A stretch of 64,000 nt of DNA from Candidatus Peregrinibacteria bacterium (GTDB lineage: Bacteria; Patescibacteriota; Gracilibacteria; UBA1369; UM-FILTER-53-11), in contig JACPMA010000001.1 in the NCBI GenBank assembly GCA_016186205.1, positions 124,001-188,000 on the forward strand. The letters are read 5' to 3'. Below are positions 1 through 64,000 of this stretch, one piece after another (the first letter of the stretch is position 1; each line of letters opens with the position of its first letter). The translations under genes and the position numbers were made by a program. The notes under the pieces were generated by a model, which saw only the letters and a program-made list of their open reading frames with translations, did no database searches and had not been told where the DNA came from.

Positions 1-146
1 TGGTAGAAAATTACTTCAATAAGAGTGAAATAGGCGAGCACCCACATGCTCATCAAAATGAGCGAAATAAAAAAACTCGCACGATAGACGAGCAATTTTT
101 TTAGATTCAGTTCGCAGAGCTTGAGGAAAATTTTGAGTGTTTTCAT
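1..146 (-). CDS. ABC-2 type permease, partial (N-terminal 48 residues)
   Basis: The frame opens at an ATG at 146 and runs off the left edge of the window. The visible protein starts MKTLKIFLKLCELNLKKLLV and continues into a hydrophobic helix, the usual start of an ABC-2 transporter permease: short cytoplasmic amphipathic lead, then TM1. It lies 28 nt downstream of another ABC-2 permease on the same strand, so the two probably form a heterodimeric membrane channel. The ATPase should lie outside the window. The substrate is unknown. The family call rests on these residues and on the neighbour. Confidence 0.6.
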   Translation of the reverse strand, partial: MKTLKIFLKLCELNLKKLLVYRASFFISLILMSMWVLAYFTLIEVIFY

Positions 147-174
147 GGAGGCTTCGACAGGCTATAGCCTGACA

Positions 175-966
175 TTATCGGCCTATGGCCTCAAATTTTT
201 TCACGCCGCGCCGATATATGAACCAGACAAATGCTAGCAAAATGATTACCGATCCCCACTGATGGAAAAATCCTTTGAGGAGCGATCCGGTGAGCTCTGG
301 GCTTTGAAAAATCTTCGCTGGGAAATAAAAGACGTATGGAAATGGAAGCCAAAGAAAAATACGAAGAATTTTTTCAGGGAAGAGATCGACTGGAAAAATC
401 ATTCCCGAAAAAATCGTGAGGATGCCGAAATAAATGAACATGAATCTTGTTGAGCTTGTAACCCAGAAGGCCGAGAGTGCGAGAATTGCAACCGCGCCGA
501 AATTGATGAGATAAGCGCCGATCATAGCTATGACTCCGAAGAAAAGTTTGCCAAAAGTCACTTGTATTCCGCCGGAAACAAAAAAGAGGAGACTTCCAAA
601 AATGGCGATGCCGATGATGGTTCGGAAGAGATTTTTGCTCATTTCGTGCACGAGCCGAAAAAAGAGATAATTGACCGGCTTCAAAAGAAAATTTGCAAAA
701 TTTCCGCGATAGATATCATGGGCGATGTCGAATCCGACGCGGGAAAAAATAAAGCTCGAAATGATTTGTACAAGAAAAAGATAAACGAGCATGCTTTGAA
801 AATTATAGGCGCCGATGGTGCCGCCGCGTGATTCGGTCACCGCAAGCCAAAGGAAAATGGCGATGAAGAGCCGGATGCCCCAGCTCAATATGCTCACGAA
901 GAATTCGGTGCGATAAGCGATGGCATCGAGCCAGCCGAGGCGGAGGATTGAGAGGTATTTTCGCAT
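175..966 (-). CDS. ABC-2 type transporter permease
   Basis: This 263-residue integral membrane protein has about six hydrophobic segments and a short cytoplasmic N-terminus (MRKYLSILRLGWLDAIAYRTE). Its pattern resembles the ABC-2 permeases of the DUF990/ABC2_membrane_6 type, which usually work in pairs with one ATPase to export lipids, polysaccharides or drugs. The family assignment is from overall pattern, not a search. It starts 5 nt below the glutathione synthetase stop and precedes the partial permease by 28 nt, so gshA-gshB-permease-permease may be one transcript. A thiol-related export role would be speculation. Confidence 0.75.
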   Translation of the reverse strand: MRKYLSILRLGWLDAIAYRTEFFVSILSWGIRLFIAIFLWLAVTESRGGTIGAYNFQSMLVYLFLVQIISSFIFSRVGFDIAHDIYRGNFANFLLKPVNYLFFRLVHEMSKNLFRTIIGIAIFGSLLFFVSGGIQVTFGKLFFGVIAMIGAYLINFGAVAILALSAFWVTSSTRFMFIYFGILTIFSGMIFPVDLFPEKILRIFLWLPFPYVFYFPAKIFQSPELTGSLLKGFFHQWGSVIILLAFVWFIYRRGVKKFEAIGR

Positions 967-970
967 GGGT

Positions 971-1879
971 TTATTGAGACTTTTTTTCTAAAAAATCTAA
1001 CACTTTTTTCTCTAAATGGGCTTTTTCGTGTTCGTTGATCTTTACCAGCCCCGTCGGGCTCGTGACATTGATTTCAGTTACAAAACCGCCGATCAAATCA
1101 ATGCCTGCAAAGTAAATGCCTTGAGCAAGAAGTGTTTTAGCCACCGTTTCGCAAATGCGGCGTTCTTTTGTGGTAAGTCTTGTTCTGTGTGAACTGCCTC
1201 CAGCAGAAATATTGCTTCTGTGATCGCTCGGATGCGCCACTCGATTTTGCTGTCCGAGAATTTTTCCATTCAATATAAGCACGCGTTTGTCTCCAAGCCG
1301 CACTGCCGGCAAATACCGCTGCGCCATAAGATAGCGGGTTTCTTTACGTGTGAGCATTTCGAGTAAAGCATTGCGGTTTTTGTCGCCTTGCTCCAGGATA
1401 ATGATTTCTTCGCCTGCAAAACCTTCAAGCGGTTTGAGCACGATTTTTTTATGTTTTTTAAGGAATGCGATGAAATCTTCATATCGTTTGCTCACGATTG
1501 AAGGCGGAATGAGATCTGGAAATTGAAGAATGCCCAGCTTTTCATTGAAATTCCGGAGCGCGGCCGGATGATTGAGAATAAAGGTTTTTTTCGGATCCAC
1601 AAGCGAGAGCATGGAAGTTGCGGCAATATAATCAATGGAGAACGGCGGGTCTTTTCGCATGAAGATGATTTGGAAATTTGCAAGCTGCCATTCGCGCGTT
1701 TGAGCGCCCGAGAATTTTTCGGCTTTGCAAAACGGAACATGATGTTTCAAAAAGAGATCTTTTAGCGTAGCTGTCCAAACACCATAACCTCGCCGTTTAG
1801 CCTCGGCCATAATAATAAAAGTCGTGTCTGTTTCGAGGTGGAGTGTTTCGAGCGGATCGATAATGAAGAGAATATTCAT
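971..1879 (-). CDS. gshB: Glutathione synthetase (ATP-grasp)
   Basis: Ligates glycine to gamma-glutamylcysteine using ATP, the second step of glutathione synthesis. The protein has the prokaryotic GshB layout: an N-terminal Rossmann-like domain (MNILFIIDPLETLHLETDTT), then an ATP-grasp domain with KPLEGFAGEEI and the C-terminal metal and substrate motif EINVTSPTG. Length, about 302 residues, is close to the usual 315. I use the ATG at 1879; an in-frame TTG nine bases upstream is less likely. It lies 12 nt below gshA, so both steps are encoded together. Clear family member. Confidence 0.88.
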   Translation of the reverse strand: MNILFIIDPLETLHLETDTTFIIMAEAKRRGYGVWTATLKDLFLKHHVPFCKAEKFSGAQTREWQLANFQIIFMRKDPPFSIDYIAATSMLSLVDPKKTFILNHPAALRNFNEKLGILQFPDLIPPSIVSKRYEDFIAFLKKHKKIVLKPLEGFAGEEIIILEQGDKNRNALLEMLTRKETRYLMAQRYLPAVRLGDKRVLILNGKILGQQNRVAHPSDHRSNISAGGSSHRTRLTTKERRICETVAKTLLAQGIYFAGIDLIGGFVTEINVTSPTGLVKINEHEKAHLEKKVLDFLEKKSQ

Positions 1880-1891
1880 AGAAAACAAAAT

Positions 1892-3148
1892 TTAAAGGCC
1901 TTCTTTGATTTTTTGCATTTTAATTTCAAAGCCGGAGGCGAGAGAAGCTATGCGGGCTATATTTTTATAAATCATCGCAAGACATTCAAGATCGCACTGG
2001 CCCTTATATTCATTGGAATATCCAAGCATTTCGTGAAAGCAGAGTTTCGTGAATTTCATGCCGGGCTGATTGAGATTTCCACGATCATCGCCCTCTTCAT
2101 TGAGCCGGAAAAATCCGCCGCAGACTTTATTATCAACAAGGTAAATCACCGGTTCGGCAACCATTTCTTTAAAGCGGTCCATAGTAGGAATTCCTTCTTG
2201 GATAATAACTTCGCTAACCACTTTTTTTCCTTTGCCCATTTTCATGCGCGTGCGGTCTTTTTTATTGAGATGGAGAAGGTCATCGCCGGAAGCAGTAGTC
2301 ATAACAGCCATTCCATAGGTGCCGGCATCATTTTTCACAAATACGTACGGCGCGGATTTTATTTTATATTCTTTATATTTTGGCCGAATTTCCGAGAGAA
2401 GAATATCTACTTTGGTCGCCAGTTGAGTCATGCTTTTAGGGTCGGTAAAATCAATTTCTCCCATGCATCGAAAACAGGCTGTAATAAGCCAAGTATCGAT
2501 ATCAATAAGCTTTGAGAAATCTTTGGCGAGCTTTTGGTAGCATGTGAAGTGATGGCTCTTTTTTCGCGTGTGCCAGCCGATAAGCGGCGTGGGCACCATA
2601 GGTTGAACAATTTTTTTGATCGCCGCAGGAATGCCGCTGGAAAAATCATTATTCACGAGAATGAGATCAGGAGTCCACGGTTTAATCTTGAGAAGATATC
2701 CTGTAACGCGCGCTTTATAAATAGTGATGGAATTTTTCTCCGCGGTTTCAAAATGATTTTCATCTTGTGGAAGATCTTGCGAAAGGCTTGCACAAGCCGT
2801 TTCAAACCCTGCATCCTGAATGATTGAAGAAAGTTTTTCCAGGTTTTCGAAATAGAAGAGATTGCGCGTATGTTCTTCGGCGAGAATGGCAATTCGTCTG
2901 GCAGTCGGATAATTTTTTTCTATGAAATTTTTAAAGAGTTTCCCGGCTTCGCGGCAATAGCTTGGACAGAGATTGTTAAATCCAGCCGGAAAAATATTTG
3001 TATCCACTGGCGCGATTTTATAGCCGGCATTGCGCAAATCCACTGATGCATATACCGGTTCGCCGCATACTCTCTGTTCATACTCTAAAAACCAGTCATC
3101 GATTTTTGATTGGTGGGTTTTGAATTTTTCAACGAGGTATTTTAGCAC
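1892..3148 (-). CDS. gshA: Glutamate-cysteine ligase, GshA (PF08886-like)
   Basis: Probable first enzyme of glutathione synthesis. The 418-residue protein does not look like E. coli GshA but like the separate family first described from Acidithiobacillus (PF08886/TIGR02049), with an N-terminal segment containing SVDLRNAGYKIAPVDTN and FPAGFNNL, and a C-terminal part with FVKNDAGTYGMAVM. The start codon is GTG at 3148. A TATAAT box at 3155-3160 leaves only six bases before the GTG, so the mRNA should be leaderless. The gshB gene follows at 12 nt, which supports the function. The family call is from memory of its motifs. Confidence 0.82.
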   Translation of the reverse strand: MLKYLVEKFKTHQSKIDDWFLEYEQRVCGEPVYASVDLRNAGYKIAPVDTNIFPAGFNNLCPSYCREAGKLFKNFIEKNYPTARRIAILAEEHTRNLFYFENLEKLSSIIQDAGFETACASLSQDLPQDENHFETAEKNSITIYKARVTGYLLKIKPWTPDLILVNNDFSSGIPAAIKKIVQPMVPTPLIGWHTRKKSHHFTCYQKLAKDFSKLIDIDTWLITACFRCMGEIDFTDPKSMTQLATKVDILLSEIRPKYKEYKIKSAPYVFVKNDAGTYGMAVMTTASGDDLLHLNKKDRTRMKMGKGKKVVSEVIIQEGIPTMDRFKEMVAEPVIYLVDNKVCGGFFRLNEEGDDRGNLNQPGMKFTKLCFHEMLGYSNEYKGQCDLECLAMIYKNIARIASLASGFEIKMQKIKEGL

Positions 3149-3154
3149 CCCGCT

Positions 3155-3160
3155 ATTATA
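3155..3160 (-). promoter_or_regulatory. -10 box of gshA (leaderless)
   Basis: A perfect TATAAT on the minus strand ends six bases before the GTG start of gshA. Transcription would begin at or next to the start codon. No clear -35 box was found. Confidence 0.55.
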
Positions 3161-3165
3161 GCGTA

Positions 3166-3726
3166 TTAAGCGTGTTTTGTTTCATGTCCGCCATTTCCAG
3201 CCGGTTCATGGCTGGCTGTTGGTGCAGCACCGCTTCCTTTGTGCGCATCGTATTTCATCACGAGCGCGCTGCCGACATTTTCTGCGCCTTCAATCACACC
3301 GCTCGCAGCTCCAACTCCAGGCGAAACAGGAAGATATAATACATTTCCAATAGACATAGCTGTTGCAAGCATAATGCCTTTAAGAGCTGGAGCCAGTTTT
3401 CCAATATGATGGCGTTCTCTTGCTTCTGCTGCAATTTGTTTTCCAATTTCCCCAATATCACGGGCGCTTTTTGCTATGTGTCGAAAAGGCGCAGCAATAG
3501 CTCGGCCAGCAGCAACGCCGGTCGCTTTCCATAAACCTCCAAGCGTGCCACGGACAAGTTGCCATGTATATTTGGTGATGCCTCCTACGACTTTTTTTGA
3601 ACCGCTCCATCCAGCCTCAAGTCCTCGCGAAAGCAAACTCGGCTTTGCATGGCCTACTTTTTCTTTACCACCTTTTTTGGCCACGTCTTCTTCTTGATGT
3701 TCAGCTGGTTTCGCTGGTGAAGCCAT
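3166..3726 (-). CDS. Hypothetical protein with Ala/Gly-rich amphipathic core
   Basis: No family recognised. I place the start at the ATG at 3726 (MASPAKPAEHQEED), not 16 codons upstream, because a promoter (TTGCCA, 17-bp gap, TATCAT) puts the transcript start near 3749. The protein is 186 residues: charged N-terminus, a Ser/Gly-rich amphipathic middle (KYTWQLVRGTLGGLWKATGV), one possible membrane helix around LKGIMLATAMSIGNVLYL, and a His/Gly-rich tail. It lies just upstream of the gshA promoter. No function can be assigned. Confidence 0.6.
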   Translation of the reverse strand: MASPAKPAEHQEEDVAKKGGKEKVGHAKPSLLSRGLEAGWSGSKKVVGGITKYTWQLVRGTLGGLWKATGVAAGRAIAAPFRHIAKSARDIGEIGKQIAAEARERHHIGKLAPALKGIMLATAMSIGNVLYLPVSPGVGAASGVIEGAENVGSALVMKYDAHKGSGAAPTASHEPAGNGGHETKHA

Positions 3727-3755
3727 AAAATATAGTTTTTTTGAGATTAGGTTAA

Positions 3756-3784
3756 ATGATAGCACTAAATGCACTTTTTGGCAA
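3756..3784 (-). promoter_or_regulatory. Promoter of the 3726 gene
   Basis: The minus strand shows TTGCCA (3779-3784), a 17-bp spacer and TATCAT (3756-3761), about 30 nt upstream of the ATG at 3726. Spacing is optimal for a sigma70-type promoter. Confidence 0.55.
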
Positions 3785-3820
3785 GTATTTCATCCAATAT
3801 AGCTGTCCACGAATATAGGA

Positions 3821-3849
3821 TTGCTTTTTTAACAGACAGGCGCTATAAT
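3821..3849 (+). promoter_or_regulatory. Promoter of the AbiE operon
   Basis: TTGCTT (3821-3826), a 17-bp spacer and TATAAT (3844-3849), giving a start near 3856 and a short leader before the ATG at 3879. A second TATAAT lies at 3870-3875, three bases before the ATG. Either could serve. Confidence 0.55.
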
Positions 3850-3878
3850 TTCAGTAGATTATAAAAAAGTATAATTAT

Positions 3879-4490
3879 ATGAAACTAAAAGATTTTCGCA
3901 AATGGATGAAAAAGGCGATTTTCACAACGGCGGAAGCACGCATCGTTTGTTTTACGGATAAGCCGTCCGTTCTCAATTTACAGCTTCATCAGTGGACGAA
4001 AAGCGGAGATTTGATTTCCCTCAAGCGCGGACTTTTTATGTTTTCCGATAAGCACGCGACAAAAACTGAAATTGCAAAACAGTTATATTATCCTTGCTAC
4101 TTCAGCTTGGAATACGTCCTGAATCTTCATGGTATTATGCCGGAGGCTGTTTTTGAATACACCCTTGTTACGACAAAAACGACGCGCCGTTTCGAAACTC
4201 CTGCGGGCGTTTTTGCATATCGCAAAATCAAACGGGAAGCTTTTGCAGGTTTTGATTCGGAAACGCTCATGGCAGAAAAGGAAAAAGCGCTCGCGGATTA
4301 TTTTTATCTGCGCGGCGATTCATTCAAAGCCGAGGATGATTTTTGGAAAGAATCACGGCTTGAGGCAACCGCGACGAATATGGATTTTAAGAAAGTGTTC
4401 CGATACGCAAAACTTTTTAAATCAAAAAAACTGGAATTTTTACTCCATAGCTTTTTTGCCTATGCAAAATCTCATCAAACTCGTCGATGA
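3879..4490 (+). CDS. AbiEi-type antitoxin
   Basis: Antitoxin half of a type IV AbiE toxin-antitoxin pair. The 203-residue protein has an N-terminal winged-helix-like segment (FTTAEARIVCFTDKPSVLNLQLHQWTK) followed by SGDLISLKRGLFMF, the pattern seen in AbiEi proteins, and a C-terminal antitoxin domain. In known AbiE systems it represses its own promoter and counters the nucleotidyltransferase encoded next. Its last 29 bases overlap the toxin gene, which implies translational coupling. The call rests on pattern plus the paired gene. Confidence 0.78.
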   Translation: MKLKDFRKWMKKAIFTTAEARIVCFTDKPSVLNLQLHQWTKSGDLISLKRGLFMFSDKHATKTEIAKQLYYPCYFSLEYVLNLHGIMPEAVFEYTLVTTKTTRRFETPAGVFAYRKIKREAFAGFDSETLMAEKEKALADYFYLRGDSFKAEDDFWKESRLEATATNMDFKKVFRYAKLFKSKKLEFLLHSFFAYAKSHQTRR

Positions 4491-5316
4491 AGCGAAGAAA
4501 AAATCGCGCAACGAACAGAATATTTTTAATCTTGTCCGCGAATATCTTCAAGTGCTTATTTTGAAAGCAGTTTACCAGTCAAAATATGGCAGCGGGTTGA
4601 GTTTTGTCGGCGGCACGGCGCTTCGCATTTGCTACGATCTTAAGCGATATTCCGAGGATCTTGATTTCGCGCTGGATAAAAAGCCGCGTGATTATTCTTT
4701 TACAAAACTTAATGCAATCATTGCGGCGTTTTTGAAAAACAGCGGTTTTGAAATTGACGTCAATGTAAGTTCGGAAAAAACAGTGCAGAAATCTTTTATT
4801 AAAATTTCTAAAGTTCTGCATGTATTTGGTTTAAGCTCTTTAGAAAGCCAAAAACTGCATGTAAAGTTAGAGATAGACACACGGCCGGTTCAAGTGAGCG
4901 ACAATGAAATAGAAACTTTTTTTGTGACGAAATTTAATGAAATGTTCCCAATTCTCAAGCATACCGACGCGACGCTGTTTGCCGGAAAAATTTGTGCGGT
5001 TTTGAATCGCGCATATGCGAAGGGAAGAGATTTTTATGATCTTCTTTGGTATCTGAACCGCAAACAAGCAGTCAATTTAAAATATCTGAATAGGGCTCTC
5101 AAACAGATTGGGTTTGGCATGCAGTTTAAAAATTCCAGCGAGGCGATTAATGCTTTGCAAAAAAAGATCGCCGCGATTGATGCTGCAATCATAATGAAAG
5201 ACATCGGGCGGTTTCTAGAGGATCCTTCCGAAGCGGCTGCGCTAAAAAATTACCATATGGTTTTTGAACAGGCGGTTTCAACATACCTGCATCACTTTTT
5301 CCGTACACCAAGATAG
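4462..5316 (+). CDS. AbiEii-type nucleotidyltransferase toxin
   Basis: Toxin half of the AbiE pair (PF08843 family). The reading frame is open from 4129, but the ATG at 4462 (MQNLIKLVDEAKKKSRNEQ) is the sensible start because it begins the family's N-terminus and overlaps the antitoxin end by 29 nt. The nucleotidyltransferase motif is intact: FVGGTALRICY followed by YSEDLDFAL, with the GG-T and D-D residues present. Length, 284 residues, is normal. Related toxins transfer nucleotides to tRNA acceptor ends. The 3' end overlaps livF, which is on the opposite strand, by 25 nt. Confidence 0.85.
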   Translation: MQNLIKLVDEAKKKSRNEQNIFNLVREYLQVLILKAVYQSKYGSGLSFVGGTALRICYDLKRYSEDLDFALDKKPRDYSFTKLNAIIAAFLKNSGFEIDVNVSSEKTVQKSFIKISKVLHVFGLSSLESQKLHVKLEIDTRPVQVSDNEIETFFVTKFNEMFPILKHTDATLFAGKICAVLNRAYAKGRDFYDLLWYLNRKQAVNLKYLNRALKQIGFGMQFKNSSEAINALQKKIAAIDAAIIMKDIGRFLEDPSEAAALKNYHMVFEQAVSTYLHHFFRTPR

Positions 5317-6005
5317 GCTTCGCGGATTCGTTCATCGGATAACAATTCTTTTCCTGGGCCTTCAAATTTATTTTTTCCAAGTTCAAGCACATAGGCGCGC
5401 TGCGAAATTTGAAGCGCCATGCTGGCATTTTGTTCGACCATGAGAATAGCGGTTCCGTCGCGCTGAATTTCCTGAATTTTTTCAAAAACTTCCGCCACGA
5501 TTTTTGGAGCGAGTCCGATAGATGGTTCATCTAAAAGCAAAAGTTGCGGATGGAGCATGAGAGAGCGTCCGAGCGCCACCATTTGCTGTTCGCCGCCGGA
5601 GAGCAAGCGGGATTTTTGTTTTCTGCGTTCATGGAGGCGCGGAAATTTGGAATAAACATATTCCATATCTTTTGCGATTTTGTTTTTGTCGCTGCGTATA
5701 TACGCGCCCATAAAAAGATTTTCTTCCACCGTAAGGCTTGGAAAAACAGAGCGGCCTTGCGGAACATAACCGATGCCGCGTGCGCTTACGGCAGAGGTTT
5801 TTAAGCCTATGAGATTTTCATTGTGCAGGAGTATTTCGCCGCCTTCTATTTCTGTAAGGCCAAAGATTGATTTTAAAACCGTGGATTTTCCAGCGCCGTT
5901 CGGGCCGATCATAGTCACGATTTCGCCTTCGCGCACTTCGAGCGATACGTTTTCGATGATGGTCGGGCCGCCGTAGCCTGCTGATAAGTTTTTAATGATG
6001 AGCAT
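5292..6005 (-). CDS. livF: Branched-chain amino-acid ABC transporter ATPase LivF
   Basis: ATP-binding subunit of a branched-chain or hydrophobic amino-acid importer at the inner face of the membrane. Walker A (GPNGAGKST) is near residue 37, the signature LLSGGEQQMVALGRSL near 135, and Walker B (LLLLDEPSIGLAP) near 155. Length, 237 residues, is typical of LivF. It is the last gene of the order livK-livH-livM-livG-livF, 25 nt below livG. Its stop lies inside the convergent AbiEii gene. Confidence 0.93.
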   Translation of the reverse strand: MLIIKNLSAGYGGPTIIENVSLEVREGEIVTMIGPNGAGKSTVLKSIFGLTEIEGGEILLHNENLIGLKTSAVSARGIGYVPQGRSVFPSLTVEENLFMGAYIRSDKNKIAKDMEYVYSKFPRLHERRKQKSRLLSGGEQQMVALGRSLMLHPQLLLLDEPSIGLAPKIVAEVFEKIQEIQRDGTAILMVEQNASMALQISQRAYVLELGKNKFEGPGKELLSDERIREAYLGVRKK

Positions 6006-6030
6006 ACGTTAGCTTGTTAGGCGCTAGGCT

Positions 6031-6786
6031 TTAGGTCTTTATTCCTAGGTAGGCTTCAAAAACTTTTGGATTTTTTTGAATTTCTTCCGGCGTGCCTTCC
6101 GCAATCTCTTTTCCGTAATCCATCACAATCACGCGCTGGGAGAGTTCCATTATAAAGCCCATATCATGTTCCACAATGACAACGGTTTTTCCATCAGCAT
6201 GAAGTTGTTTAATAAGAGCGATAATCGTATGGAGCATGGTGCGATTCACGCCAGCAGCAGGTTCGTCGAGCAGAAAAAGATCAGAGCTGGTTGCAACCGC
6301 ACGCATGATTTCCAGGAGTTTCTGCTGGCCGTAAGAAAGCGATCCTGCAGGCGTATGCGCTTTTTCATTGAGATGAATTTTCTCAAGCAATTCAAAAGCG
6401 TGATGCTTCAATTTTATTTGCCATTTTTTTAGCGGCCGAAAACAATCCAAAAAGCTTTCACGATTTTCAGGAAAAGCTAGCATGATATTTTCAAGCGCCG
6501 TAAGCTCTGGGAAAATTCGTATGGCTTGAAAAGTTCGCGCCATGCCAAGCCGGCTGCGTTGATACGTCGGCAGATTGCCGAGCGGCTTTCCTTTAAAGGA
6601 AATTTCTCCGCTGTCATGCTTCAAAACGCCGGTAATGAGATCGAACATAGTGGTTTTTCCGGCTCCATTCGGGCCGATTAAAGCCGTGATGGAATTTTCC
6701 GCAATTTCAAAATTGCAGTGATTCACGGCCGCAAGTCCGCCGAAGCGTTTTACAAGATGTTCAATTTTGAGAATGGAATGCGTCAT
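6031..6786 (-). CDS. livG: Branched-chain amino-acid ABC transporter ATPase LivG
   Basis: Second ATPase of the Liv importer. It has Walker A GPNGAGKTT, the shortened signature LSYGQQKLLEI, Walker B LFLLDEPAAGVN and the LivG-type C-terminus ending EAYLGIKT. Length, 251 residues, is usual. It would pair with LivF under the LivH/LivM permeases. It follows livM by 5 nt. No anomaly seen. Confidence 0.93.
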   Translation of the reverse strand: MTHSILKIEHLVKRFGGLAAVNHCNFEIAENSITALIGPNGAGKTTMFDLITGVLKHDSGEISFKGKPLGNLPTYQRSRLGMARTFQAIRIFPELTALENIMLAFPENRESFLDCFRPLKKWQIKLKHHAFELLEKIHLNEKAHTPAGSLSYGQQKLLEIMRAVATSSDLFLLDEPAAGVNRTMLHTIIALIKQLHADGKTVVIVEHDMGFIMELSQRVIVMDYGKEIAEGTPEEIQKNPKVFEAYLGIKT

Positions 6787-6791
6787 AATTT

Positions 6792-7670
6792 TTATAATTT
6801 TTTACGGACGAGTTTTTCACCAAGCAAACCTTTCGGTTTCAAAATAATCATAGCGATGAGCACGGCAGAAAAAAGAATCCATCGGAGTGGACCGAGCACA
6901 TGAGCGGGGAGGGGAACGAAGCGAAGACTTTCATAGAAGCCATAGAGGATGATGCTTCCGAGAACCGGCCCCCAAAACTTCCCGCTTCCTCCAAAGACGA
7001 CAATGAGAAATACATATATCATGAGATGAATGTCAAACGTATCCGGGTCAATGAACTGCGTCGTATGGGCGAAAAGGGCGCCTGCCAATCCTGCAAATGC
7101 CGCGGCGAGAACGAGCACCTGGATTTTTTTCATCCATACATTTTTCCCCAAGCTTGCAGAAGCGATTTCATCCTCCCGAATACCCTCAAGGGTCTTCCCA
7201 AACGGGCAGTGGGTAATGCGCCACATGATGGCGAGGGCGAGAAGGCTAACGATAAACGTAAAAATAAAGAGTTCAAAATTATTGAGGAGAGTTATGCCAA
7301 ATATTTCAGGCCGCGAAATTTTTGTCACGCCTGTGGAACCGCCGGTAATATCCCGTTCATTGAGTATGATGATGCGAATAATTTGTCCCATGCCGAGCGT
7401 CGCTGCAACAAGGTAATCGTCCCTAAAACGAACCGTCGGGAGAGCAAGAATAAAGCCGGCAAACGCAGCGCTTATAACCCCAAAACTCACTCCAGCCCAA
7501 AACGGAAGGCCGGCTTTGGTAGTCAAAAGCGCAGAAGCATAGGCTCCAATTGCCATAAAGCCAACATGCCCAACATGGATCATTCCGGTATACCCGAGCA
7601 CTAAATTATAGCTCTCGGTGAGGATGATATAGATGCAAATCAGCGTGAGAACGAGAAAAAGGTAATCCAT
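6792..7670 (-). CDS. livM: Branched-chain amino-acid ABC transporter permease LivM
   Basis: Membrane subunit with eight or more hydrophobic segments. It contains the LivM pattern NLVLGYTGMIHVGHVGFMAIGAYASALL and the cytoplasmic coupling region LEGIREDEIASASLGKNV, where EAA-like residues contact the ATPases. It is 292 residues, shorter than E. coli LivM (about 425) but normal for the wider family. It starts 3 nt below livH, so it is co-translated. Confidence 0.92.
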   Translation of the reverse strand: MDYLFLVLTLICIYIILTESYNLVLGYTGMIHVGHVGFMAIGAYASALLTTKAGLPFWAGVSFGVISAAFAGFILALPTVRFRDDYLVAATLGMGQIIRIIILNERDITGGSTGVTKISRPEIFGITLLNNFELFIFTFIVSLLALAIMWRITHCPFGKTLEGIREDEIASASLGKNVWMKKIQVLVLAAAFAGLAGALFAHTTQFIDPDTFDIHLMIYVFLIVVFGGSGKFWGPVLGSIILYGFYESLRFVPLPAHVLGPLRWILFSAVLIAMIILKPKGLLGEKLVRKKL

Positions 7671-7673
7671 AAA

Positions 7674-8561
7674 TTATTGCCGCGCGCCGAAAAAACCAGT
7701 GGGTTTTATATAGAGAATAAGGAGTAAAGCCACAAAAGCGACGGCATCTTTGTAGCCGCTGGGGATAATATAATGGCCGAAAGGAATCGCGATGAGGAGA
7801 TTTTCCGCAATGCCAATGACGTATCCGCCCAACACAGCGCCCGGAATGGAACCAATTCCGCCGAGAATTACCGCAGCGAATGATTTTATTGTAAAAACCG
7901 TGCCAAGGTTTGGATGGAGATTGGTATCAAAGGCAGCTAAGATTCCTGCCGTACCGGCAAGAAATGCAGAAATAAGAAAAACAAGCGTGACGATCCGGTT
8001 TACAGGAATGCCGAGGAGAGCACTTACTTCTTTATTATCAGAGATGGCGCGAATAGCCTTCCCAAATTTATGATAGCGAAGAAAAGCCCATAAGCCAGCC
8101 ATGAGGACTGGGGCGACAACGAGGATAATAATTTGAATATTCGTGATACGGATGATATCGGAAAAGAGAGTAAAACTTGTCGTGCTCGTGTCGAAAGCGC
8201 GCGGATAGGAACCAAAAAAGAGGATGAGAAGATTTTTGAAAAGAATACCTAGTCCAATAGAAACGATGAGAGGGATGAATGTTGGAGCATCTCGCACAGG
8301 GAGAAATGTGAATTTTTCGACGAGAAGAATGATCAAAAAAAGCGCGGCCATGCCGGCGAGAAAACTTGGAACGAGCGGCCATCCAAGAAGTCCATAAAAA
8401 GTATAAAAGCTATAGGCTCCTATGACCGCAATTTCTCCGTGAGCGAGATTTACAAAACGCAGGACTCCGTAGAGGAGAGAAAGTCCGAGAGAGAGGACGG
8501 CATAAACCGAGCCTGCAATAATGCCGTTCAAAAGGATTTTTGCGAAAAAATCAAATTCCAT
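7674..8561 (-). CDS. livH: Branched-chain amino-acid ABC transporter permease LivH
   Basis: Membrane subunit partner of LivM, 295 residues. Motifs include NGIIAGSVYAVLSLGLSLLYG at the N-terminus, FVNLAHGEIAVIGAY, the coupling helix RAISDNKEVSALLGIP, and GGIGSIPGAVLGGYVIG near the end. It is separated from livK by a 79-nt gap holding an intrinsic terminator, so its transcription should be lower than that of the binding protein. Confidence 0.93.
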   Translation of the reverse strand: MEFDFFAKILLNGIIAGSVYAVLSLGLSLLYGVLRFVNLAHGEIAVIGAYSFYTFYGLLGWPLVPSFLAGMAALFLIILLVEKFTFLPVRDAPTFIPLIVSIGLGILFKNLLILFFGSYPRAFDTSTTSFTLFSDIIRITNIQIIILVVAPVLMAGLWAFLRYHKFGKAIRAISDNKEVSALLGIPVNRIVTLVFLISAFLAGTAGILAAFDTNLHPNLGTVFTIKSFAAVILGGIGSIPGAVLGGYVIGIAENLLIAIPFGHYIIPSGYKDAVAFVALLLILYIKPTGFFGARQ

Positions 8562-8587
8562 AGTACGTGTTTCGCGGTTGAGTATAT

Positions 8588-8624
8588 CAAAAAAAGCCCA
8601 GATGGCGGAGCCGCTGGGCTTTTA
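8588..8624 (-). terminator. Intrinsic terminator between livK and livH
   Basis: AGCCCAG (8595-8601) pairs with CTGGGCT (8614-8620), with an inner GGC/GCC stem; the minus-strand transcript then reads a run of about seven T. It lies in the livK-livH gap. Partial readthrough would make much more binding protein than membrane complex. On the plus strand it is followed by four T. Confidence 0.75.
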
Positions 8625-8640
8625 AGAGGATCGATATACT

Positions 8641-9825
8641 TTATTCTTTGTAGTCTTCGAGGACGCCGTTTTTGAGAATGACCGGAATATACTGGGCCGT
8701 TTGCGCATCGCCATTTGTGTCAAATGAGAGCGTTCCAGCTAACCCCTTTCTTCCGCTCACCGTGTAGAGGTAATCCTTGATTTTTACCGGATCTTCACCG
8801 ACTTTTTCCATGGCTTCTTTCACAATGTATACGGCATCATAGGCCGGAGCCATGACATAGAGAAATGGAAGATCTTTGCCTTCAGTGGTTTTGTACGCTT
8901 CTTTAAGTTTGGCGAGGTCTGGATTTGCCGTGTCATAGGCCACGGAAGTACCGATAGCGCCTTCGAGGTAATCTTTATATTTTGTCACAAGACCAGAATC
9001 TCCCATCGGTACATCATTGAGGAGGAATGGACCTTTTACTCCTGCTTCTTGGAGCTGTTTCAAAAGGACGTCAGCTTGTGCAGGCGCTTGGGTGAGTATG
9101 AGGTAGGCATCGACTTTTGCGCCTTGCACTTTTGTAATTTGAGTTCGCATATCCGTCGCCTCGGTCTCAAATTTTTCCGTGACCGTTTCTCCGCCAAGCG
9201 CGGAATAATTCTTTTCGAATACCTCGGCAATGCCTTCCGTGTAAGATTTAATTTCAACAAAAGCTCCGACTTTCTTCCATCCTTTCTTATTGGCGTAATC
9301 AGCAAACATTTTTCCTTGTTGAGCATCGGATGGGTAATTTCGGAAAATGAAATCGCCGGCCTTTGTGAGTTCCGGATCGCTGGAAGCAGGGGATAGAACA
9401 ACCACTTTATTCTGCTCCGCAATTGGGGCTGCAGCGAGAGTTTCGGAGCTGCAAATGCCGCCAATAATCACTTTTACGCCTTTCACCGTGACGAGATTTG
9501 TTACGGCTTTTGTAGATGGTTCTTGTTTGCAGCCGCCATCATCAAATTCAACTTTCAACGGTTTTCCGCCAACGCCACCTGCATCATTGGCATTTTTTAC
9601 AGCGTAATTTATAACCCATTGAATAGGTTTGCCATAAACTTCTCCCGGACCGGAGAGAGGTAAAAGTGCGCCGATGACGATTGGTTCGCCTGTGGCTGGC
9701 GTTGTCGAACCGGCCGCGGCTTCATCTTTTTTGGTGTCTTCATAGACCTGGACGCAGCCTGCGAGCACTGCGACGAGGCCGAGGCCGAGGAGCAGCTTTG
9801 TCGATTTGGAGAACATAGATTTCAA
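8641..9825 (-). CDS. livK: Branched-chain amino-acid binding lipoprotein LivK
   Basis: Extracytoplasmic substrate-binding protein of the Liv importer. It has a lipoprotein signal (LLLGLGLVAVLAGC, with the Cys around residue 23), so it is anchored to the outer face of the membrane, followed by an acidic Thr-rich linker and a type I periplasmic-binding fold (IVIGALLPLSGPGEVYG; GGICSSETLAAAPIAEQNKVV; SYTEGIAEVFEKNY). Length is 394 residues. The ligand, Leu/Ile/Val or another hydrophobic amino acid, cannot be decided from sequence. Confidence 0.92.
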   Translation of the reverse strand: MKSMFSKSTKLLLGLGLVAVLAGCVQVYEDTKKDEAAAGSTTPATGEPIVIGALLPLSGPGEVYGKPIQWVINYAVKNANDAGGVGGKPLKVEFDDGGCKQEPSTKAVTNLVTVKGVKVIIGGICSSETLAAAPIAEQNKVVVLSPASSDPELTKAGDFIFRNYPSDAQQGKMFADYANKKGWKKVGAFVEIKSYTEGIAEVFEKNYSALGGETVTEKFETEATDMRTQITKVQGAKVDAYLILTQAPAQADVLLKQLQEAGVKGPFLLNDVPMGDSGLVTKYKDYLEGAIGTSVAYDTANPDLAKLKEAYKTTEGKDLPFLYVMAPAYDAVYIVKEAMEKVGEDPVKIKDYLYTVSGRKGLAGTLSFDTNGDAQTAQYIPVILKNGVLEDYKE

Positions 9826-9903
9826 AGGTTAATAAATAAAATGCGCCAGTGGGTATATTAAGTATGTAAGGCGGCGACGGTCAAAAAAATCGCTTTTACA
9901 AGC

Positions 9904-10974
9904 CTAAAGTTTTATTGCGCGATAACGCAGATAGTGGTCTGCTAAAACCATCGCCACCATGCTTTCCGCAACAGGAATAAAGCGCGGGACAATGCATGGA
10001 TCATGCCGGCCGGTCACTTGAATATCGATTTTTGCTTTTTGTTTTGTAACGGTTTTTTGACTTTTTAAAATGCTCGACGGCGGTTTGACAGCCACTCTTA
10101 TAACGATATCTTCGCCCGTTGAAATCCCGCCGGAAATTCCGCCAGCGTCATTTTTTTCAATGGCGATTTTTCCGCCTTGAACTGTGAACGGATCATTTTG
10201 CTGCGAACCTTTTTTGAGCGCTGCGCCAAATCCGCTTCCAAACTCAACCGCTTTCACCGTTGGAATTGAAACAAGAGCTTTTGCAAGATCGGCATTGAGT
10301 TTATCAAAGACCGGTTCGCCGAGACCGAGAGGAATGCCTTTTACGATGATTTCAACGATTCCGCCGACAGAATCGCCGTCTTGTTTTGCTTTTAAAATAT
10401 ACGCTTCCATTTTTTTGGCTGCAGCAGGATCAGCCGCGCGCACAGGATTTTTTTCAATAAAATGTACATCAACTTTTTTGCCGAGGATCGGGCCGATTTG
10501 TTTTGCGTAAGCAAATAGTTTAAATTTCGGCAAAATATGCGCGAGGATTTTTTTTGCCACAGCGCCTGCCATAACTCGGCTTACGGTTTCGCGGCCTGAA
10601 CTTCGCCCGCCGCCGCGGTAATCACGAAATCCATATTTCATTTCCCAGACGAAATCCGCATGCCCCGGACGAAAAACGTTTTTGAATTTTTCATAATCGC
10701 CGCTGCGTTGATCGCAGTTATAAACCACCATGGCGATCGGCGTGCCGAGGGTTTTTCCTTCAAAAACGCCGGAAAGAATTTTTACTTCATCGCCTTCGCG
10801 CCGGCTTGTCGTAATTGCAGACTGGCCGGGTTTTCGGCGATCGAGTTCATGCTGAATATCCGTTTCAGTAAGCGGAATTTTCACCGGACAGCCGTCAATC
10901 ACGCATCCCAAAGCCACGCCGTGTGATTCACCGAAGGTTGTGACGCGCAGAAGCTTGCCGAACGTATTGCCCAT
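9904..10974 (-). CDS. aroC: Chorismate synthase
   Basis: Converts 5-enolpyruvylshikimate-3-phosphate to chorismate using reduced FMN, the last step of the shikimate pathway. The family motifs are intact: N-terminal GNTFGKLLRVTTFGESHG, then RPGHADFVWEMKYGFRDYRGGGRSSGRET and the C-terminal GRHDPCIVPR. Length, 356 residues, is standard. It lies 2 nt below rpmE, away from the other aro genes at 32-37 kb, so it is likely expressed with gyrA and rpmE. Confidence 0.96.
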   Translation of the reverse strand: MGNTFGKLLRVTTFGESHGVALGCVIDGCPVKIPLTETDIQHELDRRKPGQSAITTSRREGDEVKILSGVFEGKTLGTPIAMVVYNCDQRSGDYEKFKNVFRPGHADFVWEMKYGFRDYRGGGRSSGRETVSRVMAGAVAKKILAHILPKFKLFAYAKQIGPILGKKVDVHFIEKNPVRAADPAAAKKMEAYILKAKQDGDSVGGIVEIIVKGIPLGLGEPVFDKLNADLAKALVSIPTVKAVEFGSGFGAALKKGSQQNDPFTVQGGKIAIEKNDAGGISGGISTGEDIVIRVAVKPPSSILKSQKTVTKQKAKIDIQVTGRHDPCIVPRFIPVAESMVAMVLADHYLRYRAIKL

Positions 10975-10976
10975 AA

Positions 10977-11486
10977 CTATTTCTTAGATTTTTTCGCCGC
11001 AACTTTTTTCGTTGTGGTTTTTTTCACCATAGCTTTCTTTGCAGGCGCCTTTTTCACAGATGCCTTTTTCGTGCTAGTTTTCTTTGCTTTTTTCGCTTCC
11101 GCTACTTCTTCTTTGACTACGGTTTCTGCAGGTGCATCGCCGACCGGGCCGCCCCATTTTCCTGCCGGTTTTTCGCTTGCCATGGCTCGTTCAAGAACTT
11201 CAGCCGGAATTTCCTTTTCTTTATAAGCCTCCGGTTTCTTTTTCTTTGCTTCTACTCTTTTTTTCGCAACATCTGTCAATTCAGCAAATTTGCGGCGCTT
11301 GGCTTCAAATTTATCAACGCGGCCTGCTGTATCCACCAATTTCTGCTGGCCGGTATAAAAAGGATGGCATTTGGAACAGAGCTCGGTTTTTAGTTTTTCT
11401 TTTGTGGAACCGGAAATGACGACATTACCGCATGAGCAGCGGATTTCTACAGAATCAAAATATTTTGGATGAATTTCTGCTTTCAT
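10977..11486 (-). CDS. rpmE: Ribosomal protein bL31 with long basic C-terminal tail
   Basis: The first about 70 residues are a zinc-type bL31: [20 protein letters not shown], then [23 protein letters not shown], with four cysteines (two near 18-20, two near 37-40). Ordinary bL31 ends there. This protein goes on for about 100 residues, charged at first and then a Lys/Ala repeat (motifs like KKAPAKKA and [12 protein letters not shown]) resembling histone H1 tails. The gene sits 2 nt from the previous stop and 2 nt from aroC, so the operon is tight. What the tail does is unknown; it may bind rRNA or DNA. Confidence 0.88.
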
Positions 11487-11488
11487 GG

Positions 11489-12673
11489 TTACTTTTTCTT
11501 TGGATTAGGAAGCCATTTCAGGATGGTGTCGAGAGTCGCATGCACGCGTTCCCAGCGCGAGCGACGCCGCTTACTATACGAGAACACAAAAAAGATTGCA
11601 AGGATAAAAAGGAGAAAAATCAGTACAATGAAAGCCCATGGCGTCCAGGCTGGAATAACCCAAATGCTGAAAGTATTGGTTCGAGATTCGTTTTTATCAT
11701 CAGTGACGGTCACTTCGATAGTGTTCTTTCCCGGTTTATCGAGGGCTGTTTGAAGCTTTTCTCCGCTGAATTTTTTGCCATTAATATTCCACTCTGTTTT
11801 GGCAATTTTCCCATCCGGATCGGTAGAAGTAGTTGTTTCAAAAGTAGCTATTTCATTCGGAAATACAAGGCGCTGCGGACTTTTTCCTTCGCTGGTAACT
11901 ATAATGGTAGGACCTGCATTCGTGTCATTCGTATCTTGCGTTTTTGGAATTCCATCATTATCCGCATCCGAATCTTGCGCATCTTTGGTTCCATCGCGAT
12001 CATAATCGAGCGTCGTTCGTGTCGGATCAAGGGGGTATGGGTCATTTTTATCATTCACGCCGTCGCCATCCGTATCTAATTTAAGCGGATCGATTCCTGC
12101 TTTTATTTCTTCAATATCTAAAACGCCGTCATTATCATCATCTTCATCTTTATTATTTCCGAGCGTATCGCCGTCCGTGTCGAGCGATTCATTTTTATTC
12201 AGAGGAAAAGCGTCAGCTTCGTCTAAAACGCCGTCATTATCATCATCCGGATCATCTTTATTCGCTTTGCCGTCGCGGTCCGTATCGGCAAAAACCGTGA
12301 TAGTTTTTTCCACGTAATTATTCGACGGATCGTCGTTGTAATTTTCAAAAGGAACAAAGAGCGCCTTTAAGGTGTGATCACCGGGTTCAGCTATCCAATC
12401 GGCAAAAACAGAATCGTCTCGGCCGGCGAGCACAGATACTGGCTGATCGCCTTTAATTTGCTCTTTGCCGTCGAAAAATTTCACAACGCCGCGCAGGTCG
12501 TTATCGCTTGCGCTCGTCACCGTGGCATAAATACGCACTATTTTCCCCTCCAAAAAAGTATTTGTTGAAAAACGCACATTTGCCGGCGAAAGCACGAGGT
12601 CATCTTGCGCAGCAAAAGCAAGGAGCGGGAAGAGGAGAGCGGAAATAGTAATGCCGACCCGAAAAGATCCCAT
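11489..12673 (-). CDS. Surface protein with thrombospondin type 3 calcium repeats
   Basis: 394 residues with a signal peptide ([21 protein letters not shown]), an N-terminal beta-rich domain resembling a CARDB-like Ig fold, then Asp/Asn-rich calcium-binding repeats of TSP3 type ([37 protein letters not shown]), a second Ig or PKD-like domain ([22 protein letters not shown]), a C-terminal membrane helix ([19 protein letters not shown]) and a basic tail. The topology is outside repeats on one anchor. A role in calcium-dependent adhesion or envelope structure is inferred. It lies between gyrA and rpmE with gaps of 12 and 2 nt. Confidence 0.8.
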
Positions 12674-12685
12674 GGAAAAAGTATA

Positions 12686-15460
12686 TCACAGCATCGCCAC
12701 TTGTTTTTTGTTCGTTTTTCCTTCCTCTTTGAGCGGCCGTTTTTCACGTTCGGCCGGCGCAGCTTCTTCGGCTATATGTTTGACGAGCGAAACCGATGCA
12801 ACGCGGTCTGTTTTATCCATCCTCATAAGCCATACGCCTTGTGTTGCGCGTCCTTGAGACGGAATGTCTTTTAAATTAAGGCGTATCGTCTGCCCGTTTT
12901 TGGAAATCATGATGATATCCGCCGACTCTTTTCCTTCAAAAACTTTTGCTCCGATGACTCTGCCTGTTTTTGGCGTTACTTTAGCCGTTTTTACGCCGCT
13001 CCCGCCGCGTCCTTGAAGCCGGTAATTGCTGATTTTCGTACACTTGCCCAGGCCATTTTCCATTATGATGAGCACTTCCGCTTCGTCGGGATTTTTTACC
13101 GTGTCCATATCCACGCATAAATTTTTCGGTTTGAGCCGGATGCCGCGCACTCCCATGCTTGGCCGTCCCATTGGACGTGCTTCTTCTTGATCAAACCGAA
13201 TACTTTTGCCATCGGCAGTTGCTATGAAAATCTGGTCTCCTTTATTCGTTTCCCGCACCCATTCAAGCGCATCTCCTTCGCGTAATTTAATCGCAATAAG
13301 TCCGCTCCGGCGCACATTTTCAAAATCTGCAACCGGTGTCTTTTTTATAGTTCCTTCGCGCGTTCCCATAAAAAGAAATTCGCCGGTGAATTTTTCTGTG
13401 ATATTAAGCATGGATGTGACAGATTCCGCGTCAGTTAGCTGGAGGAGATTTACGATCGCTTGTCCTTTTGCCGTGCGGGTCGCCTGCGGAATTTCATATA
13501 CCGGAAGTTTGAAAACGCGTCCTTTATTTGTGAAGAAAAGTATTTCTTCGTGGTTGCGCGTGTGACAAATAATCTTTATTTCATCGTCATCTTTCGTAGT
13601 CATGCCAATTACGCCTTTGCCTCCGCGAAGCTGCGTGCGGAATGTCGAAGGCGGCATGCGTTTGATGTAATTTTCGCGGGTGAGCGCCACCACCATCGGC
13701 TCGTTAGGAATCGTATCTTTTGCAGAAATGTCCGAAACGCCGTGCGCCACGATCTTTGTTTTCCTTTCATCGCCGAAGCGGGATTTAATTTCCGCAAGTT
13801 CATCTTTCATGATTTTTAAAACCTTTTTCGGATCTTTCAAAATGCCCTGCAATTGATCGATGAGCGCCAGTTTTTCCTGCAGTTCGTCGTTGATTTTTTT
13901 GCGTTCCAAGCCGGCCAGTGTTTGGAGTTTCATTTCCAGAATCGCTGTCGACTGCAAATCCGAAAGCTTGAATTTCTTCATGAGCGCGTCATGCGCCTCT
14001 TCTTTCGTTTTGGATTCTTTAATCGTTTTAATGATGGCGTCAATGTGGTCGAGCGCTTTCTTTAAACCTTGCAAAATATGCGCCCGATCCTGCGCCACTT
14101 TGAGCTCATACTGCGTTCGCCGCGTAATTGTGATTTTTCTATGTTCGATAAAATATTCGAGAACTTGTTTGAGGTTCAAAAGTCGAGGCTGCAGGCCTTC
14201 CACAAGCGCGATCATGTTCATATTGAACGTGGTCTGCATATCTGTCATTTTAAAGAGCTGGTTTAGGATTTTCTTCGGATACGCATCTTTTTTGAGTTCA
14301 ATCATGACTTCAATGCCTTCGCGGTTCGATTGGTCGCGTATATCGGAAATGCCGACGATTTTTTTGTCACGTACAAGATCGGCAATTTTTGTAACAAGAG
14401 TTGATTTATTCACTTGGTACGGAATTTCCGTGACAACAATGTCGAACCGGCCTGTTTTGCGTTCCACAATTTCAGCTTTTGCCCGCATCACCACGCCGCC
14501 GCGGCCATTCATATACATGGCTGCAATGGCTTTTTTATCGTAAATAATTCCTGCAGTCGGAAAATCCGGACCCTTGATAAATTCCATGAGCTCTTCGATG
14601 GTGGCATCGCCGTTCTCTGCAAGATGAATAATCGCATCTATGGTTTCACCCAGATTATGCGGAGGAATGCTGGTTGCCATGCCGACCGCAATGCCGCTTA
14701 CGCCGTTCAAAAGAAGCTGCGGTATTTTTGCAGGCAAAACTTCCGGTTCTTTGCGCGTGCCGTCATAGTTATCGCGGAAATTCACGGTCTGTTTTTCGAT
14801 GTCAGCAAGCATCTCTTCCGCAATGCGTTCCATTTTTGCTTCCGTATATCGCATGGCTGCAGCGCTGTCGCCGTCAATGGAACCGAAGTTTCCTTGGCCG
14901 TTTACGAGAGGATATCGCATGGCAAAAGTTTGAGCCATGCGGACCATGGAATCATAAACAGCCGTATCGCCATGAGGATGATATTTTCCTAGCACATCTC
15001 CGACTACGGCTGCGGATTTCCGGAACTTTGCGCCGGGAGAAAGACCGAGTTCGTGCATGGCATAGAGGATTCTGCGATGCACTGGTTTTAATCCATCGCG
15101 GACATCAGGCAATGCGCGGGAAACAATCACGCTCATGGCGTAATCGAGGTAGCTTTCTTCCATTTCCCGGCTGATTTCGCGCGGCGGAAAATTTTCAGCA
15201 ATGCCGCCGGTTTCTGTTTCAGATGGAGGAGGCGGGGGTGGCGGTGTTTTGGATTCAATAACCGCAGCGACTTTCGGTTCAGCGATTTTCGATTCTTTAA
15301 TTTCAGTTTTTCTTGTACTCTGATTCTTTATCGCTTTGAGCTCTTTCTTGATTTCTTTTTTTGCCTTTATTATTTTAGCTGGTTTGTTTGCTTTTATCGG
15401 TTTCTTCTTTGCCGCTTGCTTTGGGGCAATTTTCGTCTTTCTGGTTGTTTTTTTAGCCAT
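12686..15460 (-). CDS. gyrA: DNA gyrase subunit A with basic N-terminal extension
   Basis: Breakage-reunion subunit of gyrase. The core begins near residue 90 ([20 protein letters not shown]), has the quinolone-region sequence [13 protein letters not shown] and the catalytic tyrosine in [10 protein letters not shown], a coiled-coil, and a beta-pinwheel. The GyrA box QLRGGKG is present, which marks gyrase rather than ParC. The roughly 90-residue N-terminal extension is unusual: Lys/Ala-rich ([20 protein letters not shown]), then a run of prolines before the core. Total length is 924 residues. The upstream region has no Shine-Dalgarno motif. Confidence 0.95.
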
Positions 15461-15505
15461 ATATTCTTTCTATAGATCCCAAGAATTTATAGCTTTTTTT
15501 TACAC

Positions 15506-15534
15506 TTCTCACAAGGCGATTTTTCTGGTATAAT
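15506..15534 (+). promoter_or_regulatory. Promoter of the virB4-like gene
   Basis: An extended -10, TGG followed by TATAAT (15529-15534), with a weak -35 TTCTCA (15506-15511) at 17 bp. The start would be near 15541, giving a 100-nt structured leader before the ATG at 15642. Confidence 0.6.
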
Positions 15535-15542
15535 TTATGGAT

Positions 15543-15634
15543 AAAAATAACGCCGAGGACTGGGTCTAGTGGGTTCCCGGTCCGAGGCACTACGCGCGCG
15601 TCTCAAGTAGGCCAAAGGCCGGTAGACGCGCGCG
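15543..15634 (+). other. Structured 5' leader (two hairpins) of the virB4-like gene
   Basis: Two stems follow the promoter: GGACTGGG with CCCGGTCC, and GCGCGCGTCT with AGACGCGCGC around a 20-nt loop. The second ends about 8 nt before the ATG. No T-run follows, so these are not obvious terminators. They might stabilise the mRNA or regulate initiation. No riboswitch class was recognised. Confidence 0.5.
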
Positions 15635-15641
15635 AAAATTT

Positions 15642-17816
15642 ATGCCTGAAAAACAAACACCAAATTCAGGTCAACAGCCGAATTCGAACGGATCGGCAAA
15701 TGGCGGATCTCCGAACGGCGCGGCCACCGCGGTTGTCAATGGCGGTGTTCCTCCTGCTGTAGCCGTTGGGCAGCCAATTTTGCCGCAAGCGCCAAAAGCC
15801 TATGAATTGCCTCCGTTGGCGCCGCAAGTTTCACAAACTCCAGCAAAGCCTGTCAATTCCGCAAATCCCGCAAATCCTCCGATCGCGCCTCCTCCTGAAA
15901 AAAAGAAAGGATTTTTGCAGAGCTTAAAGGATCAGTGGGCAGCTCATGTTGCCAAAAATAAAGCAGATGAAGTTAAGCTGAAAGCAGGCGAAGCAGCCGG
16001 AAAATCAATTGAGCAAACTGTTTCTGGTACGGAAAAATTAACACCGCAAGAACGGCAGGAAATTCTCCAGGCGGAAAAAGTTTTTCAAGAAGGTCTTGCA
16101 AGCATACGCGACCTTATTGCACCGAGTTCCATGGATATCGCGTACGACGGCATTCGGCTTTCCGGCATGCACGTTAAGAGTCTTTTCGTTTTTACCTATC
16201 CGCGCTACCTCGACACGAATTGGATGAGTCCGCTTGTGAATTTCGACGCCACCATGGATATCGCGCAATTCATCTATCCGATAGATTCCGCAGCAATCAT
16301 GAAAGTTCTGCGCCGCAAAGTCGCGCAGATGCAGTCCGCAATGCGCATGGATTTGGAAAAAGGGAATGTTCGAGATCCCGCAATCGAAACCGCGCTGCAG
16401 GATGCGGAACAGCTCCGAACCGAACTTCAGCGCGGCCAGGAAAAATTCTTTCAATTTGCCATGTATATCACCGTGTACACGAAGAGCGAAAAAGGTTTGA
16501 AAAAAATTATGAAGCAGGTGGAGAGTCTTCTCGGCGGTAAACTTATTTTGACGCGCGGCACCGAGCTGCAAGCCGAATCGGCCTTTAACTCAACATTGCC
16601 GCTTTGTTTGGATGAACTGGAAGTCATACGCAATATGAATACGTCGCCGCTTTCCTCAACATTTCCATTTACTTCCTCAAGCCTCACGAGCAATGACGGC
16701 ATTCTTTACGGGCTTAATCGCCACAATGATTCGCTCATTGTTTTTGACAGATTTTCTTTGGAAAATGCGAATTCGGTAGTATTTGCAAAATCCGGCGCTG
16801 GAAAATCTTACGCAGTGAAGCTTGAGATATTGCGTAGTCTCATGATGGGCGCGGACGTCATTATCATCGATCCGGAAAATGAGTATGAGAGTTTGACGCA
16901 AACCGTTGGCGGAACATATTTACGCGTTTCTTTAACATCAGACCGGCGCATCAATCCTTTTGATCTTCCAAAGCCGTTAAAAGATGAAGAGCTCCAGCCC
17001 GGCGATTTGCTTCGTTCAAATATCATAAGCCTTCAAGGTCTCTTAAAAATCATGCTCGGAACTTTGACGCCGCTTGAGGATTCGCTTTTGGATAAAGCCC
17101 TGAACGATGTTTATGCCATCAAAGGAATCACCATGGATATTTTGGATCCGTCGGATAAAACGCCGCCGACCATGGAAGATCTTCATTCGGTTTTGGGTTC
17201 CATGGAAGGCGCGCAGTCGCTTGCGCAGAGGCTTGAAAAATTCACGACCGGCACGTACGGCGGAATTTTTAACAAGCCGACGAATGTGAATCTTTCAAGC
17301 GGACTCATGGTTTTTTGCATCCGCGATTTGGAAGACGCGCTTCGTCCGATCGCCATGTATATTATTTTGAATTATATTTGGACGCGCGTGCGGGCGGAAA
17401 TGAAACGCCGCATTTTGGTGATTGATGAGGCGTGGTCGCTAATGCAACATGAAGACAGCGCGAAGTTTTTGTACGGTCTTGTAAAACGGGCGCGAAAATA
17501 TTATCTTGGCGTGACAACCATTACGCAAGACGTTGAGGATTTTGTGAATTCGAGCCACGGCAAGCCGATTATCACGAACTCTTCTTTGCAGCTGCTTTTA
17601 AAGCAGGCGCCAAGCGCCATTGAGCCGCTTGCGAAAATTTTTAATCTCACCGAGGGCGAAAAATACATGCTGCTAAATTCCGGCGTTGGACAAGGGCTAT
17701 TTTTTGCCGGCTTGAAGCACGTGGCAATTCAAATCATCGCGTCGTATAGCGAAGATAAATTGGTTACGACGAATCCGGAAGAGATTTTGCAAAAACAAAA
17801 GGAGCTGGCGAAATAG
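15642..17816 (+). CDS. VirB4/TraC-like conjugation ATPase
   Basis: ATPase related to VirB4/TraC/TraE of type IV secretion. The N-terminal 85 residues are Asn/Gly/Pro/Ala-rich and disordered. An N-terminal VirB4 domain follows, then the motor: Walker A AKSGAGKSYAVKLE, DPENEYE (a VirB4 hallmark), Walker B RRILVIDEAWSLMQ, and TITQDVEDF. Length is 724 residues. No other T4SS genes are in the window. Such VirB4-like genes are common in CPR, where they may energise pilus assembly or DNA uptake (inference). A giant inverted repeat starts 2 nt after the stop. Confidence 0.88.
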   Translation: MPEKQTPNSGQQPNSNGSANGGSPNGAATAVVNGGVPPAVAVGQPILPQAPKAYELPPLAPQVSQTPAKPVNSANPANPPIAPPPEKKKGFLQSLKDQWAAHVAKNKADEVKLKAGEAAGKSIEQTVSGTEKLTPQERQEILQAEKVFQEGLASIRDLIAPSSMDIAYDGIRLSGMHVKSLFVFTYPRYLDTNWMSPLVNFDATMDIAQFIYPIDSAAIMKVLRRKVAQMQSAMRMDLEKGNVRDPAIETALQDAEQLRTELQRGQEKFFQFAMYITVYTKSEKGLKKIMKQVESLLGGKLILTRGTELQAESAFNSTLPLCLDELEVIRNMNTSPLSSTFPFTSSSLTSNDGILYGLNRHNDSLIVFDRFSLENANSVVFAKSGAGKSYAVKLEILRSLMMGADVIIIDPENEYESLTQTVGGTYLRVSLTSDRRINPFDLPKPLKDEELQPGDLLRSNIISLQGLLKIMLGTLTPLEDSLLDKALNDVYAIKGITMDILDPSDKTPPTMEDLHSVLGSMEGAQSLAQRLEKFTTGTYGGIFNKPTNVNLSSGLMVFCIRDLEDALRPIAMYIILNYIWTRVRAEMKRRILVIDEAWSLMQHEDSAKFLYGLVKRARKYYLGVTTITQDVEDFVNSSHGKPIITNSSLQLLLKQAPSAIEPLAKIFNLTEGEKYMLLNSGVGQGLFFAGLKHVAIQIIASYSEDKLVTTNPEEILQKQKELAK

Positions 17817-17817
17817 G

Positions 17818-18006
17818 AGAGTGCGGCAGCAGCTGGTATTTTTCTCGACCGGCCTTGCGGTGTGACCGAAAGGGCCTCGCGCTCGCTAAAACGCTGAATC
17901 GGTCGCTTCGCTCCTAGATTCAGCGTTTCTTAACGCGGCGCTCGGCCTCTTTCGGTTCCCACATCCTCAGGAAGGTCTCGAAAAATACCAGCTGCTGCCG
18001 CACTCT
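17818..18006. repeat. 189-nt giant inverted repeat / hairpin after virB4
   Basis: The outer arms 17818-17843 and 17981-18006 are complementary over 26 bp without mismatch. Inside, CCGAAAG-GGCC pairs with GGCC-CTTTCGG, and ACGCTGAATC with GATTCAGCGT, leaving small loops, so almost the whole element folds on itself. Three T follow the right arm. It could be a terminator, a structured RNA, or a non-autonomous mobile element. It resembles in style the elements at 42204-42477 and 55341-55508. Confidence 0.8.
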
Positions 18007-18046
18007 TTTCGTCAGGTTATTTTTCCTGTTACTTCCAAAAAACGCC

Positions 18047-18122
18047 TGGTGGAGCTGACCGGATTCGAACCGGCATCTTCTGAGTGTCAAGTCCAGATGC
18101 TTTACCGTTAAGCTACAGCCCC
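18047..18122 (-). tRNA. tRNA, isotype uncertain (Val-GAC most likely), CCA encoded
   Basis: Acceptor GGGGCTG pairs with CAGCTCC, followed by A and an encoded CCA. The D arm (GCTT/AAGC) and T arm (GCCGG-TTCGAAT-CCGGT) are good. The anticodon arm is odd: TCTGG pairs with TCAGA, leaving a 9-nt loop ACTTGACAC. If T is position 33, the anticodon is GAC (Val), with A37. A TGA (Ser) reading is unlikely because the variable arm is short. The 5' flank CGCCTGGTG is complementary to the CACCAGGCG that contains the CCA end. Confidence 0.7.
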
Positions 18123-18186
18123 ATACTCACCAGGCGTCACTCGTATAGCAGAAATAGATTAAATTTTTCTAAACTTTTTATAACAC

Positions 18187-18210
18187 AAAAATCCACCACG
18201 GTGGATTTTT
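18187..18210. terminator. Bidirectional intrinsic terminator
   Basis: AAAAATCCACC pairs with GGTGGATTTTT over 11 bp with a 2-nt loop; T and A runs on both sides suit both strands. A second, weaker hairpin (CTTCC/GGAAG) lies about 70 nt downstream. The rest of 18123-18388 holds no gene that I can support. Confidence 0.7.
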
Positions 18211-18388
18211 GCGCTTTTAGTAAACAAAAAAACTATATTTCTATTCTAAAAGAAATTTCATTTATACAAAAAACCCTTCCTTTCGGAAGAGTTTATATGT
18301 GACACCCAGAAGAGCTGCAGTTAAGAGCATTTGGACTTTCTATGTCTATTATATCAAATAGACATCAAGAATCAATAGTTTTTTCAAA

Positions 18389-18454
18389 GCAAGGTGTATG
18401 ATTTTGCATAACCGACGTGATTTCGCATAAGAACCTCCAGCGGATAGTTAGGTG
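18389..18454 (+). repeat. Direct repeat copy A flanking the HNH module
   Basis: This 66-bp sequence matches 20046-20111 with about nine mismatches and no gaps. Within each copy the motif ATTT(T/C)GCATAA occurs twice about 19 bp apart, like paired recombinase-binding boxes. The box resembles the XerC half of dif sites (ATTTCGCATAA) as I remember them. It may be an attachment site. Confidence 0.7.
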
Positions 18455-18501
18455 CAATTTAAATTTTGCTTAATTGCTACGAATTTGTTTACAATTAAAA
18501 T

Positions 18502-18780
18502 ATGAATAATAAGATCAAAATTATAAAATGGAGCATTTTTAGTATGGCGGTGCTCGTTTTAATGCTTGAATTTTATTTTTATTTAAAACCTTTTGGGTGT
18601 TCTCCTACATACTGTGACCCCAACGGTGTATGTAGAACTTATGGCATGTGCAATTCACGTCCTTATATATTAAGATTTATAGTTTTAGGTATTATTGATA
18701 TTATTTTGTGGTTTGTTTGGATAAGTATCCTGATATTTTTCAAAAAAAAGAAAACAATAGACAAATTTGCACTTCGTTGA
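18502..18780 (+). CDS. Small two-helix membrane protein
   Basis: 92 residues with two hydrophobic helices (IFSMAVLVLMLEFYFYL and LRFIVLGIIDIILWFVWISILIFF). Between them is a short loop with four cysteines (GCSPTYCDPNGVCRTYGMC), probably outside the cell and perhaps disulfide-bonded; the tail is Lys-rich. The base composition is markedly more AT-rich than neighbouring genes, which suggests recent acquisition. It sits just inside direct repeat copy A. No family recognised. Confidence 0.6.
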   Translation: MNNKIKIIKWSIFSMAVLVLMLEFYFYLKPFGCSPTYCDPNGVCRTYGMCNSRPYILRFIVLGIIDIILWFVWISILIFFKKKKTIDKFALR

Positions 18781-18959
18781 GCACAGCCATAGCCTGTTTA
18801 CTCGTTAAATAAAATGCTCCCAGATGCGCCGCATTATCGCATGCGATAACTTCTGATCTGTTATTTCGGCCGTCTCTTCCGGAAAACACGCAGCGATCCG
18901 TCAATACTCGCACAGTTCATGCAGGCAAGTTTTGCGCCAGATTCGTTTTTCTTTCCTTG

Positions 18960-19928
18960 TTATCTGTACAGCCACACCATTTGATCTATCTGCCTTTTGT
19001 GATGCATCGGATCGTGAGTGCGCCTAAGCCGCCAATCTTCCGGTGCTTTTTCTTCATGATCTATTAAACCAAGGTGAGCGATGCGTTCATGTTCTTTGCA
19101 TAGCGGCATAAGTCGGTCAGGATCATGCGTTTTTTCAAGCGCGAATCGCTGCGTGTGGTGGAGGATTTCATATGGTTTTACACAGCCGGGATAAGCGCAT
19201 TGGCCATTTGTTTTTTCGATAGCGTGATTTTTGACGGCCGCAGGAATGTGGCGCGATTTTGTGGCTATTGGTTGCGGTTTTTCCTGCTCAAGTTTTTCTT
19301 CACGTTCTGTTAAAAGTTTTTTCATGAGCGTGTTCCAGTCTTCAGCGCCCTTGAGCTTGAGTAGTTTTTGCGCGATTTCCGAATCCAACTCCATTTCAAT
19401 ATGCTCTTTTTGCGGCGAGGCTAGCCTATCCGGCGCCCCTGCCGCTGCCGTTTTTCTAGGTTCCGCAGTTTTTTTGTAACCTTGAATTTTCTCCCTAGGG
19501 AGAAAAACTCTCCTGTAATCACGTACATACGTTTCGAGCGTGTTTTTGCTCATGTCTCTAGCTTTTTCTGCCCAAAATGCTGCAGTATCCGCAGTTGCTA
19601 TTGTTGCAATCGGTCGCACGCGCTGAATTCCATGCGTCTCAACTATATGCAATAACTCCGGCTTGTCTTCAATTTTCCGTAGAACGCGGAGCGCCTCGTC
19701 AACACTCGCATGGCTCATGCCGGCCAATTTTGCGCAATATTCATAGATGCTCGAAAACCCTTTTTTGCGCCAGATTTGTTTTTCTTCAATGCGCGGCAAA
19801 AGCAGCGCGCACTTTTTCAGCCACTCGCGCGCATTGCGTCCGTAGCGCACAAATTGCGCGTGGATTATGCGCTCGCTTTCATTCACGCGTTCGCGCTTAG
19901 GCTTGCAGAATTTGAGTGAAGAATTCAT
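18960..19928 (-). CDS. HNH endonuclease-domain protein
   Basis: I take the ATG at 19928 (MNSSLKFCKPKRERVNESER); the frame is open further up, but that part crosses direct repeat copy B and looks non-coding. The 322-residue protein has a helical N-terminal region (WRKKGFSSIYEYCAKLAGMSHASVDEALRVLRK), a Lys/Glu-rich linker and a C-terminal HNH nuclease: NGQCAYPGCVKPYEILHH, then LMPLCKEHERIAH, with paired Cys and the HH metal ligands. The family is common in CPR genomes. It is flanked by 66-bp direct repeats, consistent with a mobile module. The target is unknown. Confidence 0.78.
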   Translation of the reverse strand: MNSSLKFCKPKRERVNESERIIHAQFVRYGRNAREWLKKCALLLPRIEEKQIWRKKGFSSIYEYCAKLAGMSHASVDEALRVLRKIEDKPELLHIVETHGIQRVRPIATIATADTAAFWAEKARDMSKNTLETYVRDYRRVFLPREKIQGYKKTAEPRKTAAAGAPDRLASPQKEHIEMELDSEIAQKLLKLKGAEDWNTLMKKLLTEREEKLEQEKPQPIATKSRHIPAAVKNHAIEKTNGQCAYPGCVKPYEILHHTQRFALEKTHDPDRLMPLCKEHERIAHLGLIDHEEKAPEDWRLRRTHDPMHHKRQIDQMVWLYR

Positions 19929-20045
19929 AACAATTGATATTTCCATGCGCCCAAATTTTCCCATTCCATAAGCCAAAAATCCATCATTTTCGCTTGGCAA
20001 AACATGCTTATAAATACATAAACTATTTCGCATAACATCCGCGCC

Positions 20046-20111
20046 GCAAGGTGTATGGATTTGCATAACCGAAGTGATTTCGCATAAGAACCTTCTGCGG
20101 GCAGTTATATG
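20046..20111 (+). repeat. Direct repeat copy B
   Basis: Second copy of the 66-bp repeat (see 18389-18454), in the same orientation. Together they bracket the HNH and membrane-protein genes. The copy ends about 50 nt before the GNAT gene. Confidence 0.7.
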
Positions 20112-20159
20112 ACGTGTTGTTTTTCTTTTCTTTTTGGTAGAACATATAATCAAATTATT

Positions 20160-20642
20160 ATGGAGATTAGAAAAGCAAAGCTGAAAGACATAAAACAAAT
20201 AACTGATTACGGAGTCAGTTTATTAAAACAACATTATGAGCTTGATACATATTTTGCCCCTGCCAAAAATCTATATGAAGTCTATCGAAAATTTTTTAAA
20301 GGGTGTGTCTATTCCAAAAACAGATATCTTTTAGTTGCAGAGGAAAAGGGAAAGATAGTGGGTTATGCTATAGGAGAACTCGGCTCAAGACCGCCAGTAT
20401 TCAAAATCAGAAAATTTGGTTTTATAAGTGACGTATTTGTAGAAAAAAATTTCCGAAAATTAGGAATAGCAAAACAATTTCTATTGGAACTAAAGAAATG
20501 GTTTAAAAGTAAAAAACTGAACCACATCGAATTAACAGTACATGTAAAAAATGAAATTGGTAAAAAGGCGTGGGCGAAATATGGTTTAGAAGATTATATA
20601 ATCAAAAAAAGAGTAGAAATGGAAAAATTTAGCATCATATAG
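20160..20642 (+). CDS. GNAT family N-acetyltransferase
   Basis: 160 residues from the ATG at 20160 (MEIRKAKLKDIKQITDYGVS); the frame is open upstream but runs into the repeat. A TATAAT at 20145-20150 leaves nine bases before the ATG. The acetyl-CoA motif is present: FISDVFVEKNFRKLGIAKQFLLELKKWF (V-x-x-x-F-R-x-x-G-I/A). The substrate is unknown. Codon use is AT-rich compared with surrounding housekeeping genes, fitting an accessory gene near the repeat-flanked module. Confidence 0.85.
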   Translation: MEIRKAKLKDIKQITDYGVSLLKQHYELDTYFAPAKNLYEVYRKFFKGCVYSKNRYLLVAEEKGKIVGYAIGELGSRPPVFKIRKFGFISDVFVEKNFRKLGIAKQFLLELKKWFKSKKLNHIELTVHVKNEIGKKAWAKYGLEDYIIKKRVEMEKFSII

Positions 20643-20652
20643 CAGCTAGCCT

Positions 20653-22362
20653 CTATTTTCGTAATTCCTCCAGCGCCCTCTCCATCTGCGGATCGCGGTT
20701 AGCTGTGCGGTCTTCGTCGGTCATTTTTACTTCGATGTCCGGCGCAATGCCGTTTTTTTCAATGGAGCGGCCGCTGGGAGTGAGCCATTCTGCAACGGTC
20801 AAACGCAAAGTTGAACCGTCGCTGAAATCGGAAAGCTCCTGCACCGTGCCTTTGCCGTATGTTTTTTCGCCAATTACTTTTGCCAAGCCGTAATCCTGCA
20901 AAGCGCCGGCGAGAATTTCTGAAGCAGAAGCACTTCCTTCATTCACTAGCATGACAATTTTGAAAGAAGCCAGCTCCGCATTTCCCTGTGACACATGATA
21001 TTCTTCGCGGTCCGCATATTTTACAGTCGTTACGCGGTCACCGTTTTTCACAAAATATCCGGCAATCGAGAGCGCAGTATTAAGGAAGCCGCCTGGATTA
21101 TTCCGAAGATCGAGTACTATGCCTTTCGCTTTTTTCTTTTGTATTGCTTCCTCGACATCTATAAATTCGCCGAGCGTATTTTCTCCAAAACTGCTCAATA
21201 CCACTTTGGCAATATTATCGTCAGTCCAGCTCACTGAAGCGGAAATAAGTTTGATGACGTCGCGCGTTATTGTGTATGTGAGTTTTTCCGTCTTGCGTCT
21301 GATGAGGAGTTTCACCTGCGTTCCTTTTTTCCCTTTAATCCGGCTTACCACAGCCGTTAAACTCATGCCTTTTATATCAACGTCGTCCACAGCAGTGATT
21401 ACGTCGTTCGTGCGCAAGCCAGCTTTTTCCGCAGGCGATCCAACGATCGGAGATATCACCACAACTTCATCATCTTTCATTTGAAGAACCGCGCCGATGC
21501 CTTCAATTTCTCCGCTCAAACTTTCCAAAATCGCATTGTCTCCCGGCCGTTCAAAAGAACTGTGTTTGTCGCCGATTTCCTTCACCATTCCTTCTATGCT
21601 GCCGTAGATAACTTGCTCGCGGTTAAGATCGCCGCGCTTCAAATAGTTTTGAAAAATGCGATTCCACGCCGCAACCATGATGTCGAATTTCGGATTCCGC
21701 GTGAGGTCGGATTCCATGGTCGGCAAAATAGTCACCGTAAGCGTCGGGCCGGCACTTTTTACAAGCCGGAGCATGTGAGCAGCTTCCCCGCGCTTTAGGC
21801 GGCTGAACGGTTTTGCTTTCCCATGCGGGAGGAGATTCAGCGCCACAGCCTTTGCAACAAGCGGAGCAATCGGCGAATTCGGCGTCAAGTCAGTTGTCTT
21901 CCAGTTTGCTTCATCAAAAATTTTCGGCACCGGAATGCCTTCAAGATTAAAAATCCACGCAATGGCTTCTTTGCGCGTTATGGGATTTTTCGGTTTGAAT
22001 GTGCGCGGTTTGCCTTTTTCGAAACTTACAATGCCGAGGTCCAGCAATTTATAAATATACGGCGCATACGCGGTTTCTTTCGGTGCTATGTCAGTAAAAC
22101 GAAGGGGCGTTTTCGGTTCATAATTGTCGGCGGTAAATCCTGCATTTTTTAGGAGCCATTTTGAGAAAACTTCGCGCGTTACATTTACATCCGCCTGAAA
22201 TTTATCTTCCTGCACAGCGCCAAGCTGTTCGAGGTATTGGACGTCCTGGAAGTATGGAGAATCCGCATGGACATCCGGAAAACCCGCTGCCGCAAAAGGA
22301 ATTTGGATAAAAAAGACAGCCGCAAAAGTAATAGCGAAAACCAGAGACGAAATTTTTTTCAT
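20653..22362 (-). CDS. Carboxyl-terminal processing protease (S41) with SLH and PDZ domains
   Basis: Exported serine protease of the CtpA/Tsp family. Order: signal peptide (SSLVFAITFAAVFFIQIPFAAA), three S-layer homology repeats to about residue 190 (FPDVHADSPYFQDVQYLEQLG; FTDIAPKETAYAPYIYKLLDLG), then a PDZ domain (VVISPIVGSPAEKAGLRTNDVI) and the S41 domain with NEGSASASEILAGAL (catalytic Ser) and GEKTYGKGTVQ (catalytic Lys). Length is 569 residues. The SLH part likely ties it to the cell wall or S-layer. It is divergent from the FecR-domain gene. Confidence 0.9.
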   Translation of the reverse strand: MKKISSLVFAITFAAVFFIQIPFAAAGFPDVHADSPYFQDVQYLEQLGAVQEDKFQADVNVTREVFSKWLLKNAGFTADNYEPKTPLRFTDIAPKETAYAPYIYKLLDLGIVSFEKGKPRTFKPKNPITRKEAIAWIFNLEGIPVPKIFDEANWKTTDLTPNSPIAPLVAKAVALNLLPHGKAKPFSRLKRGEAAHMLRLVKSAGPTLTVTILPTMESDLTRNPKFDIMVAAWNRIFQNYLKRGDLNREQVIYGSIEGMVKEIGDKHSSFERPGDNAILESLSGEIEGIGAVLQMKDDEVVVISPIVGSPAEKAGLRTNDVITAVDDVDIKGMSLTAVVSRIKGKKGTQVKLLIRRKTEKLTYTITRDVIKLISASVSWTDDNIAKVVLSSFGENTLGEFIDVEEAIQKKKAKGIVLDLRNNPGGFLNTALSIAGYFVKNGDRVTTVKYADREEYHVSQGNAELASFKIVMLVNEGSASASEILAGALQDYGLAKVIGEKTYGKGTVQELSDFSDGSTLRLTVAEWLTPSGRSIEKNGIAPDIEVKMTDEDRTANRDPQMERALEELRK

Positions 22363-22418
22363 ACCGATTTATATTACGGAGCCTGTTCCAAATTTGCTAC
22401 TCGCAGCTACTATTACAA

Positions 22419-22447
22419 TTGACATAATTACAGATCAGTAGTATAAT
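22419..22447 (+). promoter_or_regulatory. Consensus promoter of the FecR-domain gene
   Basis: A perfect TTGACA (22419-22424), 17-bp spacer and TATAAT (22442-22447). The start near 22454 puts palindromic element copy 1 in the 5' leader. Confidence 0.8.
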
Positions 22448-22460
22448 TTATAGATTAACA

Positions 22461-22504
22461 GGCCGAGCCACAGCGAGGCTAAAAATAGCGCGGCCGAAGG
22501 CCGC
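22461..22504 (+). repeat. Palindromic mini-element, copy 1
   Basis: GGCCGAGCCACAGCGAGGCT, AT-rich centre, then GCGGCC-GAA-GGCCGC. Flanked on both sides by AACA (22457-22460 and 22505-22508), a likely target duplication. It lies in the leader of the next gene, ending 6 nt before the ATG at 22511. Confidence 0.75.
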
Positions 22505-22510
22505 AACAAT

Positions 22511-24883
22511 ATGAAATTTTTCAAGAAATTATTCCTAGGAATTTTTTCCATTGCATTAGTCGCCGGTACGTTTTTTCTTGATGAGCGCCTTGCGACTGTC
22601 AAAGGCGAAAGCGGCCCTATTCCGGTGCGGGTTATTGAAAAAGGACCGGATGCGGATACGATTTTTGAAAATGATGCATATGCATTTAAAAGCGGCGCGT
22701 CCAAAAGGCTTGTTATAGAACTTTTCGAGAATGCCGTGCTTCGTTTTGCCCCGAATACTTCCGGAGCGCTCGTATTTCAGCCCGGAGATGCCAGCAATAG
22801 ACATGCTGAACTTTCTCTTGCGCAGGGAAGAATTTGGGTGAATTCTTTTGCCTCTCCGCTGTCGCTCGTCATAAAGACGAAGGCAGTTTCTGTCACCGCT
22901 TCGCCCGGCGTTTTTGACATTATTTATCAAGACGGAAAAGTTGATATCACAGCCCGCCGCAGAAGCGCAGTTATTGGATTTTTGGGCAATGAACTTGTGC
23001 TTCCTGAAGGTCGTAGCATGAGCATTTCCGAAGCGAAGATAAATGCGTCGGCCTCGGCCATTGCAAAACTCCGCTATTCAAAACTCTTTAAGGAATTCCC
23101 GTTTTTCGCTCAAGAAAAATCGGACGATTGGATGCGGGATAATGCGAGGGATGATGAGGTTTTTCTTGCAGAATTTGAGCGTAAGCGCGATAAATCCATT
23201 CGAGAAGCCGGTCCTCATTTCGGGTCTGACGATATATCTATTTTTTCCCGTTTAGGCGAATTGATGAAGCAGTCCGCCATCACGCTCACTTTTGATCCGC
23301 AGAAAAAAGAAGAGCGGGAAATCAATCTTGTTTTTCAGTATTTTGATGCGGCGGCGTATTATTTTTTGACCGGCAACGAAGCGGCCGGACAAAAATGGCT
23401 GTTCGTTTTTCAAAAAAAATCTGAATTGTTCCGCGACAAACCTGTTTTCCAGAACGGACTTGTGCGGCGTCTGGATCAATTTTCCATAGCTTCTTCCGCA
23501 GCGTCCGGCGCATCGGCAAGCAGCCGGTTTTTCGATATGAAACTTGCGCTTCGCGATGCCGGAGATCCTTCCGTGCTGGCAAAACTCAATTTTGCCTTTG
23601 AAGATATTGAAGATGCGCTGGCAGCCGGCAGCGATACAGAAACGCAGGCGCGCGTTTTAAAACTTCTCCGTCTCTATGGCGGTTTGGTTGACGGTTCGAT
23701 CCGCCGAGTGAAAAATTCGCAAGCATCAACGCAGCTTTTCGTTCAATACATCCGTTTTCAGGATTTTCTCCGCCGGCACCCGGAATTCATCCGCGAAGAA
23801 TTTTTAAAAATCGGCAATCTTTATGAAATTGCGTATGTCGATCTGCTGGAAACAAAGGAGCAGGCCGATGACGAGCGCCAATTTTTCATGAATGAAAAGT
23901 TGAAGCAGATTCAAATGATCCGCGATTTCATGAACAAGGAGGTTATTCCGTTTCAGGACGGCCGCCGCTCGATCCTTGCATTGGCTAATCAAATTGAAAC
24001 CATCAAACCGGCATTTTCCGATACGGCCGTGGCGTCGTATTTTGACGATCAGATTAAGGATCTTTCTCCTTTTCTTGCTTTCTTGCGTTCCAGCCGTGCG
24101 GAAAATCTCCGCGGAAGTTTTGAAAAAGATTTCCAGGAATTTGAAACGAATCTTTCCGATCTTCAAAAAGTTACGGCGCTGCTCGGCGCGGCAACAGGCG
24201 GTACGCAGATTTCGGCTTTCCGAAGGGAAGAACTTGCCGGCATCGTGGCGACTGATCTCGGCGGAATCGATGCGGTGAATATCAAAATTATTCTTCCGGA
24301 AGGGGAGGATGATCCGCGCGTAAAAGTCGTGAGCGCGGAGTTTGAAGGGAAAATTTGGAGCGGCACATACGACACTTCGCGCAAAGTTTTGAGCGATATC
24401 GTTTTTGACAGTCAGAAAATTCCGAATGCGATCCGTTTGGAAAACACGGCGAAATTTTTCCTCTTCCAAATGGGAAAGGCTGTTCTTCCGACCGGCGTGA
24501 CTCCGGAATCGCTTACCGAGGCCGTTTCTCCGGAATCGCTTCTCGAGCGCGCTGCAAAAACCAAACTTCTGGAGGAATTGAAAAAATTGGATATTTCCGT
24601 TGAGGAAAAATATCTCGGTTTGGAAAATTTGAATGATGGCGTGATACACGTGCGCTTGGCTTTGCTTGGGGAAGGCGCGGATGCCAAGGTATTTTCTTTT
24701 GATGTTTCGCAGAATGTGAGCGTGGCAAGCCGGCTTAAAGTCCAGACCGTTTCCGGTGAAATTCCGGTAAATGACGAGTTTGGCCTGCGCGAATTGCCCA
24801 CGAAAGTGGAACAGATTTACCAGCGTGCCGTATTTGAAAAACAGAAGGAAGAGGAGCTTAAGAAAATGTTAAATGACGAATGA
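22511..24883 (+). CDS. FecR-domain membrane-anchored protein
   Basis: 790 residues. An N-terminal membrane helix (LFLGIFSIALVAGTFFL) is followed by a FecR-like domain to about residue 190 (LSLAQGRIWVNSFASPLSLVIKTKAVSVTASPGVFDI), which in other bacteria binds sensors or forms beta-sandwich scaffolds. The remainder is long, mostly helical and charged (many Phe-Glu-Asp-Lys segments), ending in a Lys/Glu tail, with no domain I recognise. There is no FecI sigma factor nearby, so a structural envelope role is more likely than iron signalling. Confidence 0.72.
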   Translation: MKFFKKLFLGIFSIALVAGTFFLDERLATVKGESGPIPVRVIEKGPDADTIFENDAYAFKSGASKRLVIELFENAVLRFAPNTSGALVFQPGDASNRHAELSLAQGRIWVNSFASPLSLVIKTKAVSVTASPGVFDIIYQDGKVDITARRRSAVIGFLGNELVLPEGRSMSISEAKINASASAIAKLRYSKLFKEFPFFAQEKSDDWMRDNARDDEVFLAEFERKRDKSIREAGPHFGSDDISIFSRLGELMKQSAITLTFDPQKKEEREINLVFQYFDAAAYYFLTGNEAAGQKWLFVFQKKSELFRDKPVFQNGLVRRLDQFSIASSAASGASASSRFFDMKLALRDAGDPSVLAKLNFAFEDIEDALAAGSDTETQARVLKLLRLYGGLVDGSIRRVKNSQASTQLFVQYIRFQDFLRRHPEFIREEFLKIGNLYEIAYVDLLETKEQADDERQFFMNEKLKQIQMIRDFMNKEVIPFQDGRRSILALANQIETIKPAFSDTAVASYFDDQIKDLSPFLAFLRSSRAENLRGSFEKDFQEFETNLSDLQKVTALLGAATGGTQISAFRREELAGIVATDLGGIDAVNIKIILPEGEDDPRVKVVSAEFEGKIWSGTYDTSRKVLSDIVFDSQKIPNAIRLENTAKFFLFQMGKAVLPTGVTPESLTEAVSPESLLERAAKTKLLEELKKLDISVEEKYLGLENLNDGVIHVRLALLGEGADAKVFSFDVSQNVSVASRLKVQTVSGEIPVNDEFGLRELPTKVEQIYQRAVFEKQKEEELKKMLNDE

Positions 24884-26917
<2,034 letters not shown>

Positions 26918-26932
26918 CAGGCCGATACTTAT

Positions 26933-27136
26933 ATGATTCATCTCAAAAAATCTTCCAAGGAATCGAATGAAAAGCTGATCTCGCGCTTCCAAAAAAAGGT
27001 GCAGGGGAGCCGCATTATCACGCAATCGAAAGAGCGGATGTATTACAAGAAACCTATAAAGAAAGGCGGAATTCGCAAGCGAGCTATAATGCGCGAGCAT
27101 TATCGGGCAGTGCGCGAGAAGCAAAAATATTTGTAG
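26933..27136 (+). CDS. rpsU: Ribosomal protein bS21
   Basis: 67 residues, highly basic. The pattern MIHLKKSSKESNEKLISRF, then an RxxYYKKP motif (SKERMYYKKPIKKGGIRKRA) and a basic C-terminal helix is that of bS21, which joins the 30S platform near the 16S 3' end and helps initiation. That is of interest here because the anti-SD is altered. Between gyrB (15 nt) and prmC (5 nt), it is clearly in the same transcript. The family call is by eye. Confidence 0.8.
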   Translation: MIHLKKSSKESNEKLISRFQKKVQGSRIITQSKERMYYKKPIKKGGIRKRAIMREHYRAVREKQKYL

Positions 27137-27141
27137 GTTTT

Positions 27142-28029
27142 ATGAATGTTTCTTGTGCCCTCTCGGATGCGAGAGCGATTTTAAGCGATCAGACAGAAGC
27201 GGAGATTCTTCTCTCTTTTGCTATGCGGAGAAAGAGGGAATTTTTGATTAGCCATCCTGAGGCGAAAATTTTGCCGACTGCTTTGCGGCGATTTCGAATG
27301 CTTTCTGCAAAACGTTCCAGCGGCGTGCCGATAGCGTATCTTACTGGCCATAAGGAATTTTATGGACTTGATTTTTGTATGGAGCCGGGGGTATTCATAC
27401 CGCGCCCGGAAACAGAAATACTTGTTGAAGAAGTGTTCAATGTCTATCGCAAAAATTACGAATTACGAATGACGAATTATAAATTGCGAATTTGCGACAT
27501 TGGCACTGGCTCCGGCTGTTTAGCGATAACACTTGCAAAGCATTTGTCGAAGGCACATGTCACGGCGGTCGATATTTCGCCAAAAGCGCTTAAGCTTGCC
27601 AAAAAAAACGCGCAGATTCATTCAGTTGCGGATCGTATTACGTTTTTTAAAAGCGATCTTCTGGATGTCATTGCGAGCAAGGTGAAGCAATCTCCTTTTG
27701 ATATTATCATTACAAATTTGCCGTATATAGGTCTGAACGAAGATAATTTTGTAAGTAAAGAAGTTTTGGATTATGAGCCTGCACAAGCTCTTTTTGGCGG
27801 CGAAACCGGTCTGGAGCTTTTTGAAAAACTTTTTCAACAAATTATCGCTATGCGTTTTAAACCGCAGTGGCTTATTGCTGAAATTGGATTCTCGCAGCAG
27901 CAAGCGCTTGCAAAGCTCATAAAAAAATATTTTGGAAACACAGCCGTGTTATGGAAGAATGATCTTGCTGGACTACCTAGAATGTTTACCATTTTTTTTA
28001 ATAAAAGCGCCTCGCTGCGCTCGGCGTGA
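27142..28029 (+). CDS. prmC: Peptide chain release factor N5-glutamine methyltransferase
   Basis: Methylates the GGQ glutamine of release factors; the gene for RF1 follows with a 4-nt overlap. Motifs: [23 protein letters not shown] site [15 protein letters not shown], and NLPYI where most have NPPY. Length 295. Two oddities: a microsatellite-derived stretch (about [14 protein letters not shown]) lies just before the SAM motif, and the C-terminal tail ASLRSA is encoded by a palindromic GCCTCGCTGCGCTCGGC-type sequence. The N-terminal helical domain seems short. Confidence 0.93.
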
Positions 28030-29093
28030 TGCACGAAAAACTCAAAAAACTTGCTAAAGAATATGATGAGCTTTTGCTTAGTTTAAGCGATCCGGCAGTT
28101 ATCAATATTCAAGCGGAATACCGCCGTTGTGGAAAAAGAAAAAGCGAAATCGAGCCCGCGGTTTTGCTGTATCGAGAGCTCTTGAATGCGCAAAAACAAA
28201 TACGAGACGCGCAAGAACTTTTAAAGAGTTCAGATGCGGAAATGCGCGTCCTAGCCAATGAAGAATTTGAAGCTGGCAAAGCGGCTGCGGAGGCCTGCGA
28301 AGAAAAATTAAAAATCGAACTTCTCCCAAAGGATCCGGATGATGCAAAAGACTGCATTATGGAAATCCGCGCAGGAACCGGCGGAGAAGAAGCCGCACTT
28401 TTTGCCGGCGATCTTTCCAGAATGTATATGCGATTTTCAGAACGGCAGAAATGGAAAGCGGAATTGTTGAGCAGAAGCGACGCGAGCGCAGGAGGCGCGA
28501 AGGAAATTATTTTTGCGGTTCGCGGCCATGGCGCCTACGGAAAATTGAAATATGAAAGCGGCGTGCATCGTGTTCAGCGCATACCGACGACTGAAGCTAA
28601 AGGCCGCGTCCACACTTCGACGGCCACCGTTGCGGTGCTTCCGGAAGTTGAAGAAATCGATATAGCCATTCGTCCGGAAGAATTGAAAATTGATACATTT
28701 CGCGCTGGCGGCGCAGGCGGACAGCATGTGAATAAAACTGAATCCGCTGTGCGCATTACGCATATTCCGACCGGCGTTGTGGTGGCATGCCAAGATGAAC
28801 GCAGCCAGCTTCAGAATCGCGCCAAGGCAATGGATATTCTGCGTTCAAGGCTCTATATGCACCAAAAAGAACAGCAGGAAAAAGAGCGTCGCTCTGCGCG
28901 CTTATCGCAAATCGGGACCGGCGAGCGCAGCGAAAAAATTCGCACGTATAATTTTCCACAGGATCGCATAACGGATCATAGAATTAAAGAAAGCTTCAGC
29001 AATTTGCCGGATATTTTGGATGGAAATATTTCACCGATTCTCGAAAAACTCATTATTGAAGATCAGGCTAGATTGCTTGCTGCATCTGATTAA
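28026..29093 (+). CDS. prfA: Peptide chain release factor 1
   Basis: Terminates translation at UAA/UAG. The GGQ motif is in [19 protein letters not shown]; the codon-recognition tripeptide appears as P-T-T in [13 protein letters not shown], close to the PxT of RF1. The protein ends in the usual [13 protein letters not shown] region. 355 residues, normal. The start overlaps prmC by 4 nt (ATGA-type coupling), so modifier and target are made together. Confidence 0.95.
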
Positions 29094-29133
29094 ATATGGT
29101 AAAATAGTATGAATACTAAAATAAAAAATAAAT

Positions 29134-30474
29134 ATGGCGAAAATTGCTGCCGCAGAGGTTGCTACAGAGGAAAAAGTTACTGTTCCTTTTAAATTTGAGC
29201 GAACGGTTCCGCCGAGCTCAAAAGTCACGCTTGAATATCAAATGGCGGGAGAGAAAGGATGGCAGCGCGTTCCTCTTACGGAAAATGCCGGCGTTTATTC
29301 CACGCAAGTGGAAATGGATGAAGGCAACCAATTTAAATATCGTTTCCGGATTAAAAAACTGGGAAATAACGCTGACGAAACGCATCCGGCCGGGAAGCCT
29401 GGCTACATTGAACGAGTAGCAAAAGCAGGTCCGGAAAAATCGCCGAGTGCAACTGCGCCTCTCCAAGATGTGAGAAAAACTGTCGAGAAAGGCGTAAAGC
29501 GTATTTTTGAAAGATCTCAAACCGAAAAGGGTGCTAAAGAATTGCCGATTGAACTAAGGGCTTTGGAGCAGGATCTCAAAACTCTTTTGAAAGTCGGCGA
29601 AGATATAACACATATGTTTTTGAGTGTGATTGGCGATGTTATCCGGTCAGATAAAAAAATGCCTGTGGAGGTTAGGAGTAAATTTCCTGAAAAACCGCCG
29701 CCTGCGGATTTTGATGAAGTGCAGAGGCGTCTTGATGAAGGCGGTACGGAATTTCGCGAACATGTTTTTCGCGAAATTATACGCAATGAAGATGCCCGAA
29801 AAGCCTTTAGTTTGAAACCGGATCGGGAATATGATGATGCAAATCCGCTCGGAAATACAGCTGCCAACACGTTGTTTCACAGAGTTTGCAATACAAAATC
29901 GCTCGGCGCCATTGGACCGGCGCTTAAAGATGCGCTAGCGCCGATCGCCAATGTGCCGGCGATTGATCCCGCCCTTGCACAGGCTCGACATGCAATGCTG
30001 CCGGGTATTTTGGATCGTCTTCCCGCTGACAGGCGCAAGACTTTAATGGATGAAATTCCGATAGCGAGAAAAACAAAAGCTGTTGATTTGCTCGTGAACC
30101 TAGGCGTGCCTGCAGCCGTGCTGCTTACTCCGCTTTCATTTGGAGCAGGAGCGGCGATTATGGGAAGTAAAATGCTCATTGAATTGTTTGGCGGAGTGAC
30201 TACACGTGATGTAATGGAAGCTTGGAATAGCCGTGACGGAAGCGTTCTTCGGGAAGCGATGAAAAGAAATAATCTTGCTCGCAATGCGATTACGGCGAAA
30301 ACCGGCATGTTTGAATCTATGAAAATGCGTTTGAAAGAGGTTTTTGCACGCGCTATCCCAGGCTATGGACTTAAGTTTGCCGGAAAGTCCATCGGTGAAT
30401 TTAAAACGCCGGAATCAAAAGCAGGCGACCGCCTCGGGCTTATTCAAAAAGCCGTAGAAGCAGCTATAGCATAA
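29134..30474 (+). CDS. Hypothetical protein, beta domain plus helical C-terminus
   Basis: 446 residues, not recognised. Residues about 15-90 look like an Ig or glycogen-binding-like beta domain (VTVPFKFERTVPPSSKVTLEYQ; NQFKYRFRIKK). A mostly helical, charged middle follows, then a hydrophobic stretch (DLLVNLGVPAAVLLTPLSFGAGAAIM) that may enter a membrane. No signal peptide and no catalytic motif stand out. It is preceded by TAAAAT and an AT-rich leader without Shine-Dalgarno. The 3726, 29134 and 38004 genes are all of this lineage-specific kind. Confidence 0.62.
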   Translation: MAKIAAAEVATEEKVTVPFKFERTVPPSSKVTLEYQMAGEKGWQRVPLTENAGVYSTQVEMDEGNQFKYRFRIKKLGNNADETHPAGKPGYIERVAKAGPEKSPSATAPLQDVRKTVEKGVKRIFERSQTEKGAKELPIELRALEQDLKTLLKVGEDITHMFLSVIGDVIRSDKKMPVEVRSKFPEKPPPADFDEVQRRLDEGGTEFREHVFREIIRNEDARKAFSLKPDREYDDANPLGNTAANTLFHRVCNTKSLGAIGPALKDALAPIANVPAIDPALAQARHAMLPGILDRLPADRRKTLMDEIPIARKTKAVDLLVNLGVPAAVLLTPLSFGAGAAIMGSKMLIELFGGVTTRDVMEAWNSRDGSVLREAMKRNNLARNAITAKTGMFESMKMRLKEVFARAIPGYGLKFAGKSIGEFKTPESKAGDRLGLIQKAVEAAIA

Positions 30475-30485
30475 ATTTCAACAAT

Positions 30486-30716
30486 ATGAATTCTTTAAAA
30501 CACACCGACGATTTACAGACCGAAATTCTCGCGCTCCTCGCGGCGAGCAAGCTGTCGAGCGTGGAAAAACAACTATGGATTGAAGTTTTGCCGACAATGA
30601 CCGGAGAAGAAAAAACCGCGCTTAAGAAAAATTTGGAGCAGGAAATTGAGTACGAAATTCAAGTAGCTCAAGATGCGACAGAACGAGTGTGTGGAGCGCT
30701 GGAGAAAGCTATATAA
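30486..30716 (+). CDS. Small hypothetical acidic helical protein
   Basis: 76 residues starting MNSLKHTDDLQTEILALL, predicted helical throughout with a regular Leu/Glu/Lys pattern. It follows the previous gene by 11 nt, and its last 49 nt overlap the 3' end of nadB on the other strand. No family recognised. It is probably real because of operon spacing, but small ORFs are uncertain. Confidence 0.5.
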   Translation: MNSLKHTDDLQTEILALLAASKLSSVEKQLWIEVLPTMTGEEKTALKKNLEQEIEYEIQVAQDATERVCGALEKAI

Positions 30717-32245
30717 TGGCATCCGAGGCTTTTTTGGCGTTTTAGTGCGGCTTTTGTAATAAGTTGCGCAGCCGTGAGCATATTTTTGAGTTCAAGAGTA
30801 TCCGGTTCAGCGCCTCTTATTTTTTCGGCTTCCTGAAGAAGCTTCTCAAGTACTTTTTGCGCTTGTAGCAAGCCGGCAACGCTTCGAACAATTCCTACAT
30901 ATTGCCACATCATTTGTTTTAATCTTTTCCGCAATATCCTACAGAGGTATTTTTCTTTTTTCGACATCAGCTGCAATTTTCTGTTTTTTATCATAAAGTT
31001 TTTAACCCTCAACCCTCTACCCTTTACCCTCAACCTTTTTTCTTTTACAATTCTATCGGAAAATACGAGCGCTTCCAGGAGTGAATTGCTCGCCAGCCGA
31101 TTTGCGCCTTGCACGCCGGTGCCAGCAACTTCCCCGAATGCATAGAGATTTTTTATGCCTGTTTCCCCGCGTAAATTCACTCGAATTCCGCCGCAGAGAT
31201 AATGGGCCGCAGGTGAAATCGGAATGAGATCTCGCGCCATATCGATCCCGTATGATTTCAGCTTTTGATAAATTTGCGGGAATCTCATTTCAATTTTTTT
31301 AGCATCTTTGTGCCGAAGATCGAGATACACCGGGCCGTTTTTTTCTTGTTCAAAAATAGCGCGGCTGACAATATCGCGCGGCGCAAGTTCAGCTAAACGA
31401 TGAATTTTTTTCATAAAACGCTCTCCGGCAGAATTGCGTAAATAAGCGCCTTCGCCACGCACAGCCTCGGAGACGAGAAAGCTGCATTTTCCCTTGCGGG
31501 AAAATGCAGTAGGATGAAATTGTACAAATTCAAGATCGCGAAAGCGGCAGCCGGCGCGAGCTGCCATGGCAATGCCGTCGCCGGTGGAAATAGATGGATT
31601 TGTGGTATGTCCGTATATTTGTCCGATTCCGCCCGTAGCAAGAATGACGGTTTTTGCATATTTATTTTCGCAGCGGTCGCTATTTAGAATTTGCACGCCG
31701 TAACAGCAGCGATTCTTTACAAGCAGATCTACGGCAAAGGTATGTTCCATGAGAGTGATATGAGGATTTTTCCGAACTTTTTCAACAAGTACTGTTTCAA
31801 TTGCTTGACCCGTGTAATCCGAAACAAAAGCGATGCGGCGCTCATGATGTCCGCCTTCTAGGCCGAGCCGCAGCGAGGCTAAGTTATTAGCGCGCCCGGA
31901 GGGCGCACCTTCGCGCGTCAAAAGCAGTTCGCCATTATGTGTTGCAAATGGAACGCCAAGTTCAATAAGCCGAGTAATCGCGGACGGGCCGTGACGCACC
32001 ATATACTCCACAGCGCGCACATTATTGTGGAAGCATCCGGCGACGAGAGTGTCTTTTACGTGTTTTTTAAAATCATCGAGTTTTGAAAGAACAGCTGCAA
32101 TGCCGCCCTGCGCAAAATTCGTTGAAGACTGCGCCACCTTTTTTTTGGTAATTATGAGCACGCGCTGCCATTTTTCCGCTGCACGAAGGGCAAAATTTAG
32201 CCCCGATATTCCTGACCCAATGACGATAATATCCCATGATTTCAT
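30668..32245 (-). CDS. nadB: L-aspartate oxidase with two in-frame repeat insertions
   Basis: Flavoenzyme oxidising L-aspartate to iminoaspartate for NAD synthesis. FAD site IVIGSGISGLNFALRAA; SSTNFAQGGIAAVL; VRGEGAYLRN; LASNSLLEALVFS. 525 residues. Two oddities: between LTREG and GGHHERRI an 18-residue insert is encoded by palindromic element copy 2 (31859-31907) plus its target duplication; and near residue 410 a tandem repeat gives KEKRLRVKGRGLRVKN. Both keep the frame. It is the last gene of the aro operon, 4 nt below aroA/K; nadA and nadC are not in the window. Succinate dehydrogenase is excluded by the NadB-type motifs. Confidence 0.9.
   Translation of the reverse strand: MKSWDIIVIGSGISGLNFALRAAEKWQRVLIITKKKVAQSSTNFAQGGIAAVLSKLDDFKKHVKDTLVAGCFHNNVRAVEYMVRHGPSAITRLIELGVPFATHNGELLLTREGAPSGRANNLASLRLGLEGGHHERRIAFVSDYTGQAIETVLVEKVRKNPHITLMEHTFAVDLLVKNRCCYGVQILNSDRCENKYAKTVILATGGIGQIYGHTTNPSISTGDGIAMAARAGCRFRDLEFVQFHPTAFSRKGKCSFLVSEAVRGEGAYLRNSAGERFMKKIHRLAELAPRDIVSRAIFEQEKNGPVYLDLRHKDAKKIEMRFPQIYQKLKSYGIDMARDLIPISPAAHYLCGGIRVNLRGETGIKNLYAFGEVAGTGVQGANRLASNSLLEALVFSDRIVKEKRLRVKGRGLRVKNFMIKNRKLQLMSKKEKYLCRILRKRLKQMMWQYVGIVRSVAGLLQAQKVLEKLLQEAEKIRGAEPDTLELKNMLTAAQLITKAALKRQKSLGCHYIAFSSAPHTRSVAS
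31859..31907 (+). mobile_element. Palindromic mini-element, copy 2, inside nadB with 5-bp target duplication
   Basis: A 49-bp element reading TAGGCCGAGCCGCAGCGAGG at its left end and GCGCCC-GGA-GGGCGCA at its right end. It is bracketed by CCTTC at 31854-31858 and 31908-31912. Element plus duplication is 54 bp, exactly 18 codons, so nadB stays open. Removing it restores the standard LTREGGH sequence of NadB. It behaves like the protein-invading palindromic elements of Rickettsia, though no relation is implied. Confidence 0.85.
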
Positions 32246-32249
32246 GAGC

Positions 32250-33956
32250 TTATTCTATCATGCCCCATCGTTTCATAAGTGCGATCAGCCGCTCTCTTTT
32301 AAATTCAAAATCCCTCCGTTTGCGATTTGTTTGCCGTGAGACATCCATAATAGCGTCGGCAACAGCTTCATATTTTCGTTTTCGTTTTTCATAAATTTCC
32401 GCGAGTTCATCCAGAAAATTCTTTTTTCCAGTGAGCGACGGACGATGGGTGCTTGCGCCAATGCGCCGGCGCATAATTTTTACCGGACATTCGAGGAACA
32501 CGATTTTTGAGTTTTGCTTGAGAATTTTTGCGTTCCGCGGATCCATGAGAGTTCCTCCTCCGGTTGCTATGATTGCTCGGCGTATTGAAGCGAGTTTTTG
32601 GACAGTTTTCTGTTCGAGGAGCCTGAAATATTTCCATCCGCGCCGAGACACAATTTCAGAAATAGATTTTTTTTCTTTTTCTTCAATAAGGTCGTCAATA
32701 TCGATGAATCGGCGGCCTAGTGCGCGGCCGAGCAATGCCCCAATGCGTGATTTTCCGCTACCGCGCATGCCGGTGAGAACAAGATTTTTTTCTTGGAGCT
32801 GCGATTTTACACGAGCGAGATCTTTCCAGAAATTCGGATAGGTTTTGCGCACACATCCTGGATTTTCAATGCGGAGCCCAGGAAGCGCGACGGATGCCAT
32901 GCCGAAACACATGGCCATGCGGTGGTCATTATAGGTTTTGATTTTTGCCGGATGTAATTTTTCCGGATTGCCGTTTATGGCGATGCCATCGGGTAATTCG
33001 CGTGCGCGACAGCCGATGCGTTTTAATTCCGAGGCAAGAGCATGGAGTCGATCGCATTCTTTTACCCGTAAATTGGCAAGTTCCGCGAGTATCGTTTTCC
33101 CTTTTCGGAAAGCGCTTAAAACAGCAAGGGTCATGGCGGAGTCCGGAAAGTCGGAACAATTGATCGTGAGTGGCTGATGGTGGCTGATGGTGGCTGATGG
33201 TAGTGGATGGGGAGATAGAAGTTTTTGAGCCGCAGCGAGAAAGCGAATATCTGCCTGTAGAGAATTTTTCGGCACATTGACTGCGTTGATTGGTTCTCCG
33301 GTCAGCGCGGAAATTCCCCAAAAATAACTCGCCGACGAAGCATCGCCTTCAATTTCAAAATTCCTAGCCCGATATTTTTGCCCGGCTTTTATAAAAAACT
33401 TTTTATATCCATTGCGCTTTACGCGAATTCCAAAAGCTGCCATTACGGATAGCGTTAAATCAACATACGGTTTTGAAACAAGATGTTCGTCGATAATAAT
33501 TGTGACGTCGTTTCTCGCAAGCGGAGCAGCGAGAAGAAGTCCGGAGAGAAATTGGCTGCTCACATTTCCTTTGAGTTTACATATGCCGCCGAGAAGAGGA
33601 CCAGCAACGCTCACCGGCGGACATCCATTATTTTTCAACGCGCGAACATCTGCACCAAGCATCTTTAATGCATCGAGAAGATCTTGAATCGGCCGTTTTT
33701 GCATGCGCGCATCGCCGGTGATAACTGATCGAAAAGGCTGCGTTGCCAAAACGGCAGTCAGGAAACGCACCGCAGTGCCGGCATTGCCGCAAAACAAAGG
33801 TTGAGAGCCCCCAATCTTTCCCAGAGCCCGTTTTAAAAATTTCGTGTCATCACTTTCAAGTGCATTTTTTAGTTTACTTTTGCCGCCACTCAATGCTGCG
33901 GCAATCAGTGCTCGATTTGTGATGCTTTTTGAACCAGGTACAGAAATTTCTATCAT
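32250..33956 (-). CDS. Fused EPSP synthase-shikimate kinase (AroA-AroK)
   Basis: Bifunctional enzyme for steps five and six of the shikimate pathway. Residues 1-about 385 are EPSP synthase: PGSKSITNRALIAAALSGG, GNAGTAVRFLTAVLA, YNDHRMAMCFG. From about 392 a shikimate kinase follows: LVLTGMRGSGKSRIG (Walker A), FIDIDDLIEEKE, IATGGGTLMD, THRPSL. 568 residues, both halves full length. Near residue 250 a tandem GGTGGCTGAT-type repeat adds a low-complexity stretch (SPHPLPSATISHHQPL) without breaking the frame. The start overlaps aroB by 4 nt; nadB follows by 4 nt. The order aroB-aroA-aroK echoes the eukaryotic AROM protein. Confidence 0.93.
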   Translation of the reverse strand: MIEISVPGSKSITNRALIAAALSGGKSKLKNALESDDTKFLKRALGKIGGSQPLFCGNAGTAVRFLTAVLATQPFRSVITGDARMQKRPIQDLLDALKMLGADVRALKNNGCPPVSVAGPLLGGICKLKGNVSSQFLSGLLLAAPLARNDVTIIIDEHLVSKPYVDLTLSVMAAFGIRVKRNGYKKFFIKAGQKYRARNFEIEGDASSASYFWGISALTGEPINAVNVPKNSLQADIRFLAAAQKLLSPHPLPSATISHHQPLTINCSDFPDSAMTLAVLSAFRKGKTILAELANLRVKECDRLHALASELKRIGCRARELPDGIAINGNPEKLHPAKIKTYNDHRMAMCFGMASVALPGLRIENPGCVRKTYPNFWKDLARVKSQLQEKNLVLTGMRGSGKSRIGALLGRALGRRFIDIDDLIEEKEKKSISEIVSRRGWKYFRLLEQKTVQKLASIRRAIIATGGGTLMDPRNAKILKQNSKIVFLECPVKIMRRRIGASTHRPSLTGKKNFLDELAEIYEKRKRKYEAVADAIMDVSRQTNRKRRDFEFKRERLIALMKRWGMIE

Positions 33957-34981
33957 AAGGCTACAATTTTCGCCTTGCCGATCCGCATTGGTAGAGCGAA
34001 GTGGAGTTTTCCATCAAGATTTTTCTTATCCAGAGCCATCATTTGCTTGATTTCTGACGTAGAATATTCTTTCGGAAATTTTACGGGAAGACGAAAAACT
34101 TTGAGCAGGTTGAGTATGCGGTTTGCCTCGTTTTCTTTCAAGTATTTTTTTCCAACCGCCACGCGATTTTCCGCTACCATCCCGATCGAGATCGCTTCTC
34201 CATGCGAAAGTTCATAATGGCTTAATTGTTCAAGCGCATGGCCGACTGTATGTCCGTAATTCACAAGCATGCGTGATGCGCCGGACGTTTTTTTTACGGA
34301 TTCATACGGATCAGCGCGTATAATGCGCAGTTTTATGGCCACGCTTTTTTGAATGATTTTTTTGAGTAGCGCTGGTTTGCGCGCCAGAATTCCTTTTGCA
34401 TTTTTTTCGAGAAAGAAGAAAAAGCTGCGGTCCGCAATAACTCCGTGTTTTACTATTTCAGCGAGACCGGAGCAAAATTCGCGCTCGGGAAGAGTTTTTA
34501 AAAGTAGAGGATCCATCAAGATGAGATTTGGCTCCCGAAAAGTGCCGAGCAGATTTTTCCCATCCGGCAGATCCACTCCTGTTTTTCCGCCAATGCTCGA
34601 ATCGCACATGGCAAGAAGCGTGGTTGGAATGGAAATAAAAGAAATGCCGCGCATATAAATAGAGGCAAGAAATCCGGCGGTGTCGCCGATCACGCCTCCG
34701 CCAAGACCGATCAAAACGCTGTCGCGTTTTATGCCAAGCTTTATGAGCGATCGCGCCATTTTTTCAACAAAAGCAAGCGATTTCGTCGTTTCGCCGGCCG
34801 GCACGATGAGCAAGTTAGCCGTCAGCCCAACGCGGCGAAGTTCATGCAGAATTTCTTCGCCAAGTCTTTTAAGGTGCTGGTCGGTTATGATCGCAAAAGC
34901 CTTCCCCAGAGTTTTTGCTTTCCGGGGAAGTTTTTGGAGCGCTCCATTTTCTATTATAATAGAAGTCAACCTGTCATTCAT
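33953..34981 (-). CDS. aroB: 3-dehydroquinate synthase
   Basis: Second step of the shikimate pathway, NAD- and metal-dependent. Motifs: GGGVIGDTAGFLASIYMRG (NAD and catalysis), SIGGKTGVDLPDGKNL, and metal ligands in EIVKHG, GHTVGHALEQ and SHGEAISIGM. 342 residues, normal length. Its ATG overlaps the aroF stop by 4 nt, and its stop overlaps the next start by 4 nt, so translation is coupled along the operon. Confidence 0.96.
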   Translation of the reverse strand: MNDRLTSIIIENGALQKLPRKAKTLGKAFAIITDQHLKRLGEEILHELRRVGLTANLLIVPAGETTKSLAFVEKMARSLIKLGIKRDSVLIGLGGGVIGDTAGFLASIYMRGISFISIPTTLLAMCDSSIGGKTGVDLPDGKNLLGTFREPNLILMDPLLLKTLPEREFCSGLAEIVKHGVIADRSFFFFLEKNAKGILARKPALLKKIIQKSVAIKLRIIRADPYESVKKTSGASRMLVNYGHTVGHALEQLSHYELSHGEAISIGMVAENRVAVGKKYLKENEANRILNLLKVFRLPVKFPKEYSTSEIKQMMALDKKNLDGKLHFALPMRIGKAKIVAL

Positions 34982-35994
34982 AGGTTGCGTCCCATTGCCG
35001 TTACAATGGGCGTAATTTCTTTCATGAGGTTTTTGAAATTTTCAAGCGTCAACGCTTGGTCAGCATCGCAAAGCGCCGTGTCCGGATTCGGGTGAACTTC
35101 CACCATAATACCGTCTGCGCCGGCAGCGATTGCAGCGCGCGCCATCGGTGGAATAAGAGCAGGTTTTCCGGTTCCGTGGCTTGGATCCACAATAATCGGC
35201 AAGTGCGAAAGTTCTTTTACGATCGGTACCGTCGCAATACATAGTGTATTGCGTGTTTCATCTTCAAACGTGCGAATGCCGCGTTCGCAGAGAATAACAT
35301 TCTGATTTCCTTGAGCAAGGATATATTCGGCCGCAAGCAAAAATTCTTTAATCGTCGCGGACATGCCGCGTTTAAGCATTATTGCTGTTTTGCATTTGCC
35401 GACTTCTTTAAGAAGGTCGAAGTTCTGCATATTCCGCGCGCCGATTTGGAGGATATCGATGTGATTCGCAATATATTCAACGTCGCGCACATCCATGACT
35501 TCCGAAATGCTCGCCATGCCGTGTTTTTTTGCAGCGTTTTCGAGCATAATGATTCCTTTTCGGCCAAGACCTTGAAATGAGTACGGCGTGGTTCGCGGTT
35601 TAAATGCGCCGCCGCGCAAAATTGTAGCTCCAGCGGCTTTTACCCCTTTTGCAGCCGCATCGATTTGCTCTTCGTTTTCAACAGAGCACGGTCCGGCCAT
35701 TATAACTACGGTCGTTCCGCCGACGCTCACGCCATTGCATTTTATAACTGTGGTTTCGTGCTTTGTTTCGCGGCTCGCGAGTTTGTACGGGTGTAGCACT
35801 GGCATGACTTTTGCCACGCTGGCGAGACTCGCGATATGGCGTTCGTCGAGGATGCGTTCATCGCCAATGACGGCAATAACCGTGCGTTCCGTTCCGTAGA
35901 GCGGTACTGGTTTTAGGCCTTCATAGCGCTTAATTTCCGAGAGCACGCGATCAATGTGTTCTTTTGGCGCGTGTCGTTGCATTACAATAATCAT
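34978..35994 (-). CDS. aroF: DAHP synthase (type I-beta, with N-terminal ferredoxin-like domain)
   Basis: Commits phosphoenolpyruvate and erythrose-4-phosphate to aromatic synthesis. The N-terminal about 70 residues ([20 protein letters not shown]) are the ferredoxin-like regulatory domain of the Thermotoga-type enzymes; the barrel has [30 protein letters not shown] and DPSHGTGKP. 338 residues. In homologues that domain binds Tyr or Phe for feedback inhibition. It is the first gene of aroF-aroB-aroA/K-nadB, controlled by the aromatic leader-peptide attenuator at 36153-36287. Palindromic element copy 3 sits between the attenuator and the start. Confidence 0.95.
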
Positions 35995-36006
35995 ATTTTT
36001 GAATGG

Positions 36007-36055
36007 TGCGCCCTTTGGGCGCGCTATTTGCTTAGCCTCGCTGTGGCTCGGCCTA
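36007..36055 (-). repeat. Palindromic mini-element, copy 3, in the aroF leader
   Basis: 49 bp, minus orientation: TAGGCCGAGCCACAGCGAGG at one end, GCGCCC-AAA-GGGCGCA at the other. It ends 12 nt before the aroF ATG. No clear target duplication. Confidence 0.75.
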
Positions 36056-36152
36056 GTAAAGAAATTGTGAGTGAATTTTTACTGCCGTGTGCCGAGTTTT
36101 CCCTGCGGATGAGTGTATCATAGTGAGGCGGGTTAAAAAATAAATGACGAAT

Positions 36153-36178
36153 AAAAAAATCCCTCGCGTTTTGAGGGA
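36153..36178 (-). terminator. Attenuator terminator of the aro operon
   Basis: TCCCTC pairs with GAGGGA (36160-36178) around a 7-nt loop and is followed by A and seven T on the minus strand. The 5' arm CCCTCA (36172-36177) can instead pair with TGAGGG at 36215-36220, which contains the stop codon of the leader peptide. The two pairings exclude each other, the core of an attenuator. Confidence 0.82.
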
Positions 36179-36217
36179 GATTCAAGTGACCGTTTTTATT
36201 TCACTACATAATCGCCC

Positions 36218-36274
36218 TCATGGTGAAGGAAAATAAAAGTATTCAAAACCCCATTTTTGAGCGGTCATATTCAT
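36218..36274 (-). CDS. Aromatic-rich leader peptide of the aro operon
   Basis: An 18-codon ORF, MNMTAQKWGFEYFYFPSP, then TGA. Codons 8-15 include one Trp, three Phe and two Tyr, the end products of the pathway it precedes. The ATG lies seven bases after TATAAT (36282-36287), so the RNA is expected to begin at the start codon. A ribosome slowed at the aromatic codons would leave TGAGGG free to form the antiterminator; one that reaches the stop would cover it and let the terminator form. The role is inferred from the classical trp/phe logic; the ORF and pairings are directly visible. Confidence 0.82.
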   Translation of the reverse strand: MNMTAQKWGFEYFYFPSP

Positions 36275-36281
36275 AGTGACG

Positions 36282-36287
36282 ATTATA
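36282..36287 (-). promoter_or_regulatory. -10 box of the aro leader
   Basis: A perfect TATAAT on the minus strand, overlapping the tyrA stop codon, seven bases before the leader-peptide ATG. The -35 is unclear: TTGACG at 36310-36315 is 22 bp away. Confidence 0.6.
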
Positions 36288-37119
36288 GCCTATGCTTTTT
36301 TTGAAAAACCGTCAAGAGCTCGTCGCTTTCCAGGAGAGCTTTTTTCGAATATGGACCTAGGAATCGCGCGGTTTTACTAAATTCTTCTACGAATGAGGCG
36401 ATGTTTTTCGCAGTAAGAATTTGCCGTAATTTTTTCGTTGATTCTAAAAAATGAGCTGTTATTTTTTTAGTTTCCGGATTCTCCATGCCAATAGAAGCAT
36501 AGAGCTCCGGATTTTGAGCAAAGATCCGGCACACAACATCAAACTGCATGCGGTAAATCGGACTCATAACTTTCATAATCGCCCGCAAATCGGTTTTTAA
36601 ACTTCGAAGAGTCATGCCGAGCACGAGCGAATGAAAATGAATGAGCGCCTGTACAATTCCCATGAGTTCATCGTGTTTTTTTGGAGTCATTTCAGCTACG
36701 GTCGCGCCGCCTTTTTTTAATAAATTCCTAAGCCATTTTTTCTGCGCAGAGGTGCATCGTGCCGGACACATCACCATAATTTGACCTCGCATGCCGCCAG
36801 AACCAGGCCGAAACATCGGGTGGAGTCCAATAACCGATGCTTTGCTTTTGAGCATTTCTTGAACCGGAAAAATCTTGAGGGATGTGACGTCCATTAGCAG
36901 CTGGTCTCGCCGTAGAATTGGTGCAATCTCGCGAATCACTTTTTTTGTAATATGAATAGGTACCGACACGACGATGACATCAGACCGCTGCGCAAGTTTT
37001 TTATTTGATAATTTTGTGCGGAGATCAGAGATGAGCACGCGGAACCCATGCGACCGCCAAAACTTCGCCATGAAACTTCCAATGATTCCTTTTCCGCCGA
37101 TGATGCCGACAGTTTTCAT
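36283..37119 (-). CDS. tyrA: Prephenate/arogenate dehydrogenase
   Basis: Converts prephenate or arogenate toward tyrosine with NAD(P). N-terminal Rossmann motif MKTVGIIGGKGIIGSFMA, then DVTSLKIFPVQEM and HPMFRPGSGG (usually HPMFGP), and a helical C-terminal dimerisation domain. 278 residues from the ATG at 37119, chosen because TATAAT at 37126-37131 lies six bases upstream. No ACT or chorismate-mutase domain is fused. It lies just upstream of the aro attenuator, whose promoter overlaps its stop codon. Confidence 0.9.
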   Translation of the reverse strand: MKTVGIIGGKGIIGSFMAKFWRSHGFRVLISDLRTKLSNKKLAQRSDVIVVSVPIHITKKVIREIAPILRRDQLLMDVTSLKIFPVQEMLKSKASVIGLHPMFRPGSGGMRGQIMVMCPARCTSAQKKWLRNLLKKGGATVAEMTPKKHDELMGIVQALIHFHSLVLGMTLRSLKTDLRAIMKVMSPIYRMQFDVVCRIFAQNPELYASIGMENPETKKITAHFLESTKKLRQILTAKNIASFVEEFSKTARFLGPYSKKALLESDELLTVFQKKHRL

Positions 37120-37124
37120 AGTGC

Positions 37125-37131
37125 TATTATA
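37125..37131. promoter_or_regulatory. Overlapping divergent -10 boxes of tyrA and tatD
   Basis: TATTATA reads TATAAT toward tyrA (six bases before its ATG at 37119) and TATTAT toward tatD (nine bases before 37140). The two genes are only 20 bp apart, so both transcripts must be leaderless or nearly so. Confidence 0.6.
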
Positions 37132-37139
37132 CATCCGTT

Positions 37140-37919
37140 ATGTTATACGACACACACTGCCACGTTTATGTTCGCGAGTTTGATACTGATCGCGATGAAG
37201 TTATAAAGCGCAGCAATGAAGCCGGCATTCGACTTATTCATGTCGGTTTTGAGCCTGACGGCAATGAAAAAGCGGCTGTACTGGCAAAGCAGTACAACGA
37301 ATATTGGACAGCCGGCATCCATCCGCATCATGCTAATCTCGCTACTGAAAAAAATCTTGCGCGAATTCGAGAACTTGCGAAAAGTCACCACGGAAAGCGC
37401 CTGAAGGCGCTGGGCGAAATGGGGCTTGATTTTTTCAAGAACCATCAGCCGCGCGATGTGCAGATTCAAGCTTTTAAAGCGCAACTAAAATTGGCGCTAG
37501 AACTCAATCTGCCGGTTATCATTCATTGCCGTGATGCATTTCAAGATGCGCTAAAAATGCTCGATACTGAAAAAATTATCAACGCTGTTTTTCACTGTTT
37601 TGCCGGAACGCTTGATGAGGCGCAGCAATGTTGGAGCAGGGGATACTTGACTTCATTTACCGGAATCTGCACTTATCCAAAAGCTGAAAATGTCCGCGCA
37701 GTCATAAAAAAAGCGCCAATCGATAGGATTATGATTGAATCAGATTGTCCTTTTTTGGCTCCACAGAGCCATCGCGGCCAGCGCAACGAGCCGAGTTTTC
37801 TCCAAGAAACCTTTAAAAAGATTTGTGAAATTCGGGCAGAAAAATCAGATATACTCGAAGCTATTTTAGAGAAGAATACAGAGAGATTTTTCAACATACC
37901 CCGTGTTGTCCGGTCATGA
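37140..37919 (+). CDS. tatD: TatD family metal-dependent hydrolase/DNase
   Basis: 259 residues with the TatD pattern: N-terminal DTHCHVY, WTAGIHPHHA, LGEMGLDFF, VIIHCRDAF, FHCFAGTLDEA and IESDCPFLAPQ. Metal ligands (two His at the N-terminus, Glu, His, His, Asp) are all present. The family includes 3'-exonucleases and D-aminoacyl hydrolases; the exact activity is not decided. Divergent from tyrA with a shared 20-bp promoter region. Confidence 0.92.
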   Translation: MLYDTHCHVYVREFDTDRDEVIKRSNEAGIRLIHVGFEPDGNEKAAVLAKQYNEYWTAGIHPHHANLATEKNLARIRELAKSHHGKRLKALGEMGLDFFKNHQPRDVQIQAFKAQLKLALELNLPVIIHCRDAFQDALKMLDTEKIINAVFHCFAGTLDEAQQCWSRGYLTSFTGICTYPKAENVRAVIKKAPIDRIMIESDCPFLAPQSHRGQRNEPSFLQETFKKICEIRAEKSDILEAILEKNTERFFNIPRVVRS

Positions 37920-37929
37920 CAAAAATTCA

Positions 37930-37957
37930 TTGACTTTTCCATATCTTATACTAAAAT
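37930..37957 (+). promoter_or_regulatory. Promoter of the 38004 gene
   Basis: TTGACT (37930-37935), a 16-bp spacer and TAAAAT (37952-37957), 47 nt before the ATG at 38004. Confidence 0.5.
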
Positions 37958-38003
37958 AGTATTCGTTATTTTTGTCAAATAGGCAAAACAGCTTATCTCA
38001 ATT

Positions 38004-39308
38004 ATGGATAGACCAGCCGAAGCAGAAGAATTAGCCCATCCAAAACTGCGTTCAGCAGAATCCAGAGAGCGTTTTGATCAACAAATAAAAGATGCCTTTT
38101 TAATGGCCGGCGACCGTGAGCCGATCGGAGAAGTTTTGAGCTACCTGGCATCAGTCGCTTTTGAGGCAGGACTCGGTAGAGATCAAGCTGCGCGGCAAAT
38201 TACAACATCTGACGTTTTTCAGAGAAAAGGTTTGGTTGAAGGTCCTTTAAAAGCATGTATCAGACATGAAATACAGGCCGCTTATGCAGGGAAAAAGGGT
38301 CGGAGAGAATTTTCTGTTGAGCAGAGAACCGCTGCTCTCAATGCGCTCAAGGTTTTTTTGGAAAATATGAATCCAGGCCAGTCTGTGACAGGATTTTTCC
38401 GTGATCTTGTAAACGGCTGCACGGATACAGGTCCTATTTTGACCGATGCTGTCGGAACAACTGTTTCGCAAGGTAATCTTTTGCGATGGGCCATTGGATT
38501 GAAAACAACAAGAGCCATTAAGCGGCGGTTTAAAGACATGGTTCATCCAGTCATTTCGGAAAGATTCCGTGAGTATATAAAGAGTAAACCCGAGCAATAC
38601 ATCGCAAATTTTCTTAATGATGTTTTTACTATCAGCACAAGAGATGATCCGCCGAGGCCGACAATGAATTTTCAAATCGCAAATTTAAAAGAGCTTTTTG
38701 TGGATATCGCGGACGCAGTTGATTTTCAAACATTTTGGAAAATTTTTAACGGCCATGCACAAGCAGCCTTTGACGACCTAAAGGATAGTATGTCTTTGGA
38801 AGGAGCTGCAGGAGATTTTTTGAATATTGAGCTTTGGCGTTTGTCCGTTGAGACGATTTGGAAAGAAGTTCAAGTCGAGCTGCGTCAGAGAAACGGTAGC
38901 AGGCAGCCTTCTTTTTTGCCGCCGGCAAGGACTTTAAGAGGCGTGATTGATGGGGCGAGAAGAGAAGCGGCAGCTGTTAGTAAGCTCTTTTTTGTTATTT
39001 TGCCGCCAGGTACTGACGGAGGTGCGGCTGCATCAAAAATGACAGTCGAAATTCAGGATCGCAGAGGAACGCATGTCGGAAGAGCTGTGGTTAAGCCAAA
39101 TATCCGTGATTCTTCGCCAGAGCATGTACGGCGGTTTGTGCGGAATCTTCTTACCGAAGACGGCAGTCTGGCAAAATCACTGCGCGCGATTGGCATACGT
39201 CTTGATAGAGACGGGCCGGAAATTCATGCATTGGCAAATCAGCTTAGCTCCTATAGACCGCCATCGTCGCTTTATTCCAATGGACGCAGAAGGCATTCAA
39301 AACGATAA
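38004..39308 (+). CDS. Hypothetical protein
   Basis: 434 residues, not recognised. Soluble and mostly helical by composition, with no signal peptide and no membrane segment. It starts MDRPAEAEELAHPKLRSAES and ends in a basic Ser/Arg tail. A C-terminal part (FFVILPPGTDGGAAASKMTVEI) could be a small beta domain. Its 3' end overlaps radA, on the opposite strand, by 12 nt. A promoter is visible upstream, so the gene is probably expressed. It may be lineage-specific. Confidence 0.65.
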   Translation: MDRPAEAEELAHPKLRSAESRERFDQQIKDAFLMAGDREPIGEVLSYLASVAFEAGLGRDQAARQITTSDVFQRKGLVEGPLKACIRHEIQAAYAGKKGRREFSVEQRTAALNALKVFLENMNPGQSVTGFFRDLVNGCTDTGPILTDAVGTTVSQGNLLRWAIGLKTTRAIKRRFKDMVHPVISERFREYIKSKPEQYIANFLNDVFTISTRDDPPRPTMNFQIANLKELFVDIADAVDFQTFWKIFNGHAQAAFDDLKDSMSLEGAAGDFLNIELWRLSVETIWKEVQVELRQRNGSRQPSFLPPARTLRGVIDGARREAAAVSKLFFVILPPGTDGGAAASKMTVEIQDRRGTHVGRAVVKPNIRDSSPEHVRRFVRNLLTEDGSLAKSLRAIGIRLDRDGPEIHALANQLSSYRPPSSLYSNGRRRHSKR

Positions 39309-40616
39309 AAGTTCTTTGACGGCGTTTATTAGATGCGATTTTCCGGATGTAGGAAATATTTTCAGTCCGAGTTTTTCCGCTTCACGCTTGCGGATTTCCA
39401 TTTTTGCAGGGAGTCGGATTTCACCAGTGAGGCCCACTTCACCGAGCAGCACCGTGTTTTGCGGAACTGTTTTTTTCTTAAGCGATGAGACGATGGCAAG
39501 GCAAATGCCAAGATCGCACGCAGGATCCTGCAGTTTTAATCCGCCTACCACATTTACATACACATCGTGCGCTCCGAGTTGAATATTAAGGTGCCTTTCA
39601 ATGACTGCAATTAGCAGCTGAAGCCGGTTTACATCAAAACCGGAAGCAGTGCGCCGCGGATATCCAAAACGGGTTTCAGCAGTCAATGCCTGCACTTCCA
39701 CTATGAGCGGACGCGTTCCTTCCATGGTAGAAACGAGAGCGACTCCCGGTGTTGCGGCTTGCCGCTGCGACAGGAATTTTTCCGAAGGATTTTTAACTTC
39801 TTGCAGGCCGTTTTGCGCCATTTCAAAAATTCCCACTTCGCTTACAGCGCCGAATCGATTTTTAACCCCGCGGAGTATTCGCACGTCATACATTCGATTG
39901 CCCTCAAGATAAAGCACGGTGTCGACAAGATGCTCCAGCACGCGCGGACCGGCAAGCGTTCCGTCTTTGGTCACATGGCCGATGAGGAGTACCGGCAAGC
40001 GTTCCGGTTTCGCGAATTCCAAAATTGCTTCAGCGCAAAGCCGCACTTGAGAAACGGATCCCGATGAACCCATAATATTTTGCGAAGAAACCACTTGTAT
40101 GGAATCAACAATTAGGAACTCCGGCTGCTGTTCTTCCGTGGTTGAAAGAATAGTTTCCAAATTACTCTCGGAAAGGAGCTGAAGATTTTTGAGGTCAAGC
40201 CCGAGCCTGCTTCCGCGCGACGAAATTTGTTCTTCTGACTCTTCGCCGGATATATAGAGAACTTTTTTGCCAATGGCGCTTATTTTTTCCGCGATTTGCA
40301 AAGTAAGCGTGGATTTTCCAATTCCAGGTTCGCCGGTCAAAAGAATAAGACTTCCAGGCACGACTCCTCCGCCGAGAACTCTATCAAGTTCAGAAATTCC
40401 GAGCGTCCATCGCTGTTCATATCCGCTTTTATTTATGAGTTTTACAAATTCCTGCGGTTGCCTTGCGTGCGCTTTTATTTTTCGTTTTGAAGCTGGCTGC
40501 TGCCGAATTTCTTCCTGCGTAAATGAATTCCAAGCATCGCACTGCGGACATTTACCAAGCCATTTTGAGGATTGGTGAGAGCACTTATTGCAAGCGTAGA
40601 GAGTGGTGATTTTCAT
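39297..40616 (-). CDS. radA: DNA repair protein RadA
   Basis: RecA-like helicase that helps branch migration during recombination. The N-terminal zinc finger is CNKCSHQSSKWLGKCPQC, Walker A GEPGIGKSTLTL, then the family-specific KNRFG motif and a Lon-like C-terminal domain (VNVVGGLKLQDPACDLGICLAI). 439 residues, normal. Its ATG at 40616 is 2 nt from palindromic element copy 4, which therefore lies immediately upstream of the start. Confidence 0.95.
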   Translation of the reverse strand: MKITTLYACNKCSHQSSKWLGKCPQCDAWNSFTQEEIRQQPASKRKIKAHARQPQEFVKLINKSGYEQRWTLGISELDRVLGGGVVPGSLILLTGEPGIGKSTLTLQIAEKISAIGKKVLYISGEESEEQISSRGSRLGLDLKNLQLLSESNLETILSTTEEQQPEFLIVDSIQVVSSQNIMGSSGSVSQVRLCAEAILEFAKPERLPVLLIGHVTKDGTLAGPRVLEHLVDTVLYLEGNRMYDVRILRGVKNRFGAVSEVGIFEMAQNGLQEVKNPSEKFLSQRQAATPGVALVSTMEGTRPLIVEVQALTAETRFGYPRRTASGFDVNRLQLLIAVIERHLNIQLGAHDVYVNVVGGLKLQDPACDLGICLAIVSSLKKKTVPQNTVLLGEVGLTGEIRLPAKMEIRKREAEKLGLKIFPTSGKSHLINAVKELLSF

Positions 40617-40618
40617 AA

Positions 40619-40666
40619 CAGGCCGAGCAAAGCGAGGCTAAGCAATTAATGCGCCCGGAGGGCGCA
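40619..40666 (+). repeat. Palindromic mini-element, copy 4, between radA and a glycosyltransferase
   Basis: About 48 bp: CAGGCCGAGCAAAGCGAGGC, an AT-rich centre, then GCGCCC-GGA-GGGCGCA. It fills the gap between the glycosyltransferase stop (40670) and the radA start (40616). The flank AAC occurs on both sides. Confidence 0.72.
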
Positions 40667-40669
40667 ACC

Positions 40670-41767
40670 TTATAGTGCATCATACACTTCTGTCGTCTTG
40701 GCCGCCATAATTCTCGCATCAAAAAGCTTTTCAACTCTCGATTTTCCAGCTAAAGCATATTTCGCGGCAATATCGGGATTTTTTAAAAACATTCCAAATG
40801 CAGAGGTAAGAGCCACAGCGTCTTGCGGAGGAACCAGAACGCCGGTTTTTTCATGTTCAATAATTTCCGGAATACCTCCTGTGTTTGTAGCAACAATAGG
40901 AATATTGAGCGACGCGGCTTCCAAAAGCACGAGTCCGAAAGCTTCTCGGATGCTCGGAAGCGCAAAAAAATCCGTTGCAGCCATAAGCTGGCTGATATGT
41001 TTTTGCTGGCCAAGAAAGAGCACGCGGTCGCCAAGCAGCCGAGCCAATTTTTTATAGGAATTACGCTCTGGCCCGTCTCCTGCAAGAATAAGTTTCAGCG
41101 TCGGAAAATCCGCGAGAAGAAGTTTTACAGCTTCAATAAGATATTTTTGCCCTTTTCGTTTGTGGAGTTCCGCCACGCATAAAATCACTTTGTCGTGGCC
41201 TGTGGCTTTGAAATGAATTCTGCGAAATTCCTGGCGATTTTCAAGCGCTGCGGATTTTTGCCAAGCTGCAATATCAATTCCATTCGGAATGATTGTGATG
41301 CGTTCCGCAACATCGGGGTTTTGTCCAAGAACCGCTTGTTTTGCTGCATTTGATGCAACAATAATACGGCGAGCTTTTTGAATGAGTTTTTGCTTCAATC
41401 TTTTTTTAAGTCCGGTTAGAGGAAACGGGTCATGTTCCGTTATTACAAGCGGGATTTTTCCGCTTGCAAGAAATCCATACCGGCCGCTCGCAGGATTCCA
41501 AACATGCATGTGCATAAGGTCGCAATTTTTGAGCAGTTTTTTTAAATAGAAAAAATGGCGCGGGTCGTGTTTGTGAAAAACCTTGAGCCGAAAAACATCC
41601 ATGCCTTCTTGTAAAAATTTTTGGCACCAAGAATTCAGCTTCTGGGAATTTGAGCAAGCCAGCGTGATATGAAATTTATCTTTTGGCAAAAAGCGCGTAA
41701 GCGTAAGCATTTGGTTCTCTGCGCCGCCGAGAAGGGGAGTGTCTGTATAGAAAAGAATACGTTTCAT
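40670..41767 (-). CDS. Glycosyltransferase family 4
   Basis: 365 residues from the ATG at 41767 (MKRILFYTDTPLLGGAENQM); 11 upstream codons are open but lie in the tRNA leader region. GT-B fold: N-terminal GGAENQ motif, middle LILAGDGPE, and C-terminal EAFGLVLLEAASLNIPIVATNTGGIPE, where the E-x7-E nucleotide-sugar site sits. It probably acts on the cytoplasmic side in envelope glycan synthesis; sugar and acceptor unknown. No other glycan genes are adjacent. Confidence 0.88.
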   Translation of the reverse strand: MKRILFYTDTPLLGGAENQMLTLTRFLPKDKFHITLACSNSQKLNSWCQKFLQEGMDVFRLKVFHKHDPRHFFYLKKLLKNCDLMHMHVWNPASGRYGFLASGKIPLVITEHDPFPLTGLKKRLKQKLIQKARRIIVASNAAKQAVLGQNPDVAERITIIPNGIDIAAWQKSAALENRQEFRRIHFKATGHDKVILCVAELHKRKGQKYLIEAVKLLLADFPTLKLILAGDGPERNSYKKLARLLGDRVLFLGQQKHISQLMAATDFFALPSIREAFGLVLLEAASLNIPIVATNTGGIPEIIEHEKTGVLVPPQDAVALTSAFGMFLKNPDIAAKYALAGKSRVEKLFDARIMAAKTTEVYDAL

Positions 41768-41769
41768 GA

Positions 41770-41775
41770 TAGAAT
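41770..41775 (+). promoter_or_regulatory. Extended -10 of tRNA-Lys
   Basis: TGA followed by TAGAAT (41770-41775), the same TGATAGAATT string as in the 16S promoter. The start near 41782 places the mimic hairpin inside the pre-tRNA leader. Confidence 0.5.
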
Positions 41776-41787
41776 TGCTTCGCTCTC

Positions 41788-41827
41788 GGGCCGGTAGCAT
41801 TAGCTACCGTCCCTACGCTTCGCTCTC
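41788..41827 (+). promoter_or_regulatory. tRNA-mimic leader of tRNA-Lys (40 nt)
   Basis: Layout: GGGCCGGTAGC (identical to tRNA-Lys nt 1-11), loop ATTA, GCTACCGTCCC (its complement with one mismatch), spacer TACGCTTCGCTCTC, then the tRNA. It matches in every segment length the leader of tRNA-Ile at 58936-58975. A 22-bp direct repeat (41777-41798 and 41817-41838) results. Confidence 0.8.
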
Positions 41828-41903
41828 GGGCCGGTAGCTCAGCTGGTAGAGCAGATCCCTCTTAAGGATAAGGTCCTGGGTTCGATCCCCAGCCGGCCCA
41901 CCA
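41828..41903 (+). tRNA. tRNA-Lys (CTT), CCA encoded
   Basis: Cloverleaf: acceptor GGGCCGG/CCGGCCC, D arm GCTC/GAGC, anticodon loop CTCTTAA (anticodon CTT, Lys), T arm CTGGG-TTCGATC-CCCAG, discriminator A and encoded CCA at 41901-41903. The first anticodon-stem pair (G-A) is mismatched. A hairpin (AACCTGA/TCAGGTT) and T-rich stretch follow at about 41920-41950. Confidence 0.95.
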
Positions 41904-41937
41904 GAAACCCTAGCATATTTCTAACCTGAAAATCAGG

Positions 41938-41967
41938 TTGACTTTATTTTTATTCTTATGGTACTAT
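41938..41967 (+). promoter_or_regulatory. Promoter of the 41996 gene
   Basis: TTGACT (41938-41943), an 18-bp spacer and TACTAT (41962-41967). The leader would be about 22 nt. The -35 overlaps the hairpin following tRNA-Lys. Confidence 0.55.
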
Positions 41968-41995
41968 AAGACTTGATATTCATTAACCTTATCTT

Positions 41996-42196
41996 ATGGC
42001 CTACGCTCACACGAATTCAAAGGGTCAAACGTATATTCTCCATTCGAAAAATGTAACTCTCCGAGGAGGTCGGCAACAAATGATTTTCTTCTTTGCTCGG
42101 GATGAGCGAGAAGGCGCTCTCGATGAAGTCCCGGCAGGATATCTTGTAGTTGAGAACAAGAAGACAGGACTTCCGATGCTGAAGCGCGAAAAATAA
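41996..42196 (+). CDS. Small conserved CPR-type protein
   Basis: 66 residues: MAYAHTNSKGQTYILHSKNV then LRGGRQQMIFFFARD and a basic end. The compact beta-like pattern resembles a short uncharacterised protein I remember from many Patescibacteria genomes; that memory is not checked. It has its own promoter and no partner genes. The giant branched inverted repeat begins 8 nt after its stop. Confidence 0.72.
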   Translation: MAYAHTNSKGQTYILHSKNVTLRGGRQQMIFFFARDEREGALDEVPAGYLVVENKKTGLPMLKREK

Positions 42197-42203
42197 ACGT
42201 TCT

Positions 42204-42477
42204 AGGAGCTGTTCGCATATATTTTTTGCGATGGTTGCACAGGAATATGGCTGGATTTAAGGCGCGAGGAGCGCAGTGTAGCCACAGCGCTACACAAGCG
42301 ACGAGCAACACAAAAGACGGCCATATTCCTGTGCAACCCGTAGGGAAGTCACACATTTTGTCCATTTCTGTGTCACTCCTCCTTGCTGTGCTTTCCAAGC
42401 ACAGCTTCGTCGTCGTTCCTTGAACTGAATCAAAATGTGTGACTTCCATCTGTAAAAAATATATGCGAACAGCTCCT
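42204..42477. repeat. 274-nt three-way-junction inverted repeat
   Basis: Three perfect stems form a junction: outer 42204-42227 with 42454-42477 (24 bp); inner A 42233-42251 with 42320-42338 (19 bp), capped by GTGTAGC/GCTACAC; inner B 42344-42360 with 42431-42447 (17 bp), capped by GCTGTGCTT/AAGCACAGC. No mismatch occurs in the three main stems. No ORF inside is credible. It fills most of the gap before tRNA-Leu. Function unknown: structured RNA, terminator or mobile element. Confidence 0.85.
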
Positions 42478-42489
42478 AAGAGAATCTTT

Positions 42490-42520
42490 AAAAATCCCTC
42501 CTAAGTTAGAGGGATTTTTT
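42490..42520. terminator. Bidirectional terminator beside tRNA-Leu
   Basis: AAAAATCCCTC pairs with GAGGGATTTTT, with an 8-nt loop and T runs on both strands. It would end the tRNA-Cys/Leu transcript and anything coming from the left. Confidence 0.75.
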
Positions 42521-42527
42521 GTATGAA

Positions 42528-42614
42528 TGGTGCCGACGGTGGGATTTGAACCCACAAGCCTTTAGGGGCAGCGGATTTTAAGTCCGCAGCGTATGCCAGT
42601 TCCGCCACGTCGGC
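42528..42614 (-). tRNA. tRNA-Leu (TAA), CCA encoded
   Basis: Class II tRNA: acceptor GCCGACG/CGTCGGC, anticodon arm GCGGA-CTTAAAA-TCCGC (anticodon TAA), long variable arm TGCCCCTAAAGGCT, T arm GTGGG-TTCAAAT-CCCAC, A and encoded CCA. It lies 6 nt downstream of tRNA-Cys in the same transcript. Confidence 0.96.
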
Positions 42615-42620
42615 ATTTGT

Positions 42621-42697
42621 TGGAGGCCGCAGTCGGATTCGAACCGACGAATGGCAGTTTTGCAAACTGCTGCCTTGGACCACTTGGCTATGCGGCC
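42621..42697 (-). tRNA. tRNA-Cys (GCA), CCA encoded
   Basis: Acceptor GGCCGCA/TGCGGCC, discriminator T, encoded CCA; anticodon arm GCAGT-TTGCAAA-ACTGC (anticodon GCA); T arm GTCGG-TTCGAAT-CCGAC. TAAAAT lies nine bases upstream, so the primary transcript should start almost at the mature 5' end. Confidence 0.95.
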
Positions 42698-42704
42698 ATT
42701 ATAT

Positions 42705-43286
42705 TTATTTTACCTCAAAATTCCTCATCATGGTTTCGAGTTTTTTCGCCATGCCTTCGCCCTCTTCCGTAAGAAATGAACCGGCTGCAACATATGCGGT
42801 TTTTCCTTTTACTGCGGAAATCTGCATAAAGCGCTTGAGGTCTTGGTCCGTTGCCTCCCTACCTTCCGCAATAAAAAAGATCGTGTCCATCTCCTGTCCG
42901 GCGATCATTATTTTTGCCTGTTCTGTGAGAATTTCATGAAAATCAAAAAGACTGTCTACGGTTTTTTGCCGCAGCATTTTTGCATATTCGAGCGGGGTAA
43001 TTTCTTGCGCTAGGTCATTTTTTATCAGTGCGACATTTGCTGTAAAGCGCGGATTTTTCACATTGCTCCGGAATGCGATAAGCGTGTTTTTCGGCGTATT
43101 GCCAGGAAGACTAGCTCCTGAAAGCGTTTCCCATTCATCCGGTACTTGTAGAGAAAATTCCTCCACAGAATAAACATGAAAACCCTCTATTTTTTTCTCT
43201 GATGGAGCTTTGGGTTCGCTAGAACCAAAACAACCCGAAAGAAGAATAGAAGTTCCAATCGTTATCCCTATAAACATTTTTTTCAT
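42705..43286 (-). CDS. Lipoprotein of unknown function
   Basis: 193 residues from the ATG at 43286. A lipobox (IGTSILLSGC) predicts an outer-face lipoprotein. The mature part (FHVYSVEEFSLQVPDEWETLSG; NVALIKNDLAQEITPLEYAKM) has the alternating beta/helix pattern of PsbP/DcrB-like folds, but this is a guess. A TGA-TATAGT extended -10 ends seven bases before the ATG, so the mRNA is probably leaderless. Confidence 0.75.
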   Translation of the reverse strand: MKKMFIGITIGTSILLSGCFGSSEPKAPSEKKIEGFHVYSVEEFSLQVPDEWETLSGASLPGNTPKNTLIAFRSNVKNPRFTANVALIKNDLAQEITPLEYAKMLRQKTVDSLFDFHEILTEQAKIMIAGQEMDTIFFIAEGREATDQDLKRFMQISAVKGKTAYVAAGSFLTEEGEGMAKKLETMMRNFEVK

Positions 43287-43361
43287 ATTTTTAACTATAT
43301 CATATCGCGCCACTGCAAATTTATAAGTCCACATTTTAAATATATGTAAATCTATGAAGCA

Positions 43362-43389
43362 TTGACAAAATCATTTCAATTTCTATTAT
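43362..43389 (+). promoter_or_regulatory. Promoter of the 43436 ORF and RimK-like genes
   Basis: TTGACA (43362-43367), 16-bp spacer, TATTAT (43384-43389). A start near 43396 gives a 40-nt leader. Confidence 0.65.
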
Positions 43390-43435
43390 CCGTAGCAACT
43401 TTAGAATATTTATTTTTATCATTAACTGACAAACT

Positions 43436-43645
43436 ATGAAGACTCCACAAGAAGGATCTGTCTTGGTAACGCGTTTTGTTCATCCAAACGAAGGAGCTGT
43501 ACGTAATGGGGCATCTCCAGATGTAGCACTTGATCATAAAATAGGTGTTGAATGTGAACGAGATAGGCTTAGGCGTATAGAGGAGGCGCAGCGCGATGCC
43601 AGCAAAGGACAAGTAAAACGTGCGCTTGAAAAAGGCTCCACATAA
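43436..43645 (+). CDS. Small hypothetical protein
   Basis: 69 residues (MKTPQEGSVLVTRFVHPNEG and a charged helical C-terminus). Supported by a good promoter 70 nt upstream and by its place 27 nt before the RimK-like gene. No family recognised. Confidence 0.5.
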   Translation: MKTPQEGSVLVTRFVHPNEGAVRNGASPDVALDHKIGVECERDRLRRIEEAQRDASKGQVKRALEKGST

Positions 43646-43672
43646 ATACAATAATCCTATAAACTTTCGTGC

Positions 43673-44572
43673 GTGAAACTTGCCATATTCCACATGGAAG
43701 AAATTCCAACGCTTTTCATGCTTGAGAAGGCGGCGCGGAAAGTCGGATTTTCGCCGTACCTTTTTCACCTTCGTGACATGCGTTTTTTTGTAGGCGAGAA
43801 AGGGTTTGATATTAAAGTCGGCAATGTTTCTATTAAAGATTTTTCACTTATTTTCGTCCGCGGATTCTGGAATTATCAAAATGAGGTTTCTTTGCTCGGA
43901 AAATTTTGCGATACGTATCACATTCCGCTTTTTGATACGGCTGTTCGAACAAATCCGATTATTTCCAAAAATGACGATTTGTTTCTCCTCGGCCGGCGCG
44001 GCCTCGATCTTATTAAAACGATATTTCTTGAAAATCGCGGCGCTGAAGAACTTCTTATGAAACAGTTTCGATTTCCGATCGTGGTAAAGGAAGTTCGCGG
44101 CAAAAGAGGTTTTGACGTATATCTTCTCCAAAATAAAAAACAGCTCCAGGAATTTCTCCGAGCTAATATTCCTCCGGGCAAAACCCTTGCCACAAAAACC
44201 TACCAATTCCAGGAATTCATTCCGGCGGATTTTGATGTGCGCGTTCTCGTCCTTGGTAACAAAGTTCTCGGCGCAATTGAACGACGCAGCGCGGATCCGC
44301 ATGATTTTCGGCACAATATTTCTCTCGGCGGATTTGCGCGCCAAATTCCGGTTACGCCGGAAATGCGGCGGCTTGCCTTAAAAGCTGCGAAAATTTTAAA
44401 GTTTGAATTTGCCGGCGTTGACTTTATTACTCATAAAAAAACCGGCAAAATGTACCTTTTAGAGGTTAACCGCAGCCCCGGATTTGAAGGTTTTATGAAG
44501 GCAACAGGTATAGATGTGCCTTTGGAGCTTATGAAGTTTTTCTTGCGTTTTGTCCGGAAAAAACTACAATAA
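43673..44572 (+). CDS. RimK-like ATP-grasp ligase 1
   Basis: 299 residues starting at GTG (43673). It belongs to the ATP-grasp family that joins amino acids to carboxyl groups (RimK, glutathione synthetase and relatives). Motifs: FPIVVKEVRGKRGFDVYLL (ATP binding), RRSADPHDFRHNISLGGFA, and the metal-binding end LLEVNRSPGFEGF. The N-terminal pre-ATP-grasp domain is complete. The next gene is a paralogue with the same motifs, 43 nt away. The substrate could be a ribosomal protein, peptide or cofactor; not decided. Confidence 0.82.
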   Translation: MKLAIFHMEEIPTLFMLEKAARKVGFSPYLFHLRDMRFFVGEKGFDIKVGNVSIKDFSLIFVRGFWNYQNEVSLLGKFCDTYHIPLFDTAVRTNPIISKNDDLFLLGRRGLDLIKTIFLENRGAEELLMKQFRFPIVVKEVRGKRGFDVYLLQNKKQLQEFLRANIPPGKTLATKTYQFQEFIPADFDVRVLVLGNKVLGAIERRSADPHDFRHNISLGGFARQIPVTPEMRRLALKAAKILKFEFAGVDFITHKKTGKMYLLEVNRSPGFEGFMKATGIDVPLELMKFFLRFVRKKLQ

Positions 44573-44615
44573 GCCCGCCATTAGCAATTAGTAATTAGCA
44601 ATTAGTCATTTTCCT

Positions 44616-45575
44616 ATGGCTCTTCCTTTGAAAATCGGTATTCTTTCTTTCACCGCCGTCCGCAAACGCGCCACGAGGGAAGATTTGATGTTGAAACGCG
44701 CAGCCCAGGCCCGCGGCCACAAAACACGCATTTTTCTAACCAAGCATTTTCAATTTACGTTCGATACAACCTCGCTCGGGCTTCTTTACCGCAATACGGT
44801 TTTTTCACAGCCGGATGTGATGATTGTCCGTCCATCGATTCTCTCCGATATTGATTTGCAGCTTTCCATCGTGAAGCAGCTCCAGCTTATGAATGTTCCG
44901 GTGGTGAATCATTACCTTCCAATTGCGCGCGCGAAAAATAAAATCCGGACCGTGCAGATTTTAAGCCATCAAAAAATTCCTATTCCAAGAACCGTGGTTG
45001 TTCATAATATTGAATATCTCGACAGCGTTATTGACCAGCTCGGAAGTTTTCCGCTCATTTTGAAATTGGCGCAGGGCAGTTTCGGAAACGGCGTTTCTAT
45101 TATTGAGTCGCGGCGTTCGCTTAAGTCTATGATTGATTTAATTATCGCTAGCGATTTTGCAAAGAATAATCACTTTCTTATCCAGGAGTATGTGCGTGAG
45201 GCAAAGGGGAAAGATATACGCGTTTTTGTTGTCGGTGGAAAAATTGTTGCGGCCATGGAGCGGCGCGCAAAAAGAGGGGAGTTCCGCGCAAATTTTCATC
45301 ACGGCGGTAGCGTGGCAATCACGGATTTGACCGAAGCAGAGCGCGTTTTGGCATTGCAGGCTACACGCGTCATAGGCCTTGATGTTGCGGGAGTTGATAT
45401 TATTCGGACCGCTGAAGGACCGAAGGTGCTTGAGGTAAATTCCAATCCGGGCCTTGATGGTATTACCATGGCGACCGGAATTAATGTAGCTGATCACATC
45501 ATTCAATACGCGGAAAAAGTCGTGAAGCGAAAGAAATGGCTTATTGAAAAAGAGACGGTCGTTATGGCTGCATAA
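44616..45575 (+). CDS. RimK-like ATP-grasp ligase 2
   Basis: 319 residues. FPLILKLAQGSFGNGVSI, RVFVVGGKIVAAMERRAKRGEFRANFHHGG and VLEVNSNPGLDGI are closer to classical RimK (S6 alpha-L-glutamate ligase) than its neighbour. The intergenic gap carries a TTAGCAATTAGTAATTAGC microsatellite. Two ligases in tandem suggest two successive additions to one substrate (inference). The 3' end overlaps the convergent DUF218 gene by 14 nt. Confidence 0.88.
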   Translation: MALPLKIGILSFTAVRKRATREDLMLKRAAQARGHKTRIFLTKHFQFTFDTTSLGLLYRNTVFSQPDVMIVRPSILSDIDLQLSIVKQLQLMNVPVVNHYLPIARAKNKIRTVQILSHQKIPIPRTVVVHNIEYLDSVIDQLGSFPLILKLAQGSFGNGVSIIESRRSLKSMIDLIIASDFAKNNHFLIQEYVREAKGKDIRVFVVGGKIVAAMERRAKRGEFRANFHHGGSVAITDLTEAERVLALQATRVIGLDVAGVDIIRTAEGPKVLEVNSNPGLDGITMATGINVADHIIQYAEKVVKRKKWLIEKETVVMAA

Positions 45576-46137
45576 GCACAAGCGCTATTTCGCGGCCTAT
45601 ATATTTCAGTTCCAGCCAGGTATTTTTTGATATCGGACTGTTAGTAGCTGGAGAAGTTAGCCCAATAAGATTAAGATTCTCTGCTATTTTTTTCGCACGA
45701 TAGAGGTGAAAAGCATCACTCACAATGATGATTGTTTTGATGTTACGCCGCGCTGCAATTTCCTTCACGCCATTGAGATTTTCTTTTGTTGTGAGGCTTT
45801 TGATTTCCGCAATAATTTTTTCAGCCGGAACGTCTTGCGAAATGAGATAATTTTTTCCAGCTTCGCCTTCAGAAATTTTTTCTCCAGGATGAATTCCGCC
45901 GGTTGTGATAATGAGCGGAGCTAAATTTTTTTCGAAAAGATTTTTTGCGTGGTCGAGCCGCGCTTGGAATACCGGCGAAGGTTTGCCGGCATATTCCGCT
46001 GCGCCAAGAACGACTATGGCGTCAGCATTTGCAGCTTGATCAAATTGCCCGGTTCGTATGATTCGAAAAGCCGTCCAGCTTAAAATAAGCAGCGTAATCG
46101 CAGAAAGACCAAGAAAAATCTTCAATAATTTTTTCAC
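45562..46137 (-). CDS. DUF218/YdcF-like membrane protein
   Basis: 191 residues: an N-terminal membrane helix ([18 protein letters not shown]), then the DUF218 pattern [55 protein letters not shown]. Family members (SanA, ElyC, YdcF) are linked to envelope integrity. The start overlaps the clpP stop by 4 nt. Confidence 0.87.
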
Positions 46138-46769
46138 GTCTGTATTATAGCAGGCCGTTTTTCTATAATTTTATCGATAAGTCCGTATTTGAGGGCTTCT
46201 TCAGCGGTCAAGAAATTATCGCGATCCGTGTCCTTTTCCACTTGCTTGAGCGGTTTTCCTGTATGTTTTGAGATAATCCGATTCAATCTTTCGCGCATTT
46301 TTACAATGTGCTCTGCATGAATTTTTATGTCAGCAGCTTGTCCTTCAACTCCGCCTAGAGGTTGATGAATCATAACTTCCGCATTAGGAAGAGAAAAACG
46401 TTTCCCTTTTGCCCCGCCTGTCAAAAGCACGGCGCCCATGGATGCAGCCATGCCGATGCAAACCGTGACCACATCAGGCCTGATGTATTGCATGGTGTCA
46501 TAAATGGCGAGTCCGGCAGTCACATGTCCGCCAGGGCTTTGAATATACATAAGGATGTCTTTCTTGGGATTTTCGTTTTCAAGAAAAAGGAGCTGCGCAA
46601 TTATTGAATTCGCTACTTGGTCGTTGATGGCGCTTCCAAGAAATACGATGCGGTCTTTTAAGAGGCGGGAATAGATGTCGTATGCCCGTTCGCCCAGGTT
46701 TGATTTTTCGATTACCGTAGGGATGAGGAGAGAGCTTATCGCAGTTTTATCTGAATATTGTGTTTTCAT
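46134..46769 (-). CDS. clpP: ATP-dependent Clp protease proteolytic subunit
   Basis: Serine peptidase forming the ClpP barrel. Catalytic Ser in [11 protein letters not shown], His in [10 protein letters not shown], Asp in the [18 protein letters not shown] region; N-terminal hydrophobic pocket [12 protein letters not shown]. 211 residues. The mRNA looks leaderless: TATAAT (46776-46781) ends six bases before the ATG. The ATPase partner (ClpX/ClpA) is not in the window. Confidence 0.96.
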
Positions 46770-46775
46770 ATAACT

Positions 46776-46781
46776 ATTATA
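46776..46781 (-). promoter_or_regulatory. -10 box of clpP (leaderless)
   Basis: TATAAT on the minus strand, six bases before the ATG at 46769. No Shine-Dalgarno can fit. Confidence 0.6.
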
Positions 46782-46861
46782 CCTTATTTTAGTTCCATTT
46801 CTAAGCCTGCTTCAGATGCCGGATTGTAAATTTATGGTGAAATTTCGGTATTCGTTTCAGG

Positions 46862-46889
46862 TTGACTTTAGAATAAAGATTGATAGAAT
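46862..46889 (+). promoter_or_regulatory. 16S rRNA promoter
   Basis: TTGACT (46862-46867), 16 bp, TGA-TAGAAT (extended -10, 46884-46889). The roughly 150-nt leader that follows contains a strong hairpin (TGAAACAGCAT/ATGCTGTTTCA, about 46980-47004) and AGAGCC/GGCTCT just before the mature 5' end, probably for rRNA processing. The rest of 46782-47047 holds no gene. Confidence 0.6.
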
Positions 46890-47760
46890 TTCCCATGCTC
46901 TGTGATAAAACCTATGAGCTTTTTGTTCCTTGAAAACAGGGAAATCAAAAATCTGGAATGTAATAGAGAAACCCTATGTGAAACAGCATGAAATGCTGTT
47001 TCACGAATTATAATAAAAATTTTTATAGAGCCTTTTAGGCTCTTCATTTTAATGAAGAGTTTGATCCTGGCTCAGGATTAACGCTGGCGGTGTGCATAAC
47101 ACATGCAAGTCAAACGGATGTAGCAATACATCAGTGGCAAACGGGTGCGTAACACGTTGGAACCTCCCCCGAAGTGGAACATAACCAGTCGAAAGATTGG
47201 ATAATATTCCATGGTCTCGCAAGAGTAAAGTCTTACGACGCTTCGGGAAGGGCCTGCGGCCTATCAGCTTGTTGGTGAGGTAACGGCTCACCAAGGCTAT
47301 GACGGGTAGCTGGATTGAGAGATCGATCAGCCACAGGGGAACTGAGAGACGGTCCCCACTCCTACGGGAGGCAGCAGTGAGGAATCTTCCGCAATGGGCG
47401 AAAGCCTGACGGAGCAACACCGCGTGAAGGATGAAGTGGTTCGCCATGTAAACTTCTTTTCTGAGGGAAGAATTCTGACGGTACCTTAGGAATAAGCACC
47501 GGCTAACTCTGTGCCAGCAGCCGCGGTAAGACAGAGGGTGCAAGCGTTATCCGGAATCATTGGGCGTAAAGCGTGTGTAGGCGGAATTTCAAGTCGGGGG
47601 TAAAATTCCCAAGCCTAACTTGGGGCTTGTTCCCGAAACTGAAATTCTCTGAAGCATGCAGGGGCATCTGGAATTCTGTGTGTAGGGGTAAAATCCGTAG
47701 ATACACGGAGGAACGCCAAAAGCGAAAGCAGGATGCCGGGCATGTCTTGACGCTGAGACA

Positions 47761-48550
<790 letters not shown>

Positions 48551-48818
48551 ACCCTGGTAGTCCACGCCGTAAACTATGAGAACTCGGTGTAGGAGGAATC
48601 GACCCCTTCTGTGCCTAAGCAAACGCGTTAAGTTCTCCGCCTGGGTAGTACGGTCGCAAGACTAAAACTCAAAGGAATAGACGGGGACCCACACAAGCGG
48701 TGGAGCATGTGGTTCAATTCGACGGTAAACGAGGAACCTTACCTAGGTTTGACATCCCGGGAAGTCTGCCGAAAGGCGGATGTGCCGTAAGGAACCCGGA
48801 GACAGGTGCTGCATGGTT

Positions 48819-49712
48819 ACGCGCAATCTGCGCGGATGACCCTTTCTCGCGTAAGTGAGATTGCAACACTGGCTCATAACGGTGAAACCCCAATGCTGGT
48901 ATAATTTCAGTAATGGGTAATACCGTGGGAAGTATGAATGCTCCTTTTTGTAACTTTTTTGATTCATCAAAAAAATCTTATATTTTAGGTCTGTGGTGTG
49001 CCGATGGTTATCATCGCACCAGCAGTGTAGGCATAAGTACTATAAATTTAAGAATTGTTAATAGTTTTTACAATTTTTTTTCAACTCTTTTCTCCAAAGA
49101 TCGTATCAAATTAAAACTGTATTACCCGTTAGTAAGTTCTACAGAAGGAGAATCCGAATGGTTGGAAAAAGTTGGGAAAATATTTAGAAATTTTTCATCA
49201 AAAGCCACTGCGCTTGCACATCATTTATATGTAGACAGTCGTCCTCTATTAAGGTCATTCCGGCAAGCTCGTTCTATGCTTGAAGACATGAATAATAAAG
49301 AAATTATTGCAGCATATTTCGCAGGACGGTTTGACGGAGACGGTTCGTTATCATCTGATGGCGTAAGTGATTGTAGAATTGTATACACGACTTTTGAAGA
49401 AGCAAAATTAGACAAGAAGCTCTTGGAAAAATTGTCAATTTTATATAGCAATATTTATTTATATAAGAAAGCGAAAACTTTTTGTTTATATATTTACAAA
49501 AGTAACGCGCCTAATTTTATTTCAAGAATCAAAAAATATTCCACAAAGTTATAAGAGAGAGCATTCATACCCCGTAGAGACTTAGTTATTTCATAAGGGA
49601 ATAACTGGATTTTCATTATTTTAATGAAAATAAAACGCCAGCCCCCTCACTTTAAACTTTAAGGGAGGGGTGAATGTATAGTCCGTGCCCCGCGGAATCG
49701 GGGAAAAACATG
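48819..49712 (+). other. Group I intron 2 in 16S rRNA (E. coli position about 1060)
   Basis: 894 nt between GCTGCATGGTT and GTCGTCAGC. The 5' exon ends in T and the intron ends in G. An internal guide GACC can pair with exon GGTT, with a U-G pair at the splice site. Core: CCGTAGAGACTTA (R) and TATAGTCCGTGCCC (S). The homing endonuclease ORF sits in a loop closed by GAATGCTC/GAGCATTC. Confidence 0.88.
48934..49554 (+). CDS. LAGLIDADG homing endonuclease in 16S intron 2
   Basis: Site-specific DNA endonuclease that spreads the intron. Two LAGLIDADG helices are visible: SYILGLWCADGYH and AAYFAGRFDGDGSL, each ending in the acidic metal-binding residue, so it is a single-chain two-motif enzyme. 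I use the ATG at 48934; an ATG at 48913 lies in the conserved intron core. The coding part is AT-rich compared with its host gene. Length, 206 residues, fits small intron-encoded members. Its start codon lies within the closing helix of the loop. Confidence 0.87.
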   Translation: MNAPFCNFFDSSKKSYILGLWCADGYHRTSSVGISTINLRIVNSFYNFFSTLFSKDRIKLKLYYPLVSSTEGESEWLEKVGKIFRNFSSKATALAHHLYVDSRPLLRSFRQARSMLEDMNNKEIIAAYFAGRFDGDGSLSSDGVSDCRIVYTTFEEAKLDKKLLEKLSILYSNIYLYKKAKTFCLYIYKSNAPNFISRIKKYSTKL

Positions 49713-50170
49713 GTCGTCAGCTCGTGCCTTGAGGTGTTTGGTTCAGTCCATAAACGAGCGCAACCCTCGTCCTGTGTTGTATATTTCTCAGGAGACTGCC
49801 GGCGAAAAGTCGGAGGAAGGTGAGGACGACGTCAAATCAGCATGGCCCTTATACCTAGGGCGACACACGTGCTACAATGGCCGTTACAGCAGGAAGCCAA
49901 CTCGCAAGAGGGAGCAAATCCTTAAAAGACGGCCCAAGTTCGGATTGAGGTCTGCAACTCGACCTCATGAAGCTGGAATCGCTAGTAACCGCGTATCAGC
50001 CATGGCGCGGTGAATATGTTCCTGGGTCTTGTACTCACCGCCCGTCAAGCTATGGGAGAAGGGAGCGCCTAAAGCATTACCGTAAGGTAGTATCAAGGCG
50101 ATATCTTTGACTGGAGCTAAGTCGTAACAAGGTATCCGTAGGAGAACCTGCGGATGGAATACCTCTTTTT

Positions 50171-50336
50171 AGAGAGGATACAAGCGAAGCTTGTGCTTTT
50201 ACAAAAAAGCCATGCTTTCGCTTCACGCTCCTTGCATCAGCAAGGGGTACGGTCGATTTCCCGTGCTGCATGTCGCATGCTTCACGGGGAGGGTTTCTCT
50301 ATTGCGTTCTGGATTTTTAACTTTTAACCTTTTTCT
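50171..50336 (+). other. Structured region after 16S rRNA, no gene
   Basis: Contains GTAAAAGCACAAGC-type and CCCGTG/CACGGG stems and a TTTCTC tail; probably processing or termination signals. No 16S-23S spacer tRNA, 23S or coding frame was seen before lemA at 50337. Confidence 0.5.
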
Positions 50337-50927
50337 ATGAATCCAAAACCACTTTCCACTGGGAAAATCGTCGGTCTGGTCGTTTTAGGCGTACTCATTA
50401 TTCTCGTTCTTTGGGTGATGGGAACATACAACTCGCTCGTTTCTTTAAATGAGAATGCCAAGACGGCGCAGTCAGACGTGGAAGTTCAATATGAACGGCG
50501 TTTTGCGTTAATTCCGAATCTTGTTGAGACTGCAAAAGGGATTGCCGGGCTTGAACAATCGGTATTTACCTCACTTGCAGAAGCTCGCTCAAAATATGCC
50601 GGAACGCCGGCGCAGAGCAATGAGCGCATTGCGGCCATGAATCAATTTGATACTTCTCTTTCGCGTTTGCTTGTGATTGTTGAAAATTATCCGGTTCTCA
50701 AGAGTGCCGAGAGTTTCTTAAAGCTTCAGGATCAGCTTGAAGGCACGGAAAACAGAATTTCCGTGGCGCGGAATCAATTCAACGCTACTGTGAATCAGTT
50801 GAATAAAAAGATACAATTTTTCCCGAGCAATCTTATTGCCGGGATTTTCGGCTTCCAGCAACGCGATCGATTTGAAGCAACTGAAGCTGCTGCAAAGGTA
50901 CCGGAGGTGAAATTCGATTTCAAGTAA
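50337..50927 (+). CDS. lemA: LemA family protein
   Basis: 196 residues: short N-terminus, one membrane helix (IVGLVVLGVLIILVLWVMGTYN), then the helical LemA domain with NENAKTAQSDVEVQYERRFALIPNLVETAKG and ISVARNQFNATVNQLN. In many bacteria lemA sits next to a TPM-domain gene, as here (18 nt downstream). The function is not settled; envelope related. Confidence 0.95.
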   Translation: MNPKPLSTGKIVGLVVLGVLIILVLWVMGTYNSLVSLNENAKTAQSDVEVQYERRFALIPNLVETAKGIAGLEQSVFTSLAEARSKYAGTPAQSNERIAAMNQFDTSLSRLLVIVENYPVLKSAESFLKLQDQLEGTENRISVARNQFNATVNQLNKKIQFFPSNLIAGIFGFQQRDRFEATEAAAKVPEVKFDFK

Positions 50928-50945
50928 CAGAGAGAAATTTTCTCT

Positions 50946-51839
50946 ATGAAAAAATATTTTCTTGCTGTTTTTCTCCTCGTGAGTTTTCTGCTCGCGGGGA
51001 GTTTTGTCTTTGCTGTTAATTTTCCGAACCCGACAGGCTATGTTAATGATTTTGCCGGCGTGCTTGATGCAAGTCAGCGTGCTGCCTTGGAACAGACGCT
51101 TCGGGCATTCGAACAGCAAACAAGCAATGAAATTTCCGTAGCAATTGTAAGCTCATTGGAGGGGCTGGATGAATTTACTTATTCTTATGAACTTTTTTCT
51201 AGATGGAAGATAGGAAAAACCGGGAAAAATAACGGGATTTTATTTTTTATTGCTCTTTCTGATCGCGCGGCGTTTGTGCAAGTCGGAAAGGGACTCGAAG
51301 GCGCTCTTCCGGATTCACTCACTGGTACTATTCTTCGTAACGAAGTTTTTCCTTCTTTTAAGGCAGGGGATTATGCTGCGGGAATTAGCCGGGGACTCAC
51401 AGCAATTATTCAAGCTACAAAAGGTGAATATAAAGCTGAACCCGGATCTTCGCGCTCCGGAAGTTCAGACGATGGTTGGTTGAATATTCTCTTTCCTTTA
51501 GGTTTTATTCTACTGCAATATTTTTTGAGTTTTCTTGCGCGTTCAAAATCGTGGTGGCTTGGCGGCGTGCTTGGCGGCGCCGGAGGTTTGATATTCGGCT
51601 ATTTCTTTTTGTCTGTCGTGAGTATGTTTATAGCTACGGGAATTTTTGCCGGAAGCGGTCTTTTTCTTGATTATGTACTTTCCAAAAATTTCCAAAAACG
51701 CCTTAAAGAAGGGAAACCTACGGATTTTTGGCACAGCGGCGGCGGATTTTGGTTTGGAGGCGGTCGAGGCGGAGGCGGCGGATTCGGAGGATTCGGCGGA
51801 GGCATTTCAGGCGGAGGCGGAGCCGGGGGAAGGTGGTAG
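50946..51839 (+). CDS. TPM-domain membrane protein (YgcG family) with Gly-rich tail
   Basis: 297 residues: signal peptide (FLAVFLLVSFLLAGSFVFA), TPM domain (YVNDFAGVLDASQRAALEQTL; ISVAIVSSLEGLDEFTYSYELF; NNGILFFIALSDRAAFVQVGKG), two or more membrane helices, and a Gly/Phe-rich tail typical of the family. The last 124 nt are duplicated at 53609-53732. Partner of LemA by context. TPM domains elsewhere act as thylakoid acid phosphatases or membrane chaperones; no activity is claimed here. Confidence 0.92.
   Translation: MKKYFLAVFLLVSFLLAGSFVFAVNFPNPTGYVNDFAGVLDASQRAALEQTLRAFEQQTSNEISVAIVSSLEGLDEFTYSYELFSRWKIGKTGKNNGILFFIALSDRAAFVQVGKGLEGALPDSLTGTILRNEVFPSFKAGDYAAGISRGLTAIIQATKGEYKAEPGSSRSGSSDDGWLNILFPLGFILLQYFLSFLARSKSWWLGGVLGGAGGLIFGYFFLSVVSMFIATGIFAGSGLFLDYVLSKNFQKRLKEGKPTDFWHSGGGFWFGGGRGGGGGFGGFGGGISGGGGAGGRW
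51715..51838 (+). repeat. 124-bp direct repeat, copy A (3' end of the TPM gene)
   Basis: Encodes the Gly-rich tail of the TPM protein. It matches 53609-53732 with only a few substitutions, all in the right half. Confidence 0.88.
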
Positions 51840-51847
51840 GAAAAGAT

Positions 51848-53572
51848 TTATTTTTTAGGTTTCTTCTTAGAAGTTTTTTTCTTTTTCGCAGAGGCCTTCT
51901 TTGTTTTTGTTTTTTTCTTTACTTTTGTTGAATCTCTGCTTATTTTTTTCTCTTTTTCTTCCGCGGCAAGGAGTTTTTCTTTCAGTTTTTTAATTTCGCT
52001 GTGTAAATCAGTAATTTCACTTGCAAGAACCGTCTTTGGAGACGCGGTCATAAGTTCATCCAATTCGATTTGAAAAGCTTCGCGCTGAGAAAGATCTTCT
52101 CTCAAACATTGCTCTTGCTTTTTTATGCATGTTTTATCTATTTCTTTCATATCATCAAGAATTCCTTTATATACATTGATTAGTTTCCTTTCCGTTTGCA
52201 GAACTAAAAGTTTCGTGCGCAGAGAATTTAATTGGAGTTGAACTGAAGCATCGAGGCGTTTCATCTCGTCTGTTGTTCCGCACGAAAACACTTTTAAAGA
52301 TTTTTCCATTTTGCGTATATTTTTTGCTGCATCTTTTAAGGCAGTCCGCGCATCTTTTATAAGAAGAGCATCCTGGGCGCTTGTTTGCTCAATTACTTTT
52401 TCTGCCAGACTTAGAAATGCTACATTACTCTCTTGTTGCTCATCTAATCTCGATTTCAAAACTTCACAAGATTCCACTTCTTCTGGAGGGGCAATTGGAA
52501 TTCTTACTTCTTGAATAATGGTTTGGATTTGCAGTGGTTGTGGAGCCGGAGGAGTGACGGCTGCATTTTTTATAAGGCCACACCGTAAGAAATCACCATC
52601 CCGATAAGGAGTGTGACTTTTATTCGTACAGGCAATGCTTTCAACTCTCAATTTACATGGTTTTTTCTTGGATCCATATCGACCCGACTTTCGAGCCACA
52701 CATGATTGCGAAGCTTGAATTTCGGAAAAACATAAAGTGACGTCGTCTTCTTCAATCGTCGTATTCGGCGGTAATGGTTCTGGATTTTGTATGCCACGAC
52801 TTGCTGGTCTTTTTACGCAGGCAGCTGTTCCAGGAATAGATACTATCGTTGTAGATGGCGTGCGGATGGTTGTTTCAATTGATATCAAAGGTGGCGGTTG
52901 CTGAGAAGGAAGTGGTCCTGGAGCAGTAATACAAGCTTCATATGTAGCATATCCTTTAGAAGCGCTCGTTGGCTTACAAGTATAAGTTCCATTGGATACT
53001 TCAATTTTAGTCCATGCAACTGGCGTATCGAGCAAAGTACCGTTGTTTAAAATTGCTGCACAATCAAAACTGCATGCCGTTTGCGGTACTTCAGTCTCTT
53101 TTCCATTAATGTCTCTAGCTGAAGTGCCAGAACAGATTTTATCTGTAGCATATTCGCACCCAGTAAAGGATATGCCAGAATAAGTATCACATGCGTAATC
53201 AATAAAATTACTTCCGTCTGGACGGGAACACCATGTCCGCCGATCAGTTGTAGACTGCCGCATTTGGAGCTGATTATTTCGTATTACATCTGTGTAATTT
53301 GAACAGCTATCATCTTTCCGAAGACATACAAAAGCTTCGGTATATGGAACGATACATTGTATATCGGTTGGATCATTGCACCGTGCTTCAGAAAAATTTG
53401 CAAAACAAGAAGGAACCAACATAGTTTGTTTAGAAGCATTATCGGTGCATAGAGTACGGAATTCAGGATTTGGAGAAATGCCAACCTCAGCGGCTTGCGA
53501 AGAGCGCACTAAAATAAAAGTAAAGATAATAACTGCGGTTATGCCAAAGATTTTGTATTTAATTTTGTTCAT
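51848..53572 (-). CDS. Secreted Cys-rich protein with coiled coil and Lys-rich tail
   Basis: 574 residues, not recognised. Signal peptide (IFGITAVIIFTFILVRSSQA), about 300 residues with many scattered cysteines (likely disulfides outside the cell), Pro-rich linkers (APQPLQIQ), a long coiled coil from about residue 370 (DARTALKDAAKNIRKMEKSLK; LHSEIKKLKEKLLAAEEKEKK) and a Lys/Ser tail. It is bracketed by the 124-bp direct repeat, so it looks inserted next to the TPM gene. It may be a surface or matrix protein. Confidence 0.72.
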   Translation of the reverse strand: MNKIKYKIFGITAVIIFTFILVRSSQAAEVGISPNPEFRTLCTDNASKQTMLVPSCFANFSEARCNDPTDIQCIVPYTEAFVCLRKDDSCSNYTDVIRNNQLQMRQSTTDRRTWCSRPDGSNFIDYACDTYSGISFTGCEYATDKICSGTSARDINGKETEVPQTACSFDCAAILNNGTLLDTPVAWTKIEVSNGTYTCKPTSASKGYATYEACITAPGPLPSQQPPPLISIETTIRTPSTTIVSIPGTAACVKRPASRGIQNPEPLPPNTTIEEDDVTLCFSEIQASQSCVARKSGRYGSKKKPCKLRVESIACTNKSHTPYRDGDFLRCGLIKNAAVTPPAPQPLQIQTIIQEVRIPIAPPEEVESCEVLKSRLDEQQESNVAFLSLAEKVIEQTSAQDALLIKDARTALKDAAKNIRKMEKSLKVFSCGTTDEMKRLDASVQLQLNSLRTKLLVLQTERKLINVYKGILDDMKEIDKTCIKKQEQCLREDLSQREAFQIELDELMTASPKTVLASEITDLHSEIKKLKEKLLAAEEKEKKISRDSTKVKKKTKTKKASAKKKKTSKKKPKK

Positions 53573-53608
53573 TTATACATTATATAACAAAAACAATAGA
53601 TTCGCAAG

Positions 53609-53732
53609 AACCTACGGATTTTTGGCACAGCGGCGGCGGATTTTGGTTTGGAGGCGGTCGAGGCACAGGCGGCGGATTCGGAGGATTCGGCGGAGGCATT
53701 TCAGGCGGAGGCGGAGCCGGAGGGCGGTGGTA
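53609..53732 (+). pseudogene. Duplicated 3' fragment of the TPM gene (repeat copy B)
   Basis: Repeats the last 124 nt of the TPM gene, including an in-frame TAA at 53731-53733, but without the rest of the gene. The GNAT gene on the opposite strand runs into it and takes its last residues (PPPSGSASA) and stop from the antisense of the Gly-rich repeat. Confidence 0.82.
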
Positions 53733-54366
53733 AATTTGCAGGATCAAATACGAAAATTACGTAGCCTTCGGAAATTTCGCGTTGGAGTTTTTCCTTTGTT
53801 TTAGTACTTGTATAAGCTTTTACAATAGGATTGCTTTCATCCGTGAGCGGATATTCCTTCCAGCCCGGAAGTTTTTTTTGCATAGCTTTTATTTTTTCGC
53901 TTCTTGTCATAACATAAATTAGAGCCTGCGGCGCAGTAGTTCTTATTTTTTCAAATGTCCTTGCCGTGAGATTTTTCATAAAGCCTCGGCCTTCGAATTC
54001 TGCCGCAGTCGAGCCGGTCATGATGGTATAAACTTCTTTGCCATCCGGCAGATCATATGCTTTGTCATATCCGCAGATGGCTGCTGTTTTATCCCCAACT
54101 TTGCAAGCAAGAATTTTACCGTCAGCGATCATTTGTTTTGTTGATGCGAGTCGTCGCTGAAATACTTCTTCCATTAATCCAGGTTGTACGTCTGCGACTT
54201 GTAGGCGAGTGCCTTCCGTTATTCGATTCGGTTCATCAAAAAAACTTTCCACTAAATGGCGGACTAGTTTTTCCAAGTCGTCGCTTGAAATGTTGTCCGG
54301 CGTGGCCTCAATGAAAATAGGTTCGTCTGCCGAAGTGGTTTTTGGTTTTATATCTTCAATTCCCAT
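53701..54366 (-). CDS. GNAT-like acetyltransferase
   Basis: 221 residues. The central region has the GNAT acetyl-CoA pattern: TIMTGSTAAEFEGRGFMKNLTARTFEKI, followed by LIYVMTRSEKIKAMQKKLPGW. The N-terminal 50 residues are extra. The substrate is unknown. The C-terminus ends inside the duplicated TPM fragment, so the original tail has probably been replaced. It lies 32 nt below the DUF4438 gene. Confidence 0.7.
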   Translation of the reverse strand: MGIEDIKPKTTSADEPIFIEATPDNISSDDLEKLVRHLVESFFDEPNRITEGTRLQVADVQPGLMEEVFQRRLASTKQMIADGKILACKVGDKTAAICGYDKAYDLPDGKEVYTIMTGSTAAEFEGRGFMKNLTARTFEKIRTTAPQALIYVMTRSEKIKAMQKKLPGWKEYPLTDESNPIVKAYTSTKTKEKLQREISEGYVIFVFDPANLPPPSGSASA

Positions 54367-54398
54367 CTCATCATTATACCCTATTCTTTAGCCATTTT

Positions 54399-55280
54399 CT
54401 ACTTTGCATACCTTCCGATCCTCAAAATCTGTGCCACATTGGCTTTGGGATTGATCGACGGTTTTAAGACGCCTTTTTTCGTGCAGGTCATCAATGTCAT
54501 CACGCCGGGGCCATGTCCCGCTGCAAATGAATTGGCGTGAATTACAACGCAAATTGATACCGCGCCTTTTTTATAGCATCGGCCGTAGGAATTATCCGCG
54601 TCTTCAATCGCAATAATATCTCCAAGCCGAAGCGTATCGAGCTTATATTTTTTTATGGCTTCAGGATCTTGGGTTGTGATGTCGTAATCTCCGCGCGTGC
54701 ATGACAGCGAGCCCAATCCAGAGCCCATGATTCCAGCTGGCACAATATGGGTCACTCCGACCGCTAGAGCTTTTCCGTTATTTTTCAGCGGCATTTTTTT
54801 TAAAAGCGCAGGGGAAAGGTTGTAGCATTTTATATCCGGGAAATCAGTCAGCTCGAGCCCTTGGCCAAATGCTTTTATCAAAAATTTATCGTCAAAAGTA
54901 AGTTTTTCAAGCGTTGCTATGGGGAAATCGATTATCACATGTTCCACGCCGCCGTGAGTGCCGATGACCGTGCCGCGAGCTCCTTTTGCATCGCCTGACA
55001 CCACGCGTACTTCATTGCCGCAGCAAGCCAGAAAATTGTAGCCACGGGCTTCATTTTTTTCGCTCGATACGCACACGGTTGAAACGCCCGGTTCCGTATG
55101 ATCGGTTTTCCATCCAAATGCCGGATCGCCGACTTGCACATTATAAGCAATAGAACCTGTGCCAGGCAGCGCCCGCGCAGTTCCATCATGGCCCACCTCA
55201 AAAGGAAGAAATTCATCTGCATGCGCTATTCGGCCGGCAAGAGCAAGCATTACGAGATTTTTTTCATTGGTTTTAATCAT
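54399..55280 (-). CDS. DUF4438-like protein
   Basis: About 293 residues from MIKTNEKNLVMLALAG (ATG at 55280; 12 further codons are open upstream). The sequence resembles DUF4438 proteins known from Thermotogae and Clostridia: FEVGHDGTARALPGTGSIAYNV, GARGTVIGTHGGVEHVIIDF, IVPAGIMGSGLGS, VIHANSFAAGHGPGVM. A small conserved beta-rich enzyme-like fold of unknown activity. Family recognition is from memory. The upstream region holds large structured repeats. Confidence 0.72.
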   Translation of the reverse strand: MIKTNEKNLVMLALAGRIAHADEFLPFEVGHDGTARALPGTGSIAYNVQVGDPAFGWKTDHTEPGVSTVCVSSEKNEARGYNFLACCGNEVRVVSGDAKGARGTVIGTHGGVEHVIIDFPIATLEKLTFDDKFLIKAFGQGLELTDFPDIKCYNLSPALLKKMPLKNNGKALAVGVTHIVPAGIMGSGLGSLSCTRGDYDITTQDPEAIKKYKLDTLRLGDIIAIEDADNSYGRCYKKGAVSICVVIHANSFAAGHGPGVMTLMTCTKKGVLKPSINPKANVAQILRIGRYAK

Positions 55281-55340
55281 CAGCCGCATTGTAGTCATTA
55301 TGATCTGTTGCTGCAATCGTTACGTAGTTTTATGCATTGC

Positions 55341-55508
55341 GGAGGGCAGCTGCGATGCTTTTCTTCGGAACCGCTTCAGCCTTCACCTACATAATTCCCA
55401 TCTTTTTTCTCTAGGCCTCGCTGCGCTCTCGCCGCGCGATCAGCCGTAACTCTTCATGCTGCGCGCGGCTCGAGAGCTTCCTTAAGAAAAGCACCGCAGC
55501 TGCCCTCC
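55341..55508. repeat. 168-nt branched inverted repeat
   Basis: Outer stem 55341-55354 with 55495-55508 (14 bp), a 2-nt internal loop, then 55357-55365 with 55484-55492 (9 bp). An inner hairpin pairs CTCTCG-CCGCGCG with CGCGCGG-CGAGAG. Outside, ACGTAG/CTACGT adds a further stem. Third member of the giant-hairpin class. Confidence 0.78.
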
Positions 55509-55552
55509 TATACTACCTACGTTTTAGCTTTGGGTGCCGTGGTTGCCAAAAG

Positions 55553-55714
55553 CCCGCAGGCACGGTTCTCGAAGCGGGACATGAGCGACCGGCTGCAGTC
55601 CATCAAGTTTTTGCTGATCAGCCGGTCGCGACTAAGGCGAGGTGAGGATGACGATAGGCTATAAGGTGGCACTGCCGAGACGGTCCCGCGGAGAGAATCT
55701 GCCTGCGGGTTTTT
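55553..55714 (+). ncRNA. Candidate structured ncRNA ending in an intrinsic terminator
   Basis: Nested perfect stems: CCCGCAGGCA (55553-55562) with TGCCTGCGGG (55700-55709); GCGGGAC (55574-55580) with GTCCCGC (55683-55689); inner GCGACCGGCTG (55585-55595) with CAGCCGGTCGC (55619-55629). Five T follow the outer stem. I do not recognise RNase P RNA, tmRNA, SRP RNA or a 6S pattern. TATACT at 55509-55514 is a weak promoter candidate. Strand + is chosen because of the T-run. No gene lies in 55317-55897. Confidence 0.6.
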
Positions 55715-55750
55715 GATTTTCTTGATCGGTTTTTTAAAATCTGCAACAGC

Positions 55751-55778
55751 TTGACTTTTTATCAAATATCAATATAAT
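55751..55778 (+). promoter_or_regulatory. Promoter of the zinc-ribbon gene
   Basis: TTGACT (55751-55756), 16 bp, TATAAT (55773-55778). The roughly 113-nt leader contains GAATTAAGG (55840-55848) pairing with CCTTAATTC (55881-55889), 8 nt before the ATG. Confidence 0.7.
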
Positions 55779-55897
55779 TGAAACATAAACCGTTTCTCAT
55801 TGGAAAACCCCATCATATTCATCTGCCAGGTCGATCAGGGAATTAAGGGCCACACCATTAAGAACACGGAAATATATTATCCTTAATTCTTATTAAC

Positions 55898-56191
55898 ATG
55901 GCAGATTTTCAAGATCAGCAACTCGTATGCGCCGATTGCGGCGCCGACTTTACTTTTACAGCTGCAGAACAAACGTTCTATGCTGATAAAGGTTTCTCCG
56001 CGCCAAAACGCTGCGGTGCTTGCCGCGAAAAGAAAAAGCAAGAACGCCGCGAAAACCGGCAATTTACCAAGGTGACCTGCGCCAAATGCGGCCAGGAAAC
56101 CGAGGTGCCTTTTGTTCCACGCAATGACCGTCCGGTACTTTGCCGAGATTGTTTCGTTGCAGAACGAGGCGAACGCTCACCGCGTGCATAG
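55898..56191 (+). CDS. Zinc-ribbon protein
   Basis: 97 residues with four CxxC pairs: LVCADCGADF, KRCGACREKK, VTCAKCGQE and VLCRDCF, forming two zinc ribbons joined by a basic linker. Resembles the zf-trcl (PF13451) plus CxxC-20-CxxC type protein that is frequent in CPR. Nucleic-acid binding is plausible but unproven. Own promoter upstream, terminator 25 nt downstream. Confidence 0.87.
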   Translation: MADFQDQQLVCADCGADFTFTAAEQTFYADKGFSAPKRCGACREKKKQERRENRQFTKVTCAKCGQETEVPFVPRNDRPVLCRDCFVAERGERSPRA

Positions 56192-56216
56192 TTGCTTTTT
56201 TAAAAAGTACAACCAA

Positions 56217-56246
56217 CGGGGCTTCCGCAAGGAGACCCCGTTTTTT
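56217..56246 (+). terminator. Terminator of the zinc-ribbon gene
   Basis: CGGGG pairs with CCCCG around a 14-nt loop with further pairing (CTTCC/GGAG), followed by six T. The next promoter's TATAAT begins three bases later. Confidence 0.75.
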
Positions 56247-56248
56247 GT

Positions 56249-56254
56249 TATAAT
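56249..56254 (+). promoter_or_regulatory. -10 box of the Cys-rich repeat gene
   Basis: TATAAT directly after the terminator T-run. The transcript would begin near 56261, which favours the ATG at 56268 over 56259. Confidence 0.55.
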
Positions 56255-56267
56255 CTCCATGTTGTTT

Positions 56268-57185
56268 ATGATTTCTCCAGATAAGTTTATTCAGCGTTTC
56301 CGCGAGTTGCGAATGACTGCTCCGAAGGTAGCTCTGCGCCAACGCGAGAACGAAAATTGCGATTATACGCATCTTATCGCGTTTTCGAAGAATCTCTATT
56401 ACTGTTTTGATGGAGGTTATTCGGAAGATTCTTATTACTCGCAACACATCATACGTTCTCGGAATTGCATTGATTGCAGCTACATCATCGACTCCGAACT
56501 TTGTTACGAATGCCTCGATTGCACCCAGTGCTATGAATCGACGTATCTTTGGGACTGCACGCGAGTGCGAGATTCAAATTTTTGCTATGACTGCATTGAT
56601 TGCAGTTTTTGTTTCGGGTGCTCCGGTTTGCGTAAAAAGAAGTATTATCTTTGGAATAAGCCGGTTCAACCGCATGTATACGAAGAAGAAGTTTTGAAGC
56701 TGAAGCAATTCTCTCCCGCGCTACTTTTCAAAAAACTTTTGGCAATAAAGGAATCTGTGCCCCACGGAGCCGTTCATCAATTGAATTGTGAAAATTCCAC
56801 CGGCGATTTTTTGATCAGCGGACACAATTTACACGAATGTTTTGATGTGTTTGAGTCGGAGGATTGCGGTTACGTCACATCGGCACTCGGCTGTCGAGAT
56901 ACGTGGGATTGTCTCCTTTTTCGGGGCGAACTTTGCTATGAATGCGTTGAAGGAGGAGGGAATTATAATGTCGATTGCAGCGTGAATATTACCGACTGCC
57001 GAGACAGCGCTTTTCTCGATCATTGTTTTTCTTCTCGCAACTGTTTTGGTTGCTGCTCTTTGCAAAAGAAAGAATTCTATTTTTTGAATGAGCCGCTAAG
57101 TCCTTCTGTTTGGCATAGCACGGTTCTCGAATTCACCGCAGCCCTCAAAAAAGAGAATCTCTATAATTTGTCGTTGTTTTTGTGA
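56268..57185 (+). CDS. Cys-rich repeat protein of CPR type
   Basis: 305 residues with about 40 cysteines spaced in roughly 10-residue units (NCIDCSYIIDSELCYECLDC; NFCYDCIDCSFCFGC; NCFGCCSLQKKEFYFLN). A linker with an ordinary helix (EEEVLKLKQFSPALLFKKLL) splits two repeat blocks. Each block ends in KK(K/E)(Y/F)Y(L/F)xN(K/E)P. The periodicity suggests a beta-helix with Cys ladders, perhaps binding metals or Fe-S clusters. CPR genomes often contain such proteins, sometimes mislabelled as CaiB/BaiF. No signal peptide. Confidence 0.78.
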   Translation: MISPDKFIQRFRELRMTAPKVALRQRENENCDYTHLIAFSKNLYYCFDGGYSEDSYYSQHIIRSRNCIDCSYIIDSELCYECLDCTQCYESTYLWDCTRVRDSNFCYDCIDCSFCFGCSGLRKKKYYLWNKPVQPHVYEEEVLKLKQFSPALLFKKLLAIKESVPHGAVHQLNCENSTGDFLISGHNLHECFDVFESEDCGYVTSALGCRDTWDCLLFRGELCYECVEGGGNYNVDCSVNITDCRDSAFLDHCFSSRNCFGCCSLQKKEFYFLNEPLSPSVWHSTVLEFTAALKKENLYNLSLFL

Positions 57186-57224
57186 GCGGGTGCGTACTTT
57201 AGGTGCCTCGTTTCACGAATTTTG

Positions 57225-58229
57225 TTATGCAAATAAATTCATAACTCGATATACAATCCCCGCCGTGAGTGCCGAAAGAGGAATCGTGAGCACCCACGCC
57301 CATACGATTTTGAGCGTAATATCCCAGCGGACCGCAGAGATTCTTTTTGCCGCGCCTACGCCGGAAATGGCGCCGGTAATGACATGAGTTGTGCTTATCG
57401 GTACTCCGAAATGCGTTGCGCCGAAAAGGCTTATGGCGCTTGCGGTTTCAGCGCATACGCCGTCGATCGGTCGCAGCTTCGCGATTTTTTGCCCCATGGT
57501 TTTTACAATCCTCCAGCCACCCATCATGGTGCCAAGCGCAATAGCCCCATGCGCGCTCAAAACCACCCAGAGAGGCACGTTGAATGTCGATATGAGTCCG
57601 ACGGAAAATAAAAGGCTCGTGATTATTCCCATGGTTTTTTGAGCGTCGTTTCCTCCATGACCAAGGCTGTAAAGCGCAGCGGAAAAAATTTGCAAAAAAC
57701 GAGACCATGCGTTGACTTTTGAAGGATGGCTTTTGGCCCCGTAGATTATCCACGAAGCAATAATAATAAAAATGTTGCCAAGGAGCATGCCGACGAGCGG
57801 CGCTACGAACATAAAAATGATTGTTTTGTACCATCCTGCGAAAATAATCGCTTCCATTCCGGCTTTTGCGATAGCGGCTCCGGCGTATCCGCCAATGAGC
57901 GCATGAGAAGAACTTGTCGGGAGCCCCAAATACCATGTAATGAGATTCCATAAAATCGCGCCAAAGAGTCCGGCGAGTATTACAAGTGGCGTTACGGTGC
58001 TGATATCGATAAGTCCTTTCCCGATAGTTTTTGCAACAGCGGTTCCGAAAATAAGAAATGCGGCAAAATTGAAAAATGCCGCCCATAGCACAGCCTGCTG
58101 CGGACTCAAAACTCTTGTTGATACAATCGTGGCTATGGAATTTGCAGCATCGTGAACGCCGTTTGTGAAATCGAAAAGCAGCGCCACAAGGATGATAAAC
58201 GCAACAAAAACAATAGGGACGCTTTCCAT
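57225..58229 (-). CDS. pit: Inorganic phosphate transporter, PiT family
   Basis: 334 residues, about ten hydrophobic segments, with both signature repeats: FDFTNGVHDAANSIATIVSTR and SLGHGGNDAQKTMGII. Low-affinity phosphate import (as metal phosphate), driven by cations. Translationally coupled to the preceding DUF47 gene (1-nt overlap), a partnership seen in many bacteria and archaea. Confidence 0.95.
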   Translation of the reverse strand: MESVPIVFVAFIILVALLFDFTNGVHDAANSIATIVSTRVLSPQQAVLWAAFFNFAAFLIFGTAVAKTIGKGLIDISTVTPLVILAGLFGAILWNLITWYLGLPTSSSHALIGGYAGAAIAKAGMEAIIFAGWYKTIIFMFVAPLVGMLLGNIFIIIASWIIYGAKSHPSKVNAWSRFLQIFSAALYSLGHGGNDAQKTMGIITSLLFSVGLISTFNVPLWVVLSAHGAIALGTMMGGWRIVKTMGQKIAKLRPIDGVCAETASAISLFGATHFGVPISTTHVITGAISGVGAAKRISAVRWDITLKIVWAWVLTIPLSALTAGIVYRVMNLFA

Positions 58230-58852
58230 TAGGTTGTTTTTACGATAATGCCTTCAATAATGTCGCTGACGTATTGAAATTTATCCGTTACATTTTCCAG
58301 CGATTCGATTATATCTTTATGTTTTATGACCGTGACAGCGTCGGTTTCTTCTTCAAAAAGCTTGCTTATAGTTTCGCTGAATATCTCATCTCCGCGATCT
58401 TCCAATTCGTGAATTTTGATTTTCAGCTCGATAAGCCGATCGGTGTATTTTTGTTTTTGGAGGCAGTCCAGCATTTCATAGAGGAATGTTGCAGCTTCTG
58501 AAATGATGGGTGCAAAACGTTCTATGGCCGTTGTTTTTTTTGTGATTTTGTAGAGATAGATGTTATGGATGACATTTTCTATCAGGTCCACGATATCGTC
58601 GAGTTCACGTGCGAGTTCATAAATATCTTCACGGTCAATCGGTGTGATAAAAGTTTTGTTTAGGTGATCGATAATAACATGCGCGTTGTGGTCAGCCTGT
58701 TTTTCAATTTCTTTGGCGCGCCGCGCGTAATTCTCGAAGTCATTAAAGCGTTCGGCGAATTCCGCGTAAAGCGCCGCCATAGCCTGCAGATCCTTGCAGA
58801 CTTTTTTAAGCAGATCATAAAAGATGATTTGTTTCGGGAGAAAAATACTCAT
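58229..58852 (-). CDS. DUF47/PhoU-like accessory protein of PiT
   Basis: 207 residues from the ATG at 58852 (MSIFLPKQIIFYDLLKKVCKD). All-helical PhoU-like (PF01865) pattern: AKEIEKQADHNAHVIIDHLNKTFITPIDREDIYELARELDDIVDLIE. It likely regulates the adjacent PiT transporter. The ATG lies six bases after the CCA of tRNA-Ile on the same strand, so tRNA processing would create the mRNA 5' end. Fifteen further codons are open upstream, but those lie inside the tRNA. Confidence 0.93.
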   Translation of the reverse strand: MSIFLPKQIIFYDLLKKVCKDLQAMAALYAEFAERFNDFENYARRAKEIEKQADHNAHVIIDHLNKTFITPIDREDIYELARELDDIVDLIENVIHNIYLYKITKKTTAIERFAPIISEAATFLYEMLDCLQKQKYTDRLIELKIKIHELEDRGDEIFSETISKLFEEETDAVTVIKHKDIIESLENVTDKFQYVSDIIEGIIVKTT

Positions 58853-58858
58853 ATGAAT

Positions 58859-58935
58859 TGGTGGGCGGTGGAAGACTTGAACTTCCGACCTCGACATTAT
58901 CAGTGTCGCGCTCTAACCAGCTGAGCTAACCGCCC
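58859..58935 (-). tRNA. tRNA-Ile (GAT), CCA encoded
   Basis: Acceptor GGGCGGT/ACCGCCC, D arm GCTC/GAGC, anticodon arm CGACA-CTGATAA-TGTCG (anticodon GAT), T arm GGAAG-TTCAAGT-CTTCC, discriminator A and encoded CCA. It precedes DUF47-pit and has the tRNA-mimic leader. Confidence 0.96.
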
Positions 58936-58975
58936 GAGAGCGAAGCGTAGGGTGGTTAGCTTATGCTAACCGCCC
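58936..58975 (-). promoter_or_regulatory. tRNA-mimic leader of tRNA-Ile (40 nt)
   Basis: Reading 5' to 3' on the minus strand: GGGCGGTTAGC (equal to tRNA-Ile nt 1-11), loop ATAA, GCTAACCACCC (complement with one mismatch at the same position as in the Lys leader), spacer TACGCTTCGCTCTC, then the tRNA. Segment lengths 11, 4, 11, 14 equal those of tRNA-Lys; the spacer is identical. Confidence 0.82.
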
Positions 58976-58991
58976 TCAAATTTGCCATCCG

Positions 58992-59020
58992 AGTATAACA
59001 AAACATAATTTGTTTGACAA
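58992..59020 (-). promoter_or_regulatory. Promoter of tRNA-Ile-DUF47-pit
   Basis: TTGTCA (59015-59020), 17 bp, TATACT (58992-58997) on the minus strand. Its -35 box overlaps that of the divergent Met-leader promoter. The start near 58985 puts the mimic hairpin in the pre-tRNA. Confidence 0.7.
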
Positions 59021-59042
59021 AGATAGGGCTATTGACTATAGT
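59014..59042 (+). promoter_or_regulatory. Promoter of the Met leader / homocysteine methyltransferase
   Basis: Consensus TTGACA (59014-59019), 17-bp spacer, TATAGT (59037-59042). Start near 59049, about 6 nt before the leader ATG at 59055. Confidence 0.78.
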
Positions 59043-59054
59043 TATTCCGTTATT

Positions 59055-59126
59055 ATGATTTTTCTGAAAAATATGATGATGGCTATGATGATGCGCATCC
59101 GGCGAAGGTCGATGCGAAGTTCGTAG
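59055..59126 (+). CDS. Methionine-rich leader peptide
   Basis: A 23-codon ORF beginning MIFLKNMMMAMMMRIR and ending in TAG; eight Met codons in all, two runs of three at 59073-59081 and 59085-59093. It lies between a strong promoter and an intrinsic terminator, upstream of a homocysteine methyltransferase, which makes methionine. No Shine-Dalgarno; leader about 6 nt. Ribosome stalling for lack of Met-tRNA would leave GGCGAAGG (59101-59108) free for the antiterminator. The ORF is visible; its role is inferred. Confidence 0.83.
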   Translation: MIFLKNMMMAMMMRIRRRSMRSS

Positions 59127-59163
59127 CTGTCTGAAATTTTCTACGACTTGCCAAGCCTTCGCC
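59101..59163 (+). promoter_or_regulatory. Antiterminator hairpin of the Met attenuator
   Basis: GGCGAAGG (59101-59108) pairs with CCTTCGCC (59156-59163). Inside it, AAGTTCGTAG (59117-59126, containing the leader stop) pairs with CTACGACTT (59141-59149) with one bulge. Formation removes the 5' arm of the terminator. A ribosome that reaches the stop codon would break the inner stem. Confidence 0.72.
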
Positions 59164-59180
59164 AACGCGGAGGTTTTTTT
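59156..59180 (+). terminator. Attenuator terminator before the homocysteine methyltransferase
   Basis: CCTTCGC (59156-59162) pairs with GCGGAGG (59167-59173), loop CAAC, then seven T (59174-59180). Ends 24 nt before the ATG at 59204. Confidence 0.82.
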
Positions 59181-59203
59181 ATTTATATATTTTATTCATT
59201 TAT

Positions 59204-60151
59204 ATGTCACTAGCACCAAAAACACTTTTCGGACCGCACGGCACACTTCTTGAAGATGAAGAAAGAAAAACTGGAATCATCGGTCTTGCTGATCCAAAGC
59301 AGATTTTAAATGGACCTCGCTATAGAGATGCAGTCATATCAGTTGCAAGATCTTATATCGATGCAGGTGCAAGAGTGGCGGCGACAAATACCTTTCGAGT
59401 TCGACATGTTCTTGACGGTAGCGATCCTAGCCGCATCGATCGATATCGAGCTATTGTGCGCGGCCATTTGCTTGCTCTTCAAACGGCTATTGATGGCATC
59501 GATGAAGAAATAATCCGTGTTATTTCATTGGGACCGGCTGGAGATTGTTATAAACCGCATGAAGCGCCGGATCGTTTGCAGGCAGAAGAATTTCATGGAT
59601 ATCAAGCTTCTACAGTAGCCCAACTCGATGTTGATTTTGCATGGTTTGAAACAGTTAATACGATCGAAGAAGCTGTTGGAATCGCTATTGCTGCAAAAAA
59701 AGCAGGAGTTCGATGCGTTATAAGTTTTGTCATTGATAGCGAAGGCGATCTTTTGAGCGGAGAGTCGATTTACGATGCCATAAGGGAAATTGACGGGGTT
59801 ACGAATAATTATCCTTTCGGATTCGGTTTGAACTGTTGTCCTATTGAAGGAATTCAAAAGGCTATGCAAAAATGCGGGTCGCTTCGCCATAGAATAATCG
59901 CAGTGTATCCAAATGCTTCTTCGTTTCCTCCAAATGAGCTTTCCGGAAAAGCCTTGCATGATCATGTTCTTGGAGTAGTTGATCCGGATGGCGTTGCTGC
60001 TTATTTGCATGGTTTAGCTCGAGAAAATCATCTGCAAATTATCGGAGGCTGCTGCGGTTTTACGCCAAAAGACATCGCTAAAATTTCTCATGCTGTTCGC
60101 CATGGCATAATTCAGTCCAATATTCCAAGAACGGATAAACACCGTGGTTGA
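59204..60151 (+). CDS. Homocysteine S-methyltransferase family protein
   Basis: Zinc enzyme that transfers a methyl group to homocysteine to make methionine (PF02574: MmuM/YitJ N-terminal/BHMT type). The zinc-binding cysteines are present: GFGLNCCPIEG near residue 210 and IIGGCCGFTPKDI near 285; GARVAATNTFRVR is the usual TNTF motif. 315 residues, so the methyl donor would be S-methylmethionine, SAM or a betaine, not folate. Controlled by the Met-rich leader attenuator. It converges with glycerate kinase, 3 nt apart. Confidence 0.88.
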   Translation: MSLAPKTLFGPHGTLLEDEERKTGIIGLADPKQILNGPRYRDAVISVARSYIDAGARVAATNTFRVRHVLDGSDPSRIDRYRAIVRGHLLALQTAIDGIDEEIIRVISLGPAGDCYKPHEAPDRLQAEEFHGYQASTVAQLDVDFAWFETVNTIEEAVGIAIAAKKAGVRCVISFVIDSEGDLLSGESIYDAIREIDGVTNNYPFGFGLNCCPIEGIQKAMQKCGSLRHRIIAVYPNASSFPPNELSGKALHDHVLGVVDPDGVAAYLHGLARENHLQIIGGCCGFTPKDIAKISHAVRHGIIQSNIPRTDKHRG

Positions 60152-60154
60152 AAT

Positions 60155-61369
60155 TTACGATAAGAGCAGCATGAGATCGCCGAGATTGGTTCCGGTTGGT
60201 CCGGTTTTAATGAGGCCGTTTGTTTTTTTGAAAAAAGCGTAGGAGTTGTTTTGGCGGAGAAAAGCGTCGATATTGAGTTTGAGTTTTTTTGCTTTTTCGA
60301 GCGTGGAAGCATCGGCAATCGCGCCGGCTATTGGTTCAGGGCACATTCCATCCACGCCGTCTGTGCCGATGGAGATGAGGGTTTGATTCTTTTTTAAAAA
60401 CTTTAGGCCGCTCAAGACGAATTCCTGATTTCGGCCGCCGTATCCTTTGCCGTGGACAGTTACCGTGGTTTCACCAAATCCTGTCAGCAAGCGATTTTTC
60501 TTAGCATGTTTGATAAATGATTTTGATGCATTTTGAGCTTCGCCGATAACGGCTTGTTTGAGGATGGTGGTTTTAAGGCCCATTTTTTTTGCTTTTTCCG
60601 CAGCTTGTTGAGCCACGGTGTGATGATCAGCAAGAATTTTGATGTAAACTTTTTCAAAATATTTTTCGCCTGGTTTCGGGGTTTCTAAATTTAGACTGTT
60701 TTTTCCTTGTTCGAGATAATGGAGAACGCGCTGCGGCGCGCGGATACGGTATTTTTTCAAAATGCGAATAGCATCCGCAAAAGTGCTTTTGTCCGGCGAA
60801 AGCGGTCCCGAAGCAATTGTTCCCAAATCATTTCCAACGACATCCGAAATAACAATCCCCCAAACTGTTGCGGGGTAGAGGAGGGAAGCGAGCCGGCCGC
60901 CTTTTACTTGCGAAAGATGTTTTCGGACGATGTTTATTTCCTGAATTGGCGCGCCGCACTTTAAAAGCGATTTTGTGATGTTTATTTTGTCCGCAAGTGT
61001 GATTCCGTGAGCAGGGCTTACTAGCATAGCACTCCCGCCGCCGCTTATCAGCACAATGGCAATGTCCTTTTCGCTAAGTGTCTGTGCCGACCGCATTATT
61101 TTTTGAGTTTTTTTCATGCCTTCTTGTGTCGGAAATGGATGTCCGGCATCAGCGAATAAAACTTCGTCTGGTTTTCGTGGCAAAGTTTTTATTACCGCTT
61201 GCGCCATGCTCTTTGAGGCTTTTCCAATGGAAAAAATGACTATATGCCGAAATGGCGAAAGATCCATTTTGCGAAATGCGGTTTTGAATAAATACTTTGG
61301 AGAAATTTCCTTCAATACTTCATTGACGATACGTAGCAAAATTTTTCTGTTGTTGACTTGCGACCTCAT
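60155..61369 (-). CDS. Glycerate 2-kinase (GckA/TtuD, MOFRL type)
   Basis: Phosphorylates D-glycerate to 2-phosphoglycerate. N-terminal SIGKASKSMAQAV, VLISGGGSAMLVSPAHGI, VKGGRLASLLYPATVWGIVISDVVGND, and the C-terminal MOFRL domain (GFGETTVTVHGKGYGGRNQEFVL; SIGTDGVDG). 404 residues, a little short of the usual 420-440. The start overlaps the reductase stop by 4 nt. Third gene of the aminotransferase-reductase-kinase operon. Confidence 0.92.
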   Translation of the reverse strand: MRSQVNNRKILLRIVNEVLKEISPKYLFKTAFRKMDLSPFRHIVIFSIGKASKSMAQAVIKTLPRKPDEVLFADAGHPFPTQEGMKKTQKIMRSAQTLSEKDIAIVLISGGGSAMLVSPAHGITLADKINITKSLLKCGAPIQEINIVRKHLSQVKGGRLASLLYPATVWGIVISDVVGNDLGTIASGPLSPDKSTFADAIRILKKYRIRAPQRVLHYLEQGKNSLNLETPKPGEKYFEKVYIKILADHHTVAQQAAEKAKKMGLKTTILKQAVIGEAQNASKSFIKHAKKNRLLTGFGETTVTVHGKGYGGRNQEFVLSGLKFLKKNQTLISIGTDGVDGMCPEPIAGAIADASTLEKAKKLKLNIDAFLRQNNSYAFFKKTNGLIKTGPTGTNLGDLMLLLS

Positions 61370-62343
61370 CGTTTGAGTTGATCTTTATTCACGCAAAATT
61401 CCGGCATGCGGCCTTCCAAGGCATCAATCAAATTCTTCGCAGCCATTTCAGCCATACGTGTCCGCGTCCAAAACGTGGCGCTCGCAACATGCGGCGGTAT
61501 CACAACATTCGGTAACTCTGTGAGCCCTGGCGCAAGCGCCGGTTCGTTTTCAAATACGTCCAGGCCCGCGGCGAAGATTTTCTTTTCCTGAAGCGCTTTC
61601 ACGAGCGCCTTTTCATCGACAACCGGGCCGCGGGCCGTGTTGATAAAAACACAGCTTGGCTTCATTATAGAAAATTCTTTTTCACTGATTAAATGCGTGG
61701 TTTCCGGCGTCAAATTGACATGAATTGAAACAAAATCGCTTTGCCGAAGCAGTGTTTCTAAATCAACTTTCTCCGCGCCGGTTTCTTTTTCAAGCTCCGT
61801 ATTTTTGAATGTATCCGCATAGAGAATCTTCATTCCAAAACCTTTTGCCATTTTGAGAGCGACATTGCTTCCGATGCGTCCAGCACCAACAATACCGAGC
61901 GTTTTCCCGGTAATATCCTGGCCGATCATAAGAAGCGGTCCCCATCCCTTGAATTTTCCAGCGCGCGTAAATGCATCGCCTTCGACAATTCGTCGAGCGC
62001 AAGCGAAAAGCAGCGCAATAGCCAAATCAGCAGTGGCCTCCGTAAGAACTCCCGGAGTATTCGTTACCATAATTCCTCGGCGGCTCGCCTCTGCCACATC
62101 GATATTATTGAACCCCACCGCATAATTCGAAAAGATTTTACACTCCGGTCCGGCAGCGTCAAAAACAGCCGCGTCGATTTTATCCGTCAATAAACAGAGC
62201 ACACCGTCTCGGCCGCGAACCCGCTCCAGTAATTCATTCTGTGTGAGCATACGATCTTCCGTATTCATTTCAAATTTCCCAAATTTTTCGCGCAGCATCT
62301 CAAGTCCGCCTTTCGGAATTTCGCGCGTCACATAAATATTCAT
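61366..62343 (-). CDS. D-glycerate dehydrogenase / glyoxylate-hydroxypyruvate reductase
   Basis: NAD(P)-dependent 2-hydroxyacid dehydrogenase. Motifs: SNYAVGFNNIDVAEASRRGI, Rossmann GKTLGIVGAGRIGSNVALKMA, NTARGPVVDEKALV (catalytic Arg), LDVFENEPAL (Glu) and PPHVASATFWTR (His). 325 residues, typical of GyaR/HPR. Next to a glycerate kinase, hydroxypyruvate-glycerate interconversion is the likely role. It starts 3 nt below the aminotransferase stop. Confidence 0.92.
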   Translation of the reverse strand: MNIYVTREIPKGGLEMLREKFGKFEMNTEDRMLTQNELLERVRGRDGVLCLLTDKIDAAVFDAAGPECKIFSNYAVGFNNIDVAEASRRGIMVTNTPGVLTEATADLAIALLFACARRIVEGDAFTRAGKFKGWGPLLMIGQDITGKTLGIVGAGRIGSNVALKMAKGFGMKILYADTFKNTELEKETGAEKVDLETLLRQSDFVSIHVNLTPETTHLISEKEFSIMKPSCVFINTARGPVVDEKALVKALQEKKIFAAGLDVFENEPALAPGLTELPNVVIPPHVASATFWTRTRMAEMAAKNLIDALEGRMPEFCVNKDQLKR

Positions 62344-62346
62344 AGC

Positions 62347-63546
62347 TTAGAGAATCTTCGATAAATATTCTTTCATTCGCCGAAGGCCTTCTTGGATATC
62401 TGTCTCCGATGAGACATACGAAAATCTGATATATCCTTCTCCATGAATTCCAAATGCCGTGCCTGGCAAAATCACCACATGCGCTTCACGCAAAATACGA
62501 TCAGCAAATTGCGATGCATTGAGTCCCAGTTTTGCCAAAATAGATTTCACATTCACGAATAAATAGAATGCGCCTTTCGGACTTTTGCAGCTCATGCCAG
62601 GAATATCATTTACAAGCGACACCAAAAGATCACGCCGTTTTCGATATTCTTCGCGCATCATCTTAACCGCGTCTTGCGGTCCAGACAAAGCTTCAATGCC
62701 GGCAAATTGCGTCGGCGAGTTCGTGCACGAAACATCATTAATAATAAGCTGTTCAAGATACTGCGCCATTTGGCGGTTTTTCGTAACCGCCCAGCCGAGC
62801 CTCCAGCCTGTCATGGCATAGCTTTTTGAACAACCGTTCAAAATGACCGTTCGTTCCGGCATTCCCGGAAATTTTGTTATGGAAACATGCCGGCCTTCAT
62901 AAATAATATTGTCATAAATTTCATCCGATAAAACCCACAAATCATTTTCGATCGCGAGTTTTGCCATACCTTCAAGCGTGGATTCGGTCAAAACGCCTCC
63001 AGTCGGATTTTGCGGCGAATTGATGATAACCAATTTGGTCCGCGGCGTGATGAGTTTTTTTAAATCGTCCAATGAGAAATTAAAATCCTTTTCTTCCAGA
63101 AGCGGCAGAGGCACAACCGTACCGCCAAGATAATTCACCACGGATTCATAAATCGGAAAACCAGGATTTGGAATAATCACTTCATCGCCGGGGTCAACGA
63201 GCGCATTGATCATATGGAAAATAACCGGTTTTGCAGCCGGCATCACCACAACGTCTTCCATCTCATATTTTACGCACGACCGCGGAGAGGTTTTTTCGGC
63301 AATGAGTGTCCGCAAAGGAGGAATTCCAGGCGACGGCGTGTAATGAGTTTGGCCTTCCTGAATAGCTTTGATCGCTGCCTGTTTAATGTTATCTGGCGTA
63401 TCAAATGCCGGTTCGCCGATTTGCAGATAGACAAGTTTTTCACCTTTTGGTTCGAGCTCCTCGCGCTCAAATTTTTTCGCTTTAGAAATAACCGAGAATG
63501 CATTTTCAGTACCGAGATGCGGCATTCGTACAGAAAAGGGTTTCAT
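62347..63546 (-). CDS. Class I PLP-dependent aminotransferase
   Basis: About 399 residues; I use the ATG at 63546 (a TTG at 63549 is possible). PLP lysine in LNGCSKSYAMTGWRLGW; INSPQNPTGGVLTE; LSDEIYDNI; C-terminal FRFSYVSSE-like end GYIRFSYVSS. Close in pattern to AspC/AatA type enzymes. With the next two genes it may convert serine to hydroxypyruvate. Leaderless: TATATA lies seven bases before the ATG. Confidence 0.9.
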   Translation of the reverse strand: MKPFSVRMPHLGTENAFSVISKAKKFEREELEPKGEKLVYLQIGEPAFDTPDNIKQAAIKAIQEGQTHYTPSPGIPPLRTLIAEKTSPRSCVKYEMEDVVVMPAAKPVIFHMINALVDPGDEVIIPNPGFPIYESVVNYLGGTVVPLPLLEEKDFNFSLDDLKKLITPRTKLVIINSPQNPTGGVLTESTLEGMAKLAIENDLWVLSDEIYDNIIYEGRHVSITKFPGMPERTVILNGCSKSYAMTGWRLGWAVTKNRQMAQYLEQLIINDVSCTNSPTQFAGIEALSGPQDAVKMMREEYRKRRDLLVSLVNDIPGMSCKSPKGAFYLFVNVKSILAKLGLNASQFADRILREAHVVILPGTAFGIHGEGYIRFSYVSSETDIQEGLRRMKEYLSKIL

Positions 63547-63553
63547 CAAATTC

Positions 63554-63582
63554 TATATACTAAATTTGTCGGACGTTGGCAA
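63554..63582 (-). promoter_or_regulatory. Promoter of the aminotransferase operon (leaderless)
   Basis: TTGCCA (63577-63582), 17 bp, TATATA (63554-63559), seven bases before the ATG at 63546. Confidence 0.62.
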
Positions 63583-63590
63583 ATGGGATT

Positions 63591-64000
63591 TTATTTTTGT
63601 TCGCTTGATTTTAATACTAGCGCAGCCTGTTTTGCAAAAACCATAATAAATTCATCGTCGAGCAAGCTTAAATTTCCTTCTTGAGAAAGATAGAGGGTGA
63701 GCGATCCTAAAACTCCGTTTTTCACAAGGAGAGGTATGATGAGCGCAGAACGAAGATTGTTTTTTCGCGCCAGACCAGGCGATGAATATCTAGGTTCGCT
63801 TAAAATATCAAGAATTTTGAGCGCATATCCTTGCGCAACGGCTTTTTCCAGCAGACTTCCGCTGTACGGAACTGATTTTTTAGTCCACCATTCTTCGCCA
63901 AGGCCGCTCTGGGCGACCAAGACCAATTTTCCGCTGACAGAATCTAACATCCTGAATGTTGCCGCATCAACTTTTGTCGCCATTACCATGGCATTCACGA
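63591..64000 (-). CDS. GAF-domain protein, partial (C-terminal part)
   Basis: The frame is open to the right edge; an in-frame GTG at 63998 is probably internal. The visible 135 residues form a GAF fold: ATFRMLDSVSGKLVLVAQSGL, YSSPGLARKNNLRSALIIPLLVKNGVLGSLTLY, then FIMVFAKQAALVL at the end. GAF domains sense small ligands or redox state, usually in front of kinases or cyclases; here it is at the C-terminus. The remainder is outside the window. Confidence 0.75.
   Translation of the reverse strand, partial: VNAMVMATKVDAATFRMLDSVSGKLVLVAQSGLGEEWWTKKSVPYSGSLLEKAVAQGYALKILDILSEPRYSSPGLARKNNLRSALIIPLLVKNGVLGSLTLYLSQEGNLSLLDDEFIMVFAKQAALVLKSSEQK

Follow-up and report, generated by a model that had tools for sequence, protein, structure and literature searches.

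Leader-peptide attenuation is classical for the trp, his, leu, thr, phe/pheST and ilv systems. Comparative genomics has carried it beyond these groups: in Firmicutes, hisS*/hisZ were found to follow His leader peptides (Naville and Gautheret 2010, PMC2965389). Actinobacteria have leaderless leader peptides, e.g., leuL and trpL of S. lividans (PMC8079986; Seliverstov et al. 2005, PMC1262725). For methionine, a comparative survey of Actinobacteria found no conserved RNA structure before methionine operons (PMC1262725), and the literature that we searched held a single earlier claim of a Met leader: metL, a proposed Met-dependent leaderless leader peptide before metNIQ of S. lividans (PMC8079986). 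The metL case differs from the leaders described here in that it concerns a single species, has only two internal Met and no Met run, has a transporter as its target and has not been shown to be conserved; furthermore, no intrinsic terminator was found there (PMC8079986).

We describe a leader in a stretch of 64,000 nucleotides (here called the window) of a Candidatus Peregrinibacteria genome, before a gene for a homocysteine S-methyltransferase (HMT), which is very probably part of a ribosome-mediated transcription attenuator sensing methionine; this reading was reached in silico, the switch and its signal are inferred, and there are no expression, ribosome-profiling or termination data. Like the classical attenuators, the device combines a small leader ORF crowded with codons for the end product, antiterminator and terminator structures that exclude each other, and a biosynthetic gene downstream; unlike them, it would sense Met, is predicted to be often leaderless, and is found in Patescibacteria. 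In most Met-leader instances, in contrast to the textbook trp leader, folding predicts that RNA left untranslated tends towards the antiterminator. The device resembles the leaderless leaders of Actinobacteria in having an ORF that would be translated from a transcript whose 5' end lies at the start codon or close to it, but the phylum and the amino acid are different. Similarly, it shares with the hisS*/hisZ leaders the recognition of leader-peptide attenuation by comparative genomics outside the classical groups, whereas those leaders concern histidine and Firmicutes (PMC2965389). Methionine genes are also controlled by SAM riboswitches (S-box etc.) and Met T-boxes, both of which often act by attenuation, and by MetJ, but these systems rely on binding of ligand, tRNA or repressor, whereas the Met leaders would sense by translation.

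We found nothing on Met attenuation in Patescibacteria in the literature searched, which did not extend to most subscription journals. Within that literature, the mechanism class is known, and Met as the sensed residue, this phylum and these targets appear to be new. If the reading is true, comparative evidence places methionine among the residues monitored by leader-peptide attenuation, and does so in a large phylum that is uncultured and of whose regulation next to nothing is known.

The leader region and its gene

The leader begins with a sigma70-type promoter on the forward strand (59014..59042), with TTGACA at 59014-59019, a 17-nt spacer and TATAGT at 59037-59042, matching 11 of the 12 consensus positions. 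The leader peptide ORF, MIFLKNMMMAMMMRIRRRSMRSS (59055..59126, forward strand), consists of 23 codons, eight of them Met, and a stop codon. Only Met is enriched, and codons 7-13 form the run MMM-A-MMM (59073..59093, forward strand), which is the proposed stall site. Because the ATG at 59055 lies 12 nt past the -10 hexamer, the predicted 5' UTR is only about 5-6 nt long, and there is no Shine-Dalgarno sequence. When the 59 ORFs of at least 150 aa in the window were tested for a short upstream ORF with four or more Met among seven codons together with a terminator, this site was the single positive.

Two mutually exclusive hairpins can be drawn in the forward-strand RNA. Strand 1, GGCGAAGG (59101..59108), is perfectly complementary to strand 4, CCTTCGCC (59156..59163), and the antiterminator hairpin that they would close (59101-59163) folds at -24.0 kcal/mol, with a predicted inner hairpin at 59114..59151. 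Strand 4 is common to the antiterminator and to the 5' arm of an intrinsic terminator, whose hairpin of 10 pairs (59153..59176; AAGCCTTCGC-CAAC-GCGGAGGTTT, -13.0 kcal/mol) uses the same CCTTCGC arm and ends in a T7 tract (59174..59180), the first three T of which are also paired in the stem. The terminator (59153-59180) sits between the leader ORF and the gene, as it does in relatives. The gene upstream of the leader is a tRNA-Ile (58859-58935) on the opposite strand, so the window terminator is not the end of an upstream forward-strand transcript, and we ruled out the hairpin as the terminator of that gene.

The gene downstream (59204..60151, forward strand) encodes a homocysteine S-methyltransferase family protein of 315 aa that matches PF02574 (S-methyl_trans; E = 2e-40). 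Its zinc-binding cysteine motifs, NCCP and GGCCG, are invariant or nearly so among relatives, and its best PDB relatives are MetH, Hcy methyltransferase and BHMT. The metK and ahcY genes adjoin each other in the window's genome (G000) on a contig other than the window's, and no match to metA was found in that genome. With metK and ahcY side by side, HMT would regenerate Met from homocysteine and thus close the activated-methyl cycle, with the caveat that its activity and methyl donor are unknown. The original prediction had named a consensus promoter, a 23-codon ORF with eight Met codons, a leader of about six nt without Shine-Dalgarno, the pairing of 59101-59108 with 59156-59163, a mutually exclusive terminator with seven T and a methionine-forming enzyme behind them; each of these elements is present at the positions given, the enzyme as judged from the PF02574 match and the two cysteine motifs.

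Conservation among HMT orthologues

The window's genome is 1.39 Mb in size, and its order-level relatives are named Candidatus Peregrinibacteria or Peribacteria. Elsewhere in the window, the 16S rRNA gene (47054-50167) spans about 3.1 kb and carries some 1.6 kb of extra sequence with an ORF for a LAGLIDADG-type homing endonuclease (48913-49554; PF14528, E = 9e-7), probably a self-splicing intron. A genome scan with the window protein alone as query gave no match, and one with an alignment as query succeeded. Ten other genomes of the order carry an HMT orthologue, 38-45% identical (tblastn), each preceded directly by a Met-rich leader ORF and a terminator. Leader and terminator are also present at HMT orthologues from elsewhere in the class (L035, L036 and L038; ~30-34% identical). 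An examination of orthologous upstream regions for these two elements had been proposed at the outset as a check, and the outcome was favourable: both were found in 14 of 14 close or intermediate HMT orthologues (Peregrinibacteria/Peribacteria and relatives), and the alternative strands co-vary. Neither a Met leader nor a terminator was found at any of five distant HMT paralogues (L012-L015 and L041).

The leader peptides of the orthologues, for example MNTFVSTLLSALAPASSMMAMMMQMIMPLRRRLLWLMV, MKTFAQQNGLQQTSSMMMSMMMLSLRRPVVW, MNTSRPQLAMMMQMQMMLSMRGLMWSM and MNSTSAQIARSQSSSMMMMSMLVRQGPKC, diverge except at the Met run, and in most orthologues strand 1 begins 5-10 nt after the first base of the last Met codon of the run. 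The terminator arm differs between genomes (CCTTCGCC, CTCCGCA, TCCCCGT, CACTTCGCTGG), and strand 1 complements the arm of its own genome. Duplexes of strand 1 with its own terminator arm were better than those with permuted partners, with no exception in 20,000 permutations, both in the full set and in a thinned set from which close relatives had been removed before permutation; however, because the sequences are related, the permutation P values are not independent tests. RNAalifold predicted no pairs on a MAFFT alignment because spacer lengths vary, and own-versus-permuted duplex energies and state-specific folding were used instead. At two loci (L007 and L008), the leader immediately follows a tRNA gene with an apparently partly duplicated 3' end (CCCTCCCTGCCCACCA occurs twice), and these leaders have no clear promoter of their own.

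Folding and proposed mechanism

We folded 55 instances, taking the RNA that is free once the polymerase has just made the terminator 5' arm. The median probability that this arm is sequestered was 0.71 if nothing was translated; stalling of a ribosome at the run's first Met gave 0.81, its presence at the last Met 0.69, and its arrival at the stop codon 0.05. The drop at the stop codon stems partly from there being less RNA left to pair, and a shuffle control was therefore used: the mean for real sequences was 0.79, versus 0.48 when the intervening RNA was dinucleotide-shuffled (52 distinct instances; Wilcoxon P = 4e-10). In the window leader, arm sequestration was 0.82 untranslated, 0.82 at the first Met, 0.62 at the last Met and 0.30 at the stop codon, and it fell to 0.03 when the ribosome stood at Met20 and so covered strand 1. 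As far as folding goes, the arm is thus sequestered in the stalled state and freed at the stop codon, so that stalling would favour readthrough and completed translation would favour termination. Two points weigh against this: thermodynamic folding takes no account of kinetics, and the whole window leader folded freely prefers the terminator (-42.2 kcal/mol versus -35.1 kcal/mol with the antiterminator forced). That the antiterminator is placed such that stalling exposes it and full translation masks it rests on sequence and folding alone.

The start codon lies 6-9 nt past the -10 box in 24 of the 45 leaders with a recognisable promoter, implying a leaderless mRNA for those leaders (the gap in the window is 12). 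About half of the leaders thus look leaderless.

The mechanism that we propose is as follows. When charged Met-tRNA is scarce, the ribosome would stall in the Met run and leave strand 1, which lies further downstream, free to pair with strand 4 ahead of the synthesis of strand 5; no terminator would form, and the methyltransferase gene would be transcribed. When Met is plentiful, the ribosome would reach the stop codon and cover strand 1, permitting the terminator to form and ending transcription before the gene. The mRNA has, by prediction, little or no 5' UTR, and the untranslated RNA mostly favours the antiterminator; the gene may therefore also open when initiation with fMet-tRNA fails. 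It is plausible, as an untested inference, that the initiating ribosome also reports the supply of Met or fMet-tRNA. Since Met also starts every protein, such a device could in principle couple the supplies for initiation and elongation. The inference in the original prediction that stalling at the Met run opens transcription finds in silico support in the conservation of the leader, in its co-varying strands and in the other Met targets. What can be read from the sequences is that a putative promoter, a Met-rich ORF, predicted mutually exclusive hairpins and a presumed Met-forming gene are conserved together, with co-varying strands, and that the arrangement is reused before other genes predicted to produce Met.

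Specificity and alternative explanations

A strict test asked for a short ORF starting with ATG in which some stretch of seven codons holds one residue four or more times, together with a terminator. For Met, it was passed by 12 of 19 HMT loci (counting the five paralogues that have no leader), by 10 of 17 metA loci and by 23 of 38 loci of a family that we call SAM-HAT-like (divergent SAM hydroxide adenosyltransferase-like); no other residue scored above 3 in any target set. The product of metK consumes Met. A Met leader with terminator was found at 0 of 30 metK genes and at 0 of 30 genes for the Met-tRNA synthetase (metG), and SAM synthetase and MetRS were thus ruled out as targets. Matches to MMMxMMM at L042, L045, L050, L057, L075 and L083, among many, were excluded because they were Asp/Met repeats in other frames, lay in long frames or had no terminator.

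Anatomy alone cannot distinguish a shortage of Met-tRNA from nascent-peptide arrest, in which the Met-rich peptide would stall the ribosome on a small molecule such as SAM, homocysteine or free Met. TnaC is the model for such arrest and responds to tryptophan; runs of a single residue and a conserved basic tail (R.RR/RG), both of which the leader peptides have, could act in the exit tunnel. However, the basic tail is accounted for by strand 1 (GCGAAGG/GCGAGGG), there is no conservation of the leader peptide beyond the Met run, and the runs themselves vary from MMM to MMMxMMM to MQMQMM. Moreover, arrest induced by the product would switch on when product is plentiful, which is the wrong way round for biosynthetic genes, and we consider this explanation unlikely.

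Elsewhere, as is well established, most methionine genes are under SAM riboswitches, T-boxes or MetJ (PMC1262725), and the leader might instead contain a riboswitch or T-box as the real sensor, the Met-rich ORF being incidental. However, the window leader and those of 20 related loci gave no match at the gathering threshold to any Rfam family, the SAM riboswitches and T-box included, and this explanation was rejected on that ground. The leaders are, in addition, just ~120-170 nt long, with little conserved besides the Met run and the alternative strands, and we consider the explanation very unlikely. It is scarcely credible, finally, that an (ATG)n repeat has come by chance, or as a by-product, to stand before the ordinary terminator of an unrelated transcription unit. 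ATG repeats do arise by chance or in Asp-rich genes, as several matches in long frames or without terminators attest, but in dozens of genomes the ORF keeps its place and its start and stop codons, with the terminator and the co-varying strands kept as well, the device is found at Met-producing genes and is absent from metK and metG, and no forward-strand gene lies just upstream in the window. Attenuation through the supply of charged Met-tRNA is thus the reading we retain.

Other targets of the Met leader

A search for ATGATGATGNNNATGATGATG across 353 genomes of the class revealed a like leader and terminator also before metA and before a family without a confident name, the SAM-HAT-like genes, so that the Met leader provides a handle for finding methionine genes. 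The metA product is a homoserine acyltransferase, and 10 of the 17 metA genes in the class follow a Met leader and terminator; the sole metA that turned up elsewhere in the phylum, in a second class (L141), is preceded by a tandem pair of Met leaders. HMT and metA form one operon behind a single Met leader in the genome G223. No leader passing the strict test was found at 7 of the 17 metA genes or at 15 of the 38 SAM-HAT-like genes.

One SAM-HAT-like member (L072) is above the cut-off of PF01887, and the others tested were below the cut-off of PF20257 (C-terminal domain) or unmatched. The first profile built for the family matched solely DUF62/SAM hydrolase structures in the PDB. An AlphaFold model of one member (pLDDT 92) had 34 significant PDB matches, all 34 of them to SAM hydrolase, chlorinase or fluorinase (halogenase-fold) entries, with E from 1e-6 to 3e-11 and probability 1.00, but with a TM score of only ~0.5. 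SAM hydrolases yield methionine and adenosine, and we infer from the profile and the model that the family may be a divergent SAM hydrolase serving as a Met source, an activity that is untested. HMT, metA and SAM-HAT-like genes would then encode three unrelated enzymes with methionine as the product of each, their activities being inferred. HMT and SAM-HAT-like genes were not found together in any genome of the class; the expected overlap is one or two, and the absence is not significant.

Judged by these leaders, the device is a putative regulon that spans a class and reaches another class of the phylum. A broader proposition is that Met attenuation is widespread in Peregrinibacteria-like Patescibacteria, where it replaces SAM riboswitches, T-boxes and MetJ, that its targets are interchangeable and include a divergent SAM hydrolase, and that leaderless leaders with antitermination as the default read fMet-tRNA at initiation and Met-tRNA at elongation; we advance this only tentatively, and lean slightly against all of its parts holding jointly.

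One family (f31) counts against full coherence of the targets, since some of its Met leaders precede small ORFans of unknown function. At several of its loci (L060-L064, L067, L068, L070, L071 and L076), the Met leader follows a RecG-like C-terminus, and the next gene is either SAM-HAT-like or an ORFan of 70-140 aa, often starting MVNLLP or MVNILP, with a proline-rich protein starting MADQPTPP-like often found downstream; neither the ORFans nor the proline-rich protein had a confident Pfam match. One metA match (L128, in G144) contains 10 in-frame TGA, as expected for a lineage of the class that reads TGA as glycine; because the leader search used the standard code, a leader may have been missed there. 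Tandem units of Met leader and terminator stand before a single gene at L126, L135 and L137, as at L141.
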